DNA of 64,000 nucleotides, from the NCBI GenBank assembly GCA_947480015.1, contig CANKBS010000013.1, positions 1-64,000 of the forward strand, given 5' to 3'. Source of the stretch: Sphingobacteriaceae bacterium (GTDB taxonomy: Bacteria > Bacteroidota > Bacteroidia > B-17B0 > Aurantibacillaceae). Made by a program: the position numbers and the translations under genes. Positions 1 to 64,000 of the stretch are shown here, one piece after another (the first letter of the stretch is position 1; each line of letters opens with the position of its first letter). The notes under the pieces are model-generated. The model had not been told where the DNA came from. It did no database searches and saw nothing but the letters and a program-made list of their open reading frames with translations.

Positions 1-147
1 CATATAAACCGCTTCGTGCGCCCCGTTGCTAGAAACTCCTTAATAATGTGATGTTTTTCTGTTTCGGTAAACAAGTAACCCGATTTTTGAATGATTTTTA
101 CTTCCATTTTTTTACACTTTTTAGTGTAAACCTATTTCAGGACAAGA

Positions 148-192
148 CAAAATGTCTTCGCGCGGGCTTTCTATCAGTCCCTGGCGCTCTAG
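148..192 (-). repeat. Short GC-rich intergenic element (GCGCCAGGGACTGA...GAAAGCCCGCGCG on minus strand)
   Basis: Reverse complement reads tagagcgccagggactgatagaaagcccgcgcgaagac; shares GCGCCAGGGAyTGA and GAAAGCCCGC blocks with the element at 409-502; GCGC/GCGC and GGG/CCC arms can pair. Confidence 0.6.
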
Positions 193-408
193 TACTTTTA
201 AAGTCTAACTACTTTCAGACAATTTTAGAAATTGTGAAATTAAATTTTACCTAAAATATTATCTCAATTATTTTTAGTAAAGCGAATTGCAATATAAAAA
301 GCAAAAGTCTTAATCCTATTTAAATAAAAAATAATCAAAATGCTATTCAATTTTTACAGGAGAGAATCTAAAATAGAGAATGATAAAAGCATTTAAAGTT
401 TGAGATTT

Positions 409-502
409 TGCGCCAGGGATTGAGCGTCTGTCTGAGCTCCTTTTTGCTTCCGGATATCCGCAGGCAAAAAGAGCGAGTCGCGAAAGCCCGCCCGGGCGCC
501 CA
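409..502 (+). repeat. GC-rich structured intergenic element (GCGCCAGGGATTGA...GCGAAAGCCCGCCCGGGCGCCC)
   Basis: Terminal GCGCC/GGCGC pairing; internal hairpin ctcctttttgc..cgga-tat-ccg..gcaaaaagag; core blocks shared in inverted orientation with 148-192. Confidence 0.6.
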
Positions 503-533
503 AATAATCAATCACTCGTTAAGTGTACACTAA

Positions 534-2891
534 TTACTTCTCTTCATCATCCTCAATATCGATCAAGGGCGGCTCAATAAGCGCGTGTTTAATGGCGCGT
601 TTATTAATAGACAATAAGATGGCAGGCAATAAAATAAGATTGGTAAACATAGACAGAATAAGCGTGAGCGATACCAAAACACCCAAAGCCACCGTGCCAC
701 CAAAACTCGAGGCAGAGAAGATGGCGAATCCACTAAACAAAATAACTGAAGTATAAATCATACTTAAACCGGTATCGTGTATAGCGGCAGAGATAGCCTC
801 GGATGCGGTCTTCTTATATTTTTTTAATTCCTGACGGTATTTGGTGAGGAAGTAAATGGTACCATCGGAAGAAATACCAAAGGCAATACTAAAAATTAAA
901 ATGGTAGAAGGTTTAAACCTTATATCGAGAAAGCCCATGACACCTGCCGTAATAGCCAAAGGAATGAGACAAGGTAATTTAGAAAGGATGATGATGCGCA
1001 CCGAACGGAACAAAGCAATACCCACAATGGCGATAAGAATAATTTCGATGAGTAAACTTTCTAATAAATTTGATAAAAGGTAATCGTTGCTTTTTAAGAA
1101 CACTAAACTGTGTCCAGTTAATACCACCTTATATTCGGCAGGATCAAAGATGGAATCAATTTTTGGTTTCAGATCCAACATCAATTCATCCATTTTTTTG
1201 GAACCGATATCGGCCGCACGGTAAGAAATGCGGGCTACTTGTTTGGCTGAATCCATAACGGTTTGCACCAAACTGCCTTTACCTTTTAAAGATCCCTGAT
1301 ACTCCGATAATTTTTTAAGATCATCTACACCCGGCAATTTGTAGAACTTGGGGTCGCCACCTTTGTAAGCCTGATATGAAAACTTAATGGCTTCGATAAC
1401 CGAAACCGGCTTTGAAAATACCGGGTACTCGGCCATTACTTTTTCGAGACGTTTAATTTTGTACAAAGCCTTGGCATTATTGACAAACAGACCATTAGCC
1501 ACTTTGGTATCTACTGAAATTTCAAAAGGTAAAACTCCGTGAAAATTCTTTTCAAAAAAAGCAAGGTCGTTATACACCGGGTCTTTAGACGGAAGATCAT
1601 CTACCACATAACCATTCATATCAATAAAAGTCATGCCCCAGAATGAAATTAAAGTAATAACCGTAGTGATAGTATAAATTGCAGCCCTCCGTCTTTGCAC
1701 CAGCTGATCGATCATATCGAGGATCTTATTGATGCGTTTACCTTCCTGATGTTTGGTATGCTTGGCTTTTGGCGTTGGTAAATAATTTAAAATAACCGGA
1801 ATTAAAATGAGTGTAATGAGATAGGTCGCCAACACACTAACAGCCGCTACCACACCAAATTCAACCAACATGGAACTTTTTGTAAAATACAACACACCAA
1901 AACCAATGGCGGTTGTAATATTTGCCAGAAATAAAGTGATGCCAATGGTTTCGATGCTACGCTGTAATGCCTTCATTTTATTGCCATGCAGTAAAAATTC
2001 GCTATGGTATTTATTAATGAGGAAGATACAATTGGGTAGACCGATCACCATGATCAATGGGGCTATTAAACCTGAAAGAACGGTGATCTTATAGCCGAAC
2101 AATTCCATAATGCCTATTGACCAAACCACGCCAATAACCACTACCACCAGCGAAAAGAGCACGGTTGATAAGGAACGGAAAAATAACCAGAGGATGAGCG
2201 AGGTGACACAAATGGCGAGAATTAAAAACAAGGTCATTTCATTGCGCACCTTGGTCATGAGTTGCGAACGTATATAGGGCATGCCCGAATAATGCATTTC
2301 GGTACCGTATTTTTTACTGAATTCGGTCCCTAACACGCGGATCTCTTCTACAATATCTAAACGACGTTTTGAATCGAGATCTTTCTTATTAAAAGTGATT
2401 ACAATGGAATAAGCTCCGGTTTCTTTGTTGTAGATTAGACCATCGTAACCCGGTAGATTAAAAATTTCTTTTTTTAAACTGTCGGTTTCCGCTTGCGAGG
2501 TGATGGTGTTTTTAATAACCGGAACAACTTCCAGTTTTTCGAGACTATCGTTTTTAACCACTTTAAAAATGGAGGTCACCGACATTATATCTTTTATGCC
2601 CTGAATGTTTTTAAGGTCTTTGCTTAACTTCTGAAGGTCTCTGAATTTTTCGTATTTGTAAAGGTCTTTGTCTTCAAAGCCCATTACCATAATGTTGCCA
2701 TCTTCGCCAAATACCTTTTTAAAATTACGGTATTCGATAAAGGTACTGTCGGTATCGGGTAAAATTTTTGCAAACTCGTATGATAACTCCATTTTTGAAG
2801 CCTCATAAGCCATGAAGATGGTAAGAATCAATACAGAGAGGGTAAACCACAACTTATTTCTTAATAATACCCCCGAAAAATATTTCCACAT
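534..2891 (-). CDS. RND/MMPL-family transporter (patched-like, two membrane blocks)
   Basis: 785 aa, duplicated multi-TM layout with large extracytoplasmic loops, sterol-sensing-like GLPNCIFLINKYH and GISSDGTIYFLTKYR motifs. Confidence 0.85.
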   Translation of the reverse strand: MWKYFSGVLLRNKLWFTLSVLILTIFMAYEASKMELSYEFAKILPDTDSTFIEYRNFKKVFGEDGNIMVMGFEDKDLYKYEKFRDLQKLSKDLKNIQGIKDIMSVTSIFKVVKNDSLEKLEVVPVIKNTITSQAETDSLKKEIFNLPGYDGLIYNKETGAYSIVITFNKKDLDSKRRLDIVEEIRVLGTEFSKKYGTEMHYSGMPYIRSQLMTKVRNEMTLFLILAICVTSLILWLFFRSLSTVLFSLVVVVIGVVWSIGIMELFGYKITVLSGLIAPLIMVIGLPNCIFLINKYHSEFLLHGNKMKALQRSIETIGITLFLANITTAIGFGVLYFTKSSMLVEFGVVAAVSVLATYLITLILIPVILNYLPTPKAKHTKHQEGKRINKILDMIDQLVQRRRAAIYTITTVITLISFWGMTFIDMNGYVVDDLPSKDPVYNDLAFFEKNFHGVLPFEISVDTKVANGLFVNNAKALYKIKRLEKVMAEYPVFSKPVSVIEAIKFSYQAYKGGDPKFYKLPGVDDLKKLSEYQGSLKGKGSLVQTVMDSAKQVARISYRAADIGSKKMDELMLDLKPKIDSIFDPAEYKVVLTGHSLVFLKSNDYLLSNLLESLLIEIILIAIVGIALFRSVRIIILSKLPCLIPLAITAGVMGFLDIRFKPSTILIFSIAFGISSDGTIYFLTKYRQELKKYKKTASEAISAAIHDTGLSMIYTSVILFSGFAIFSASSFGGTVALGVLVSLTLILSMFTNLILLPAILLSINKRAIKHALIEPPLIDIEDDEEK

Positions 2892-2906
2892 AATACCTTG
2901 TTTAAT

Positions 2907-3908
2907 TTAGTGCAACACTCTTTTTTTGATCATTCCCCCTTTGGTATCCTTTACTCTGTTCATGATCACAAAAGCGGCCGGATCAATTTTCTCTATTTCG
3001 GTATTTAATCTTGCTACTTCCAGACGTGTAATCACCGAATACAAAATATCAATTTCTCCTTTTTTCTCTCCGGTTTTTCCATAACCCCGTGTGCCTTTGT
3101 AAACAGTTACGCCACGGCCAAGTTTTTCGGTGATCATTATTCTTAATTCTTCATTCTTTGCCGAGATAATAGTCACACCGGTATATTCCTCAATCCCTTC
3201 AATAATAAAATCGACGGTTTTGGAGGCGCTAAGATACGTTAAAATTGAATATAATGCGGTTTCAAAGGAGAGCAACCAGGCTGCAAAAGAAAAGATGATA
3301 ATATTCACAATGAGAATAATATCACCAATGGTGAGTCCGGTTTTTTTACTAAAATAAATCGCCATTACTTCGGTGCCATCAATAACGCCGCCGCCCCGCA
3401 TGGCAAGGCCAATGCCGGCACCCAGAAAAAATCCGCCGAATACCGATATGAGTAAGCGATCGGTGGTGAGTATGGGGAAATTAACGATGGCAATACAAAG
3501 GGCAAGGCCAATGATGCCCATACTGGTTTTAACGACGAAGTTTTTGCCAATTTGAGCGTAGCCCATAATAACAAAGGGAATGTTAAGCAGCACAATAAGA
3601 ATAGGCAAATCGATGCCGGTGACTTCGGAAGTTAACAGGGAGATGCCGGTAATACCGCCATCAATAAAATTGTTGGGGAGTAAAAAGCTTTTTAAACCAA
3701 AAGCTGCTGAAAACACCCCCAAAATAATCATAAAGGCGTGAATGGCTTCTCGTCTTACCAAAACTTTAAGAATTAAAAATGCCTTGGCCTTTTGATGACG
3801 ACTATGCCCATGAGGTGACTGATGACCTGATTTTTGGTTTATGTCATTTTTCGTTGCACTCATAGCCTTTCCTTGCCTAATAATAGGCACAAATATCCGA
3901 AAAAACAA
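2907..3908 (-). CDS. YitT family membrane protein (DUF161 plus C-terminal DUF2179)
   Basis: LLPNNFIDGGITGISLL, MRGGGVIDGTEVMAIYFSKKTGLTIGDIILIVNIIIF and TVYKGTRGYGKTGEKKGEIDILYSVITRLE motifs; alternative start MSATKND at 3863. Confidence 0.85.
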   Translation of the reverse strand: MFFRIFVPIIRQGKAMSATKNDINQKSGHQSPHGHSRHQKAKAFLILKVLVRREAIHAFMIILGVFSAAFGLKSFLLPNNFIDGGITGISLLTSEVTGIDLPILIVLLNIPFVIMGYAQIGKNFVVKTSMGIIGLALCIAIVNFPILTTDRLLISVFGGFFLGAGIGLAMRGGGVIDGTEVMAIYFSKKTGLTIGDIILIVNIIIFSFAAWLLSFETALYSILTYLSASKTVDFIIEGIEEYTGVTIISAKNEELRIMITEKLGRGVTVYKGTRGYGKTGEKKGEIDILYSVITRLEVARLNTEIEKIDPAAFVIMNRVKDTKGGMIKKRVLH

Positions 3909-4105
3909 AACTAATTAAGCCATACTCCTGCTAACAAATTCACATAACAGTCCTTGCTTTTTACCGCTTCCTCAGGTAAAGCCTGTTCTCACTCATTTTA
4001 ATTTTTTTTGGGATTCAGTCGCAGGTTTATTCACTAATTTCATGTAAACGATTTTCACATTTTTTTTAAACTAAATTTTCAAATAAATGAACCTGAGCTT
4101 TATAA

Positions 4106-4714
4106 GCCCGATATGTTGATCTTTTAAATACAAAAGATTTTGCGCCATCTAAAACAGCAGATAGTTCATTTAACGATTATAATGGCACGTTAAAAATTAT
4201 TCAGGAAGATGTAAAAATCGGTAAATATGCCAACCGCCGCGAATCGGCTATCCATCATGGCATTGAAGTACTCAGGCATTTCATCGAATTACATCCCCGT
4301 TATGTGAATGGTTATTTAAATTTAGGACTTTTGTATTTTCAGTTACACAAATATTTTGAAGCACTGTATTACTGGAAAAATGCTGAACGCTTGTATCCCA
4401 ACAATCCTTATTTAAGAAATTACTACCTGGCTTATGCAGCAGATTTAAAAAACAGAGCAGCCCTGGCATTTAACCGCGGAAGAATGGATTCGGCAGCCAT
4501 CAACTTTAACACCCTTACTTTATTAGAACCTGCCAATGCCGAAGCTTATTTTAATTTAGGAGGGGCCTATTTTAATGAACAAAGGTATACGCTGGCCAAA
4601 CGCAGTTGGGATAAGGCTTTGCAATTAAAACCCGATTATGTTGAAGTAAAAAGAGCACTGGCCATGATAAAACCAGAAATGTTGGGAATGAACTTAGGTG
4701 CCCTTAAAGAATAA
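4106..4714 (+). pseudogene. Truncated TPR-repeat protein remnant (frame open from 4106, no ATG; ORF caller starts at GTG 4304)
   Basis: Frame translates as ARYVDLLNTKDFAPSKTADSSFNDYNG...HPRYVNGYLNLGLLYFQLHKYFEALYYWKNAERLYPNNPYL..; TPR repeats at C-terminus; stop TAA at 4103 and no conventional start upstream of GTG 4304. Confidence 0.5.
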
Positions 4715-4789
4715 AAGAAGTAATTAGTCGACCCTCAAAAAGTCGGATTGAAATTCTTTATATGTGTAGAGTTTTTTTAGGCTTTCAGT

Positions 4790-4980
4790 TTGACGGGCGC
4801 TGCCTTTTTGACCTTTTGCAGAGATAGCTGCTGGACAGGCCCACATCAATGGGTTTGAGCGTTTAGAAAAAAGGCCTGGCCAGGCAGTGGTTTTCTTTCG
4901 CTGCCTCTAGCCCGCGAAAGAAAAATCTCCTACAAAAGGTCAAAAGCGTTTTGGATACTTTTGCGCGTCAAAAGTATCAG
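4790..4980. repeat. Nested inverted-repeat cluster in intergenic DNA
   Basis: Arms 4805-4824 tttttgaccttttgcagaga / 4926-4946 tctcctacaaaaggtcaaaag; 4891-4901 ttttctttcgc / 4914-4924 gcgaaagaaaa; palindrome gcctggccaggc 4874-4885; 4954-4963 gatacttttg / 4969-4978 caaaagtatc. Confidence 0.75.
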
Positions 4981-5093
4981 AAATAAATGCCGGATTTTTA
5001 AATGGCATTGTGTTTTCCTAGGATTAAAAAACTCGAATTCATAGCCGGAAGGTAAGTGGAATGAGCCCTTGAGAATATTCAACGCTCGACAAA

Positions 5094-5717
5094 TTACATT
5101 TTGTAATAAACCACTTTTTTAGTCTCGAAAAATTCTTCTGTAAAATAATTTTTGAGTTCATGAAATTTAGCGCGCTCGTAAAAGGGACCAAACTCTTCTT
5201 TTAAGTCGCCACCCTTTAAATAGAGTATACCATTGGGCAGGTCGTTAAAATTATCTTTCAGGAATTTATTTTTAACCCACCGGTAAAAAGCCGGAAATTC
5301 GGTAACAGCGCGGCTAACCACAAAATGAAATTTTTCATCCAGTTCTTCGGCACGTTTATGGTAGGCCAAAACATTTTTTAAACCTAAGGCAGTTGAAACT
5401 TCATTCACCACTTTAATTTTTTTTCCGATGCTATCAACCAATGTAAAATCACTTTCAGGAAACAGAATGGCCAGGGGAATGCCCGGGAAACCGCCGCCGG
5501 TGCCTACATCCAACACTTTAGTGCCGGGCTTAAAAGTCATTACTTTGGCTATTCCCAAGGAGTGTAAAATATGCCGTTCGTAAAGCAGTTCACTATCTTT
5601 GCGGGAAATAACATTGATCTGCTCGTTCCAAAAACGGTAGAGTTCGAACAAAGCATCGAATTTTTTTCGTTGTTCATCACTTAGATCGGGAAAATATTTA
5701 TATAGAATATCTGTCAA
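5094..5717 (-). CDS. rsmG: 16S rRNA (guanine-N7) methyltransferase RsmG
   Basis: LYERHILHSLGIAK, VLDVGTGGGFPGIPLAILFPES SAM-binding motif, FHFVVSRAV. Confidence 0.93.
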   Translation of the reverse strand: MTDILYKYFPDLSDEQRKKFDALFELYRFWNEQINVISRKDSELLYERHILHSLGIAKVMTFKPGTKVLDVGTGGGFPGIPLAILFPESDFTLVDSIGKKIKVVNEVSTALGLKNVLAYHKRAEELDEKFHFVVSRAVTEFPAFYRWVKNKFLKDNFNDLPNGILYLKGGDLKEEFGPFYERAKFHELKNYFTEEFFETKKVVYYKM

Positions 5718-6341
5718 TTACATGCGGGCATCGCCGTGGCTTAATACATTATACAGCAAGTCGCGGGCCCTGAATAATTGGGCCTTTATGGTGCCTATAG
5801 GCAGATTTAATTTTTTAGAAATTTCTTCGTGACTCAGTTCCTGAAAATAAAAGAGTTCGATCATTTCTTTGTATTTAGGTTTTAAATTATCCACTAAATA
5901 CCTCAGGTTCTCAATTTTTTGTTTGCGAATAAAATGTTCTTCCGGATCGAGTGTGCCCGATTTAATATTGGCCGAATGGTCGGTGCCCACTGAGTTCTCG
6001 CCTTTGTTATCAAGCGAAATGGCATACTTTTGTTTTTTCTTTCTTAAAAAATCAATGGCATTATTACTGGCAATTTTAAATAACCAAGTGCTAAACGCAA
6101 AATCGGGACTGTATTGTTCCAACCGTTTAAAGGCACGTCCAAAGGCTTCAATAGTAAGATCTTCGGCATCATCTTTATTATTGCACATTTTCATCATCAT
6201 GAAGAAAACACTCTCGCGATAGCGTTGCAATAATTCGGCATAGGCTTTTTGATTGCCTTCATTAACGGCCAATTTAACCAACTTATAATCATAAACGGCT
6301 TTGGTGGTTAATCGCTGATCGTTATCTTCTAGTTCGTCCAC
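5718..6341 (-). CDS. RNA polymerase sigma factor, ECF/sigma-70 family
   Basis: Region 2 (DDAEDLTIEAFGRAFKRLEQYSPDFAFSTWLFKIASNNAIDFLRKKK) and region 4 (ELSHEEISKKLNLPIGTIKAQLFRARDLL). Confidence 0.93.
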   Translation of the reverse strand: MDELEDNDQRLTTKAVYDYKLVKLAVNEGNQKAYAELLQRYRESVFFMMMKMCNNKDDAEDLTIEAFGRAFKRLEQYSPDFAFSTWLFKIASNNAIDFLRKKKQKYAISLDNKGENSVGTDHSANIKSGTLDPEEHFIRKQKIENLRYLVDNLKPKYKEMIELFYFQELSHEEISKKLNLPIGTIKAQLFRARDLLYNVLSHGDARM

Positions 6342-7471
6342 TTATTCGGTTTATATATTACTTTGCTTACATGAAAGATAGGATAAATAAACAAGAGTAT
6401 CAATTCATAAAACACAGAACCTGTTAACAGATCCTTTTCATTTAACTTTTTAGAAGCCTTGTTTAAAACAATCCATTGCAACATCATCTTTAAAAATAAC
6501 AGCATAGGGATTAATAAAACTGTCTTCACTGAAAGGCAGAGGGCCAGCAAAGAGAAGTAAAAAAAGTATTGTGAAAAATAGTTAAAAGCAATTTTCGATT
6601 TGGTTGAATGGTTGTAAAGCGGCGCCGTGGTTAAATGGCGAGCCTTTTGAATGCACCAGTCTCTAAATGTGGTTTCCGCTTTAGAATGTGTAATGGCATC
6701 TTTAGTAATACACACATTTACATTACTTTTGGTAGAAGCCTGATTCACAAACAAATCATCGTCGCCCGAATTTATATGATAATGTTTTGAAAATCCTTTT
6801 TCCTTAAAAAAAAGATCTTTGGTGTAAGCTAGGTTGCGGCCAACTCCCATATAAGGTTTGTTCTTAATGGTGGAAGAAAGATATTGCACAGCAATCATAA
6901 AGGCATCAAAACGAATGAGTTTATTGAGAAACCCTTTTTGTTTTTCGTAAGCCCCGTAACCCACTACAATTTCACGTTGATCGGAAAAACCTGCTGCCAT
7001 TTCCTTTAACCATTGGTTGGAGGAAGGATAACAATCGGCATCGGTAAACAACAATTGATTATTTTTTGCCGCTTTGATCCCTACCAGCATGGCGAATTTT
7101 TTACCATGTTTGTAATAAGCATCCTCCTTTATATTGGCTTTACGCAAATTCGGAAAAATCTGAGCAAATTCATCGATCACATTTTCGGTATTATCGTAAC
7201 TGCAATCGTTTACTACAATCACTTCAAAATCTGGATATTCCTGAGTTAATATTTTCGGTAAAAATTCGGTCAGGTTTTCATCCTCGTTTTTGGCACAAAT
7301 AATAACCGAAACAGGCGGGTAATTTTCTTTGGTTGAAAAACGCACATCTTTAAATAAAGAAAGGGGTAGGTAATTGATTAGGTAATTAATCAGAATAAGG
7401 GTGAAACCAATAAGGGCCATTACCGAGAGAAACTCCGGTAAACCAATTTCACGAAAGTCAGGAAATAGCAT
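6329..7471 (-). CDS. Glycosyltransferase family 2, membrane-associated
   Basis: PVSVIICAKNEDENL, VIVVNDCSYDNT, LFTDADCYPSSNQW, C-terminal TM segments. Confidence 0.9.
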   Translation of the reverse strand: MLFPDFREIGLPEFLSVMALIGFTLILINYLINYLPLSLFKDVRFSTKENYPPVSVIICAKNEDENLTEFLPKILTQEYPDFEVIVVNDCSYDNTENVIDEFAQIFPNLRKANIKEDAYYKHGKKFAMLVGIKAAKNNQLLFTDADCYPSSNQWLKEMAAGFSDQREIVVGYGAYEKQKGFLNKLIRFDAFMIAVQYLSSTIKNKPYMGVGRNLAYTKDLFFKEKGFSKHYHINSGDDDLFVNQASTKSNVNVCITKDAITHSKAETTFRDWCIQKARHLTTAPLYNHSTKSKIAFNYFSQYFFYFSLLALCLSVKTVLLIPMLLFLKMMLQWIVLNKASKKLNEKDLLTGSVFYELILLFIYPIFHVSKVIYKPNKWTN

Positions 7472-7476
7472 ATACG

Positions 7477-7484
7477 CAAAGTTA
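7477..7484 (-). promoter_or_regulatory. Bacteroidota -7 promoter box TAACTTTG (minus strand)
   Basis: CAAAGTTA on plus = TAACTTTG on minus, 5 nt upstream of the ATG of the glycosyltransferase CDS (7471). Confidence 0.45.
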
Positions 7485-7510
7485 TCATGTGCTACCCTTG
7501 CAAAATAAGA

Positions 7511-7518
7511 TATCTTTG
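7511..7518 (+). promoter_or_regulatory. Bacteroidota -7 promoter box TATCTTTG
   Basis: TAnnTTTG match upstream of CDS at 7544. Confidence 0.4.
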
Positions 7519-7543
7519 CAACTATTAAACAAAATAATTAACA

Positions 7544-8212
7544 ATGAATTTGCGCATAAAGGCAGTGATCTTTGACATGGACGGGGTTTTAATAGAAAGC
7601 GAATACCTGTGGAGAAGGGCCATGATAGCCGGTTTTAATGAATGGGGCATGGCTTTAACCGAAGATGATTGCCGCAAAACCATGGGCATGCGTTTTAATG
7701 AAGTGATCAGACTTTGGCTAAAACACTTTCAATTAGAGTCTAGTTTGGCGCCACAGATTGAAATACGCGTGATCGCATTACTTTTAGAATATATTGATGA
7801 AGAAGGCACGTTTATTGAAGGCATACCCGAACTCATTCACTGGTGTAAAGCTAATCACATGAAGCTTGGCTTGGCTACTTCCTCGTCACATCAGCTTATG
7901 GAAGCCGTGCTCAAAAAGCTTCAATTAAGCGTCACTTTCGACGCCCTTTGCTCTGCAGAGTTTTTAAAGTATGCTAAACCTCATCCCGAGGTTTTTCTTA
8001 ATTGCGCCGAAAAACTGGGACTCGAAGCCAGCTCCTGCATGGTGATTGAAGATTCATTAAACGGGGTGATCTCGGCTAAAGCGGCTCAAATGCAGGTAGT
8101 GGCGGTTCCCGACGATGCCCATGCCGATTTGCGGGGTTTTGCGCTAGCCGATTATCAGTTTAAAAAAATGGACGAGGTTTTAGCATTATTTAAAACTTTA
8201 ATCAAGGAATAA
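7544..8212 (+). CDS. HAD-superfamily hydrolase (beta-phosphoglucomutase/HxpB-like sugar phosphatase)
   Basis: VIFDMDGVLIESEYLW, LGLATSSSHQL, YAKPHPEVFLNCAEKLG, CMVIEDSLNGVISAKAA. Confidence 0.92.
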   Translation: MNLRIKAVIFDMDGVLIESEYLWRRAMIAGFNEWGMALTEDDCRKTMGMRFNEVIRLWLKHFQLESSLAPQIEIRVIALLLEYIDEEGTFIEGIPELIHWCKANHMKLGLATSSSHQLMEAVLKKLQLSVTFDALCSAEFLKYAKPHPEVFLNCAEKLGLEASSCMVIEDSLNGVISAKAAQMQVVAVPDDAHADLRGFALADYQFKKMDEVLALFKTLIKE

Positions 8213-8245
8213 ATCGCCCAAAAATTCAGGAAAATTAAATAATAC

Positions 8246-8253
8246 TAACTTTG
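8246..8253 (+). promoter_or_regulatory. Bacteroidota -7 promoter box TAACTTTG just ahead of tgt
   Basis: TAACTTTG directly precedes TTG start at 8260. Confidence 0.45.
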
Positions 8254-8259
8254 CAGGAA

Positions 8260-9390
8260 TTGAAATTTAGCCACTTATATACCGATACACAATCGAAAGC
8301 CAGAGCGGGATTAATTGAAACCGACCATGGTCCGATTGAAACTCCCATTTTTATGCCCGTTGGAACCGCCGGTACGGTTAAGGCCGTGCATCAGCGCGAA
8401 TTAAAAAATGATATTGAAGCCCAGATCATTTTAGGAAACACCTACCACCTATATCTGCGTCCGGGTTTAAACGTGATTGAACAAGCCGGTGGCTTACATA
8501 AGTTTAATGGCTGGGATCATCCTATATTAACCGATAGTGGCGGTTATCAGATTTTTTCACTGTCGGCTCAACGCAAATTAAAAGAAGAAGGTGCCACTTT
8601 TAAAAGTCATATCGACGGAAGTAAACATTTTTTTTCGCCCGAAAGTGTGATGGATATACAGCGCACTATTGGGGCCGATATCATGATGGCTTTTGACGAG
8701 TGCACCCCCTACCCTTGCGATTATGCCTATGCTAAAAATTCACTGGCCCTTACGCATCGTTGGTTAGATCGCTGCATCACCCAGTTTAATGAAACAGAGC
8801 CAAAATATGGTTATCATCAGGAATTGTTTCCCATTGTTCAGGGTAGTGTTTATAAGGATTTGCGTGTAGAATCGGCTGAGTACATTGCTTCCAAAAATTG
8901 TTTCGGCAATGCCATAGGTGGTTTAAGTGTGGGTGAGCCGGCCGAAGACATGTATGAAATGACCGAACTGGTGACCAACATTTTACCGGCCGATAAACCC
9001 CGTTATTTAATGGGTGTTGGTACTCCGGTTAATATTTTAGAATGTATTGCTTTGGGTATTGATATGTTTGATTGTGTGATGCCAACCCGTAATGCCCGTC
9101 ATGGCTTGTTATTCACCTCCAATGGTATCATCAATATCCGTAACGAAAAATGGAAGAACGATTTCTCACCCCTTGATGAAAACGGAACCACCTTTGTTGA
9201 TAGTGGTTATTCGAAGGCCTATTTGCGCCATTTATTAACTTGCAACGAATTACTGGCTGCACAAATTGCCAGTGTACATAATTTAGGTTTTTATTTATGG
9301 CTGGTGAAAGAAGCCCGCCGACGCATTATTGATGGTAGTTTTTACGAGTGGAAAAATAAAATGGTGAAACAAGTGGCCCAACGTTTATAA
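8260..9390 (+). CDS. tgt: tRNA-guanine transglycosylase (TTG start)
   Basis: MKFSHLYTDTQSKARAGLIETDHGPIETPIFMPVGTAGTVKAV, LTDSGGYQIFSL, IGGLSVGEP, FDCVMPTRNARHG; ORF track starts at TTG 8251, but TTG 8260 gives the typical MKF N-terminus. Confidence 0.93.
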   Translation: MKFSHLYTDTQSKARAGLIETDHGPIETPIFMPVGTAGTVKAVHQRELKNDIEAQIILGNTYHLYLRPGLNVIEQAGGLHKFNGWDHPILTDSGGYQIFSLSAQRKLKEEGATFKSHIDGSKHFFSPESVMDIQRTIGADIMMAFDECTPYPCDYAYAKNSLALTHRWLDRCITQFNETEPKYGYHQELFPIVQGSVYKDLRVESAEYIASKNCFGNAIGGLSVGEPAEDMYEMTELVTNILPADKPRYLMGVGTPVNILECIALGIDMFDCVMPTRNARHGLLFTSNGIINIRNEKWKNDFSPLDENGTTFVDSGYSKAYLRHLLTCNELLAAQIASVHNLGFYLWLVKEARRRIIDGSFYEWKNKMVKQVAQRL

Positions 9391-9394
9391 AAGG

Positions 9395-10516
9395 ATGTTA
9401 TTAAAAAAGTTAGATAGATATATTCTGAAGAAGTTCTTAACGACCTTCTTCTTTTCTATTACGCTTATCCTAATGATCTTTATTGTGTTCGACATTAAAG
9501 ATAAACTGGCCACTTTTAGTGGTAACGACATCCCTTTAAAAGAGATCATTTTTGATTATTACTTGATGTTTATTCCGTATTACGGCAATCAGTTTTCACC
9601 CTTATTTATTTTTATCTCCGTTATTTTCTTCACTTCCAAAATGGCCCAACAGACTGAGTTCATAGCCATTTTGTGTTCCGGAACCAGTTTTGCGCGGATC
9701 CTCCGCCCTTATATTATCGGAGCCTTTATTCTTTCTTTTTCTTCCTTAATGCTGAATCATTTTATTTTACCGCGTGCCTTCAAAATTAAAATTGGTTTTG
9801 AAGATAAATGGATTAATAAAAATTACAATAACGACGAACAAAACATCCACCGCAAAATAGGCAGCAATCGTTTATTGTACATAGAGAGTTACGACAATCA
9901 TACCAATACCGCCTATAAGGTGAGCCTGGAAGATGTTGTCGATAACAAACAAGTTTATTTTTTAAGCGCCGACAACATGCACTGGGACAGTCTTTCATCG
10001 GAATGGATCTTAAGTAATGTCAGAGAAAGAAAAATTTTAGTTCAGGACCGGCTCGATACACTGCAGAACACCAAACCCATTTATAAACAAACGAATACTT
10101 ATACGGCCAGTAAAAAACTAAAACTCGAATTTGCACCCATTGATATGTGGCGCGACGAAAGTAAAATTGAAACCAAACCCTTTTTCGAACTGCGCGATTA
10201 CATAGCTCGCGAAAAAGCAAAAGGCTCTAACCGCATTGAATTGTATGAAGTTGAACAGTACCAACGTTCCTCCTTTCCATTTGCCACTTTTATTTTAACC
10301 ATCATTGGGGTTTGTGTGTCCTCACGTAAAGTACGCGGTGGTGTTGGTTTACAAATTGCATTGGGTTTATTTATCAGTTGTATTTACATCATGCTCATGT
10401 ATGTGTTTAAAACCATTGCTACCACGGGCTTTGCATCGCCTCTGCTCGGGGTATGGACCCCCAACATCATCTTTTCCTTTGTGGCCCTTTATTTTTACAA
10501 AAAAGCGCAAAAATGA
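9395..10516 (+). CDS. LptF/LptG (YjgP/YjgQ) family lipopolysaccharide export permease
   Basis: N-terminal LDRYILKKFLTTFFFSITLILMIFIVFDIKDKLATF and C-terminal TM block, periplasmic domain between. Confidence 0.88.
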   Translation: MLLKKLDRYILKKFLTTFFFSITLILMIFIVFDIKDKLATFSGNDIPLKEIIFDYYLMFIPYYGNQFSPLFIFISVIFFTSKMAQQTEFIAILCSGTSFARILRPYIIGAFILSFSSLMLNHFILPRAFKIKIGFEDKWINKNYNNDEQNIHRKIGSNRLLYIESYDNHTNTAYKVSLEDVVDNKQVYFLSADNMHWDSLSSEWILSNVRERKILVQDRLDTLQNTKPIYKQTNTYTASKKLKLEFAPIDMWRDESKIETKPFFELRDYIAREKAKGSNRIELYEVEQYQRSSFPFATFILTIIGVCVSSRKVRGGVGLQIALGLFISCIYIMLMYVFKTIATTGFASPLLGVWTPNIIFSFVALYFYKKAQK

Positions 10517-12024
10517 CAAACTTTCGTCTCTGGTTTACAACTAAGTATTCACCCTTATCGCAACTCGTAATTATTGGCTTCCTTATTCGAATGGTTTCTG
10601 TGATTTTCAGCAAGGGCTTTGGCTGGCACGACGATCATTTTTTAATTATCGAATCGTCACAAAGCTGGGCCGATGGCTTTGATTACAATAACTGGTTGCC
10701 ATCTGATTCCGATCTATCAAGGCAACCACAAGGACATTCACTTTTCTACATTGGCCTTCATTATTATATTTTTAAATTTTTAAACGTCATAGGTCTAGTA
10801 AATCCACAGGCAAAAATGGTCGTCATTCGATTTTTGCATGCGGTATGGTCACTACTCATCATCACCTATGCATATAAAATAACCGAGCAATACGCCACTA
10901 AAAAAGAAGCCTGGTATGTTGGTGTGTTTGTGACTTTGTTTTGGTTTATGCCATTTATGAGTGTTAGAAATTTGGTGGAATTTGTTTGCGTGCCTCCGGT
11001 GCTCATTGCCATTTATCAACTTAACAAAAAAGAAATCAACTGGAAAAATTTTATGTTCGCGGGTTTATGGCTGGGTATTGCCTTTTCCATACGCTTTCAA
11101 ACAGTATTTATAACGGCGGGTATTGGTTTAGCCTTGCTCCTTCTAAGAAGTTCCTTTAAACATCTAGTCATACTTACCCTCTCATTCTTTGCCGTTGTTA
11201 TTGCCACGCAAGGAGGCGTGGATTATATGATCTGGAAAAAACCCTTCGCTGAGTTTTTATCTTATGTACAATACAACATCGACAATGCCGGTGTGTATGG
11301 CTCCGATAACTGGCACATGTATTTTGATCTTATTTTCGGATTACTTATTCCACCGTTAAGCCTTATTTTGTTTGCCGGTTATTTTTATTCTTGGAAAAAA
11401 ATGGCTTTGATCTTTTGGCCGGTATTTTTTTATCTGGCCTTTCACACCTACTTCCCCAATAAACAAGAGCGTTTTATCATGACCGTCTTACCTTTGATGA
11501 TCATTTCGGGAACCATTGGCATGTTTCTTTTATATGAACAATACAAGGAAAAAATAAACAGAAAACTTTTTCGTTTTTCAAAAATTTTTGTGATTAGTTT
11601 GAATTTCTTATTACTTCCTATCCTCAGCACCTCCTACAGCAAACGCCATCGGGTGGAAGCTATGACCTATTTGTATACGAAGCATGACTCCACTAATTTT
11701 TTTGTGGAAGACAGCAATAAAGAAAATGATTTTTTAATGCCTCCGCTTTTTTACTATGGCAAATGGATTTCTGTATGCGGCATTACAAAACAGTTTACAG
11801 CCGACTCAGCATTGGTTTACTATAATAAGCTGGAACCTAAAATGAAACCTACCTACTTAATTTTTTGGCAAGCCGAAAACTTAAAAGCCAGAGTTGATTC
11901 AGTTAAAAAACGTTTTCCCAATTTACGCTACGAAACCACCATTGAACCCAGTTTGATCGACAAGACTTTGTTTTTCCTGAATCCTTTGAACGATAATCAA
12001 ACGGCATTTATATACCGATTTTAA
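10513..12024 (+). CDS. GT22/GT39-like membrane mannosyltransferase family protein
   Basis: Multi-TM; HDDHFLIIESSQSWADG near N-terminus and PNKQERFIMTVLPLMI similar to GT22 HKExRF; ATG 10513 overlaps the lptF-like stop (ATGA). Confidence 0.6.
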   Translation: MTNFRLWFTTKYSPLSQLVIIGFLIRMVSVIFSKGFGWHDDHFLIIESSQSWADGFDYNNWLPSDSDLSRQPQGHSLFYIGLHYYIFKFLNVIGLVNPQAKMVVIRFLHAVWSLLIITYAYKITEQYATKKEAWYVGVFVTLFWFMPFMSVRNLVEFVCVPPVLIAIYQLNKKEINWKNFMFAGLWLGIAFSIRFQTVFITAGIGLALLLLRSSFKHLVILTLSFFAVVIATQGGVDYMIWKKPFAEFLSYVQYNIDNAGVYGSDNWHMYFDLIFGLLIPPLSLILFAGYFYSWKKMALIFWPVFFYLAFHTYFPNKQERFIMTVLPLMIISGTIGMFLLYEQYKEKINRKLFRFSKIFVISLNFLLLPILSTSYSKRHRVEAMTYLYTKHDSTNFFVEDSNKENDFLMPPLFYYGKWISVCGITKQFTADSALVYYNKLEPKMKPTYLIFWQAENLKARVDSVKKRFPNLRYETTIEPSLIDKTLFFLNPLNDNQTAFIYRF

Positions 12025-12043
12025 TTTTCGAAATTTTTCGGTT

Positions 12044-13255
12044 CTAATAAATAAGCAACTTAGAAACTTGCATGCCCGCTTCAGTTTGAATTTTCAATAA
12101 ATACATACCAGCTTTGACGCCTTCCAGATCGATTGAGGTGTTTTGTGATTGAAGGATGGGAGTTCCTTTACTATCTACTAATTCAATGTTTGTGATGGTT
12201 GATTCCGACTCAACATGAAGTAAACTTCCTGATGTTGCGGGATTTGGATAAATCACCAACTTGTTATTATTTTCATTAGAAGTCAAACCAGTTATAGTAC
12301 TTTGATGCATAACCCCTATCGCATCCAGATCAAATCCACCCGATGGATAAGGTGTTGGCCATGGCTCGTTGATTTTATGTTTAAAGGCGTCGTAAGTAGC
12401 ATAGGGCCTCGAAATAGAACCAACCACGTCAATTATTTTCACATGGGTAATGTTATTTATGTTTAGTCCAGAAATACCTTTTAATTCCTCCAAATCAAAA
12501 GGTGTACCGTATCCACCACGGTATTTACCGGCCAGATTATTAAGTTTAGTGGCATCGGTATAACCAAAGCCGGGTGTTTGAACCATGGTATCACTTAAAC
12601 TGGTGGCACAAAACCGGAAAAAATGACTACCATCACTACTTACCTCGACAAATGCTAATTCTAAAAACTGATCATCAAAACTATTTTCAAAAACCGCAAA
12701 GTCAAATCCGGGTCCGTTAGTGATCGGATGCGCAAAACTACAAATGGCAATCCCTCCGTCACCCAAACTAATTACCCCGTTCTCCATGGCTTTTCCGATG
12801 GCCATGCTACTATCGCCCACAGAAGTAAAGCCTAAAGATGGATCAGAAATATCCTGATAACCCCTCGTGATGGTGCAGGATGAAGCCCAGTTGAGAAACA
12901 CCGAACTATCTTTATCAACTGCTGTGCTGCCCGGTATTCCTACTGAAGGCGCAAAAGTTTGAGCCAGGACTGAATAAAAAGAAATAAGTGAAAAAATCAA
13001 AAACAAACTATATTGCCGGTCTTTAAAATTATTTGGTTTATTATAATGGAAGTTCGAATTGTATTCGTCTTTAATGTCCTTTAAACATGTATTGCAAACA
13101 CAAATGGTGAATTTTGAAGAAATAAAACGAAATTCTTCGGCGCTTAATTCAATCTTCGAACAATCGCAGGCCGAGATATTACTTGGATTACAAACAAATT
13201 CGGAGTCGCAACGTGGACAGGCAGATTTAGATATAGTATCTTTTTCTTGGCTCAT
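12044..13255 (-). CDS. Cysteine-rich CWC domain fused to T9SS type A sorting-domain secreted protein
   Basis: N-term CPRCDSEFVCNPSNISACDCSKIELSAEEFRFI..CVCNTCLKDI; internal signal-like LFLIFSLISFYSVLAQ; C-terminal LVIYPNPATSG...GMYLLKIQTEAGMQVSKLLIY. Confidence 0.7.
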   Translation of the reverse strand: MSQEKDTISKSACPRCDSEFVCNPSNISACDCSKIELSAEEFRFISSKFTICVCNTCLKDIKDEYNSNFHYNKPNNFKDRQYSLFLIFSLISFYSVLAQTFAPSVGIPGSTAVDKDSSVFLNWASSCTITRGYQDISDPSLGFTSVGDSSMAIGKAMENGVISLGDGGIAICSFAHPITNGPGFDFAVFENSFDDQFLELAFVEVSSDGSHFFRFCATSLSDTMVQTPGFGYTDATKLNNLAGKYRGGYGTPFDLEELKGISGLNINNITHVKIIDVVGSISRPYATYDAFKHKINEPWPTPYPSGGFDLDAIGVMHQSTITGLTSNENNNKLVIYPNPATSGSLLHVESESTITNIELVDSKGTPILQSQNTSIDLEGVKAGMYLLKIQTEAGMQVSKLLIY

Positions 13256-13372
13256 TCAATTTTTGTAAAAAACAGTTGGCTTTGAACAAATATAGCTAAT
13301 TCCGTTAAAAAAACTTGTGAAGCTTATACAGTCGTTTTATAATTATTACATTAGCCTTATATTATTAGCACC

Positions 13373-13645
13373 ATGAAAATTTTCAAATTTGCCGGTATAA
13401 GTCTTATAGTTTTTCTTCTGAGCATTTCCAAAATTTCAGCACAAACGGTTTTTATCACCGAAACCGGTAAAAAATACCACAGTAAAAATTGTAGTCTGGC
13501 TAAAAAAGAAGGCAAGGCTATTTCATTGGTAGAAGCAAAAAAACAAGGTTATACACCTTGCACAGCCTGTGGTGCTGATAAAATCGTAGAGAAGAAAGAG
13601 AAAAAACAAAAAACAGAAAAGCCTGAAAAATCTTCGGGTACCTAA
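13373..13645 (+). CDS. Small secreted Cys-rich protein with nuclease-tail-like motif
   Basis: Signal peptide ending ISAQ; TGKKYHSKNCSLAKKEGKAISLVEAKKQGYTPCTAC. Confidence 0.7.
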   Translation: MKIFKFAGISLIVFLLSISKISAQTVFITETGKKYHSKNCSLAKKEGKAISLVEAKKQGYTPCTACGADKIVEKKEKKQKTEKPEKSSGT

Positions 13646-13651
13646 AGTCAC

Positions 13652-14818
13652 TTACTCTTTTATCCAGCCCACCAAAGTCAGCACTTCGTCCGCATCAACC
13701 GACTGCCAGCCTTGTTTTCCGTAGTTCCATACCGATAGACCTTGCTGGTAACTCTCCGAACCTAAAACCATTTCTTTAACAAAAGCGGCAATATTTTCAC
13801 CCGGCATAAAATTCCGCGATTCAAAATGGAACTTGCCTAAATCTTTTCCGTTTAATTTAATACTACGTCCTTTGCTATCGGCCTTGGTTTCATAACTAAA
13901 GCCATAAACTGGTTTAGTGAAATCAAGTAAATTCACCAGGTTGTTTTTCAGATCAATAAACACTTGTTTATTACCTAAACGCATAATTAACTGATCGCTG
14001 CTTACTACCGAAAGGGTTGCGGCATCCGATTCAGAACTCATGGCAATTTTTCCAACCAGTATGCTTGCTTTTGTATCCACATTTATTTTATAAAAAGATA
14101 ATTCGGTATTATCTTTATTAAAATAGCTGAACAAAAAATTACTGTTATCGATCCAGTACATCGGTGGGTCGGGCACATAGCTAATATTTTTAATGCCTTG
14201 TTGGCCATAACCCGCATCGGCACATAATACAACTTTTGGTTTGCCCTGCGGGTAATAATTGATCTTAAAAGGACTCACGATTTTATCATACTCAACATCA
14301 CGGCCAAATTTAGGTTTAAACAACTGATCTTTTACTTCCCGGTATTGCTTGGCGTTAAAATCATAGATGCTGTAAAATTTTCCTTTAAAAAGATCGTTGG
14401 TATAAAAGATGGCGCTGTCGTTGCTGCACCTTATTAAACCGGCTTTGCCGTCGAACAAGACTGTTTTATCAACCAGATCAATAATGTTACCGATGCCGGT
14501 AATTAAATAACGGTCTTTATAAATGGTATTCTGGCCATTGTCGGTTCGGATATAATCTTTTCCGTCTTTTTTTCCATCAACACTTAGCAATTCATCTCTT
14601 CCAACAAAACTTCCATTTAAAAAATGGTAGGAAAATATTTTCTGTTTGAACTGGCTCTTCCCTTTACCCCCGACACTTTGGACGTGTACCACAATTAAAC
14701 TTTGCTTTAAATTACTTTTAGCAAAACTTTTATGACTAATCAAAAATACAAGCGCTACGAAGATGGCATTTTTAAGATTCATGTATTCTGTTTTCACCTT
14801 AAGATTTCTTACCAACAT
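13652..14818 (-). CDS. Hypothetical secreted protein
   Basis: 388-aa ORF with signal peptide (IFVALVFLISHKSFAKS); possible beta-propeller-like repeats; no confident family. Confidence 0.65.
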   Translation of the reverse strand: MLVRNLKVKTEYMNLKNAIFVALVFLISHKSFAKSNLKQSLIVVHVQSVGGKGKSQFKQKIFSYHFLNGSFVGRDELLSVDGKKDGKDYIRTDNGQNTIYKDRYLITGIGNIIDLVDKTVLFDGKAGLIRCSNDSAIFYTNDLFKGKFYSIYDFNAKQYREVKDQLFKPKFGRDVEYDKIVSPFKINYYPQGKPKVVLCADAGYGQQGIKNISYVPDPPMYWIDNSNFLFSYFNKDNTELSFYKINVDTKASILVGKIAMSSESDAATLSVVSSDQLIMRLGNKQVFIDLKNNLVNLLDFTKPVYGFSYETKADSKGRSIKLNGKDLGKFHFESRNFMPGENIAAFVKEMVLGSESYQQGLSVWNYGKQGWQSVDADEVLTLVGWIKE

Positions 14819-14878
14819 TACTGATAGTGTTATGTGTGGGCCGTGATTTCTAAATGATATTTAAAACAAAAAATATCG

Positions 14879-16027
14879 CTAAGGGAATTTCGCATATAAT
14901 ATATTGGGCCACTGGTAACAATTGTTATTTGTACCAATGGATGCTGATACATCCTGAATGCCATACCAATCTCCAGGAGCAGCACTAGAGGAAGTGCCGT
15001 CGCCATTCGTGTCACCGCCATGGGCATCATCCAGATAACTGGTAAAAAACACACCCGGTAAATTATAACCTTGAATAATGCTTTTGCCATCTCTAAAGGA
15101 AATTTTATTATAACCAATAGAAGGAAGTGTGGCCACTTTAATAATCACATCCTGAGCAATAATTAAGTTTAAGCCGGGTGAAAATGAAGTAGAGCCGGTT
15201 AATACAAAGGGCACTTCTGTTTCAAGCCAACTCACATTAGTGGTTGCTTGATTAGAGGTAGAAGTGAGAAAAATACCGTTCAATTGATTTTTTTCGGCAG
15301 GATTTGCAGGATTGTGAAAAGTATTTGAATTATCGATGCTGTTATGTGGACTCATAAAGATGGGTTTTATGCATCCATAAAAAGTGGAGTTGGTCACCAC
15401 AAAATTCGGATTTTCGCTCGATCGGGCATCCACCACGCCATAGCCGGCATATCCGGTTTCACCGCCGCAATAGGCAAAGGTGCAATGATCAACTGTACCG
15501 TAATGGTACGAATACTCTAAAGTAGGTTGACCCACATTGCTGCTCGGACCTTCACCACCATACATAAACAAACAATATTTAAAACTACAGGTATTGCTGT
15601 TCATGATAATTCCACCCCAATCCAAGCGAGCGGGTGCTGTTAGACTGGCGTCGCCATTATTATCACCACCGTGAGCATCATCTTTGTAAGAAGTAAATAC
15701 GATGGGCTTGTCTGCTGTTCCTTCTGCCATAATTTTTCCTGCAGCCGATACGATAATAGCATTATCACCCACGATGTCTTTAAATTTCACAACGGCACCC
15801 GGCTCAATAGTTAAAGTACTAGTAATTGAAATTTGTCCGACACTAATCACATAAATATTACAAGCCAACCACACCGTAGGTGTAGAAACGTCGCTAGTAA
15901 CGGTAATGACTTGAGGTGTGCAACCCGTTGGCGTAGGGTCAACGACTGGGGTTTCGGTTTTACTTTTTTTACAGGAGAGCAGTGTTACCAAAACAACTGC
16001 AACGAGTGCTAGATTCATTGTTTTCAT
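14879..16027 (-). CDS. Lipoprotein, right-handed parallel beta-helix-like
   Basis: Lipobox LVTLLSCKKS; repeated EPGAVVKFKD / KPIVFTSYKDDAHGGDNNGD / FFTSYLDDAHGGDTNGDG motifs. Confidence 0.7.
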   Translation of the reverse strand: MKTMNLALVAVVLVTLLSCKKSKTETPVVDPTPTGCTPQVITVTSDVSTPTVWLACNIYVISVGQISITSTLTIEPGAVVKFKDIVGDNAIIVSAAGKIMAEGTADKPIVFTSYKDDAHGGDNNGDASLTAPARLDWGGIIMNSNTCSFKYCLFMYGGEGPSSNVGQPTLEYSYHYGTVDHCTFAYCGGETGYAGYGVVDARSSENPNFVVTNSTFYGCIKPIFMSPHNSIDNSNTFHNPANPAEKNQLNGIFLTSTSNQATTNVSWLETEVPFVLTGSTSFSPGLNLIIAQDVIIKVATLPSIGYNKISFRDGKSIIQGYNLPGVFFTSYLDDAHGGDTNGDGTSSSAAPGDWYGIQDVSASIGTNNNCYQWPNILYAKFP

Positions 16028-16065
16028 GATGGCTCGAATTTTAGGGTTTGTTAGTATAAATATAA

Positions 16066-17538
16066 CTACAAATTTTTAAATAAATCAAAAAACAATCTAA
16101 CACCTACCCCCGTACCACCTTTTCCTCGGTAACTGTCTTTTGCCGTTAAAAAGGCAGGGCCTGCGATATCCAAATGGTAATATGGGTAATTGGTGAATTT
16201 ATTTAAAAATTTTCCGGCTGTTATAGCGCCAGCAAAGGGTCCACCTAAATTTTTCTGATCAGCAATATCACTTTTCATTAATTCATCGTACTCGTCCCAA
16301 AACGGAAATTCCGCGATGCGCTCATATACGCTTAAACCACTTTCATGTATTTTGACCTTTTGTTTATCGGACGCAGTACCCATACCGACAATGCCCATTG
16401 GACCAATGGCCGCAGCAGCAGAGCCGGTTAAGGTAGCCACATCAATGGTTAAGCTTGGCTCGTATCGTTTCGCAAAATGTAAGGCATCTGCCAATATCAT
16501 TCTGCCTTCTGCATCCGAATTAAGCATTTCAACGGTGCTTCCATCCATCATCGTAATAATATCACCCGGAGCAAAGGCGTTAAAACCCGGACGGTTATCT
16601 GTAGCCGGAACTAAGGCAATAACATGAACCTTTAATTTTGATTTGGCAATGGCATACATGGCAGCGCCAACCGCTGCAGCCCCCGCCATATCACACTTCA
16701 TCATATCCATACTGTTTGGCGTGGGCTTTAAACTTAATCCACCGGTATCGTATACCACACCTTTACCAACCAATACAAAAGGTTTTTTATTTTTAGCATT
16801 GGCTGGTTTATATTCCATTATACTAAAGGTTGGCTCATCCACACTGCCTGCATTCACTGCTAATAGTCCGCCCATTTTTAATTGGGTAATTTTAGCCTTG
16901 TTATACACGTCCACTTTAAAACCCGCGTCTTTCCCCATTTTTTTAAAGGCATTGGAAAGGTCTGTTGCGTTTAAATGGTTTACGGGTTCGTTCACTAAAT
17001 CACGCGCCAAACAAGTGGCCTCACATACAACATTTAACTCCTTCACCAAACCTGGGTTAATTGTGGTGTTGGCAATAATTACCGAAGCTATGGTGTTTGC
17101 CGATTTATCGGGATGACTGCGGTGACGGTTAAATTGGTAATTGCCCAAAACAATGCCTTCGGCAGCAGCCAATGATAAATGCGACTGTTTGGTTTGATTG
17201 TAAATGTATATCTCTTTGCCTTTATGCGCATTCAAAGCATCGGCTACCGCAGCACCGTGCCGGCGGAGTTCTTCATTGCGTTTATTTTTCTCTTTACTTT
17301 TATCAAGGATATAAATGGAAATATATTTCCCGATATAATTATAGCTCAGTGGCTTTTTATCATCCGCCTTCAAACGAGCTTGAATATAATCGTTTACCTT
17401 ATCCGGTAAACCAAATTCATTTTGAAATTTTTCGGCAATCACCAAAATGTGGGATGGCTCTTTAACTTTGTTGTTGAGTAATATTGGGGTCATAGTGTTT
17501 TTATTGCGTGAAGCGAATATACATAAATAGGGTTTCAA
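16066..17538 (-). CDS. Leucyl aminopeptidase, M17 family
   Basis: VGKGVVYDTGGLSLKP, MKCDMAGAAAV, NSDAEGRMILADAL, TIDVATLTGSA. Confidence 0.95.
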   Translation of the reverse strand: MKPYLCIFASRNKNTMTPILLNNKVKEPSHILVIAEKFQNEFGLPDKVNDYIQARLKADDKKPLSYNYIGKYISIYILDKSKEKNKRNEELRRHGAAVADALNAHKGKEIYIYNQTKQSHLSLAAAEGIVLGNYQFNRHRSHPDKSANTIASVIIANTTINPGLVKELNVVCEATCLARDLVNEPVNHLNATDLSNAFKKMGKDAGFKVDVYNKAKITQLKMGGLLAVNAGSVDEPTFSIMEYKPANAKNKKPFVLVGKGVVYDTGGLSLKPTPNSMDMMKCDMAGAAAVGAAMYAIAKSKLKVHVIALVPATDNRPGFNAFAPGDIITMMDGSTVEMLNSDAEGRMILADALHFAKRYEPSLTIDVATLTGSAAAAIGPMGIVGMGTASDKQKVKIHESGLSVYERIAEFPFWDEYDELMKSDIADQKNLGGPFAGAITAGKFLNKFTNYPYYHLDIAGPAFLTAKDSYRGKGGTGVGVRLFFDLFKNL

Positions 17539-17593
17539 ATAAAAGATTAGAGGTTCACCTTTATTCTATTACATTTGAACTTAAATCAGATTC

Positions 17594-17944
17594 ATGAATT
17601 TTGTTTTCGTTTTTATTGGCGGAGGTTTGGGCTCACTGCTCCGTTACCTCATCGGTCTGGGTTTTCAAAAAACGAATGCGAGTTTGCCTTGGTCTACGTT
17701 TATTGCTAACTTGATTGCCTGTTTAATCTTTAGCCTAGTACTGTGGCTCATGCAATCAAAGGACGTAGTTAATTCCAATCTTAAATTACTTTTGCTTACC
17801 GGCTTCTGCGGAGGCCTTAGCACCTTTTCGAGTTTTGGGTATGAAACTTTTTTGTTATTTAAACAGGATATGGCCTTTATAGCCATCATGAATATTCTTT
17901 TTAATACCTCTCTTTGCCTTCTTATTTTTTATATTTTTAAATAA
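17594..17944 (+). CDS. crcB: Fluoride efflux transporter CrcB/Fluc
   Basis: GGGLGSLLRYLIGL, TFIANLIAC, LTGFCGGLSTFSSFGYE. Confidence 0.93.
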   Translation: MNFVFVFIGGGLGSLLRYLIGLGFQKTNASLPWSTFIANLIACLIFSLVLWLMQSKDVVNSNLKLLLLTGFCGGLSTFSSFGYETFLLFKQDMAFIAIMNILFNTSLCLLIFYIFK

Positions 17945-17974
17945 ACAATTCAGCGCCTCATAGGTTGTTTAATT

Positions 17975-18640
17975 ATGGATTTCAACAAAAGAAAAGATCT
18001 TGTTTTTATTGTCTTAGCCGGCTTTTTTGTGACCAACGCCATTGTTGCCGAATTAATTGGTGGCAAAGTGGTTGAGTTTTTCGGACTCTTTAAACAAAGT
18101 GTTGGTATCATATTATGGCCCGTTGTTTTTTTACTGACCGATTTGATTAATGAACACTATGGCAAACAAGGCGTACGAAAACTCACCTACATAACCGTTG
18201 GCTTAATTGCCTACATGTTTCTTATCATTTCTATCAGTCTGCATATTAAATCCATACCGGGCGGCCCCGTAAACGATGAAAGTTTCACCATGGTGTTTGG
18301 TCAAAGTCAGTGGATCATCTTAGGCAGCATCATTGCTTTTTTAATTTCACAGTTGGTGGATGTTTACATTTTTTGGGTGTTCAGAAATCGCACCGGTTCA
18401 AAACTTATTTGGCTGCGTGCTACAGGAAGTACCGTCATCAGTCAGCTTTTTGATACCTTTTTAGTACAATACATTGCCTTTGTATTGCCCGGTAAATGGA
18501 CCATGGATCAATTTACCACCAATGCCGCATGGGGCTATTCGTTTAAACTGCTGATAGCCTTTTGTTTGATTCCCTTTATCTATTTCGGTCATTTTGCCAT
18601 CAACAAATACATGGGGCATGGTAAAACACAGGAGGAATAA
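17975..18640 (+). CDS. Queuosine precursor transporter, YhhQ/VUT family
   Basis: TNAIVAELIGGKVVEFFG, LWPVVFLLTDLINEHYGKQGVRK, LRATGSTVISQLFDTF. Confidence 0.9.
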   Translation: MDFNKRKDLVFIVLAGFFVTNAIVAELIGGKVVEFFGLFKQSVGIILWPVVFLLTDLINEHYGKQGVRKLTYITVGLIAYMFLIISISLHIKSIPGGPVNDESFTMVFGQSQWIILGSIIAFLISQLVDVYIFWVFRNRTGSKLIWLRATGSTVISQLFDTFLVQYIAFVLPGKWTMDQFTTNAAWGYSFKLLIAFCLIPFIYFGHFAINKYMGHGKTQEE

Positions 18641-18714
18641 GCATTTAATTATGTTCATTCCGTGTCTTTTATTTAAACCTATGAATTTAAATTTATCTTT
18701 GGCTTAAAATTAAA

Positions 18715-19347
18715 ATGATTACCTACGCTTTTATTGCCATTATCATCGTTTTTTCGGTTTACTGTTTTAACGATAGAAATGCAATGGCCAAATATTTGTT
18801 TCATCCCTACTCTATTTATCACAACAAGGAACACTACCGCTTTTTAACGCATGCCTTTATTCATGGTGATTTCATGCACCTTGCCTTTAATCTCATTGCT
18901 TTTTATAGTTTTGGGTCTGCCCTCGAAAATCATTTCTTTCCCCAATTATTTGGCGAAAAACTCGGAAAACTCTATTACATCCTATTATTCACCGGTGGCA
19001 TTTATGCCGCTTCATTAACTGAATATTTCCGAAACAAAAACAATCCCAGTTATTCTTCCTTAGGGGCCTCAGGTGCTGTTTCGTCTATTATGTTTTGTTG
19101 TATCATGGTAAGTCCACTCAGTCAAATTTCCCTATTTTTCTTTCCCATGCAAGGTTGGATTGCCGGTGCCTTATTGCTTGGGGTAAGCTATTACCTTATC
19201 CGACGAAAAAAAACAAGTTCTTATTCGGATAATATTAGTCACGAATCGCATTTCTGGGGTGCTTTGTTTGGCGTGGGGTTTATTTTAGTCTTAAAACCAG
19301 CCCTCTTGAAACACTTTATTAGTCAGGTTTTCAGCGCCTTTGCTTAG
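18715..19347 (+). CDS. Rhomboid family intramembrane serine protease
   Basis: RFLTHAFIHGDFMHLAFNLIAFYSFG, SSLGASGAVSSIMF, ESHFWGALFGV. Confidence 0.93.
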   Translation: MITYAFIAIIIVFSVYCFNDRNAMAKYLFHPYSIYHNKEHYRFLTHAFIHGDFMHLAFNLIAFYSFGSALENHFFPQLFGEKLGKLYYILLFTGGIYAASLTEYFRNKNNPSYSSLGASGAVSSIMFCCIMVSPLSQISLFFFPMQGWIAGALLLGVSYYLIRRKKTSSYSDNISHESHFWGALFGVGFILVLKPALLKHFISQVFSAFA

Positions 19348-19352
19348 GTCAT

Positions 19353-19379
19353 AAAAAAACCGAATCTTCTACCTTCGGC
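19353..19379 (-). terminator. Rho-independent terminator downstream of MazG-like gene
   Basis: Minus strand CCGAAGGTAGAAGATTCGGTTTTTTT. Confidence 0.6.
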
Positions 19380-19404
19380 TCTATAAGCTATTAAATTTTG
19401 TAAT

Positions 19405-19797
19405 TTATTTATCTAAAATCATTTTAATATTCGGCTTAAAATACAAGGTTGATTTAAGGATTTTCCCGTCTTCCCGATAAATAGGCTGACCTTTTTCATC
19501 GAGTTTACTCATGTTACTGCGGTGAATTTCATCGTATACTTCTTCTATTTTATGCTGCAATCCGTGTTTTAAAATGGTGCCGAATAAAATGTATAACTGA
19601 TCTCCCAATGCATCGGCAATTTCAACAATATCGCTGTTTTTGCAGGCATCCAAATACTCGTCATTCTCTTCTTTAATTAAATTGTAACGTAAGGTATAGT
19701 CTTTTTCTTCAATCAATCTAATGTCATCGCCATTTCCAATCTTAAACACATTGTGAAACTCTTCAACCGATTTTATTTTTTCATGAAGTTTGCCCAT
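19405..19797 (-). CDS. MazG/PRA-PH-like nucleotide pyrophosphohydrolase
   Basis: LIKEENDEYLDACKNSDIVEIADALGDQLYILFGT. Confidence 0.8.
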   Translation of the reverse strand: MGKLHEKIKSVEEFHNVFKIGNGDDIRLIEEKDYTLRYNLIKEENDEYLDACKNSDIVEIADALGDQLYILFGTILKHGLQHKIEEVYDEIHRSNMSKLDEKGQPIYREDGKILKSTLYFKPNIKMILDK

Positions 19798-19800
19798 GCC

Positions 19801-20457
19801 TTATTTTTTTATTTTCTTTTGTTTGTATTGTTTGTTTAACTCGCCAATCACTTCATTGGTGACTTCAAGTGTGGTATTACCTAATAACATACTTGGGATG
19901 GCCTCACTATAGGAAAGAATGTAATCGTATTTGCCGTTATTCCATTTGATAAGGAAATCACGTACACTTTTTTGAAAGTTGCTGTTTTTAGTACTGATAT
20001 CCATCGACAAATTATCCATTTGTAATTGTTTGTTGGAGGCTTCTGTTTCGAGAGCCTGAATTTCTCTGGCCTTTGCTTCTAATTCAGCTTGTGAAGCGAT
20101 GCCCGCTTTTTGTGAATTTTGAAATTCTTCAACTTTACGTTGATATTGCATGTTTAAACTTTCCATGCTGGCTTCGATATTTACTTTTCGGCGCTTGGTT
20201 TCAGAAACCAAATCACCAATTTCAAGACTCTCTTCGTTTAATTGATCGATGTCTACAAAAGCAATTTTTCCAGTTGGCACATTTCCAACCTGCTCCACAT
20301 GCGTGGATTCCGTTTTAACCTTCCCTTCTTTTTCCGATTCCTTTATGCTTTCGATTGACTCAACTTTTATTGGGGATTCGGCTGAATAAACTTTGTAAAA
20401 CAAAATAGCTACCGCAGCAACCAATAATACATTTACTCCTAGTAAAATTCTATTCAT
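19801..20457 (-). CDS. OmpH/Skp-like periplasmic chaperone-family protein
   Basis: N-terminal TM, GKIAFVDIDQLNEESLEIGDL, long charged helix, YDYILSYSEAIPSMLLG. Confidence 0.8.
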   Translation of the reverse strand: MNRILLGVNVLLVAAVAILFYKVYSAESPIKVESIESIKESEKEGKVKTESTHVEQVGNVPTGKIAFVDIDQLNEESLEIGDLVSETKRRKVNIEASMESLNMQYQRKVEEFQNSQKAGIASQAELEAKAREIQALETEASNKQLQMDNLSMDISTKNSNFQKSVRDFLIKWNNGKYDYILSYSEAIPSMLLGNTTLEVTNEVIGELNKQYKQKKIKK

Positions 20458-20510
20458 TATAAATTTAAAATATGTACAAATATAAAACTAGCTGTTGGCA
20501 TAAGCAATAC

Positions 20511-21641
20511 CTATTTATGCAACGGCCTTTGCAATTCTATTTCTTTAACACCCAAGGCGTTTTCTTCAAGCACACACTTGTAAATACTGTTAAATGTTCT
20601 TTGGTCGGGAAAATAGGGCGCATTTAAGGAGGCTAAACTCCAGGCAGTGATATCAAGATAATACGCCGAATTGCGTTTCACGACAAAATAAAACTGCTCA
20701 GTTTTGATTTTTTTTAGCGCATCAGGGCCTAATTTTAATTCAACTTGTTTATTGCCGCCACTTCTGAAATTAGAGGATAAAAAATCTGGCCAATACCCTC
20801 TTTTATTAAAAAAAGGCAAAATAATACAGACCAGTAAAACAAGATAAAAAAGTGGTAATTGAACTAAAAAAGTTGGACTAAAGTATTGTTGCTTTGTTTT
20901 GCCGGAAAACAACAAAAACAAAATAATTATATATGAAAAATTGGCAAACCATTCGGCATAGTTTAACTGGAGTTTTGATGGGAATAAAAAAACAAGTAAA
21001 CTTATGTGCAGCAGCACTCCTAAGGTAATTGCTAAGTAACGAATCGGAGCAATCATCAAACCAATTCCTATAAACATAAGTAAATACGGCACTACCACCC
21101 CAAGTCGTATAAAAAAGGAAAATTGCCGATCGCTCACAAATACGTGTAATGGGGCAATAATTTGTCTGAACTCATTCTCCACAAAAAATGCATTTAACTG
21201 ACTTAATCCGCAAAAAAAATAAACGGAAGAGAAAATAAGTTGGAGTAAAATAAAATACGAAGTGAATTTATTCGAATCATCCACGCGTCCATCATAAAAA
21301 ACAAACACCAGCAGCAAAAAACAATAGGTGTAAAACCAAGGTTGACATCGGTTAATATCGAATAAAATCCACAAGGTAGACAGAAATAAAAATAGCACCA
21401 GCAGTAGCCGATGCCTTTTAAAGAGAATGGAGCCTAGTAACAATACTACGGCTAGAACCACAAATAAATAATCAAATGGTGCGCTTAATAGCTGCTCATT
21501 AAAAATTCCAGCATAGGGAAAACTGCGTTCGCCGGCCCATAAACTCAAACTTAGAAAAAAGGAAATAAGTAACGACACGACAATGGTAATTCGAATGTGC
21601 AACATACGCTGCGGAATAGAAAATTGTAATCCGTTTATCAT
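20511..21641 (-). CDS. Multi-TM membrane protein, HTTM-like
   Basis: Many TM helices; overall pattern resembles HTTM/gamma-carboxylase-like membrane proteins; family tentative. Confidence 0.5.
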   Translation of the reverse strand: MINGLQFSIPQRMLHIRITIVVSLLISFFLSLSLWAGERSFPYAGIFNEQLLSAPFDYLFVVLAVVLLLGSILFKRHRLLLVLFLFLSTLWILFDINRCQPWFYTYCFLLLVFVFYDGRVDDSNKFTSYFILLQLIFSSVYFFCGLSQLNAFFVENEFRQIIAPLHVFVSDRQFSFFIRLGVVVPYLLMFIGIGLMIAPIRYLAITLGVLLHISLLVFLFPSKLQLNYAEWFANFSYIIILFLLFSGKTKQQYFSPTFLVQLPLFYLVLLVCIILPFFNKRGYWPDFLSSNFRSGGNKQVELKLGPDALKKIKTEQFYFVVKRNSAYYLDITAWSLASLNAPYFPDQRTFNSIYKCVLEENALGVKEIELQRPLHK

Positions 21642-22255
21642 GATTCTTTGATCTTTCCAGCACAGAAAAAATATTTTTTATAGTAAGCCTCTTCAATACT
21701 ATTTACAATCACCCCCTTGCTGGTGCTTGAATGAACAAAATAGTTCTTTTTTAAAAACACCCCTACATGCGAAATGCTGGTACCATTTATTTTAAAAAAG
21801 AATAAATCCCCCTCCTTTGCATCTTCGGGAGCTATTTTATAACACTTTGCATAAAGGTCGCCGCTTGAACGAGGGATTTTTTTGTGATAAACCTCATCAT
21901 AAAGAATATTCGTAAAACAACTGCAATCAACTCCCGACTTTTGGCAACCTCCATACTGGTAAGGTACACCGTACCAATCAAGAATAAAAGAATATAAAGT
22001 ACTTTTTTTTATTTGCTCTTTTGTTAAACCCAATTTTGATTGTAATTCGTCCTGAGCATTCGTTTTACCGGTGGCCCCTTGGCTGCTTTGTTTTTCTTTA
22101 ACCGGCTTATTAGAGGTGATTTTGGGCTTCTCCTTTTGCACGGCAACACGTTCGTTTTTTGTATGCTTACATGATACAAACCAGAAAATAGCAAGTAAAA
22201 CAACTCTATTTTTTAAATAAGTCCGGCTCAAAGTTCTTAAATATACAGTTAACAT
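21638..22255 (-). CDS. NlpC/P60 family (C40) lipoprotein peptidase
   Basis: YGVPYQYGGCQKSGVDCSCFTNILY, GDLFFFKINGTSISHVGVFL, FVHSSTSKGV; lipobox WFVSCKHTK with start Met at 22255. Confidence 0.88.
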   Translation of the reverse strand: MLTVYLRTLSRTYLKNRVVLLAIFWFVSCKHTKNERVAVQKEKPKITSNKPVKEKQSSQGATGKTNAQDELQSKLGLTKEQIKKSTLYSFILDWYGVPYQYGGCQKSGVDCSCFTNILYDEVYHKKIPRSSGDLYAKCYKIAPEDAKEGDLFFFKINGTSISHVGVFLKKNYFVHSSTSKGVIVNSIEEAYYKKYFFCAGKIKES

Positions 22256-22374
22256 AGCCTGTAAATGTGGCCACTGAAAGCAATTGTATACAATCACCTG
22301 TTAATTTAATTTTAAATAATAATTATGTCTTTTTGAGCCGAAAAACCCTAATTTTAAACAATTATAGACCAACA

Positions 22375-24468
22375 ATGGAAGACCTTTCCTTAAAAACAAC
22401 GAATTTGAAGACCAAGATACCTCTCGATATTTTAAAAAAAGCATTCGAAGTGATGTGCACAGCAAAAAGCATGACCGAGTTGTTTGAATTAAACAAAGAG
22501 GTAACTGCCAAATACGTGCATGCCACCAGCCGCGGTCACGAAGCCGTGCAGATTGCCTTAGGTTTGCAATTACTCCCTCAGGATTTTTTAAGTGCCTACT
22601 ACCGTGACGACAGTGTTTTATTGAGCATTGGCATGACGCCATTTGAATTAATGTTGCAATTGTTGGCTAAACGCAATGATCCCTTTTCAGGCGGAAGAAC
22701 TTATTATTCGCACCCAAGTTTGCGTCGAGATAACATGCCAAAAATCCCTCACCAATCGAGCGCTACCGGCATGCAGGCTATTCCAACAACCGGCATTGCC
22801 ATGGGCTTGCAATACCTCGAAAAAACAGGCTTGTCGGCCGATTTTAAGGGGTTTAATCCCATTGCCGTTTGTTCCTTGGGCGACGCCAGTTGCACCGAAG
22901 GTGAAGTGTCGGAGGCCTTTCAAATGGCTGCTCTAAAACAATTACCCATTTTATTTTTTGTTCAAGATAACGAATGGGACATTAGTGCCCATGCACGTGA
23001 AATTCGCGCACAAGACATAGCCGAATTTGCCCGCGGTTTTAAAGGCATTGAAACAAAAACCATTGATGGATCCGATTTTATTTTAAGTTACAATACGCTC
23101 AAAGATTTTATTGAAATTATCCGCAAAGAGCGCCGGCCCATGTTAATTCACGCCAAAGTTCCTCTGCTTAATCACCATACCAGTGGTGTGCGAAAAGAAT
23201 GGTACCGCGACGACTTGGCGGAAGCAGAAAAAAAAGACCCCTTGCCACGTTTACGCAATCAGTTAATTATTGCAGGCATGGATGCTTCTGAGATAAAAGC
23301 CATTGAAGAAAATGCTAAGATTCTAGTCGAGGCTGATTACCAAAAAGCCTTGCTGGAAGAGGATCCAAGACCTGAAGATCTTTTTGATTACGAATTTGCT
23401 CCCACCCCTATTACCGAAGAAAAAGGTGAACGTAGTCCGGCCGGCAAACAGCCAACCGTTATGGTCGACAGCGCCTTATTTGCCATCAGAGAATTAATGG
23501 TTAATCATCCCGAATGCCTGGTTTACGGCCAGGATGTGGGTGCGCGACTTGGCGGTGTGTTTAGAGAAGCGGCCACATTAGCCCAACAATTTGGCGATCA
23601 CCGCGTGTTTAACACGCCTATTCAAGAAGCGTTTATTGTGGGATCAACCGTAGGAATGAGTGCGGTTGGGCTTAAACCCATTGTAGAGGTTCAGTTTGCC
23701 GATTATATTTGGCCGGGCCTCAACCAATTATTTACCGAAGTAAGTCGCTCGTGTTATTTATCTAATGGCAAATGGCCGGTGAGTATGATTTTACGTGTGC
23801 CAATTGGCGCCTATGGCAGCGGCGGCCCCTATCACTCGAGCAGTGTAGAAAGTGTGTTAGCTAATATCCGAGGAATTAAAATTGCTTATCCGAGTACCGG
23901 TGCCGATTTAAAGGGATTATTAAAGTCGGCTTATTATGATCCTAATCCGGTAGTCATACTCGAACACAAAGGTTTATACTGGAGTAAAATAAAAGGAACC
24001 GAGGATGCTAAAACCATTGAGCCCGATGAAAATTATGTGATTCCATTTGGGAAGGCACGCTTGGTGATAGAAGCCGAACAGACACAAATTAATTCAGGAA
24101 ATTCGATGTGTGTGATCACTTACGGCATGGGCGTATATTGGGCCAAAGCTGCAGCTAAAAATTTTGAAGGAAGTATTGAAATTCTTGATTTACGCACCAT
24201 TTCACCCATTGATGAAACCGCTATTTTTGAAAGTGCCCGTAAACATGGAAAAATAATGGTTTTAACGGAAGAGCCCGTGTTTAATGGCTTTTCTCAGAGT
24301 ATTGCAGCCCGAATTTCAGAAAATTGTTTCGAATACCTGGACGCTCCTGTGAAAGTTGTTGGCGCCGAAAATTTACCGGCCATTCCTTTAAACTCTACGC
24401 TGGAAAAAACCATGCTGCCTAATGCCGAAAAAGTAGAAGTAGCGATGCGCGCGTTATTAGATTACTAA
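22375..24468 (+). CDS. Fused alpha/beta E1 component of a 2-oxoacid dehydrogenase (branched-chain/pyruvate type)
   Basis: Alpha half: SRGHEAVQIALG, CSLGDASCTEGEVSEAFQMAAL; beta half: VYGQDVGARLGGVFREA, GSGGPYHSSSVES; start MEDLSLKT at ATG 22375. Confidence 0.9.
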   Translation: MEDLSLKTTNLKTKIPLDILKKAFEVMCTAKSMTELFELNKEVTAKYVHATSRGHEAVQIALGLQLLPQDFLSAYYRDDSVLLSIGMTPFELMLQLLAKRNDPFSGGRTYYSHPSLRRDNMPKIPHQSSATGMQAIPTTGIAMGLQYLEKTGLSADFKGFNPIAVCSLGDASCTEGEVSEAFQMAALKQLPILFFVQDNEWDISAHAREIRAQDIAEFARGFKGIETKTIDGSDFILSYNTLKDFIEIIRKERRPMLIHAKVPLLNHHTSGVRKEWYRDDLAEAEKKDPLPRLRNQLIIAGMDASEIKAIEENAKILVEADYQKALLEEDPRPEDLFDYEFAPTPITEEKGERSPAGKQPTVMVDSALFAIRELMVNHPECLVYGQDVGARLGGVFREAATLAQQFGDHRVFNTPIQEAFIVGSTVGMSAVGLKPIVEVQFADYIWPGLNQLFTEVSRSCYLSNGKWPVSMILRVPIGAYGSGGPYHSSSVESVLANIRGIKIAYPSTGADLKGLLKSAYYDPNPVVILEHKGLYWSKIKGTEDAKTIEPDENYVIPFGKARLVIEAEQTQINSGNSMCVITYGMGVYWAKAAAKNFEGSIEILDLRTISPIDETAIFESARKHGKIMVLTEEPVFNGFSQSIAARISENCFEYLDAPVKVVGAENLPAIPLNSTLEKTMLPNAEKVEVAMRALLDY

Positions 24469-24492
24469 CTGGGTGATTGTATGTTTTAGAAT

Positions 24493-24526
24493 GGGCTTGC
24501 AGCTTTGGTTCAACAAGCCCTTTTAA
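24493..24526 (+). terminator. Rho-independent terminator
   Basis: GGGCTTG..CAAGCCC followed by TTTTAATTTT. Confidence 0.65.
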
Positions 24527-24534
24527 TTTTATCC

Positions 24535-24891
24535 TTATTCTCCAATATGCAGGGCTTCTTTTTTAGCCAGCAACTGATCATTCGATTCAATAACGTCTTC
24601 ATCCTTAATACAGCAATCAACCGGACAAACGGCAGCACACTGCGGTTCATCATGAAAACCCACACACTCGGTGCATTTATCACTCACAATAAAATAAACA
24701 TCCATATTTTTAGGCGTTTGCGGTTCATCGGCACCAACCTCAACACCACTGTTCTGTCCTTTATATTTGCCTGCCAAGGACGTTCCGTCGGCGTAGCGCC
24801 ATTCGGCACCACCTTCATAAATGGCATTATTCGGACATTCAGGCTCACAAGCCCCGCAATTTATGCACTCATCTGTAATTATTATTGCCAT
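24535..24891 (-). CDS. 4Fe-4S dicluster ferredoxin
   Basis: [50 protein letters not shown]. Confidence 0.93.
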
Positions 24892-24977
24892 TTTTTTTGT
24901 AGTTTTGTTCTCTAATTTTAAGGCTTCCAATAGATCGTACCCTTATTAAATTAGTTTGCAAATATACGACCTAATCT

Positions 24978-26003
24978 ATGACTTTAAAACAAAGAATTGA
25001 TGCTTTTGTTCAGGTGGGCAAGTTCATTAACCGACATTATTCAGGAACACCCCTCGACTCCGAAAGCAAGATGCACGAAGGATTAGAGCAACTAATTGAA
25101 GCTGCTCACATTTACAATAATTGGTTTATTCCAAAATATGTTAATACCGCCATTTTTAACATCGGTAGTTTTTTAGGAGAGGAGGCCCTCGCAACATTTA
25201 CCATCGGTTTGCCTGAAAAAAAAGCTAAAACCGTTGCCATTATTTGTGCCGGTAATATTCCCCTGGTTTGTTTTCACGATGTGATGTGTGTGCTTTTGAG
25301 TGGCAACAAGGCTCTAATTAAAATGTCGAGCGATGATAATGTGCTACTCCCCTTCTTCTTAAAACTTCTAACACACTACGAAGCGCTATTTGAAGATTTT
25401 ATATTATTTGCCGATGGCAAACTGAGTAACTTTGATGCCATCGTTGCTACTGGTAGCGACAATACAGCGAGTCACCTTCATTATTATTTCGGGAAGTACC
25501 CCAACATTATTCGTAAAAGCCGCACATCGGTGGCTGTTCTAAATGGCGCTGAAAGCGATGAAGACCTGAAAAAATTAGGAGCGGATATCTTTCAATACTT
25601 TGGCTTGGGTTGTCGCAATGTGAGTAAACTTCTGGTTCCCGAAAATTATAAATTTGACAAACTTTTCGAGGCCATCGTTGATTTTGGAGAAGTGGTGAAT
25701 AATAAAAAATATGGCAATAATTACGATTATCATCGCGCCATTTATTTACTTGAGTCGTTGCCTTTTTTAGATAATAATTTTATCATGATCCGCGAAAATA
25801 CCGACCTACATTCACCGGTTGGCGTACTTTATTTTCAGCGCTATAAAAACGAATCAGAAGTTAAGAATTATTTAGATGCGCAAAAAGATCATATACAGTG
25901 CATTGTAGGACATAAACAGGTGCCTTTTGGTTATTCACAGCGCCCTGTTATAAGTGATTTTGCTGACAATGTTAATACTCTGGAATTTTTAGTAAATTTA
26001 TAA
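24978..26003 (+). CDS. LuxC-like acyl-CoA reductase
   Basis: AIICAGNIPLVCFHDVMCVLLSGNKALIKMSSDDNVLLPF, YFGLGCRNVSKLLVPENY. Confidence 0.85.
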   Translation: MTLKQRIDAFVQVGKFINRHYSGTPLDSESKMHEGLEQLIEAAHIYNNWFIPKYVNTAIFNIGSFLGEEALATFTIGLPEKKAKTVAIICAGNIPLVCFHDVMCVLLSGNKALIKMSSDDNVLLPFFLKLLTHYEALFEDFILFADGKLSNFDAIVATGSDNTASHLHYYFGKYPNIIRKSRTSVAVLNGAESDEDLKKLGADIFQYFGLGCRNVSKLLVPENYKFDKLFEAIVDFGEVVNNKKYGNNYDYHRAIYLLESLPFLDNNFIMIRENTDLHSPVGVLYFQRYKNESEVKNYLDAQKDHIQCIVGHKQVPFGYSQRPVISDFADNVNTLEFLVNL

Positions 26004-26011
26004 CGTTTTGT

Positions 26012-26854
26012 ATGAATAAGTTATTAAAAATAGCTGCTAGTGTTTTGTTTACAATCTCCCTTAAGGCTCAAATAGCCCCAACAGCGAGCATTGTTTCAGG
26101 TAATACGCTTTTTTGTACCGATATTTCACAGTCATTTAGCGCTACTAGCAATGGCAATCCGAGTTCGTATTCCTGGTCAATAAGTCCCCAATCGGGTTTA
26201 ACCGTGTTATCTGAGTTAACCGGAACCACCATCAGCTTGAGTTTCACAAAAAGCCAAACCTACCGTGTTCAGTTAACCGTTGCAAATGCAAGTGGCACCT
26301 TTACCACTTCAAAAGTTGTGACTACTGCAAAAACTGCACTTGCAGCCTTTAATGCAAGCCTCGCTTCTACAGGTTATCCAAACGAAATGACCCTAACCAA
26401 TTATTCTTCTTACTGCACGAAAATTTACTGGCTTTACAGCGATAGAGATACACGCGATTCAACCACAAGCGTTACTAAACCCTATTATAAAGCAGGGAGT
26501 TATACCGTTTCGCTTGTGGCCATTGGCACTAAAGGCTGCAGCGATACCGCCGATTATGTTTTTCACATTTCCGATTCCTCCAGCATTTCTCTCCCTAATA
26601 TTTTTACACCAAACGACGACGGGGTTAACGACTATTTTAAACCACTAATAACCGGTATTTCTAGTCTCACTGCCTTTGTCTATAACCGCGATGGTGTTTT
26701 AATTGCCAATTGGGATAAGGTAAACGGTACCTGGGATGGGCATACCACCAGTGGAATGGCCTGTAGCGATGGTGTCTATCTTGTTGTCGTAAAAGCTACT
26801 GGTTTCGATGGCAACGTTTACAATAAAAAAACCAGTCTTACTTTAATTCGCTAG
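26012..26854 (+). CDS. PKD-like secreted protein with gliding motility-associated C-terminal domain
   Basis: Signal peptide, PKD-like repeats, C-term LPNIFTPNDDGVNDYFKP...VYNRDGVLIANWDKVNGTWDGHTTSGMACSDGVYLVVVKA. Confidence 0.88.
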   Translation: MNKLLKIAASVLFTISLKAQIAPTASIVSGNTLFCTDISQSFSATSNGNPSSYSWSISPQSGLTVLSELTGTTISLSFTKSQTYRVQLTVANASGTFTTSKVVTTAKTALAAFNASLASTGYPNEMTLTNYSSYCTKIYWLYSDRDTRDSTTSVTKPYYKAGSYTVSLVAIGTKGCSDTADYVFHISDSSSISLPNIFTPNDDGVNDYFKPLITGISSLTAFVYNRDGVLIANWDKVNGTWDGHTTSGMACSDGVYLVVVKATGFDGNVYNKKTSLTLIR

Positions 26855-26856
26855 CC

Positions 26857-27834
26857 ATCTTAAAAGTTCGCAACATATCCTTTAACTATAACAATCAAAA
26901 TTATTTTAAAGGAATAAGGCATGTTTCCCTTCAATTAGATAAAGGTGAAATCCTCGCCATTGTTGGCAAAAGTGGTAGCGGAAAAACAACCCTCTTAAAG
27001 TGTATATACGGTCTGGAAGACCTTCCGGAAGGTGACGTGCATCTAAATAACGAAAAAGTATTAGGCCCTTCTTATAACCTCATACCCGGACATGACGGCA
27101 TGAAGTTGGTAAGTCAGGAATTTTATGTACTCGAAAACCACACTGTTGAAGAAAATATTTTCGACAAACTCATTGGATACACCAATGAAAGCAAAGTAAA
27201 AAGAGCTGCTAAAATTTTAAAATTACTCGAACTCAGTAATTTAAAAGATACCCGTGCAAAATATTTATCAAGCGGCCAAAAACAGCGGGTAGCCATTGCC
27301 AGGGCACTGGCGGTAATTCCAAAAGTTTTACTGCTCGATGAACCCTTTAGTAATTTAGATAAACTACTTACCGAAAAACTTTTTTCATTCATCGTTCAGG
27401 AGGTTAAAAAAAACAAAACGGCGGTTATTCTCATCACGCATTTAGCCGAGGAAGCCTTAAAATATGCGACCAGCTTATTGGTTATGGACCAAGGCAAAAT
27501 AGTTCAGGCCGGCGAAAAATGGGCGGTTTATTATAAACCAAAAAACTCTAAACTGGCCGGTTTACTAGGCGACTTCAATATCATTAAACAAGAAGATCTC
27601 GAAAAAAAATCAACACTAAAAACAGCTTCAAAAATTTTTTTGCGTCCCGATAAACTTAAACTTTGCAGCTCAAAATCAACCTATGACCTTGAACTAACCA
27701 TTCTACACTGCAGCTATAATGGCCGCTGCTACGAATTGCTGGGTGAAAGCAAGCATGGAAATTCTATTATTGTTTATGCTGCCAAAGAATTTAAAACAGG
27801 ACAAACCTTATATTTTAACTTAGATCAAAACTAA
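26857..27834 (+). CDS. ABC transporter ATP-binding protein, probable ATC start
   Basis: (M)LKVRNISFNYNNQNYFKGIRHVSLQLDKGEILAIVGKSGSGKTTLLKC; LSSGQKQRVAIARAL signature; VLLLDEPFSNLD Walker B; the ORF-track start GTG 27037 would delete Walker A. Confidence 0.85.
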   Translation: MLKVRNISFNYNNQNYFKGIRHVSLQLDKGEILAIVGKSGSGKTTLLKCIYGLEDLPEGDVHLNNEKVLGPSYNLIPGHDGMKLVSQEFYVLENHTVEENIFDKLIGYTNESKVKRAAKILKLLELSNLKDTRAKYLSSGQKQRVAIARALAVIPKVLLLDEPFSNLDKLLTEKLFSFIVQEVKKNKTAVILITHLAEEALKYATSLLVMDQGKIVQAGEKWAVYYKPKNSKLAGLLGDFNIIKQEDLEKKSTLKTASKIFLRPDKLKLCSSKSTYDLELTILHCSYNGRCYELLGESKHGNSIIVYAAKEFKTGQTLYFNLDQN

Positions 27835-27844
27835 AATCAATCGC

Positions 27845-28330
27845 ATGCAAAAGGAATTCACCATTAAAAACATGAGCATCTCGCTCATTGTTTTATTACT
27901 TATTTTTCAATTTTTTAGAATTGATAAAACAAACAAAGTTTCAGCTGCCGAACGCGATGTGTTGTTTATTTCACAAGCTAATCCTGAACTGGCTTCTATG
28001 TTAAAAAACTCATGCTACGATTGCCATAGCAATCAAGTCACCTACCCTTGGTATACCAATATAGCGCCGCTTTCGTGGTGGATTAAACATCATGTTAATG
28101 AAGGCACAAGGCATTTAAATTTCTCCGAATGGGGCACTTATTCTGCTCGTAAAGCCGATCACAAATTAAAAGAATGTGTTGAAATGATCAAAGAAGGTGA
28201 AATGCCAATGAGTTCGTATACCTTAATTCATGGTAATGCTAAACTCAGCAAAGAACAACAAACACTTTTAATGAATTGGTTTAATTCTATGCGCACGCAC
28301 GAAAGCGATAAACCCAAAGAAAATAATTAA
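27845..28330 (+). CDS. Haem-binding domain protein
   Basis: LKNSCYDCHSNQVTYPWYTNIAPLSWWIKHHVNEGTRHLNFSEW. Confidence 0.88.
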   Translation: MQKEFTIKNMSISLIVLLLIFQFFRIDKTNKVSAAERDVLFISQANPELASMLKNSCYDCHSNQVTYPWYTNIAPLSWWIKHHVNEGTRHLNFSEWGTYSARKADHKLKECVEMIKEGEMPMSSYTLIHGNAKLSKEQQTLLMNWFNSMRTHESDKPKENN

Positions 28331-30496
28331 TTAATTTTCGATTACAATCTTTTTATGAATACTGCTAGCAACCGTAACAGCTCTAAGATAGTATACACCG
28401 CCCGGTAAACCTGTTAAATCAATGCTTGACACCGTTCCTGTATTAAAATAAACTTGTTGCCCGGTTGCATTAAAGATTTCGATGGCACTTAATTCTGCAT
28501 TTAATTTACTAAGCGTAATAACACCAGCCTTAGTTGGATTTGGAAATATAGTTAAGTCGCTCGATAGATTATTAAACGCTAGGGCTATAATTTTGTAATA
28601 CGTAACCGTTCCGTCAAAATCACTTTGTTTTAAGCGGTAGTAATTAATGTTTTTGTTTGCACCGTGATCTAAAGTGGAATAACTGCGTTTAAAACTGCTA
28701 TTGCCAGCCGCAGGAGTCGTTGTCACCGCTTCAAAGGTCAAACCATCAAACGATTTTTCAACGGTAAAATAATCGGAGTTTTTTTCAGATAAGGTGCTCC
28801 AGTTTAATAACACGAGGTCATCTTGTGGTTCTGCAGTAAAGTCAAGTAAAGTGATAGGTAGTGGGTTAATTCCGGCGGCATTTCCTGCCAAAGTAAATCT
28901 TGAAAATGAGTTAAATCCAATGGAAGTGATATTTCCATTCGTAGTGGTGCCTCCGGTTGCACCGCCAAACAAATCAATCCAGGTAGTTGTTGCAGAATAG
29001 GTGTTTTTTACAAGCCTTAAGGTTGTTAAATCTTTAACTGCGTCGTTGGCCCCAAACGTTAATTTAAGAGTGGCCGTGCCTGAAAGATCTAAACTCGGTT
29101 GATTAACGCTCGAATTATCCATTCGTGTCAAATCCCAATAATGCGTATTTGAAACAGTATCAATAGTACCAGGCATGGTATAGGCCAGTGCCTTGGCTGA
29201 GGCATTAAATAATTCACCTTTATAGTTATATAAATTGGTGTTGCCATGGTTCACAACCAATTGCATGGGCCTACAATCTGGTGAGGTTCCAATAGGAAAA
29301 TTTAATGTAGAGCTTCCGGAGGTATTCTTTATGTAGGTCATAGGCCCATTAACATAACTTGTCGCAGCGGCAGTTAAGGCTGGGGCAACAGCTGTGCCAA
29401 GTAAAGTGAGCGAATTAGTGCTGGTTACATTGAATAAACCTGAAGTTAAGGCCAAAGTGCCACTTACCTTAGCGGGTGTAGAAAGTATAACACCACTGGC
29501 ATTATTTATGGTTAAACAATTAAAGGTGGTGGTACTAGCTCCACTGATGGTTTGTGCGGCATTGCCGTTAAAAACAACGGTTCCTGTACCCGCACTAAAT
29601 GTGCCATTATTTACAAAATTTCCGGCACCGGTAGTTGCACCAATTGAGAACGAAAATGCGGAAGCACTTAATGTTGATACAGCATTTATGGTTAAGGTGC
29701 CCGATATTTTTGTAGCAGCGCTTAAGGTAACTTTTTGACCACTGGCGTTATTATTGACCACATTTGATGGGGTAGTTTGACTCAGACCCAAGCCGGTTAT
29801 TTGATCGGATGTGCCATTGTATTCATAATTAACCCCTGGCGCATAGCTATATGTGCCGCCAACCGACAAAGCAGCATTCCAGTTAATTGCGGCAAAATTA
29901 GCTGCCGAAGTGGTAGTGAAACCCTGTGTTTTTTGAGTTTTTAAATTAGCGCCACTAAAAAAATAATAATCACTTCCGCCACTAGGGTTTGGGTCATAAA
30001 CATTTCCGCTTGCATTCACTACTAATGTCCCATACACCTCAAACGCCCTGTTTGTGTTTCCTGCATCAAATGCTAGGCCGCCATTAATACTGGCTGTGCA
30101 AACACTTAAGATTCTAAAACAATGGCGTGCGCCCGTAGTTCCAATAGTTAAAGAATACGAAGCAGGAATAGTTAAAGAAGAAGTGACACTTATCGTATTC
30201 CCTGATGCTGAAGCTTGCAGCCAGCTAAAGCCTACTCCCGAGCAGATAATACTATTTAAAGTTATTTGTGGAACAGCCGAGATAAATTTAGTATTATCGA
30301 GTAATGGCAGTAAAATAACGTCATCCCCCAAAGTAGGGACACCATTTGGCGACCAGTTTCCGGCTGTTGTCCAAGCACCACCTGCGGTATTGGTCCATGT
30401 TTTTACAGCAGAAAAAACACCGTGGTTCATAAGCATAAAGAGAAGCATGCAAACATGAGCATAATGACATTTAAACTTAAAAAATGTGTTTTTCAT
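28331..30496 (-). CDS. T9SS type A sorting-domain secreted protein
   Basis: Signal peptide, beta-rich repeats, LPITLLDFTAEPQDDLVLLNWSTLSEKNSDYFTVEKS, C-terminal LTIFPNPTKAG..GVYYLRAVTVASSIHKKIVIEN. Confidence 0.85.
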   Translation of the reverse strand: MKNTFFKFKCHYAHVCMLLFMLMNHGVFSAVKTWTNTAGGAWTTAGNWSPNGVPTLGDDVILLPLLDNTKFISAVPQITLNSIICSGVGFSWLQASASGNTISVTSSLTIPASYSLTIGTTGARHCFRILSVCTASINGGLAFDAGNTNRAFEVYGTLVVNASGNVYDPNPSGGSDYYFFSGANLKTQKTQGFTTTSAANFAAINWNAALSVGGTYSYAPGVNYEYNGTSDQITGLGLSQTTPSNVVNNNASGQKVTLSAATKISGTLTINAVSTLSASAFSFSIGATTGAGNFVNNGTFSAGTGTVVFNGNAAQTISGASTTTFNCLTINNASGVILSTPAKVSGTLALTSGLFNVTSTNSLTLLGTAVAPALTAAATSYVNGPMTYIKNTSGSSTLNFPIGTSPDCRPMQLVVNHGNTNLYNYKGELFNASAKALAYTMPGTIDTVSNTHYWDLTRMDNSSVNQPSLDLSGTATLKLTFGANDAVKDLTTLRLVKNTYSATTTWIDLFGGATGGTTTNGNITSIGFNSFSRFTLAGNAAGINPLPITLLDFTAEPQDDLVLLNWSTLSEKNSDYFTVEKSFDGLTFEAVTTTPAAGNSSFKRSYSTLDHGANKNINYYRLKQSDFDGTVTYYKIIALAFNNLSSDLTIFPNPTKAGVITLSKLNAELSAIEIFNATGQQVYFNTGTVSSIDLTGLPGGVYYLRAVTVASSIHKKIVIEN

Positions 30497-30665
30497 TTAA
30501 AATTATTTTGTAGGACTTTAACGAACTCCCAATTTTCCAAATTTAGGAAAATAAAATGTAAAAATCAAGGTGCATCCTCAGCCTATTTATACATGGACGC
30601 TGCAATTAAACAAGTCTTCCAATAATTGGCAGCTTGGGAATTTAATACATGTTAAAGCAGGTAAC

Positions 30666-31901
30666 TTAGGGTCGCGATTTTTTCTTGCCTTTGTAATTCG
30701 AATTTCCTTTTCCATTTGCCGGACCGCGTTTAAAGCCTTCTTTTTTATTGGCTTCCGGGTCGTATGCCGGTCCCGGACCAAGTTCGGGCGGTAAAGGCAT
30801 TTTGGTTACTTCATAACCCATTAAATCTTCAATGCGAGAAAACTTACCCTGATCGCGTTGGTTTACAAAGGTAATGGCAACGCCGGCTTTAGAGGCTCTG
30901 GCCGTTCGACCAATACGGTGAATATAATCTTCCGGATCAGGAGGTGCATCATAGTTGATTACCAAACTAATGCCATCCACATCTATCCCTCGTGATAAAA
31001 TATCGGTGCCAATAAGAATGCGTAATCGTCGGCTTTTAAATTCACGCATAATTTCTTCACGCTCAGCTTGTTCTAAATCTGAATGGAAGGCCTTTAAAGA
31101 ACTTTCTTCACGCTTTAAATTTTTCTCTAGCAGTTTCACGTTTTCTTTGGTAGAAGAAAAAATAATGACCGATTGGTAATCGGGATTTTTTAAAATACTC
31201 TTAACCAAGGCTTCTTTTTGATTATCATACACCACATAGGCCTGCTGAACAATGCCGGCTGCCGGTTTGCTGATAGCGATATTTATTTGTTCAGGATCTT
31301 TTGCAATTTGATTCGCCAGCATTCGTATTTTAGAAGGCATGGTGGCCGAGAACATAATGGTTTGACGTTGTTTTGGCAGATAATTGATGATGGAACGGAT
31401 ATCATCGAAGAAACCCATATCGAGCATGCGATCGGCTTCGTCTAAAACCAAATGTTGCAAATGTTCGAAATTGATATCACCGTTTTGTAAAAGAGCCATT
31501 AATCGTCCGGGTGTTGCGCAAATGATATCTACGCCTTCACGCAGGGCGTGTTTTTGTTTTTCCCAAGTAAAACCATCGTTACCGCCGTAAATGGCAATGG
31601 AGCCAACCGAACAGAAATAACCCATACCGTCAATTTGTTGATCAATTTGAAGCACGAGTTCACGGGTTGGGGCTATAATGAGTGTGTTTAAATGTCGGGT
31701 TGGTGCTTCTAAAATATGTTCAATAATAGGAAGCAAATAGGCAGCTGTTTTACCGGTACCGGTTTGTGCGCAGGCAATTAAATCTTTATTGTTTAGTATA
31801 ACGGGGATAGCTTGTTCCTGAATTGGGGTGGGTTGTTTGTAACCCATACTGTATAAACCTTCTAATAAATCGGGTTTAAAATTAAAATCGTCGAATGTCA
31901 A
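30666..31901 (-). CDS. DEAD/DEAH-box RNA helicase
   Basis: TPIQEQAIPVIL, AQTGTGKTAAY, PTRELVLQ, DEADRMLD, SATMP, HRIGRTAR. Confidence 0.95.
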   Translation of the reverse strand: MTFDDFNFKPDLLEGLYSMGYKQPTPIQEQAIPVILNNKDLIACAQTGTGKTAAYLLPIIEHILEAPTRHLNTLIIAPTRELVLQIDQQIDGMGYFCSVGSIAIYGGNDGFTWEKQKHALREGVDIICATPGRLMALLQNGDINFEHLQHLVLDEADRMLDMGFFDDIRSIINYLPKQRQTIMFSATMPSKIRMLANQIAKDPEQINIAISKPAAGIVQQAYVVYDNQKEALVKSILKNPDYQSVIIFSSTKENVKLLEKNLKREESSLKAFHSDLEQAEREEIMREFKSRRLRILIGTDILSRGIDVDGISLVINYDAPPDPEDYIHRIGRTARASKAGVAITFVNQRDQGKFSRIEDLMGYEVTKMPLPPELGPGPAYDPEANKKEGFKRGPANGKGNSNYKGKKKSRP

Positions 31902-31978
31902 TGTTTTATGATATTTATGTTTAAAACGGCTAAGTTAATCTTATTAACTGCTATTAGAAACTATTTGGGTTTTTTAAA

Positions 31979-32010
31979 CAAAAAAGCCGCGAATTTCTCC
32001 GCGGCTTTTT
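31979..32010 (-). terminator. Strong GC hairpin terminator (bidirectional)
   Basis: AAAAAGCCGCGaatttctcCGCGGCTTTTT downstream of TRL-like genes. Confidence 0.8.
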
Positions 32011-32025
32011 ATGTATGATGAGTGA

Positions 32026-32295
32026 TTACTCACCTGTAACTCTAACAAAATAGGTTTTATTGAATAAACCGCCTTTAACACCGTAATCTACAGTAGCGAC
32101 TTTATTAATACCACCATTTTTGGCTGCAGTTGCTACGCTTAAATCAACATTCATAGCAAGACCAAACCAAACTGTTTTTTCAACTTTACCTTCTTTTAAT
32201 CCGGCATTGCTAGTAACCATTAACGGATAAACTCTGGTACATGAGGTAGTTACCACTGAGGTAACTATTGCAATAAGTAAAAATATTTTTTTCAT
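32026..32295 (-). CDS. TRL-like family lipoprotein (copy 3)
   Basis: SCTRVYPLMVTSNAGLKEGKVEKTVWFGLAMNVDLSVATAAKNGGINKVATVDY. Confidence 0.75.
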   Translation of the reverse strand: MKKIFLLIAIVTSVVTTSCTRVYPLMVTSNAGLKEGKVEKTVWFGLAMNVDLSVATAAKNGGINKVATVDYGVKGGLFNKTYFVRVTGE

Positions 32296-32307
32296 GATTT
32301 CTTAGTT

Positions 32308-32589
32308 TTAATTTCCGTGAACAATAATTTCTTTTGTAGAGAATAAAATGAATTGAGAATACTTAATATCAGCAACTCCCACACCACCTTTTATACCGCC
32401 ATTATGGGCAGCCTGAGCAATACCAAAATTTCTATTTAATTCGAGTCCGCCAAAAAGCACTACAGTTTTTGAGGTACCTACTTTATTACCAATTGGAGCT
32501 TCAGAAATTGCCATTGGCATAGTTATTGAGCATGATGTAAGCACTGCTGCTACAGCAATGACACTTACAAATGTTGTAATTTTTTTCAT
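32308..32589 (-). CDS. TRL-like family lipoprotein (copy 2)
   Basis: SCSITMPMAISEAPIGNKVGTSKTVVLFGGLELNRNFGIAQAAHNGGIKGGVGVADIKY. Confidence 0.75.
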   Translation of the reverse strand: MKKITTFVSVIAVAAVLTSCSITMPMAISEAPIGNKVGTSKTVVLFGGLELNRNFGIAQAAHNGGIKGGVGVADIKYSQFILFSTKEIIVHGN

Positions 32590-32593
32590 AATC

Positions 32594-32845
32594 TTATTCC
32601 CCCGTTACTTTAACTGAAAATTTACCATTCGAATAAAGTTTGTAATCGACTGATCCTATTTTTGTGATTTTGGCTTCTTTAGCCACTGCAGAGAATCCAG
32701 CATCAAAACTGTGTCTGGTTGATTTTACAAATCCCTCTTTGGTGCCAATCGGGGCCCCAGTCGTTAAATGATAGCTCTGTATCACACACGACCCCATTAA
32801 TAGTGGCAGAGCTGCCATTATTAAGAAATGTTTAGTTTTTTTCAT
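32594..32845 (-). CDS. TRL-like family lipoprotein (copy 1)
   Basis: SCVIQSYHLTTGAPIGTKEGFVKSTRHSFDAGFSAVAKEAKITKIGSVDYKLY. Confidence 0.7.
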   Translation of the reverse strand: MKKTKHFLIMAALPLLMGSCVIQSYHLTTGAPIGTKEGFVKSTRHSFDAGFSAVAKEAKITKIGSVDYKLYSNGKFSVKVTGE

Positions 32846-32939
32846 AGTGTTTCTAATTTGCGTTATTTAGACAAAGGTAGTGATTTATTACTACTAATAA
32901 AAAAAATAGTCGTTTTGTAAATAACTTTTAAGCACATAA

Positions 32940-32972
32940 AAAAGGCGAAGTAATTACTGCTTCGCCTTTTAA
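32940..32972 (-). terminator. Terminator downstream of rny
   Basis: AAAAGGCGAAGtaattactgCTTCGCCTTTT. Confidence 0.75.
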
Positions 32973-32991
32973 TTAAGTTCTGATTAACTAG

Positions 32992-34542
32992 TTATTTAGC
33001 ATAGCCGGTAGCTCTCACTTCCCTAATTACAGTCACTTTTACCTGACCAGGATAAGTCATTTCCGTTTGAATACGTTGTGAAATTTCAAAGGCTAATTCC
33101 TCAGCACGGGTATCGGTAACTTTATCACTCGATACAATCACACGCACTTCACGTCCGGCCTGAATCGCATAGGTCTTCTCTACCCCATCGTAACTTAATG
33201 CTAAGGCTTCCAGATCTTTTAAACGTTTCATGTATTGTTCGGCAATTTCTCGGCGAGCGCCTGGGCGTGCGCCACTTATGGCATCACACACCTGAATAAT
33301 TGGCGCGTATAATGTTGTCATTTCAACCTCATCATGGTGAGCTCCAATGGCATTTACAACTTCCGGCTTTTCTTTGTATTGCTCAGCCAATTTCATACCC
33401 AATAAAGCATGTGGTAATTCCGGTTCATTATCAGGTACTTTACCAATATCATGTAATAAGCCCGCACGTTTGGCCACCTTAGGATTTAAGCCCATTTCAC
33501 TGGCCATAATGCCACAAAGGTTAGCAACCTCGCGACTGTGTTGTAATAAATTTTGTCCGTAAGATGAACGGTATTTCATTCGTCCTACCATACGAATTAA
33601 TTCGGGGTGCAAACCATGAATACCCAAATCGATACAGGTTCTTTTACCCGTTTCGATAATCTCTTCTTCCAACATTTTTTTGGTTTTTTCAACCACCTCT
33701 TCAATACGAGCAGGGTGAATGCGACCATCGGTAACCAACTGGTGTAAAGCCAAACGACAAATTTCACGACGGATCGAGTCAAAACAACTCAAGGTGATGG
33801 CATCCGGGGTGTCATCCACAATAATCTCAACGCCGGTAGCTGCTTCAATGGCTCTGATGTTTCTTCCCTCACGACCAATAATACGGCCTTTGGTTTCATC
33901 CCCTTCAATGTGAAAAACTGAAATAGAGTTTTCAATAGCTGTTTCAGTCGCCACACGTTGTATGGTTTGCAGTACGATTTTTTTAGCTTCTTTGTTAGCC
34001 GTTAATTTGGCTTCTTCCATGATGTCTTTTACATACACCATTGATTGGGTTTTGGCTTCGGCCTTAATCGATTCCATTAATTGGGCCTTGGCATCTTCAG
34101 CTTTTAAACCGCTAATCTTTTCAAGCATTTCAACCTGTTTGCGGTGACCTTTTTCAACTTCCTCCAAACGGTGTTTGTATAATTCTGTTTGTTGATTGGC
34201 TTGTAATTTTGCATTCTCAAGTTCTTTATCCTTTCTGCTAATTTCTTCAACTTTTTTATTTATTTCGCTTTCCTTTTGTTTGGTGCGATTTTCAGATTGC
34301 GCAATGTGTGCATTCTTTTCTTGAACACTTTTATCGTGTTCAGATTTTAACTGCAAGAACTTTTCTTTTGCTTGTAGAATTTTTTCCTGTTTAATGGCCT
34401 CCGATTTTACTTCAGCTTCCTTAATCAGATTTTCCTTCTCTTTTGCAGCGCCTGCATTTAATTTACTTCCCGCAATGATAAACCCGGCAACAATTCCTAT
34501 TATCAGCGCCCCTGCTATTCCAATTAGTGTGATGATGTCCAT
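32992..34542 (-). CDS. rny: Ribonuclease Y
   Basis: N-terminal TM plus coiled coil, KH region [30 protein letters not shown] motif AGLLHDIGK; start MDIITLIG at 34542. Confidence 0.95.
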
Positions 34543-34630
34543 TTTTTTTCTTTCTATATATATTAATAAAAAACGCACAAATCTTAAGACCATTCTTAAA
34601 ATTTGTGCGTGTAAATTGGGTAAATTAAAT

Positions 34631-34942
34631 TTACTCCTCGTTAATAGTGTTAATGTTTTGTTGATGCTCTATTAGCATCGCCTCCACATCTTTAAATAGC
34701 TCTTTTAAATGGCTTAATTCCTTCTCCGCCATATTGGCCTGTTTGTAAAGTTGGGCTACCAGCTGCAACATTACCATTCCCAATACATCCTTCTTATCTT
34801 TAATTGCGTAGTTCTTTTCGAACTCAGCAATTTTGTTATTTATTAAATTAACAGCCTCTTTAATGTTTTGCTCGTCGTCGGCGTTTACCTTTAAAGGAAA
34901 AACGCTTCCGGCAATTTCAACTTTTATACTTATTTCGCTCAT
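34631..34942 (-). CDS. zapA: Cell division protein ZapA
   Basis: [64 protein letters not shown]; adjacent to rny. Confidence 0.9.
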
Positions 34943-34960
34943 TTAAAGAGGGCGTTAACA

Positions 34961-37315
34961 TTAAGCACTTAATAACGCTATGCACTTATCAATTTCACGC
35001 ACCAAATCGTTTATCTGTTTTTTCATCTGCGGCTTTTCAGTAACTGCATCCGAATTATTCGCTAATATAATATTCTTTCGGTGACTATTCAAATCCGTAA
35101 CGTCAATTCGCTCACTATCAACTTGTTGCGAAATATTACCAATTACTTCGTTCATTTTTAACAATTGGTTGGCCATTTGCTCTTTTTCATCCAATAAAGC
35201 CAAACGCTGATCATTCAATCCGTCAATTTGCATGAACAGTCGGTCAATAAAGGCTTCCTGTTCGGCCACTTTAGCATTGTTACGCAGCGACTCAATCTCA
35301 GTTTCATAGTTGGCGATCTTCTCATTCATGGCAACCACACTCTCATTTAAACCGCTGATAACGGTTTGCATCACATCCATTTCAACCAATAAACTTTGTT
35401 TTTCGTTGTTTAAGAGGTTATAATTATTTTGTGCTTCTGCTAATGCCTCTGAAGATTGTAACGAATTACTTAATTGACCTTTTAATTCGCTCACTTCATT
35501 TTTTAATTGTGTGATTTCTTCAACCATGGCAGCATGATTCGCTTCCAGGTTGGTGATTTCGAAGTTTTTGTTTGCAAGGGTTTCTTTAAAATAATCGCTT
35601 TTACCTAAACTCTGAATTCTTACCTCTTCTAGCTCGCCTTTTAATAACGTAATTTCCGCTTCTTGAGCTTCCACTTTATCTTGAGCCAAATCAATCTCTT
35701 CAATGAGGTTAGAGTTTTCTGCCAATAATTTCTGATACTCTATTTCTTTTGCTAGGATTTCTTCTTTGGATGATAATTCGATTGTTGACTTAAAATTTTC
35801 CAATTCCGATTCCTTTTCAGAAATAGAATTTGTGAATACACTCAATTCGTTATTTAGTAATTCAATTTTCGTGTAAGCTTCGGTTAACTCGTTTGTCTTT
35901 TGCGCGATTACCGATTCAGCTTCGCTTAAGTGATTGGTAGTGGCTTCAAATAATAAACCTAAATTCGTTAACTCGGTATTTAGATTTTCAATTTGATTGC
36001 TAAGTTCGTTCACATAATCGCTGTGTGATAAATTTAAACCGGCAATTTGATTATTCAATTCATTTACCTGTTCGCTAGCTGAAAGTGAAGCGTTTTGTTT
36101 AAATAATTCAAATTCTGAATTTAAATTCGTGTTGCGATCGGCTTCATTTAATAACCGTAACTCCAGATCATTTAATTGAGCGCTTAAATTTTCAACTTCT
36201 GCCGTCTTTACTTCTAAACTCTGTGCAAGTTCTCCCAACACATTTACCGATCGGTCACTTTCAAGCTGAGCCTTGGCTAACTCCTCATTTAATTTTGAAT
36301 TCTGAGAATTGGAATGGATTAAGGTGTTTGATAATTTTTCCTCATACTCATTAATGATGCTGGCTGTTTTAACTTCATGCGAAGAAACTGTTTCTGTAAG
36401 GATTAATTCATGCGCCTTATTTAATTCGAGAATCTGATTTTCATAACCTGCACTCAAACGATTTTCTTTTTCAGTAAATTCTTGAGTTAAACTTTCAACT
36501 TGTGTGTTAAAATTGTTGGTTAGTGTACTTCTTTGTTCTTCTAAAGCAATGCGAAGATTAGTAATCTCAGATTGAAAATTCTGTTCCAATCCCTGAGAAG
36601 ATGCGGTTAGGCTTTCTTCCAGTTGGGTTAATTTAATTTGGTGATTTTGTTTTAAGGTCAATACTTCTTCCTCACTGGCATTTTTATATTCACTTAGCTG
36701 ATTCTCGAAATGAGAGCTAAGGTTATTTACTTCCAAAACATGAGCGCTGTTAAGTGCTATAATTTCTTCTTCATGCATTAAAACCAAACTTTGTTCACGG
36801 TCGGCCCAGTTAATGGCTAATTCAGAAGCGCGGTTCTCAAACTCTTCTTTAATACCGGCTTCTTTGTAATGGGTATTGGTTTTAAGGTCTATGATTTGTG
36901 CATTAAAATCATCTTTCACTCTGGTTAACTCGCTAGTGTTTTCGTTTTGAATCTCTTCAATTTTAGATTCATAGCTCGCTACAATCGAATTCAAATCGTC
37001 CTTCAGACTTTGAATTTCAGCCAATCTCGCCTCAATCTCCTCCTGTTTTGCCTGTAACTGATCTTTAATGGTACCTCTAAGTTCTTTAAATGCAGTTAAT
37101 TCGGCTTTGTAATTGTTATTGTCGCGCTCCATAACTACCAGCTTTGTGTTTAACACATCAATGGTAACTTGTAAGCGTTTACAGTCTTCATCACGCATTA
37201 TCAATTGGTTACGGTAGTCACTTAAGGAGCGTTTAAGTTCATTAAACTCTTTGCGTAGAACAACATCGTTGTCAAGGACTTCCTGTAATTCAGATTTTAT
37301 GCTTTGTACATTCAT
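34961..37315 (-). CDS. Large coiled-coil protein upstream of zapA
   Basis: 784 aa almost wholly predicted coiled coil (E/L/N/K-rich heptads); C-term MKKQINDLVREIDKCIALLSA. Confidence 0.85.
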   Translation of the reverse strand: MNVQSIKSELQEVLDNDVVLRKEFNELKRSLSDYRNQLIMRDEDCKRLQVTIDVLNTKLVVMERDNNNYKAELTAFKELRGTIKDQLQAKQEEIEARLAEIQSLKDDLNSIVASYESKIEEIQNENTSELTRVKDDFNAQIIDLKTNTHYKEAGIKEEFENRASELAINWADREQSLVLMHEEEIIALNSAHVLEVNNLSSHFENQLSEYKNASEEEVLTLKQNHQIKLTQLEESLTASSQGLEQNFQSEITNLRIALEEQRSTLTNNFNTQVESLTQEFTEKENRLSAGYENQILELNKAHELILTETVSSHEVKTASIINEYEEKLSNTLIHSNSQNSKLNEELAKAQLESDRSVNVLGELAQSLEVKTAEVENLSAQLNDLELRLLNEADRNTNLNSEFELFKQNASLSASEQVNELNNQIAGLNLSHSDYVNELSNQIENLNTELTNLGLLFEATTNHLSEAESVIAQKTNELTEAYTKIELLNNELSVFTNSISEKESELENFKSTIELSSKEEILAKEIEYQKLLAENSNLIEEIDLAQDKVEAQEAEITLLKGELEEVRIQSLGKSDYFKETLANKNFEITNLEANHAAMVEEITQLKNEVSELKGQLSNSLQSSEALAEAQNNYNLLNNEKQSLLVEMDVMQTVISGLNESVVAMNEKIANYETEIESLRNNAKVAEQEAFIDRLFMQIDGLNDQRLALLDEKEQMANQLLKMNEVIGNISQQVDSERIDVTDLNSHRKNIILANNSDAVTEKPQMKKQINDLVREIDKCIALLSA

Positions 37316-37703
37316 TAGGCGCCGTTTTGATTTTCATAAAAATACCTAAGGAATAGCAGCGCCGCGCTAATAGTAAACACTATGATTAAACAGGCTTGTG
37401 TTAATTAAGCTTGGGGTTATGAGCAGGCTGTTGTTAATTACTTAAGGCTACCAAACCCTCATGGATAGGGAGTTTTATGCCATAAATAGAAAAAGGCTCC
37501 TAATAAACCAGAGATTTTCATTTAGTTTTATGCCATTAAGCTCGTAATCTAAAAATTTTAGGGAAATGCGGGGCTTTGCAAAATTGCGACTCTAGGGGCA
37601 AAACTTTAAACAAAATTAATGTAGAATTAACTTGTTAAAGATTTATTGTAATTTAACATGGTAAAACAAAACTTTTTCAATTTTTCTCCGTTTAAATGTT
37701 AAG

Positions 37704-37731
37704 AAAACCGCCTGAGATTGCGGTTTTTTTT
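37704..37731 (+). terminator. Orphan rho-independent terminator upstream of the primary sigma gene
   Basis: AAAACCGCctgagattGCGGTTTTTTTT with no plus-strand CDS to its left. Confidence 0.65.
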
Positions 37732-37732
37732 A

Positions 37733-37740
37733 TACTTTTG
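37733..37740 (+). promoter_or_regulatory. Bacteroidota -7 promoter box TACTTTTG for the primary sigma gene
   Basis: TAnnTTTG match 24 nt before ATG 37765. Confidence 0.5.
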
Positions 37741-37764
37741 TAGTCTTAAACCAAATTTAATAGC

Positions 37765-38628
37765 ATGAGGCAGCTAAAAATAACCAAATCCATCACAAAC
37801 CGCGAGAGCGCGTCGCTTGATAAATATCTTCAAGAAATTGGTCGTGAGGAATTAATCACAGCCGAGGAAGAAGTTATTTTAGCGAAAAAAATAAAGGATG
37901 GTGATCAACGTGCCCTTGAAAAATTAACTCGTGCAAATTTACGTTTTGTGGTTTCCGTTGCTAAACAATATCAAAATCAAGGTCTGAGTTTACCCGATTT
38001 AATTAATGAAGGTAATCTTGGTTTAATTAAGGCGGCACGTCGTTTTGATGAGACTCGAGGTTTTAAATTTATTTCTTATGCCGTTTGGTGGATTCGTCAA
38101 AGTATTCTTCAGGCATTAGCTGAACAAAGTCGTATTGTGCGTTTACCATTGAATCAAGTTGGCTCATTAAATAAAATAAACAAAGCTTATAGCAAACTCG
38201 AACAACTATTTGAACGCGAACCAAGTGCTGAAGAATTAGCAGATATGCTTGATTTGCCCATTGATAAAGTTAGTGACACCATGAAGGTTAGTGGTCGCCA
38301 TGTAAGCATGGATGCTCCTTTTGCCAATGGCGAAGAAAGTAGTTTGTTGGATGTATTAGTGAATTTAGATTCACCAAAAGCCGATACCGGTTTGATGAAT
38401 GAATCACTTAGTAAAGAAATTGATCGTGCCTTAAGCACGTTGACTGAAAGAGAACGTGATGTAGTGAAATTGTTTTTCGGCATTGGTTTAAATCATGGCT
38501 TAACGCTTGAAGAGATTGGTGATAAATTTGATTTAACCCGCGAACGCGTGCGTCAAATTAAGGAAAAAGCTATTAGACGTTTACGTCACAGTAGTCGCAG
38601 TAAATTGCTACAGCAATATTTAGGGTAA
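37765..38628 (+). CDS. rpoD: Primary sigma-70 factor (RpoD/SigA family)
   Basis: [93 protein letters not shown]. Confidence 0.95.
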
Positions 38629-38653
38629 TCATCTTTTTTGTTTTAAAATAATT

Positions 38654-38681
38654 AAAAGGTCAAATAAAGTCTGACCTTTTT
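38654..38681 (+). terminator. Terminator of the primary sigma gene
   Basis: AAAAGGTCAaataaagtcTGACCTTTTT. Confidence 0.7.
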
Positions 38682-38697
38682 GCATTATCATTGTGCT

Positions 38698-39657
38698 ATG
38701 ATGAAATTACTCAAACGCAGTCTTTCACTTTTACTTTCCATTTGCCTCGGTCTCGTTTTTATATTTTCGGCCTATACAAAGTTGATACCCGTTATAGAAA
38801 CGTTTGAGTTTAGTTTTGTAGACACCGGTTTGGCTAATTGGTATGTGGCTCCTGTACTTGCCAGATTAATGATTGGACTAGAATTATTTTTAGGTATTTT
38901 GCTTGTTGCGAATTACAAACTCAAAAGATTTACTTTGCCCCTATCGGTTTTCCTATTGTTGTTTTTTATCGTTTACCTTATTATTCAAATTATTATCAAT
39001 GGCAACAGTGGCAATTGCGGCTGCTTTGGCGAACAGCTTATTATGACGCCCTTGCAGGGCATACTAAAAAACATCATCATGATAGTCCTGGCGCTTATGG
39101 TTTACTTTACCTGCATCAATTGGGAATTAAAATACAATGGCTTACTAGTGAGTTTAGTTGCTCTTAATGCTATTATAGCGCCATTTATTGTTAATCCTGT
39201 TGATTATACATACACCTCCAACAATCTTGATGAGAAAGTGAATTACCCCCTTGAATTAAATTTATTGTATGAACCTGAAGATAGTATCAAAGTTGAAATT
39301 CCTAAAGTGGGCTTACGAAAAGGGAAACAGGTACTGGCCTTTTTAAGTTTAACCTGCTCGCATTGCCGCATTGCGGCTAAGAAATTCAGACTCCTTAAAA
39401 AGGAAAACCCAAAACTACCCATTTACTTTATTCTTAACGGCGATCGTTCCGATTTTAAAGCCTTTATTGAAGATACGCGTGCCGATAATATTCCTTACAG
39501 TTTTTGTTTAGGTAAAACTTTTATAGCGCTTGCCTCTTCTCATTTACCTCGCATATATTATCTTGACAACAGCATTGTTGTTAAAAAAGTAGATTACTTT
39601 GAACTTAATCAATACGCTATTGAAAAATGGATTGCCGGTAGTAAAATTGAACCTTAG
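38698..39657 (+). CDS. DoxX/MauE-like redox membrane protein with thioredoxin-like C-terminus
   Basis: N-terminal TM block with GNSGNCGCFGE; C-terminal LAFLSLTCSHCRIAAKKFRLL. Confidence 0.75.
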   Translation: MMKLLKRSLSLLLSICLGLVFIFSAYTKLIPVIETFEFSFVDTGLANWYVAPVLARLMIGLELFLGILLVANYKLKRFTLPLSVFLLLFFIVYLIIQIIINGNSGNCGCFGEQLIMTPLQGILKNIIMIVLALMVYFTCINWELKYNGLLVSLVALNAIIAPFIVNPVDYTYTSNNLDEKVNYPLELNLLYEPEDSIKVEIPKVGLRKGKQVLAFLSLTCSHCRIAAKKFRLLKKENPKLPIYFILNGDRSDFKAFIEDTRADNIPYSFCLGKTFIALASSHLPRIYYLDNSIVVKKVDYFELNQYAIEKWIAGSKIEP

Positions 39658-39746
39658 GGTTGTTAAATAGGCCGGTTTTAACTTTTTTTACCGATTCGTA
39701 TTATTTAAGCGCAATATTTTATATTTTGTATTCTTAAAATCTTAAA

Positions 39747-42119
39747 ATGAATCGTTATATTTTTACATTCATTCTAATTCGTGCAACTGCCCACCTTTTT
39801 TCACAAGAAGACAGACAAGTTAGCAGTGGCATCTTTAGGTTAGAAGATCTATCTAAAATTTTAATAAAGGAAATAAATCGTTTTCGCTTGGAAAAAGGTT
39901 TAGACAGCCTTGAAACCAGTGAAATGCTGTTAACCGCTGCAGAAATGAGTTCTCAGGATCTCATGGATAATGAATCAGAAAAGACCAACCGCAAAAACAC
40001 TTTAAGCTATTTAAAACTCATTGGTGCAACACAACGTGGCGAAGAACTCACCATGAAGGGTGATATTCTGAAAGGCCGAAGTGAATACACAGCAGCAGAA
40101 GTTGCCAAAGTAATTTATACGAGATGGGGAAACAATGCTAAAGATCTGCCTGTATTAACCAACCCGAAATATACGTTGGTAGGCATAGTAGGCAGTATTG
40201 ATGAGAATGGGGAAAGGGTATATGTAAGTGCTTTTTTTGGAGGCTATGATATTATGAACGGCGGCGTTATTTACAAAAAACAACTAACCGTGCCTTTTAA
40301 TACCAAATCAAAAAGATTAAAAGGTCCCGATCTTAAAACCTGTAAAACGTGTGAACGTTGGCATAATTTTGACCTATTGCAAAAAGGCTTGTATGTATCT
40401 CAAGGAAAAATCTTACTTCGTTATCCAAATGCCAAAGAACTTCGTAGCTTTCTTAAAAAAACAAAAGACGGCTTGGCTTTTGATATTGTGCAACGCAGCC
40501 AGTACATCAGTGCCGATTATAATATTTTAGATAACAACCTTTACAATAAAGGTTTAATGGGCAAAGTTATTTATACAGATAAATTCTTTAAAAAGAATTT
40601 ACTCATAACCAAGGATAAAAAAGCGAACCGAAAAGTAAAAGGTATTGAAGTAGAAATGGGCGAAATGGATCCTAAAATAACAGGTCCATATGAACTTAAT
40701 TTAATTGTGGTGCAAAACGGTGCTGTTTGTAAAACGATTACCCGTGGTTATACCGAAACCAATACCGCTGAAAGTGACACCCCTATCGGGCTATTGGCCA
40801 TGCCTAACAGTCGCGGTTTAAAGCCGGCGTTCGAACCATATTCCGAAAGTTCTATTCTCAATTTTATTATTCCTTTTGAGAAAAATAAATCTGAATTTAA
40901 GGAAGCCGACATTCAGCCTTTAATAAAAGCCCTTAACGAGCCTGATTTTATTATTGACGGATTATATATTGAGGCCTACTCTTCTATTGAAGGTGACTCT
41001 GCTACTAATTATAAACTCCAGCAAAAACGGGCCGAAAGTGTGGTAAATGTTTTACAAGGTTTTCAAAATTCTAAAATAAAACCAAATATTCTTACGCGTG
41101 ATAGTTGGGGGTTATTTTTATTGGAGAATGAAGATGGTAAATATGCCGATATAGTTAAATTAGGGAAATACAAGGCTATTGAGCGCATTAACAGCGATAA
41201 AAAATTACTGGAAGAATTAGAACCCATTTTGGCTAAAGAACGATTTGCCCACATCATTATGGATGTGACCTATGATGTAAGTGGTAATAAAGAACAGATA
41301 GTATCGCAGGTAAGTTTTAACAGAGCTGTGAAGTCTAGTAACATAAAATTATCTTATAAAATACTTGACCTCATTCATAAACGTGTACAGGAAGGCAAAT
41401 ACAGCGCCTCCATATACGACAGTTTAAAAATTGATGAAACACTTGCAAATGTGGGTATTCTAAACAATCACATCTTCTATCAATATCAGGTTACAAATAA
41501 TGTGAGTGATGAGGATGCGGCAGCCTTTAATCGGTTGGTTAAAATTGAACCATTAAATCCTATTCTTCAATACAATTCGGTTTTCTGCCAACTTAAACTC
41601 GACCGCAATGCCGGTATTCCAGAACATCAGGCTCAAGTGCAACAAACCATTAATAACTTATATGGTAAGTTAGACAGTAATATGGTTAATGGTTTAAATA
41701 TCGAATGGCAATTCAAAATCATGGAAAGTCTCGATACGCTAACAAATGCCGAAGCTCAGATTGACGCTTGTATCGCAAGAATCAAACAATTTTACACTAT
41801 TAAAGAAGCTACCTGGCAAAGCGCATTGAAATTAGCAGTGGTGTTTAATCGCATCAAAGATTATTCATATGCTGCCGCCTTACTTGAGCCTTATGTGTAT
41901 AAGGCTCAAGTAAATGAAAATTTAGTCTTTATGTATATTAGTTCAGCTAGTCGTGTTCAGGAAAAATATTATTCACGCACGTTTGCTAAAGCTTTGGAAA
42001 TTGCTAAAACTAAAAATCAGGATCGTTACTGCAAGTTATTTGGTGAACCCTTTATGACTTTTCAGGTCTTAGAAAACCCTCAAGTAAAACGCACCTATCA
42101 GGCCGCCTGCAGCAGGTAA
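39747..42119 (+). CDS. CAP(SCP/PR-1)-like plus OmpA-like multidomain secreted protein
   Basis: LIKEINRFRLEKGLDSLETSEMLLTAAEMSSQDL resembles CAP N-terminus; NFIIPFEKNKSEFKEADIQPLIKALN...IEAYSSIEGDSATNYKLQQKRAESVVNVLQ resembles an OmpA-like domain. Confidence 0.65.
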   Translation: MNRYIFTFILIRATAHLFSQEDRQVSSGIFRLEDLSKILIKEINRFRLEKGLDSLETSEMLLTAAEMSSQDLMDNESEKTNRKNTLSYLKLIGATQRGEELTMKGDILKGRSEYTAAEVAKVIYTRWGNNAKDLPVLTNPKYTLVGIVGSIDENGERVYVSAFFGGYDIMNGGVIYKKQLTVPFNTKSKRLKGPDLKTCKTCERWHNFDLLQKGLYVSQGKILLRYPNAKELRSFLKKTKDGLAFDIVQRSQYISADYNILDNNLYNKGLMGKVIYTDKFFKKNLLITKDKKANRKVKGIEVEMGEMDPKITGPYELNLIVVQNGAVCKTITRGYTETNTAESDTPIGLLAMPNSRGLKPAFEPYSESSILNFIIPFEKNKSEFKEADIQPLIKALNEPDFIIDGLYIEAYSSIEGDSATNYKLQQKRAESVVNVLQGFQNSKIKPNILTRDSWGLFLLENEDGKYADIVKLGKYKAIERINSDKKLLEELEPILAKERFAHIIMDVTYDVSGNKEQIVSQVSFNRAVKSSNIKLSYKILDLIHKRVQEGKYSASIYDSLKIDETLANVGILNNHIFYQYQVTNNVSDEDAAAFNRLVKIEPLNPILQYNSVFCQLKLDRNAGIPEHQAQVQQTINNLYGKLDSNMVNGLNIEWQFKIMESLDTLTNAEAQIDACIARIKQFYTIKEATWQSALKLAVVFNRIKDYSYAAALLEPYVYKAQVNENLVFMYISSASRVQEKYYSRTFAKALEIAKTKNQDRYCKLFGEPFMTFQVLENPQVKRTYQAACSR

Positions 42120-42128
42120 GTATGAATC

Positions 42129-44582
42129 TTAGCTTTTAGAAATTGGGATGCTGAGTTTAACACTGATGTTCCGCCCCATGCTGTATATACCCGAGCGACC
42201 AGTGCCGTTGATCGGATAATTATCAAAATATTTTAAGCGACTCATATTCGATTGATAGGCAGCATCGGTTAAATTGTTCGCGAAAACCAAAAACGTAACT
42301 AAAGGTTTTGATTTTTTATTTACGATCGTTGTCCCAAATCCTGCATCCACTAAGCCATAAGATGGCGTTTTCGTTTCAGTTCCATCCACCGCATAAATTC
42401 TATTTTGTGCAGCGTAATACTGATAAGCTACTTTAATAAAAACAGCGGTGAAGCAAGCTTTCTTTTTTCTGAATTCGGCACGGAGTTCTGAATTGCTGTG
42501 CACTGGCGGAATAAATGGGAGATATTTGTTCGTTGCATTTATCGCAACAGACTGACCACCCAAATTTTGAGCATATACAAGAGAAATGGAATTTTCAAAA
42601 TGCAACCAATCTAAAGGGTGTGGATGTATGTCGATAGAGCCTTCTGCCCCATACAACAGCGCCTTGGTTTGTTCGTATTTAAATACAGGGTAATTATTGC
42701 CCGATTCCACATAAACAGAATCGCCTCCCCCTAAACTGCCCAACTTTTGATTAAAAATATAATTGCTTATAAGGTTTTCGAATATTTCGGCACTGGCCGA
42801 GATGTGATCATTATCAAAAAAAATCCCCAAATCCTCTTGCAAACTAAACTCAGGTTTAAAATTAACATTTCCTAATTGTTCATATCCGGTTCCAGGGTGT
42901 ACCCCTTGTGCTGCTAATTCAGAAACATTGGGAGCTCTGAAACCCCTTGCAATATTGGCTTTTAGAAGCCATTGTTTGGTTAAACGGTAACTAGCCCCAA
43001 CACTGCCTGAAAACCCATTAAAACACTGCTTGTATGCCGAAAATCTTTCTGTTACTCCCGTTACTGAACTGCTTTGAACTTCATCAAATCCTGTTACCTT
43101 GTTTTTTCCAACAAACAACACCTCATTCTGAAACCAACGTGTATCGTAGCGCGCACCAAATGCGAGGTCTAAAGCCTTCCAATTTTTTTTCACAAAAACA
43201 AATGGAGCCAAATCGAATAACTGATAATTTGGAATGACAAACGCTGTTGCTTTATTGGTTGCGTTTTGCTGATACATACCATTTAAACCGGTGGTTCCCT
43301 CCCATCCATTTTTTTCAGGAAAATAATATTTGGCGTCATAACTCAAGGTGTTTAATGTTAAATACAAACCTGCCATGTCTGTTTTTTCAGGATGAGAATA
43401 TTCTCTTCGTACACTATTTTGATAGCCTAAGCGCAAGGCCAGTTTGCTTTTACCCAAAATAAAATTGCTCGTTGAAAAACAACGGTAATGTTGCACTCTT
43501 TGGTGAATAGCGCCGATACTATAGGCGTTTAATTCAGATGGAGAAACTATCGACCGTATGCTATCTGCTTCTGTGAGTTGTTTGGTAAATTTTCTGCTGA
43601 TCGAATCGCGACTGCCATCTGGTATTTCTTGCAAATTGTCGTACAAGGAAAAATTTAGATGTGAGTAACCCCACTTGCGGTTTAATCCCAAGTTGGCATT
43701 TACATCCCTTTCCTTAAACCCGGTGTTGTATACCCTGCCATCGTATTTGTTTTTAAAATCCATCGCCTCTTTATATGAAGCACGAAGACCCCAAATAAAT
43801 CCCTTTTTATTTCCGGCTGTAACTCCCGATATAGAACGCAATCCATTATTACTTTGATAATTACTCTGTACCATCGATTTTATGGTGCTTTCCGGTAACG
43901 GATCTTGTGGCAATAAATTTACCACACCTGCTAAGGCATCAGAGCCATAAATTAAACTGGCGGGTCCTTTCACCACTTCAATGCGATCTATTAAATACTG
44001 GTCCACTTCAATACCATGCTCATCACCCCATTGCTGACCTTCCTGTCTGACCCCATCAAATAATGTAAGAATGCGGTTGGAACCTAATCCACGTATATAA
44101 GGTTTCGATACATTTGGCCCTGTTGAAAGTGCATGAATACCCGGAACTTTTGTAAGTGCATCAATAATATTGGTAGCCGAATTATCTTGTAAGTATTTTG
44201 AGTCAATTAAGGCCATGGGTACCGGATTTCTTTTTATTTCAGTAGCCTTTGAAATGCCTGTAACAACAATCTCGTTTTCCTCAATAACCGACTCCTCTAA
44301 TGCTACCTCAAGGTTGGCGATACTAGTTAAATCAAGTAATTCAACATGCGATTTATAACCGATTAATTTTACTTGAACGAGGGTTTTAAGTTTTGGCAGA
44401 TTGTTTATTTCAAAACTGCCGTCACCTTTGGTTAAGGCGCCACTTTTAAGATCTGGAAAATAAACCACAGCGCCCGGTAACAGTTCTCCACTCGATTGGC
44501 TTTTGACATGACCACTAAGCCTTTGTTGCGCCAAATAAGGAAAGGAAGCGAGCGTAATTATAAATACTATTAAATAGTTCAT
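42129..44582 (-). CDS. TonB-dependent outer membrane receptor
   Basis: Carboxypeptidase-like N-domain (LSGHVKSQSSGELLPGAVVYFPDLKSGALTKGDGSFEI), plug domain VPGIHALSTGPNVSKPYIRGLGSNRILTLFDGVRQEGQQWGDEHG, beta-barrel. Confidence 0.93.
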   Translation of the reverse strand: MNYLIVFIITLASFPYLAQQRLSGHVKSQSSGELLPGAVVYFPDLKSGALTKGDGSFEINNLPKLKTLVQVKLIGYKSHVELLDLTSIANLEVALEESVIEENEIVVTGISKATEIKRNPVPMALIDSKYLQDNSATNIIDALTKVPGIHALSTGPNVSKPYIRGLGSNRILTLFDGVRQEGQQWGDEHGIEVDQYLIDRIEVVKGPASLIYGSDALAGVVNLLPQDPLPESTIKSMVQSNYQSNNGLRSISGVTAGNKKGFIWGLRASYKEAMDFKNKYDGRVYNTGFKERDVNANLGLNRKWGYSHLNFSLYDNLQEIPDGSRDSISRKFTKQLTEADSIRSIVSPSELNAYSIGAIHQRVQHYRCFSTSNFILGKSKLALRLGYQNSVRREYSHPEKTDMAGLYLTLNTLSYDAKYYFPEKNGWEGTTGLNGMYQQNATNKATAFVIPNYQLFDLAPFVFVKKNWKALDLAFGARYDTRWFQNEVLFVGKNKVTGFDEVQSSSVTGVTERFSAYKQCFNGFSGSVGASYRLTKQWLLKANIARGFRAPNVSELAAQGVHPGTGYEQLGNVNFKPEFSLQEDLGIFFDNDHISASAEIFENLISNYIFNQKLGSLGGGDSVYVESGNNYPVFKYEQTKALLYGAEGSIDIHPHPLDWLHFENSISLVYAQNLGGQSVAINATNKYLPFIPPVHSNSELRAEFRKKKACFTAVFIKVAYQYYAAQNRIYAVDGTETKTPSYGLVDAGFGTTIVNKKSKPLVTFLVFANNLTDAAYQSNMSRLKYFDNYPINGTGRSGIYSMGRNISVKLSIPISKS

Positions 44583-44668
44583 TAAAATAAAATTAAAGAA
44601 TAAATGAATGTCCTAAAAGACAAGATTAACAATTAGCTAAAAACCGAAAAAAAACAACCGGAATATAA

Positions 44669-45004
44669 TTACACGGTTACCGGTGGTCCACGAAGCAGTG
44701 ATACTGCAAAGGAAATAGAACAAAAGTGAACCATCTTATTGGTTAAGATAGTAGTGCTTTTTTCTTTGGAAGGAATAAAACTGCTGATGAATTTAAAAAC
44801 ATTAAAATAGGCCGGCTTGTTATAACTATCAATATCACAATCGTCGGAACTTGCTGACTTTACCGTTGTTTCGGAGTCGATTTTTATTTCTGTATGATTG
44901 TGATTAAGAAGTGCGTGAATGTAAACCTTAGGGGTGGCCACCCACAATGCCATGAGTATTAAAAAAACAGAAAGCGAAATCTTTATGTATTTGTTTTTTA
45001 GCAT
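44669..45004 (-). CDS. Small membrane-anchored His-containing protein with C-terminal LRGPP motif
   Basis: 111 aa, N-terminal TM, IHALLNHNHTEIKI, DDCDID, C-terminal SLLRGPPVTV; sits directly upstream of the TonB receptor. Confidence 0.65.
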   Translation of the reverse strand: MLKNKYIKISLSVFLILMALWVATPKVYIHALLNHNHTEIKIDSETTVKSASSDDCDIDSYNKPAYFNVFKFISSFIPSKEKSTTILTNKMVHFCSISFAVSLLRGPPVTV

Positions 45005-45141
45005 TTAATCACAACAAAATACGTCATTAAAACAATCAGTTCCAAAAATTTAACAACTGAACGGCTGCCCAAAAAAAGTTAAACCAAAAACACAGAAACA
45101 ATTAATTAACAAATACAGGCTTTACTTGTATACTTCAAGCA

Positions 45142-47022
45142 TTACTTTTTCTTAGCGGGCAATTCGCGTTGTTTTGCCATGTCGGCCAAGCGTTTTTGAA
45201 AATTAGAAACCTTTACGGGTTTTTTCATGTTCGATTCAAGTCTGGCTCTAATTTTTTCGTCACTCACAATTTTTTTAATAATAAAGTTTTGTAAGAAAGT
45301 AAACATGTTAGCAAGGAAATAATACCAGCTTAAACCTGCAGCATAACGGTTCATGACAGCCAAAAAGATGACCGGCATAAAATACATCATAAATTTCATA
45401 CCCGGCATTTGTGTACTGCCTTGTTGTGGCATCATACTGCTATTCATGTAGGTGTAAATAATGGTACTTACAAACATAAGGGCTGCGAATAAGCTTACGT
45501 GATCACCATAAACTGAATTAATAAATGGCACATAACCGAAATTCCAGATGCTGTCGAATGTACTTAAATCGGTAGCCCATAAAAAGCCTTGCTGACGTAA
45601 TTCGATGGCAGCCGGCACATAGTTAAACAAAGCAATGAGAATTGGAAACTGTAATAACAAAGGGATACAGCCGGAAAGTGGGTTAACGCCTGCCTTTCGA
45701 TACAGGGCCATTTGCTCCTGTTGTTTTTTCATCGGATCGGCATTCTTTTCAAACTTTGCATTCAATGCATCCGTTTCGGGTTTTAGCACCCGCATTTTAG
45801 CGCCGCTCATATATGTTTTATAAGCTATTGGCAATAACACAATTTTTACAATAACTGTAAGGATGAGAATCACGATCCCCATGTTTAAAAAACTTAACCA
45901 GTTGAATAATGGAATAACCAACCATTTATTGAGGTAGCTAAAAACACTCCAACCCATTGGGATAATATTTTCAAGTTCCCAATCATGTTTGGATATGGTG
46001 TAATAGTGATTTGGTCCGAAATAAAATTTAAATGCAAAGGTTTCGTTTGGGGTGTGTCCATATGGAATACCCAACTCACTCTTAACGGCTTTAACCGTTT
46101 TATCTGAATCAGGACGAAGGGAAGCCTTCACAAAACTACCGGCTTTATTAAAAACGTTGTCAGCAATAATGGTAGCGTTAAAAAACTGTTGTTTAAAACA
46201 AACCCATTTAACATCTGCCTCGCTAATTTCCTTTTCTTCATCTTTGGATGGGTTAATGTAGTCAGGACTGTTAATGTCTTGTTTAAAATAAATAGTAGCC
46301 ACTTCTTTTTCTTTGGCAATATGTTCTTCTTGACTTGGATAAAGCATGCTCCAGCTCAATTGCAACTGATCTTCAGTTTGAGAGATGATATTTTCCATCC
46401 CAACAAAATTGATAGAAGATTCAACGACATAATCATCGGGCTTAATGTTATAAGTATATTCAATGTATGAGCCCGGCTTGGCTGTTTCTAGCTTTAAAAC
46501 GATACTGGAAGCTGTTTGTTTAACCGATTTGAAATAAAAACTATCGGTTGAAAAAATTCGTGAACGGTCGTAAGCATTCAATTTTAGAGCGAAACTCGTG
46601 GAGTCTTTATCAAACAAAACAAGGCTAGCTGTTTCTCCGGGACGGTGATAATTTTTTAATTCTACTTTCTCAATTTGACCACCTTTATTAGAAATACTTG
46701 CTTTAATGTTTTCATTTTCAATAACAAAAACTTCCTTGGTGCCTTTTGCGGCAACCGAAAAATCGCGGTAATTATCACTCATCAAGACTGCTTTGGCCGA
46801 ATCGGTCATTACAATACCTTGTTTGATTGTATCAACAGGCACTTGCACGGTTGACGCAATTTTTGCAGCCTCCGCCAATTCTTGTTTTTTATTAACCAAA
46901 TCGATTGAATCTCGTACTTGTTTATTTCGGGCGATTTGTTCTTTTGTTGGTCCACTAAAATATAACCATACCCCTAAAATTGCTGCGATTAAGCCTAATC
47001 CAATTAACGATTTTTTGTCCAC
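45142..47022 (-). CDS. yidC: Membrane protein insertase YidC
   Basis: N-terminal TM and periplasmic domain; C-terminal core QMALYRKAGVNPLSGCIPLLLQFPILIALFNYVP. Confidence 0.95.
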   Translation of the reverse strand: MDKKSLIGLGLIAAILGVWLYFSGPTKEQIARNKQVRDSIDLVNKKQELAEAAKIASTVQVPVDTIKQGIVMTDSAKAVLMSDNYRDFSVAAKGTKEVFVIENENIKASISNKGGQIEKVELKNYHRPGETASLVLFDKDSTSFALKLNAYDRSRIFSTDSFYFKSVKQTASSIVLKLETAKPGSYIEYTYNIKPDDYVVESSINFVGMENIISQTEDQLQLSWSMLYPSQEEHIAKEKEVATIYFKQDINSPDYINPSKDEEKEISEADVKWVCFKQQFFNATIIADNVFNKAGSFVKASLRPDSDKTVKAVKSELGIPYGHTPNETFAFKFYFGPNHYYTISKHDWELENIIPMGWSVFSYLNKWLVIPLFNWLSFLNMGIVILILTVIVKIVLLPIAYKTYMSGAKMRVLKPETDALNAKFEKNADPMKKQQEQMALYRKAGVNPLSGCIPLLLQFPILIALFNYVPAAIELRQQGFLWATDLSTFDSIWNFGYVPFINSVYGDHVSLFAALMFVSTIIYTYMNSSMMPQQGSTQMPGMKFMMYFMPVIFLAVMNRYAAGLSWYYFLANMFTFLQNFIIKKIVSDEKIRARLESNMKKPVKVSNFQKRLADMAKQRELPAKKK

Positions 47023-47106
47023 CTTGTTTTAATTTAAAGAGGGCAAATTTACTATTTATTTAGCTGTAAAAAAATATTAAGAATTAGGGGCTAGATTTGG
47101 GTGAAA

Positions 47107-48447
47107 TCAGAACTTCTCACCCTCCAGCTTAGCAACCACGGCACTTGCAACAGCATTACCAATTACATTGGTGGCACTGCGGCCCATGTCTAAAAACTGA
47201 TCAACGGCCAACAAGAGCAATAATCCTTCTACCGGTATCTTAAACATCGTTAACATGCCAGCAATAACCACTAATGAGGCACGTGGCACACCTGCCATTC
47301 CTTTACTGGTAATGAGTAAAATCAGCATCATTTTTATCTGATCAGCCATACTGATATCAATGCCGTAACTCTGAGCAATAAAAAGGGTCGCAAAGGTCAT
47401 ATACATGATGCTCCCATCAAGGTTGAAGGAATAGCCAAGGGGCAGGACAAAACTCACAATGCGGTTACTAATGCCGTGCTTCTCGAGCGCTTCAATGGTT
47501 TTAGGCATGGCACTTTCGCTGCTGGCTGTGCTAAATGCAAGTAAAATAGGTTCTTTAATATCGCGTAAAAGTCGAATAAAATTAATTTTGAATACCAAAC
47601 AAATCCCAAACAAAACCACAAATACAAAGAAAATAAGTCCACCAAAAAAACAAAGAATTAAATTTCGATAACCACCCAATACATCTAGTCCTTGTTGAAT
47701 AACCACAGCTGTAATGGCACCAAACACCCCTATGGGTGCAAAATTCATGACGTAATTGGTTACTTTAAACATCACGTGACTTAAGCTTTCGAAAGCGCGT
47801 ATTATGGGCTTACCGGCCTCTCCAACGGCTGCTGTGGCAACCCCAAAAAACAAGGCAAATACTACGATTGGTAAAATATCATTGGAGGCCATTGACCGAA
47901 TGATGCTCTCGGGGATAACATGATCGATAAAGTTTTTAGAAGTTTGGTTGCTTGTTTTTATTCCTGCATCTATAACAGCATCCGGTTGGTCTAAATGCAA
48001 GGCTTTACCTGGTTCAAAAACATTCACAATCACCAATCCTAAGGCTAATGCTATGAGTGTTGCACTTGTAAAATAGACCAAGGTTTTTAAACCAATCCTT
48101 CCGACACTCGAAAAGTCACCAACTTTAGCGACTCCAATTACTAATACGGCTAACACCAAGGGTGCAATAATCATTTTAATAAGGTGAAGGAATATATCAC
48201 TTAGGATGGAAAAATTTGAGGCTACCGATTTCTTTGTTTCTCTCAGTGTGGTTTCTTCATATTTTTTTACAGCCTTTACAACGGCTTGTTTAATGAGCGG
48301 GTTGCTTATAGCATCGAGCTTTTGTGAACTATAGTGAAATTTTGTAGTGGTAATATTTCGATTAACTGCATACCCTAAAATCAAACCAATAATCATCGCA
48401 ATGAGAATAAGCCCAATTAATTTATTCTTTAAAAAATAATTTTTCAT
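47107..48447 (-). CDS. Dicarboxylate/amino acid:cation symporter (DAACS family)
   Basis: IIAPLVLAVLVIGVAKVGDF, FSTASSESAMPKTIEALEKHGI, LPLGYSFNLDGSIMYMTFATLFIAQ. Confidence 0.93.
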   Translation of the reverse strand: MKNYFLKNKLIGLILIAMIIGLILGYAVNRNITTTKFHYSSQKLDAISNPLIKQAVVKAVKKYEETTLRETKKSVASNFSILSDIFLHLIKMIIAPLVLAVLVIGVAKVGDFSSVGRIGLKTLVYFTSATLIALALGLVIVNVFEPGKALHLDQPDAVIDAGIKTSNQTSKNFIDHVIPESIIRSMASNDILPIVVFALFFGVATAAVGEAGKPIIRAFESLSHVMFKVTNYVMNFAPIGVFGAITAVVIQQGLDVLGGYRNLILCFFGGLIFFVFVVLFGICLVFKINFIRLLRDIKEPILLAFSTASSESAMPKTIEALEKHGISNRIVSFVLPLGYSFNLDGSIMYMTFATLFIAQSYGIDISMADQIKMMLILLITSKGMAGVPRASLVVIAGMLTMFKIPVEGLLLLLAVDQFLDMGRSATNVIGNAVASAVVAKLEGEKF

Positions 48448-49769
48448 TATAAAACCTCCTGTAAAATTTCCATTTTCATTCCTCTCGAACCTTTTATTAA
48501 GACCGTCTTTTCGGCATAATGTTGTTTGCCAAGGTAATCACGACATTCTGCTGTGCTTTTAAAAGTAACAAATCCTTTGGTGTTTAATTTATAAAAATGT
48601 TCCCCAACCAAAATCACTTCTTCGAAGGCGAGTTCTTTCAATTGTTCGATAATGCGCAGATGTTCTATATCACTGTGGTCGCCGAGTTCAAACATGTCCC
48701 CCAAAATCACCACTTTATGTTGGGCTTTATAGCCCGCAAAATTCTCTATGGCAACTTGCATGCTGTTTGGATTGGCATTATAGGCATCTAAAATAAGGGT
48801 ATTTGACTTTGTTTTGAAAAGCTGAGACCGGTTCATATTTGGTTGATAGCTTTCCAAGGCCTGTTTAATCATAAGCGCATCCACCTTAAAATAATTTCCA
48901 ACAGCAGCAGCGGCAAGGCAATTAATAAAATTATAAGTACCTATAATTTGTGTTTCAATTAAGTCAATTTTATTCCAATCCTTTTCCCCGTAGCGAGTGG
49001 TAAATTTTAATCTCACCAGATCACCGCTATTGGTTAGATCGTTTCCAATGGTGTCGTATAACTTTTTGCAACCATAGGTGATTTTATCGTTATCAAAAGC
49101 CAGTTGAAACAACAGCTCATCGTCGCCATTAATAAACACCTTGGCGCCCTTAGCTTTGATGTAACGGTACATCTCACTCTTGCCTTTTTTAACACCCTCT
49201 ATGCCGCCAAAACCTTCCAGGTGGGCCTTTCCTATGTTAGTAATGAGGCCGTAATCTGGGTCTGCTATCGTACACAGTTCATGTATTTCTCCTTGATGGT
49301 TTGCACCCATTTCGATGATGGCAAATTGATGTTCCTTTCTTAAGCGCAGTATGGTGAGTGGCACGCCAATATGATTATTTAAATTTCCAATCGTTGCCAG
49401 TGTATGGTACTTTTTTGAAAGTACGGCCATAATTAATTCCTTGTTGGTTGTTTTACCGTTACTGCCGGTAATGGCTAGAAAAGGGATGTTGAATTGTTTA
49501 CGATGATGATTAGCAAGTGCTTGTAAACTTTTGAGGACATCTTTAACGAAAAAGATATTTGTATGATTAGCATAGTTTTCTTCATCCACTATAGCCACCA
49601 TACAACCTAATTCAACGGCTTTTTGAGCAAAGTTATTGGCGTTAAAATTACCTCCTTTTAAGGCAAAGAAGATGCTGCCTTTTTCCAAATTACGAGTGTC
49701 GGTACACACTTGTTGTCCGGCCCTGAGATAAAGCTGATAAAGCGCTTCGATTGTTATCACATTTAGCAT
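48447..49769 (-). CDS. murF: UDP-N-acetylmuramoyl-tripeptide--D-alanyl-D-alanine ligase
   Basis: CTDTRNLEKGSIFFALKGGNFNANNFA, ITGSNGKTTNKELI, EMGANHQGEIHELC, LDAYNANPNSM; start ATG 49769 chosen because a terminator lies in the ORF extension. Confidence 0.95.
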   Translation of the reverse strand: MLNVITIEALYQLYLRAGQQVCTDTRNLEKGSIFFALKGGNFNANNFAQKAVELGCMVAIVDEENYANHTNIFFVKDVLKSLQALANHHRKQFNIPFLAITGSNGKTTNKELIMAVLSKKYHTLATIGNLNNHIGVPLTILRLRKEHQFAIIEMGANHQGEIHELCTIADPDYGLITNIGKAHLEGFGGIEGVKKGKSEMYRYIKAKGAKVFINGDDELLFQLAFDNDKITYGCKKLYDTIGNDLTNSGDLVRLKFTTRYGEKDWNKIDLIETQIIGTYNFINCLAAAAVGNYFKVDALMIKQALESYQPNMNRSQLFKTKSNTLILDAYNANPNSMQVAIENFAGYKAQHKVVILGDMFELGDHSDIEHLRIIEQLKELAFEEVILVGEHFYKLNTKGFVTFKSTAECRDYLGKQHYAEKTVLIKGSRGMKMEILQEVL

Positions 49770-49781
49770 GGCACAAAATAA

Positions 49782-49815
49782 AAAACCCTTAAGCTTATCA
49801 CCTAAGGGTTTAAAA
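49782..49815 (-). terminator. Terminator between gldJ and murF
   Basis: Minus strand AAACCCTTAggtgataagctTAAGGGTTTTTTATTTT. Confidence 0.7.
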
Positions 49816-49832
49816 ATATTTATTAACAGCAT

Positions 49833-51500
49833 TTATTTACCACCCAGTCCAACCGGACTACCCACACGGGTCATCGAGCAGCGGAAACCTAACCAAGCTG
49901 TAGATTGGCGTTGATCTAAATAACGACGTACACCAGGATTAAGGAAATAAGCACGGTCTCTCCAGCTACCTCCTTTGTAAACACGTGACTTATCGTTAAT
50001 TAATGATGTTTTAGCATATTCGTACATTAATTTTGTAGACTTGTCGGTATAAGCATCTTCACCTTCCGAGTAGAAAATTGAAGAATTCACATCACCATCC
50101 ATATAGCTAATATAATCTGCGGCTTTGTAGTTTCTGCGTTCATCGAGGTTATCCGTAGATACCACACTCGACACTTCTCTCCATTTAACACGTCCCGGAA
50201 TATCTGACTTACCTTCAGGAGTAGAGTTATTATTTCCATTTGGATCATTGGTTAAAATGGTTAACACGCTATCCGTTACTTCAGTCGGATCTACACTAAC
50301 ACCATGTTGTGTAGGGCTATTAACTTTATGTTTAAATTTCTGATACATTGGTCCGTCAACATTGGTTACAATTTCACCACCAAGGCCGCCTACTAAAGTC
50401 GTACTGTCACGAACTTGAGTATTAAATACATTACCACGGAAGGGACGGAATTCATCCGCATCCTGCAAAGTATTAGGGCGATAAACGTCCATTACCCACT
50501 CACATACGTTACCTGACATGTTATAAAGACCATAATCGTTTGGCCAGTAGCTATAAACAGGCGCTGTTACGTCGGCATTATCATTTAAGAAACCTGCAGT
50601 ACCCATGTAATCACCGGCACCACGTACAAAGTTAGCATTAATTTGCCCTAAGTATTTATCAGTAGCATTACGCACACCATGGCCATTCCAAGGGTAAATA
50701 CGACGGTCGGTAATACGTTCACCAATGGTATTTCCAATTAAGCCGTAAGCAGCGTATTCCCATTCAGCTTCGGTTGGTAGACGATATTTTGGTAAAAAGA
50801 TACCATCTTCCATTTTAACTTCACGTTCAGGGTTTTGACCATCGAAAGAAGGTAATTTAGTTTTTAATTGCCCTTGCCATTTACCAGATAAATAAGCTTC
50901 AGTACTAAAATAATCTTGATCGGAAGGCGATTGTGTGTGTTCTAATAAACCCTCACGAATTAAAATAAACTCATTCACACGGTCGGTACGCCAAGCGCAG
51001 AAATCGTTTGCTTGTAACCAGTTTACACCAACTACAGGATAATCGCGGTAAGCCGGGTGACGTAAGTATAATTCTACGTATGGCTCATTGTAAGCTAATT
51101 TTTCACGCCAAACTAAAGTATCGGGCAAGGCTTTGTAATAAATATCCGGAAAAGTTGGTCCAAAAACCTTTGCTGTCCAATATAAATATTCAATATAAGA
51201 CAAGTTACTAACTTCTGTTTCATCCATATAAAAAGAAGAAATGGTAACACGACGTGGAACGTTATTCCATTCGTAAGTGACATCTTGTTCCGTACGGCCC
51301 ATACCAAAGGTACCGCCTTCGATCAAAACCAAGCCGGGTCCCGTTTCTTGTTCTTCGTAAGGGGGTTTTTCAAAACCACCATTAGCGGGGTCATTATATG
51401 CCCAACCGGTAACCGGAGAACGTTCCTGGGAACATGAAACCAAAATTGCTACCAAAATAAAGGCTAGCGACTTGCGGTTTTTTATCCATTTTGTATTCAT
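49833..51500 (-). CDS. gldJ: Gliding motility lipoprotein GldJ (formylglycine-generating enzyme-like domain)
   Basis: Lipobox ILVSCSQ; GLVLIEGGTFGMGRTEQDV, YRLPTEAEWEYAA, NMSGNVCEWV, GGSWRDRAYFLNPGVRRYLDQ; adjacent to murF and porU/porV. Confidence 0.9.
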   Translation of the reverse strand: MNTKWIKNRKSLAFILVAILVSCSQERSPVTGWAYNDPANGGFEKPPYEEQETGPGLVLIEGGTFGMGRTEQDVTYEWNNVPRRVTISSFYMDETEVSNLSYIEYLYWTAKVFGPTFPDIYYKALPDTLVWREKLAYNEPYVELYLRHPAYRDYPVVGVNWLQANDFCAWRTDRVNEFILIREGLLEHTQSPSDQDYFSTEAYLSGKWQGQLKTKLPSFDGQNPEREVKMEDGIFLPKYRLPTEAEWEYAAYGLIGNTIGERITDRRIYPWNGHGVRNATDKYLGQINANFVRGAGDYMGTAGFLNDNADVTAPVYSYWPNDYGLYNMSGNVCEWVMDVYRPNTLQDADEFRPFRGNVFNTQVRDSTTLVGGLGGEIVTNVDGPMYQKFKHKVNSPTQHGVSVDPTEVTDSVLTILTNDPNGNNNSTPEGKSDIPGRVKWREVSSVVSTDNLDERRNYKAADYISYMDGDVNSSIFYSEGEDAYTDKSTKLMYEYAKTSLINDKSRVYKGGSWRDRAYFLNPGVRRYLDQRQSTAWLGFRCSMTRVGSPVGLGGK

Positions 51501-51558
51501 ATTAAGACTTAAGATTAAACGCTATAACGTTATATTTACTAAAAGGTTACAAATATAG

Positions 51559-52506
51559 TTAAAAAGATGGACAACTGATAGTCCTGTATTTTTTTCGTTT
51601 GGCTTTACATTCAAACTGAATTTGCACCGAAATTTCATGAGCGCCTGCAGTGTTACCTGCTAGTTTTGAGACCGTTACGTCATAACTATAGCCTACTTTG
51701 AAATTATCGTTTTGAATACCAACCAAAGCAATCACCGCATCCGAATTCCTGTACCATAAACCCGCAACAAAAGATCCTTTAACATAATAGAGCCCTAAAT
51801 TAAGTTGGGAGAATTTTTGTTGAGACTGAAAGAGAATGTTTGGAGAGATATAACTTTCACCACCTTTTTCGAGAGGAATAACAGCTCCTGCATGTGCCGT
51901 AAATTTAACGGGAAGTTTAGAAACCCCAAGAAGCCCTTCATCTGGTTGGGTAATGTGGTTCGCCGCAAAACCAAAAAAGTAATGTTTGCTATAACCCAAA
52001 AGACCGGCAGAAAAATCGGCATTACTTTTATTTGGAGAAGGGATGGCTTCACGCGTATTCCAAACAAAACCCCTGCGAGCATCAATCATATCACCAAAGT
52101 GAAGATTTTGAACATCCAACGATTTTTGCATATAAGTTGCCTGCAAGCCAAACTTTAAAGAGAACTCGCGATTGATTACCGCTTGATAAGAATATATTAA
52201 ACTGGCATTGGTAGTTTTTAAAGTGCCGTGCGCCTGATCATCTGTAGTAACAAGAATTCCAATACCACCTGCTAATGCATCTAAGTGCATATCTCCGGAA
52301 ACTGAGTAAGTAACATAGCGGCCGGATAAGTTTGGCCACTGATTACGGTAATTCATACATATTCTAGGACAACGCGCAGTACCTGCAAACGCCGGATTCA
52401 AATAGAGGGGGTTAGCATAAAACTGCGTGAATTGAGGATCTTGAGCTTTCAGATCAAACAAAAACACAGTAAACACTAATATCGGGAACAGTACGCGTTG
52501 ATTCAT
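51559..52506 (-). CDS. PorP/SprF family type IX secretion membrane protein
   Basis: AQDPQFTQFYANPLYLNPAFAGTARCPRICMNYRNQWP. Confidence 0.92.
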   Translation of the reverse strand: MNQRVLFPILVFTVFLFDLKAQDPQFTQFYANPLYLNPAFAGTARCPRICMNYRNQWPNLSGRYVTYSVSGDMHLDALAGGIGILVTTDDQAHGTLKTTNASLIYSYQAVINREFSLKFGLQATYMQKSLDVQNLHFGDMIDARRGFVWNTREAIPSPNKSNADFSAGLLGYSKHYFFGFAANHITQPDEGLLGVSKLPVKFTAHAGAVIPLEKGGESYISPNILFQSQQKFSQLNLGLYYVKGSFVAGLWYRNSDAVIALVGIQNDNFKVGYSYDVTVSKLAGNTAGAHEISVQIQFECKAKRKKYRTISCPSF

Positions 52507-52638
52507 ATGTGCATAAATAACCTAACCTATTTCACAAATATATAAATACATTTCGAAAAACAAAAAAAAATTAAAAAAACAATAATTATCCAAGGCAAGC
52601 GTTATTTTGCTGTACTTTGTAATAAGTCACTTTTTTAT

Positions 52639-55600
52639 ATGAAACTTCCTATTGTTTGCACTTTCCTCTTGAGTACCCTGCATGTATTGGTGTTTGGACA
52701 AGCGCCTGTAACAAACGCTCAAAGTGACTCAAAGCCTTTAAACACTAGTGTTTCAAATATTGTACATTCCTATGCTTCCGATACTGCCGAACTTTTTGTA
52801 GAGATAAGTCATGCCTGTTACGATCCATTTAAAAACAAACTTCCTTTTTACGTTCAATCATTCATAACCGCCTACAACCAGTCAGCAAAGCCTTTATTGG
52901 TAGTAAAAAAGTGGTTATTGGTCGAAGATAAGCATGCGCTTGTGATTAAAAAATATTTTTCACCATATCTCAGCCAAAACTTCGAAATGGAAGCCGTTTC
53001 GAGTATTCACAAGAATAAGAACTTAAATCAGTACAAATTATTTCCATTTAGAAAAAACGCCAACAATCAAATTGAAGAATTAATTGATTACGATATAAAG
53101 TGGGAACCTGTCAATTCTGCCGGTCAGGCAGCGCGTGGTGCTGCTTACAATTTCACCACGTCATCGGTAATGGCAGGTGGTAATTGGTTTAAACTTGGGG
53201 TCACGCAATCAGGCATTTACAAATTGAGTAAAAGTTTTATTTCCAGCATGGGACTTAACGTTACTAATCTGGATCCTTCAAAAATAAGGGTTTATGGTAA
53301 TGGCGGCAAAATGTTACCTGAATTAAACAAGTCGTTTAGGTATGACGATTTACTAGAAAACGCGATTCAATTTGTTGGCGATTCGAATGGTGTATGGGAT
53401 AACTCGGAATATTTTTTGTTTTATGCAAGCGGACCTACTGATTGGAAAAACAATCGCAAAGCTCCCGGATTAAAATTTACTGCTACAAAAAATTTATACA
53501 GCGATACCAGTTTTTACTTTGTGACTGCCGATTTAGGGAATGGCAAGCGTATGCCAAGACAAAACTCGCTAAGCGGGCAGGCCAATTATGCAACATCCAC
53601 TTATGATTATTACGCCTATCATGAAGAGGATATTATGAATTTTGGCAAAAGTGGCAGGTCCTTTTTTGGTGAGTATTTTGACATTATAACGAGTTATCAT
53701 TTTAATTGGAATGAGGGCGATTTTGTGGTCGGGGACACTGTTTGGGCGCAAGCGGATATGATAGCGGCTTCTACGCAAATAACACAATTTGTTGTTACTG
53801 GGAATGGTTTAAATTTATCGGTTTATACCGGCACCATTAATGCCGGCGAATTACATGCCGATTATGCCGCACCCGGCAGTAAAATGGGATTCGGTCTCAA
53901 CACCAACAATGCTGAACTTTCCATCAACATAAGTAAAATCACTTCTAAAAGTCAGGGTTGGTTAGACAAACTTACCGTTAATGCCAGGAGAGGCATAAGT
54001 TATTCCAATAAACAATTTCAGTTTAGAGATAACCGAACTGCCCGTATCGGAAAAACATGTGCGTATACCATCAGTACGGCACCAAATTTGATTTTAAGTT
54101 TATGGAATGTGAGTGATGCTATTAATCCGTTCATACAAGAGTATAGCAGTAATTCGGGGGGCATAAATTTTACCGCACTTAACGACAGTGCGAGTGAGTA
54201 TGCCATTGCTAGTACGGCCGATTATTTTATACCACAGTTTGTTGGAAAGGTCACCAATCAGAACATACATAGTTTCGAACAGGCCGATTACGTTATTGTC
54301 ACGCATCCCTTATTTTTAAAGCAAGCCGAACAGTTGGCTTTATTTCATCAAAAAAATGAAGGCCTTACTTATGCGATAGCCACAACCGAACAGATATATA
54401 ATGAATTTAGCAGTGGCAGGCAGGATATATCGGCCATTCGCGATTTTATACGCATGTTGTATAGCCGAAATATTTCGCTTGGCAAAGAAGTTCGTTATGC
54501 TTTACTAATAGGTGATGGCTCATACAATAACATGAGCAGAAGCTTAATGAATAACAGCAACCTCATTCCAACCTATCAATCCATAAATTCGCTCTCGTCA
54601 ACGCAAAGCATCGCAACGGATGATTTTTTTGGTTTGATGGACCCTGATGAGGGTTATAATGCTGAGAATCACGGATTCATTGATATTGGCATTGGCCGCT
54701 TTACTTGTCGTTCGGAGAACGAGGTAAAAGCCGTGCTTGCAAAAATTGAAAATTATTATAAAAAAGACCCGAATTTTACGGTGAATACCTCAACGCCTGA
54801 AAACTGCAATACTTTAAGTGAAAGTCCAATGAGTGACTGGCGAAATTGGTTATTATTTTTAGGAGACGATGAAGATGGGGCTTTGCACATGCGCGATGCC
54901 AACAAATTAACCACCCTGGTAAAAAACAGCTTTCCTAATTACAATGTGGATAAAATCTTTTTGGATGCATATCAACGTTTCAGTACTCCGGGAGGTGCAC
55001 GTTATCCGGATGCATCAACCGATTTTATTAAGCGGATTAAAAAAGGCGCGCTTATTTTTAACTACACTGGGCATGGCGGAGAGGTGGGATTAACTGCTGA
55101 AAGAATGGTGGATATGGACATGATTAATACTCTTGATAATTTCAATAAACTGCCACTCTTTATCACTGCCACTTGCGAATTTAGCCGCTACGATGATCCC
55201 TCGCGTACATCGGCCGGTGAATTGTGTTTATTAAATCCTAAAGGTGGTGCTATAGCTTTATTAACCACATGCCGACTTGCCTTTTCAGGTCCGAATTACG
55301 ATCTTAATCGCGTTTTGTTGAGTAATTTATTCAACAAGTTGCCAGATGGTTCACGACCGACCTTAGGCGACGCTATAATGGCTACAAAAGCATCGCCACA
55401 GTTACCAGGACAACAATTTGTTTATGCTAATTTTCACCTCTTGGGTGATCCGGCTTTAAAACTGGCGTATCCAGAATTAAAAGTAAACACGTCCAAAATC
55501 AACAATGTTATTATTAACTCAGGAAGTTCGGATACACTTGGTGCACTTTCTAAAATTACGGTAAGTGGATTTATTTCGGATAGTTCGGGTGTTACGATGA

Positions 55601-56592
55601 GTGATTTTAATGGCTTGGTTTATCCCACCGTGTTTGACAAGGAACAAACCGTGACCTGTTTAATGAATTTAAATTCATCAGCTGATGATTCACAACAAAT
55701 GGATCCCTTAACTCCTTTTCAATTTCTATTGCAAAAAAATATTTTATATCGTGGCAAAACACAAGTTGTGAATGGTGGTTTTTCTTTCACTTTTATAGTT
55801 CCGAAGGACATTAGTTTTTCTCCTGGTCCGGGTAAAATAAGTTATTATGCCACCAATGGTTTAACCGATGCCAATGGCTATTACAAACAGTTGATTGTTG
55901 GAGGAGGCAGTACGAAAAATACGCTTGTTGACAACGATGGTCCGCAAGCAACATTATTTTTTAATGATAAAAGTTTTGTAAATGGAGGGATTACCAATGA
56001 ACGACCTGTTTTTTATGCTGACTTAAGCGATTCGAGTGGGATTAATACCTTAGGCACGGGAATAGGACATGATATTTCTGCGATTTTAGATGAAACCAGC
56101 ACCAAACCGGTTATTTTAAATGATTATTACGAGGCTAATTTAAACAGTTACCAAAGTGGTAGAGTTAGGTATCCCTTTGATCAATTGAGTGAAGGGAACC
56201 ACCGTTTGTCGTTTAAGGTTTGGGACATTCAGAATAATTCGAGCACCATTTATACGGATTTTATTGTTGCGCCTAGTGCCGAACTAGCTTTAAAACACGT
56301 GTTAAATTACCCCAATCCTTTTACCACTTCTACCAAATTTATTTTCGATCACAATCAGGCCTGTAACCCTTTAAAAGTATGCATTCAGATATATACCGTT
56401 AGCGGCAAAATGGTAAAAACGATACAAAAAACAGTGCTTTGTGAAGGCTTTAAACCTGAAGGAATTGAATGGGACGGAAAAGATGATTACGGTGACCGCT
56501 TAGCACGTGGTGTTTATATTTATAAATTAGCTATTTTAGACGTCGAAAATAAAAAAGCTGAAAAAATTGAAAAATTGGTTATACTAAATTAG
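52639..56592 (+). CDS. porU: Type IX secretion system sortase PorU (C25 gingipain-like)
   Basis: 1317 aa; LIFNYTGHGGEVGL and LFITATCEFSRYD catalytic motifs; C-terminal sorting domain YPNPFTTSTKFIFDHN...GVYIYKL; next to porV. Confidence 0.92.
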   Translation: MKLPIVCTFLLSTLHVLVFGQAPVTNAQSDSKPLNTSVSNIVHSYASDTAELFVEISHACYDPFKNKLPFYVQSFITAYNQSAKPLLVVKKWLLVEDKHALVIKKYFSPYLSQNFEMEAVSSIHKNKNLNQYKLFPFRKNANNQIEELIDYDIKWEPVNSAGQAARGAAYNFTTSSVMAGGNWFKLGVTQSGIYKLSKSFISSMGLNVTNLDPSKIRVYGNGGKMLPELNKSFRYDDLLENAIQFVGDSNGVWDNSEYFLFYASGPTDWKNNRKAPGLKFTATKNLYSDTSFYFVTADLGNGKRMPRQNSLSGQANYATSTYDYYAYHEEDIMNFGKSGRSFFGEYFDIITSYHFNWNEGDFVVGDTVWAQADMIAASTQITQFVVTGNGLNLSVYTGTINAGELHADYAAPGSKMGFGLNTNNAELSINISKITSKSQGWLDKLTVNARRGISYSNKQFQFRDNRTARIGKTCAYTISTAPNLILSLWNVSDAINPFIQEYSSNSGGINFTALNDSASEYAIASTADYFIPQFVGKVTNQNIHSFEQADYVIVTHPLFLKQAEQLALFHQKNEGLTYAIATTEQIYNEFSSGRQDISAIRDFIRMLYSRNISLGKEVRYALLIGDGSYNNMSRSLMNNSNLIPTYQSINSLSSTQSIATDDFFGLMDPDEGYNAENHGFIDIGIGRFTCRSENEVKAVLAKIENYYKKDPNFTVNTSTPENCNTLSESPMSDWRNWLLFLGDDEDGALHMRDANKLTTLVKNSFPNYNVDKIFLDAYQRFSTPGGARYPDASTDFIKRIKKGALIFNYTGHGGEVGLTAERMVDMDMINTLDNFNKLPLFITATCEFSRYDDPSRTSAGELCLLNPKGGAIALLTTCRLAFSGPNYDLNRVLLSNLFNKLPDGSRPTLGDAIMATKASPQLPGQQFVYANFHLLGDPALKLAYPELKVNTSKINNVIINSGSSDTLGALSKITVSGFISDSSGVTMSDFNGLVYPTVFDKEQTVTCLMNLNSSADDSQQMDPLTPFQFLLQKNILYRGKTQVVNGGFSFTFIVPKDISFSPGPGKISYYATNGLTDANGYYKQLIVGGGSTKNTLVDNDGPQATLFFNDKSFVNGGITNERPVFYADLSDSSGINTLGTGIGHDISAILDETSTKPVILNDYYEANLNSYQSGRVRYPFDQLSEGNHRLSFKVWDIQNNSSTIYTDFIVAPSAELALKHVLNYPNPFTTSTKFIFDHNQACNPLKVCIQIYTVSGKMVKTIQKTVLCEGFKPEGIEWDGKDDYGDRLARGVYIYKLAILDVENKKAEKIEKLVILN

Positions 56593-56642
56593 TAAATTTA
56601 CCAATTAGACCCAATGTAGGATTATATAGAAAAGACATTTTA

Positions 56643-57884
56643 ATGAGACAAAAAATTTTAATTGTATTAAGTGTAGTTGGATCAAATACCTTGTTCGGAC
56701 AAACCAGTATCCGTTCTCAACAATTGGGTGGCACTACCATTAACCCTATTACAACTGCTGTGCCATTTTTATTGATTGGTCCTGATAGCAAACAAGGCGC
56801 TATGGGTGACGTGGGTGCGGCTACTGAAACGGATATTAATTCGATACATTGGAACGGGAGTAAGCTTGCCTTCGCTGAAAAAAAATTCGGAGTTGGATTT
56901 ACCGTGACACCTTGGTTAAGAAATTTAGTTCCGGACATTAACATGTATTACCTTTCGGGTTATTCTAAAATTAATGACAAGCAAACGGTAGGTGCTTCTT
57001 TACGTTATTTCAGTTTAGGCAATATCGATTTAACCGATGCTACCGGGGTGCATCAAGGAAGTTACAAGCCCAATGAATGGGCCATGGATCTTGCCTTTTC
57101 ACAAAAACTATCTAAGAATTTTTCATTAGGTGTAGCTACCCGTTTTATTTATTCGGGAATTAGTAAAGTGTATTTTGCAGGAAGTTCGGGAAATGCCGCC
57201 AGTACTTTTGCTGTTGACTTAAGTATGTTTTACAAAAGCAACAAATTTAAGTTAGGTGACAAAAAGGCGGTGGCCACAGGTGGTTTGGCCTTTACCAACA
57301 TTGGGGCTAAAATAAAATATTCGAATGATCAGAATTTTATCCCTATGAACATGCGCTTGGGTGGCGGTTTAAAAACCGACATTGATGATTACAACTCCTT
57401 TGCAGTTTATTTAGATTTTAATAAGCTCTTAGTGCCTACTCCACCCATTTATAAATACCAACTTGATTCGGCAGGAAATCAAACTGCACAAATTGCAATT
57501 AATCCAAGAACGGGCGAACAAGAAATTTTAAAAGGGAAAAATCCGAATGTTGACGTGGCCACCGGTATATTACAATCGTTTCATGATGCGCCGGGAGGTT
57601 TTAGCGAAGAGTTAAAAGAAGTTAGTACAAGTACCGGAATGGAATATTGTTACAACAATTTATTTGCCGTGCGTGCCGGATTTTTTCATGAATCAAAAAC
57701 AAAAGGAGCCCGTCAGTATTTTACGGTAGGCATGGGCTTTAAATTTAAAGTCATCACCGTTGATGGATCGTATTTAATTCCAACAGCCTTACAAAATCCT
57801 CTACAAAAAACTTGGCGTATTACCTTGAGCTTTAATTTCGACGGATATAATGCCGACGCTGAGAAAGAAAAAGTAGAACCTTAA
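56643..57884 (+). CDS. porV: Type IX secretion outer membrane protein PorV
   Basis: TAVPFLLIGPDSKQGAMGDVGAATETDINSIHWNGSKLAFAEKKFGVGFTVTPWLRNLVPDINMYYLSGYSKI. Confidence 0.95.
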   Translation: MRQKILIVLSVVGSNTLFGQTSIRSQQLGGTTINPITTAVPFLLIGPDSKQGAMGDVGAATETDINSIHWNGSKLAFAEKKFGVGFTVTPWLRNLVPDINMYYLSGYSKINDKQTVGASLRYFSLGNIDLTDATGVHQGSYKPNEWAMDLAFSQKLSKNFSLGVATRFIYSGISKVYFAGSSGNAASTFAVDLSMFYKSNKFKLGDKKAVATGGLAFTNIGAKIKYSNDQNFIPMNMRLGGGLKTDIDDYNSFAVYLDFNKLLVPTPPIYKYQLDSAGNQTAQIAINPRTGEQEILKGKNPNVDVATGILQSFHDAPGGFSEELKEVSTSTGMEYCYNNLFAVRAGFFHESKTKGARQYFTVGMGFKFKVITVDGSYLIPTALQNPLQKTWRITLSFNFDGYNADAEKEKVEP

Positions 57885-57962
57885 CCCCCTCTTCACAGCC
57901 GATTGTGTATAATTGACAGCTCAGTAAGTTAAGAGCTGCCAAATGGCTTGGCATATTTGTAT

Positions 57963-59609
57963 ATGCCTAAATTACTTTTCATCCTAGTTAGTTTTGTTTG
58001 TTTACTTTTTATGAGTTGTACTAACTCCCTAAAAGAAAATGATGAGCGCCATATTTTTAATTACAATGAAATGAACGGATTGAATTCATTGGATCCGGCC
58101 GCTGCAGCAAATTTTGAAAACATTTGGCCGGTAAATCAATTGTTTAATGGTTTGCTACAAATGAACGACAGTTTGCAGGTAAAACCCTGTATTGCCAAAA
58201 GCTATGAATTAAGTGACGATGGCATGCATTATGTGTTTCACTTACGTGACGATGTTTTTTTTCATGATAATGCTTGTTTTGAAAATTCGAAAGGCAGAAA
58301 GGTAATTGCCAAAGATTTTGTTTTTAGTTTTAATCGGTTATTCGACAGCAAGGTTAGTTCGGCAAGTAGTTTACTGGACATTATTGATCAAAGTGAAAAA
58401 ACAGCTTTTAAAGGCTTTGAAGCCATTAACGACAGTACTTTAAAGATTAATTTAAAAAGGCCATTTACAGCTTTTTTAAGTGTATTAACAATGAAGTTTT
58501 TCTCGGTAGTTCCATTTGAAGCCATTGAATTTTATAAAGTTGATTTTAGAAAAAACCCTGTAGGCACCGGACCCTTTGTTTTTAAAGTATGGGAAGAAGG
58601 GACGAAATTAATCATGTTAAAAAATCCATCCTATTTTGAAAAAGACGCGCAACAAAAGTCCCTACCCTATCTGGATGCGGTAACGGTTTCGTTTATTAAG
58701 GATAGGGAGACAGCCTTTATGGAATTACTAAATGGGAAATTTGATATGTTAAGTGGGGCGGATGCCTTTAACACCAATGAGGTGCTAGATAAGGAAGGGG
58801 ATTTGAGAGAACTGTACAAAAAAAAATTCTTTCTTCAAAAAGAAACATTTTTAAAAACCGATTACATTGGCATTTTGATTGATGAGAATATTGCCATAGT
58901 AAAAAACTCGCCATTAAAGTTAAAGGCCATTCGTCAGGCACTTAATTATGCTTTTGATCGCGACAAACTGATCAAGTATTTGCGTAATAATTTAGGGGAA
59001 GCTGCTCATGCGGGCTTTATACCTAAAGGATTAAAAAGTTACGATCCAACAGTTGTAAAGGGTTACGATTATAATCCAGATAAGGTAAAAGAACTCTTGG
59101 CACAAGCCGGATTCCCCAATGGTAAAGGCCTTCCCGAGCTTACGATACATACCACCGACAATTACAAAGAACAGGTAGAATTTATACAATCGCAATTTGC
59201 CGAAAACAACATCATGGTCCAGATAAGTGTAGAAAAACCTTCGGTGCTTCGTCAGGCTGTTAATGCTTGCCAATATAACCTTTTTAAAAAATCGTGGTTT
59301 AGTGATTATGCCGATGAGGAAAATTTTATGAGTTTATTTTACAGCAAAAATTTCTCTCCGCAGGGGGTTAATTTTTTCCATTATAAAAATGCCGAATTTG
59401 ATGCTGCCTATGAAAACGCATTGGCCGAAAAAGACGAAGCTGTTAAAATAAAACTGTATCAAAAAATGGATCAACTTATCATAGAAGATGCTCCGTTTAT
59501 TCCGCTCTATTATGATGTGGTAGTGAGACTTGTCAGTCATAAGGTAACCGGACTCAAGAGCAATGCTATGAATTTATTAGATCTAAAAACAGTCCGTAAA
59601 TCAAACTAA
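57963..59609 (+). CDS. Peptide/oligopeptide ABC transporter substrate-binding lipoprotein (SBP_bac_5)
   Basis: MPKLLFILVSFVCLLFMSCTN lipobox; GLNSLDPAAAANFENIWPVNQLFNGLLQM, KNPVGTGPFVFKVWEEG. Confidence 0.9.
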   Translation: MPKLLFILVSFVCLLFMSCTNSLKENDERHIFNYNEMNGLNSLDPAAAANFENIWPVNQLFNGLLQMNDSLQVKPCIAKSYELSDDGMHYVFHLRDDVFFHDNACFENSKGRKVIAKDFVFSFNRLFDSKVSSASSLLDIIDQSEKTAFKGFEAINDSTLKINLKRPFTAFLSVLTMKFFSVVPFEAIEFYKVDFRKNPVGTGPFVFKVWEEGTKLIMLKNPSYFEKDAQQKSLPYLDAVTVSFIKDRETAFMELLNGKFDMLSGADAFNTNEVLDKEGDLRELYKKKFFLQKETFLKTDYIGILIDENIAIVKNSPLKLKAIRQALNYAFDRDKLIKYLRNNLGEAAHAGFIPKGLKSYDPTVVKGYDYNPDKVKELLAQAGFPNGKGLPELTIHTTDNYKEQVEFIQSQFAENNIMVQISVEKPSVLRQAVNACQYNLFKKSWFSDYADEENFMSLFYSKNFSPQGVNFFHYKNAEFDAAYENALAEKDEAVKIKLYQKMDQLIIEDAPFIPLYYDVVVRLVSHKVTGLKSNAMNLLDLKTVRKSN

Positions 59610-59631
59610 TCAGGCTTAGTTAAATTGACTT

Positions 59632-60873
59632 TTACTTTAGGACTATTTCACGAAGAAGGTGACAATCGGATTTTAGTGAGAAAAAACGAAACACAGATGT
59701 TTTGGTATTTATTAAAAATGCCAGGCTTAAACTTAAGGTTATAATGGAATAACTTATCAGAGCCGAATATGCAGCGCCATTTGTTCCGTAACGGCTTATG
59801 AGGAGTGGGGCTAAAATCAAACTGGCGATAAATCCAAAACCATAGCTCACTAATACAATTTTTTGTTTACCAATGGCTATGAAGTAATTACTCATGATTA
59901 GAAAAAAACTAATCATTAAAATAGCGGGGGAATAAAGCATCATAAGATGTTTTATACCAATAAAACCCTCACCGAGCACAAATACAAAAAATGAAACCGG
60001 AATGAGTGCGATGGTTAAAATTAACAGGCCACTAAGGATTGTTGCGAACTTAGCTAAACTTAGGGTAAGTTGTATGCTTGTTTTTGTATTACCTGAGTTG
60101 GCTACTCGAGCCAAAAGTAAAGGACTAATTGCATTTGAAATAATTAATACAGCTTCGGTAAGGGAAGATGCCGAGGCGTACAAACCAACCGAGGCACTGT
60201 TAGCCAGAAGGTAATAACTATAACGGTTACAAAAAATATAAAGTAGGGTACTCGACTGAAAAATCATACCATTTATGAGTATTGGTTTTAAGTAATAAGT
60301 TGAATTAATATCCTTTTGAACAAAGAATTTAAAAACCTGAATCGCTGACATAATGGTTGCAAGTGAAAACGAAATGAATAAGGGGTAAATGTATGCAGCG
60401 AAAGTAAATGATTTAAAGATAAAAATACCGATGGTTAATCCAAGCAAAAGCAAAAAAGGTTGGATAAAATTCATCCAATTAAAAACACGAATTTTTTCTT
60501 TACCTAAAATAAGCACGCAGTTGAATGTATTGATAAGGACAAGTAGTGATACCAGGTATGCTAGCCATTCGTAACCCAGCACCTGTTTATTCAAAAAAAC
60601 AATCATGAGATTGCTGAGTGAACAAAAGATAAAGGTGTAAAAAAGTCCGTGAACTACTATTTTTTTTAGGTTGAATTTCGGAATAAAATGAACCAGGTTA
60701 TATCCCGTGTATACCTCATTAATGATTTGAATGATGCTAATATTTAGAATAAAAATACTGATCTCACCCCTTGAACTAACGCCCAAGTAGCGGGAAGAAA
60801 TGATAAGAATAAGAAAATTGATCAGTCCAACGCTGCCTTTTGTGATCAAACTGTAAACAATGTTCTTAAACAT
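59632..60873 (-). CDS. Oligosaccharide flippase/polysaccharide biosynthesis membrane protein (Wzx-like)
   Basis: SLITKGSVGLINFLILIISSRYLGVSSRGEISIFIL, multiple TMs, MATE/PST pattern. Confidence 0.82.
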   Translation of the reverse strand: MFKNIVYSLITKGSVGLINFLILIISSRYLGVSSRGEISIFILNISIIQIINEVYTGYNLVHFIPKFNLKKIVVHGLFYTFIFCSLSNLMIVFLNKQVLGYEWLAYLVSLLVLINTFNCVLILGKEKIRVFNWMNFIQPFLLLLGLTIGIFIFKSFTFAAYIYPLFISFSLATIMSAIQVFKFFVQKDINSTYYLKPILINGMIFQSSTLLYIFCNRYSYYLLANSASVGLYASASSLTEAVLIISNAISPLLLARVANSGNTKTSIQLTLSLAKFATILSGLLILTIALIPVSFFVFVLGEGFIGIKHLMMLYSPAILMISFFLIMSNYFIAIGKQKIVLVSYGFGFIASLILAPLLISRYGTNGAAYSALISYSIITLSLSLAFLINTKTSVFRFFSLKSDCHLLREIVLK

Positions 60874-60912
60874 ATTCGGTTTTAATTTAAAGGCAATTTA
60901 TTGTCAGTCGTT

Positions 60913-61320
60913 TTACCAAACAAATACAATGTTTTGCTTAATATCGGGATGGAGGCTTTTAGCAACCGGACAAGCAAGGGCTGCATGCTCGTACATTTTT
61001 TTCTCTTTATCAGTAAAATTATTTTTAGGAAAATTAAGGGTGACGTGAATTTCACCTATCCGACGGGGTTCGGCATACATCACTTTAGTAACTTCGGCGC
61101 TGGTGCCAATAATTGGTGTAATGTTTTCCTTCATAGCTAAAATTCCCATAATGGAAATCATACAACTGGCCAATGAGGTGGCTGCTAAATCGGTAGGTGA
61201 AAAGGCTTCTCCTTTTCCAAAATTATCCTTTGGTGCATCGCTGAATATTTTTGTTTCCGATTGCAGGTGAACTGCCTCTGTGCGTAGCTCGCCAAGGTAT
61301 TTTACTGTGCTGGTGATCAT
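60913..61320 (-). CDS. OsmC/Ohr family protein
   Basis: GEAFSPTDLAATSLASCMISIMGILA, ALACPVAKSLHPDI. Confidence 0.92.
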   Translation of the reverse strand: MITSTVKYLGELRTEAVHLQSETKIFSDAPKDNFGKGEAFSPTDLAATSLASCMISIMGILAMKENITPIIGTSAEVTKVMYAEPRRIGEIHVTLNFPKNNFTDKEKKMYEHAALACPVAKSLHPDIKQNIVFVW

Positions 61321-61377
61321 GGTTAATTATTTATGCAAAAATAGGATAATACCTTGTAAATACTTATTTTTGTTAGC

Positions 61378-62142
61378 ATGTTTCGTTCCATTGTTTACAT
61401 CCTTTGCGGCCTTGTTTTACTGAGTACAGATGTATTTGGTCAGGATCAAACTTTGGGTACAGGTTATGAAAACGGCACCAATTTAAATGTGATTTATCAT
61501 ACCGAACGGAGTGGTCAATTTTATGCCAGTACGAGAGGTTATGGAATTAGTTACCGCCAATCGAAACATCTTAACGCGAAAAGTCGTTCGTTTTTTGAAA
61601 TTGACGTGCAAAATTTAAAACACATTAAGGAAACCAAAACGCAGGGCGATGCTCCGGAACGGAGACGATTTGTTTATGGAAAAGTGAACTCCGTTTTTTT
61701 ATTGCGTGGTGCCATTGGTTTTCAAAACGTCATTTTCTCAAAGGCCGATAATAAAGCTGTAGAGATTCGTTATTTTTATTCCATTGGTCCTACTTTAGCT
61801 TTTGTAAAACCCTATTACTTGCAGGTATACAAAACCAATGGCAATAAGGAATCGACCTTAATAAAATTCGGTGCTGAAAATTTTACTGCGGATAGTGGTC
61901 GTGTTGTAGGTCGTGGGGCTTACACCGATGGGCTGCCTGAAATGAGGATTTATCCCGGATTAAGTGCTAAATTTAATCTAAGTTTTGAATACGCGCCTTA
62001 TACAAATTTAATCCGGGCCATTGAAACCGGAGTTTCGTTGGATTATTTTCCAAAATCCATTACGCTTATGGCTCGTAATCCTTCAGAAAATTTAATTATT
62101 GCATTTCATGTAGGATTTGTATTTGGCAGAAAATGGTTTTAG
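61378..62142 (+). CDS. Hypothetical outer-membrane/secreted protein
   Basis: 254 aa, signal peptide, beta-barrel-like pattern ending [10 protein letters not shown]. Confidence 0.75.
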
Positions 62143-62143
62143 T

Positions 62144-63007
62144 ATGGAATTAACACAAGAAGTTCAGAAAATAAAAAAACCCGAATGGTTGCGCGTTAAG
62201 CTGCCTACGGGTCAAGAATATGTAAAAGTTAGAAGTATTGTTGGTGAGCACAAGCTGCATACCATTTGTGAAAGTGGCAACTGCCCGAATATGGGTGAAT
62301 GTTGGGGCGCAGGTACAGCTACCTTTATGATACTTGGAAACATTTGCACCCGCAGTTGCGGTTTTTGTGCAGTTGCCACCGGTAAACCAAAAGCGGCCGA
62401 CTGGGATGAGCCAAAACGCATTGCCAACTCCGTTAAATTAATGGGTGTAAAACATTGTGTGATTACCAGTGTTGACCGTGATGATTTGAAAGATGGTGGT
62501 TCAATTATTTGGGCAGAAACCATTAAGGAAATAAGAGCCATTAGTCCTGAAACTAAATTTGAATGTTTGATTCCTGATTTTGCCGGCAAGTGGGAAAATT
62601 TGCAACGTATTATTGATGTGATGCCTGATATTGTTTCACATAATATTGAAACTGTGCGGCGTTTAACTGCCCAGGTGAGAATACAAGCAAAATACGACAG
62701 AAGTCTGGAAGTTTTAAAAAGACTGGATGAGGCTGGTGTAAAAACCAAATCGGGGGTGATGCTTGGATTAGGTGAAACCGAAGAAGAAATTTATGAAACC
62801 ATAGATGATCTTGCATCTGTAAAATGTGATGTTTTAACCTTGGGGCAATACTTGCAACCCACTCCAAAACATATACCCGTTGCTCAGTTTGTGCATCCGG
62901 ATGAATTTAATAAATACAGAGCTTATGCGTTAACCAAAGGTTTTCGATTTGTTGAAAGTGGTCCTTTGGTTCGTTCCTCTTATCATGCAGAAAAACACAT
63001 TTTTTAA
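62144..63007 (+). CDS. lipA: Lipoyl synthase
   Basis: [41 protein letters not shown]; start MELTQEVQ at 62144. Confidence 0.96.
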
Positions 63008-63679
63008 ATGAAAAAACCACTAACGCTGCTATTTATTGTAGTACTTATTCTCACCTTTGCGTTTTGTGCGCCATCGCGCTATGTTAAAACTTTGGAAAAA
63101 AAACAAAGTGTCCTTGCTTTTTCATTTGGCGGCCCCCTTATTAAATTTGGTGGAGCGCCTATTCCCATTCCGTTTACAACCTTGGGTTATGCTTATGGAT
63201 GCAGCGATCGCATCACTGCCTATGGTAATTTGCATACCACGAGTTTACTATTCGGTAATTTTCAAACAGACTTAGGCGCTACGGTTAAGTTATACGAAAA
63301 AGAAAATCAATTTGGTTTCTCTGCCTCACCTGCTTTGCAAATTGCCTGCAATGTTCGGAATCAGACAGGGTTTAGAACTTGGCCCAGTATCGATTTAAAC
63401 AGTTATTATCACCCAAACAAAAAACCTTCATATATCTATGCCGGAATCAATTCATGGATTGAACTTTCATCGACCAAAGCGCATGATGAGCCGCAGACCA
63501 AACATGCCATCCCTAATTTGCATATCGGATACAGTGTGGTAAAAACAAAATGGCAGCATCAGTTTGAATTAAAATATTTGGGTATGGGTATTGCCAATAC
63601 ACCCGGTGTGGTTGATTATATAGGTGCTTCAGGAAAAGGAACCTTTGGCCTGTATTATTCATTAATTAGAAAATTTTAG
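63008..63679 (+). CDS. Hypothetical lipoprotein/outer membrane protein
   Basis: 223 aa, signal peptide FAFCAPSRY lipobox-like; directly abuts lipA stop. Confidence 0.7.
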   Translation: MKKPLTLLFIVVLILTFAFCAPSRYVKTLEKKQSVLAFSFGGPLIKFGGAPIPIPFTTLGYAYGCSDRITAYGNLHTTSLLFGNFQTDLGATVKLYEKENQFGFSASPALQIACNVRNQTGFRTWPSIDLNSYYHPNKKPSYIYAGINSWIELSSTKAHDEPQTKHAIPNLHIGYSVVKTKWQHQFELKYLGMGIANTPGVVDYIGASGKGTFGLYYSLIRKF

Positions 63680-63680
63680 G

Positions 63681-64000
63681 ATGAAAAAACCAATTCCTGT
63701 TCTTCTTTTTTCTTTGTTGTTGACGAGTTCTTGTTTGAAGCTGGACAGTAACATGTATAATACATCGGACAAGATTAAAGAATATAAACTTGACAATTAT
63801 ACCGGCACTCAAGATTTTATTCTCGATGGAAACTATGCTATTCCGTCATCGCTTGTGTCTATTTTTGACCTGTCTTCTCAGGCTTCTGATGAAAAAAATT
63901 CGACAACTATCAAAGCGTTGTATATTGGTGACATCAGTAAAATAGGAAGCGATACAATTATTTTATATTGTCACGGCAACAAATGGCATATGGATTTTTA
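63681..64000 (+). CDS. Hypothetical lipoprotein, truncated by window end (possible alpha/beta hydrolase)
   Basis: MKKPIPVLLFSLLLTSSCLKLDSNMYNTSDKIKEYKLDNYTGTQDFILDGNY...IILYCHGNKWHMDF, no stop before 64000. Confidence 0.7.
   Translation, partial: MKKPIPVLLFSLLLTSSCLKLDSNMYNTSDKIKEYKLDNYTGTQDFILDGNYAIPSSLVSIFDLSSQASDEKNSTTIKALYIGDISKIGSDTIILYCHGNKWHMDF

Follow-up and report, generated by a model that had tools for sequence, protein, structure and literature searches.

ZauP of Caulobacter crescentus is a short coiled-coil protein that works with ZapT. Encoded with zapA in the zauP-zapA operon, it binds ZapA, with affinity for ZapA rather than for FtsZ (PMC7858052), and recruits a terminus-binding protein (PMC7858052, PMC7188993). 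In Escherichia coli, the ZapA partner is ZapB (PF06005; PDB 2JEE), an all-helical coiled coil that forms a layer inside the division ring, about 40 nm inside FtsZ, with MatP about 30 nm further in, for a total of about 70 nm (PMC4388696). Streptococcus pneumoniae has a non-ZapB partner, ZapJ, and also offers a caution: Spd_0370 is co-transcribed with zapA yet does not localise to the ring, so co-transcription with zapA is no proof of a ring role (PMC8687745). Outside Proteobacteria and streptococci, ZapA partners appear to be essentially uncharacterised, and our literature searches returned nothing on a coiled-coil protein encoded upstream of zapA in Bacteroidota. Here we analyse such a gene, of giant size, in a 64,000-nt stretch of DNA from a Sphingobacteriaceae bacterium; we call this whole stretch the window.

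Results

The giant gene leads a minus-strand cluster in the order giant, zapA, rny, with gaps of 18 nt and 37 nt; the operon is predicted from these intergenic gaps.

34961..37315, minus strand: giant coiled-coil gene, 784 aa, first of the predicted operon with zapA and rny (open reading frame, family-wide conservation, dN/dS well below 1)
34631..34942, minus strand: zapA (PF05164, 51.7 bits, E 1.1e-13; the sole PF05164 match in the genome)
32992..34593, minus strand: rny, encoding RNase Y, the downstream gene of the cluster (TIGR03319, 627 bits)

The frame begins with ATG and its product ends in INDLVREIDKCIALLSA; a sigma-70 gene (37765-38628) lies divergently upstream. A preliminary description of the locus had called the 784-aa product nearly all coiled coil and placed it directly before zapA, which is confirmed by the 18-nt gap, by a composition of 0.1% proline and 1.7% glycine, and by AlphaFold2, which predicts helices only, with few breaks (full-length monomer model, mean pLDDT 73.5, pTM 0.22, taken for secondary structure and breaks only). 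The frame is not a chance one, because it is kept in every congener with a complete locus and dN/dS over the whole gene is 0.03-0.13 in close pairs.

Nothing in Pfam or NCBIfam matches the giant above cut-off, and the Pfam families GAS, MmcB-like and Pox_A_type_inc, all below it, were rejected. Automated annotation may suggest an SMC or Rad50-like chromosome protein, and NCBIfam SMC_prok_B does match at E 7e-11, but with 40.6 bits against a cut-off of 567 and through coiled-coil sequence alone. The ATPase head domains are absent from all family searches (Pfam and NCBIfam), which rules out this identity; the similarity is that of generic coiled coils, and we give the SMC reading practically no chance of being correct.

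Elsewhere in the window, a 790-aa protein (39747-42119, plus strand) weakly resembles both a CAP domain and an OmpA domain, each below threshold, an unusual pairing. Three tandem small proteins with signal-peptide-like starts (32026-32845, minus strand; 89, 93 and 83 aa) resemble the TRL-like family PF13146; of these, the 89-aa protein alone exceeds the Pfam cut-off, and the other two are divergent copies.

The giant has a small counterpart across the class. In Bacteroidia at large, zapA is directly preceded by a gene for a coiled-coil protein of about 95-120 aa with the tail [IV]NELVREIDKCIALL. Among genomes outside the giant's family with both coordinates listed, this gene comes just before zapA, in the same orientation, in all 120 gene pairs, at a median distance of 38 nt between match ends, so the gene of about 100 aa with a similar tail that the preliminary description expected in this position does exist. 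The preliminary description had also proposed aligning the C-termini, with a lack of homology as a ground for refutation, and that comparison finds homology: in hhalign, 77 of the 97 columns of a seven-member short-family profile pair with the final 77 residues of the giant, represented by an alignment of long proteins, with a probability of 97.8 and E 1e-12. Two further alignments, A1 and A5, match the C-terminal module to the short protein, and the A1 profile, built on this module from long and short proteins together, picks up short members across the class.

The short protein, for which we found no curated family, thus shares with the giant its place before zapA and rny and a homologous C-terminal stretch of 77-97 residues; it differs in having neither the N-terminal module nor the long rod described below, and in measuring about 95-120 aa against 415-911 aa for the giant family. 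Because of its 784 aa, outside the range of about 95-120 aa that defines the short family, we class the giant as an enlarged variant and not as a typical short-family member.

The enlargement is not confined to one species. A survey of close relatives, also proposed earlier, gave 640-889 aa in the first 16 congeners examined and 540-889 aa in all those sampled; the 16 share a near-identical INDLVREIDKCIALLSA end, with at most 1-3 substitutions in most. Across the order (87 genomes, all of one family), 80 match the A1 profile, with open frames of up to 911 aa; several short frames among these are matches near contig ends in fragmentary assemblies. We read whole 40 zapA-bearing loci of this family, f1, in genera coded g1, g14 and g16-g22 (the codes run over g1 and g14-g22). 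A contig end truncates one of these loci, and the remaining 39 encode coiled-coil proteins of 415-910 aa; in all 40, zapA is adjacent and on the same strand, with -8 to 33 nt (median 18) between the coiled-coil stop and the zapA start. In the rest of the class, 187 further genomes match A1, with frames of 66-193 aa among the matches listed, and in a draw across the phylum the longest frame outside the family is 221 aa among the matches listed, matches beyond the class being weak.

The massive N-terminal expansion proposed from the window alone is therefore supported and proves to be a trait of a whole family (415-911 aa). In an Rny tree that includes the sampled outgroups, all its members fall into a single clade (SH-aLRT 99), so the long gene probably arose by one enlargement at the root of this family. 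Its genera g14, g16, g18 and g21, which we call group B, have proteins of 415-665 aa, and in most of them the C-terminal module is nearer to the short proteins; other genera mostly have 640-911 aa, with 540 and 564 aa in two congeners. All 55 named family records that we found are metagenome-assembled genomes, so we know of no cultured member.

Alignments and models divide the giant into the following parts.

36986..37315, minus strand: N-terminal module, residues 1-110 (strongest constraint; strong matches in family f1 only)
35255..36985, minus strand: coiled-coil rod of variable length, residues about 111-687, with heptad and hendecad periods (autocorrelation, in-genus indels)
36290..36346, minus strand: conserved helix break in mid-rod, residues 324-342, YEEKLSNTLIHSNSQNSKL (AlphaFold2, column identity)
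34964..35254, minus strand: C-terminal module, residues 688-784, aligning to the short protein encoded upstream of zapA (A1, A5, hhalign E 1e-12)
34964..35029, minus strand: terminal 22 residues, ending in KKQINDLVREIDKCIALLSA, predicted ZapA-docking helix (bit scores, model of the group B C-terminal module)

The expansion includes a discrete N-terminal module, and this is its most constrained part. Within the genus, column identity over residues 1-100 is 0.77-0.96, and, with purifying selection on all three parts, dN/dS in close pairs is 0.0-0.05 for the N-terminal module, 0.04-0.16 for the rod and 0.03-0.06 for the C-terminal module. A profile of the N-terminal module (A4), run over 247 class genomes, finds strong matches in family f1 only; weak, partial matches outside it (E 2e-5 to 1e-3) were taken as coiled-coil noise. 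Group B proteins begin with a divergent yet recognisable version.

The lack of any convincing relative of this module in the rest of the class would fit a fusion with an unrelated neighbour gene, or an annotation artefact, as the source of the long N-terminal part. An artefact is excluded by a single uninterrupted frame in dozens of family genomes with dN/dS well below 1 throughout, and several genera hold intermediate lengths (415-561 aa), which also speak against fusion; we judge this explanation quite improbable as a whole. An ancient fusion followed by growth of the rod is a possible origin of the N-terminal part.

The rod is strongly periodic. Self-similarity peaks at lags of 7, 11, 14, 22, 33, 44, 55, 66 and 77 residues, with a hydrophobic periodicity of about 3.5 that rises to 3.62-3.70 in residues ~106-357. 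Indels within the genus include steps of 7, 18, 22, 33, 42, 44, 55 and 66 residues, and 11 of the 15 counted are divisible by 7 or 11, against about 22% expected (binomial p 3e-5, a rough value since the events are not fully independent), which indicates that rod length shifts mostly in steps that keep the coiled-coil register. The rod is interrupted around its middle, where AlphaFold2 leaves residues 327-346 non-helical with pLDDT mostly below 50 and column identity over residues 321-340 is 0.78; on this model, YEEKLSNTLIHSNSQNSKL may be a hinge or a binding site. At the other end, the group B C-terminal module is modelled at a mean pLDDT of 90.5 as two helices, a long one and a last one of about 24 residues (H73-96), with a short break between them.

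One genus, g15, separates the tail from the rest of the protein. In the Rny tree it branches within the family next to g20, a pairing with SH-aLRT 93 inside a larger clade with SH-aLRT 99. In its four genomes, neither Pfam nor a family-specific ZapA profile at E<=0.1 finds ZapA, and this profile does detect the ZapA of g20 and of the window genome; FtsZ was found in three of the four and rny in two. In the two genomes whose locus is intact around rny, a coiled-coil gene of 727 or 672 aa precedes rny at an interval of about 255-270 nt that holds no recognisable ZapA. Small ORFs (64 and 66 aa, starting MKNS; L174:5364-7725, L175:5679-7881) overlap the end of the giant where zapA would be; they do not resemble ZapA and were rejected as such.

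The g15 coiled-coil genes are the same gene as the giant, because the BLASTP alignment extends over residues 20 to 753 of the window protein (E 4e-9) and both the N-terminal module (23-26 bits) and a segment of the pattern LxxHRKNxIxA (the HRKN segment, 15-17 bits) are recognised. We accordingly rejected loss of the whole gene along with ZapA: the gene is present and its tail is unrecognisable, VREIDKCIALLSA being replaced by LNTQLTTLFNEKLN or LNTQLNQILNEKLS. The tail scores -1.6 bits in the two g15 members against 25-65 bits in 39 ZapA-bearing relatives, a contrast that represents one evolutionary event in two species with genomes 89% and 96% complete. The simplest reading is that conservation of the tail depends on ZapA and the work of the rod and N-terminal module does not, and this joint decay lends indirect support to a ZapA partnership. 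Since the giant survives without ZapA, it must have some function besides that partnership, which may itself be of minor weight.

Across the class, a recognisable C-terminal module is absent from 19 of 19 genomes without ZapA and from 33 of 228 with it (247 in total), and at a completeness of 90% or more it is present in none of the 12 genomes without ZapA and in 172 of the 204 that have it (Fisher p 1e-9, uncorrected for phylogeny), an association inflated by gene adjacency and by contigs missing from draft genomes. Some other Bacteroidia (for example family f43; G166, G103 and G025) keep rny with both ZapA and the short partner undetected; G166 has a 103-aa coiled-coil-like ORF before rny (L177:6672-6983).

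The persistence of the giant in g15 could also mean that it chiefly forms a cytoskeletal filament or scaffold of its own, behaving like crescentin or FilP and assembling through its N-terminal module and rod, with the ZapA link a leftover of its origin. Its composition and all-helix model resemble those of filament-forming coiled coils, and the N-terminal module is its most constrained part. A leftover would not persist, however, and every ZapA-bearing member preserves the tail better than any other C-terminal feature; group B keeps the tail though the adjacent HRKN segment has become unrecognisable there, and gene order with zapA is intact in 40 of 40 ZapA-bearing loci. We therefore consider a mainly filamentous role unlikely.

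Discussion

Our best reading of these sequences is that the tail docks on ZapA and that the rod and N-terminal module serve a second, ZapA-independent partner. In detail, the amphipathic helix at the C-terminus, INDLVREIDKCIALL, most probably attaches to ZapA and, through ZapA, to the FtsZ ring. The rod would project inward from the ring, carrying the near-invariant N-terminal module, and this module would bind the second partner, which might be the nucleoid, the envelope or a further giant molecule. ZapA binding, oligomeric state, septal location and the tether role are properties that we infer from sequence. That one genus, on losing zapA, kept the rod while its putative docking tail decayed suggests that the rod probably connects the division ring with some other part of the cell. 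Taken jointly with this docking tail and tether, we find it fairly likely that the giant is a lineage-specific enlarged form of the short Bacteroidia zapA-upstream protein, with its last 97 residues as the counterpart of the ancestral protein.

Drawn out as a straight helix at 0.1485 nm per residue, the 784 residues would measure at most about 116 nm, so a single giant could bridge a distance such as the roughly 70 nm from FtsZ to MatP. More tentatively, it is possible that the protein is a one-molecule tether of about 100 nm from ring to nucleoid or envelope, combining a ZapA-docking peptide, an in-register rod and a new N-terminal anchor, and that one genus uncoupled it from ZapA and kept it for its second job. 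A more specific version, in which it links the ring to the chromosome or its terminus, draws on analogy: the E. coli and Caulobacter ZapA partners act in this way (PMC4388696, PMC7188993), and the distance from FtsZ to MatP is comparable in magnitude with the roughly 100 nm that the giant could reach (PMC4388696). The N-terminal module, however, shows no DNA-binding signature or known family in a Pfam search, which leaves a chromosomal link rather unlikely.

This work names a candidate conserved ZapA partner for Bacteroidia, with a predicted docking tail, and a lineage that has enlarged that same candidate roughly eightfold. We envision the variants of 415-911 aa as a natural series for the spacing between the Z-ring and an inner layer, and g15 as a natural control with neither the tail nor ZapA.

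Of the described partners, ZapB was the one to which the preliminary description likened the giant. The likeness holds as a functional parallel and fails by the ZapB profile: the giant has no PF06005 match, and of 15 C-terminal modules, 3 match it weakly (best E 3e-4, none above cut-off). In a PDB sequence search 2JEE appears at E 0.03 among unrelated, generic coiled coils, and a Foldseek search of the C-terminal module against the PDB gave no match; these two results speak neither for nor against kinship with ZapB. ZapB is also far shorter, at 81 aa against 784. With ZauP, the giant shares a coiled-coil gene placed upstream of zapA in a predicted operon, a likeness of position. ZauP and ZapB may thus be regarded as functional parallels, not as shown homologs. 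ZapJ is a non-ZapB partner restricted to one lineage, as the giant is, but its gene is linked to murC and that of the giant to zapA (PMC8687745). Set beside the E. coli arrangement, the giant would be a long tether or spacer, one long molecule in place of a ZapB layer and MatP.
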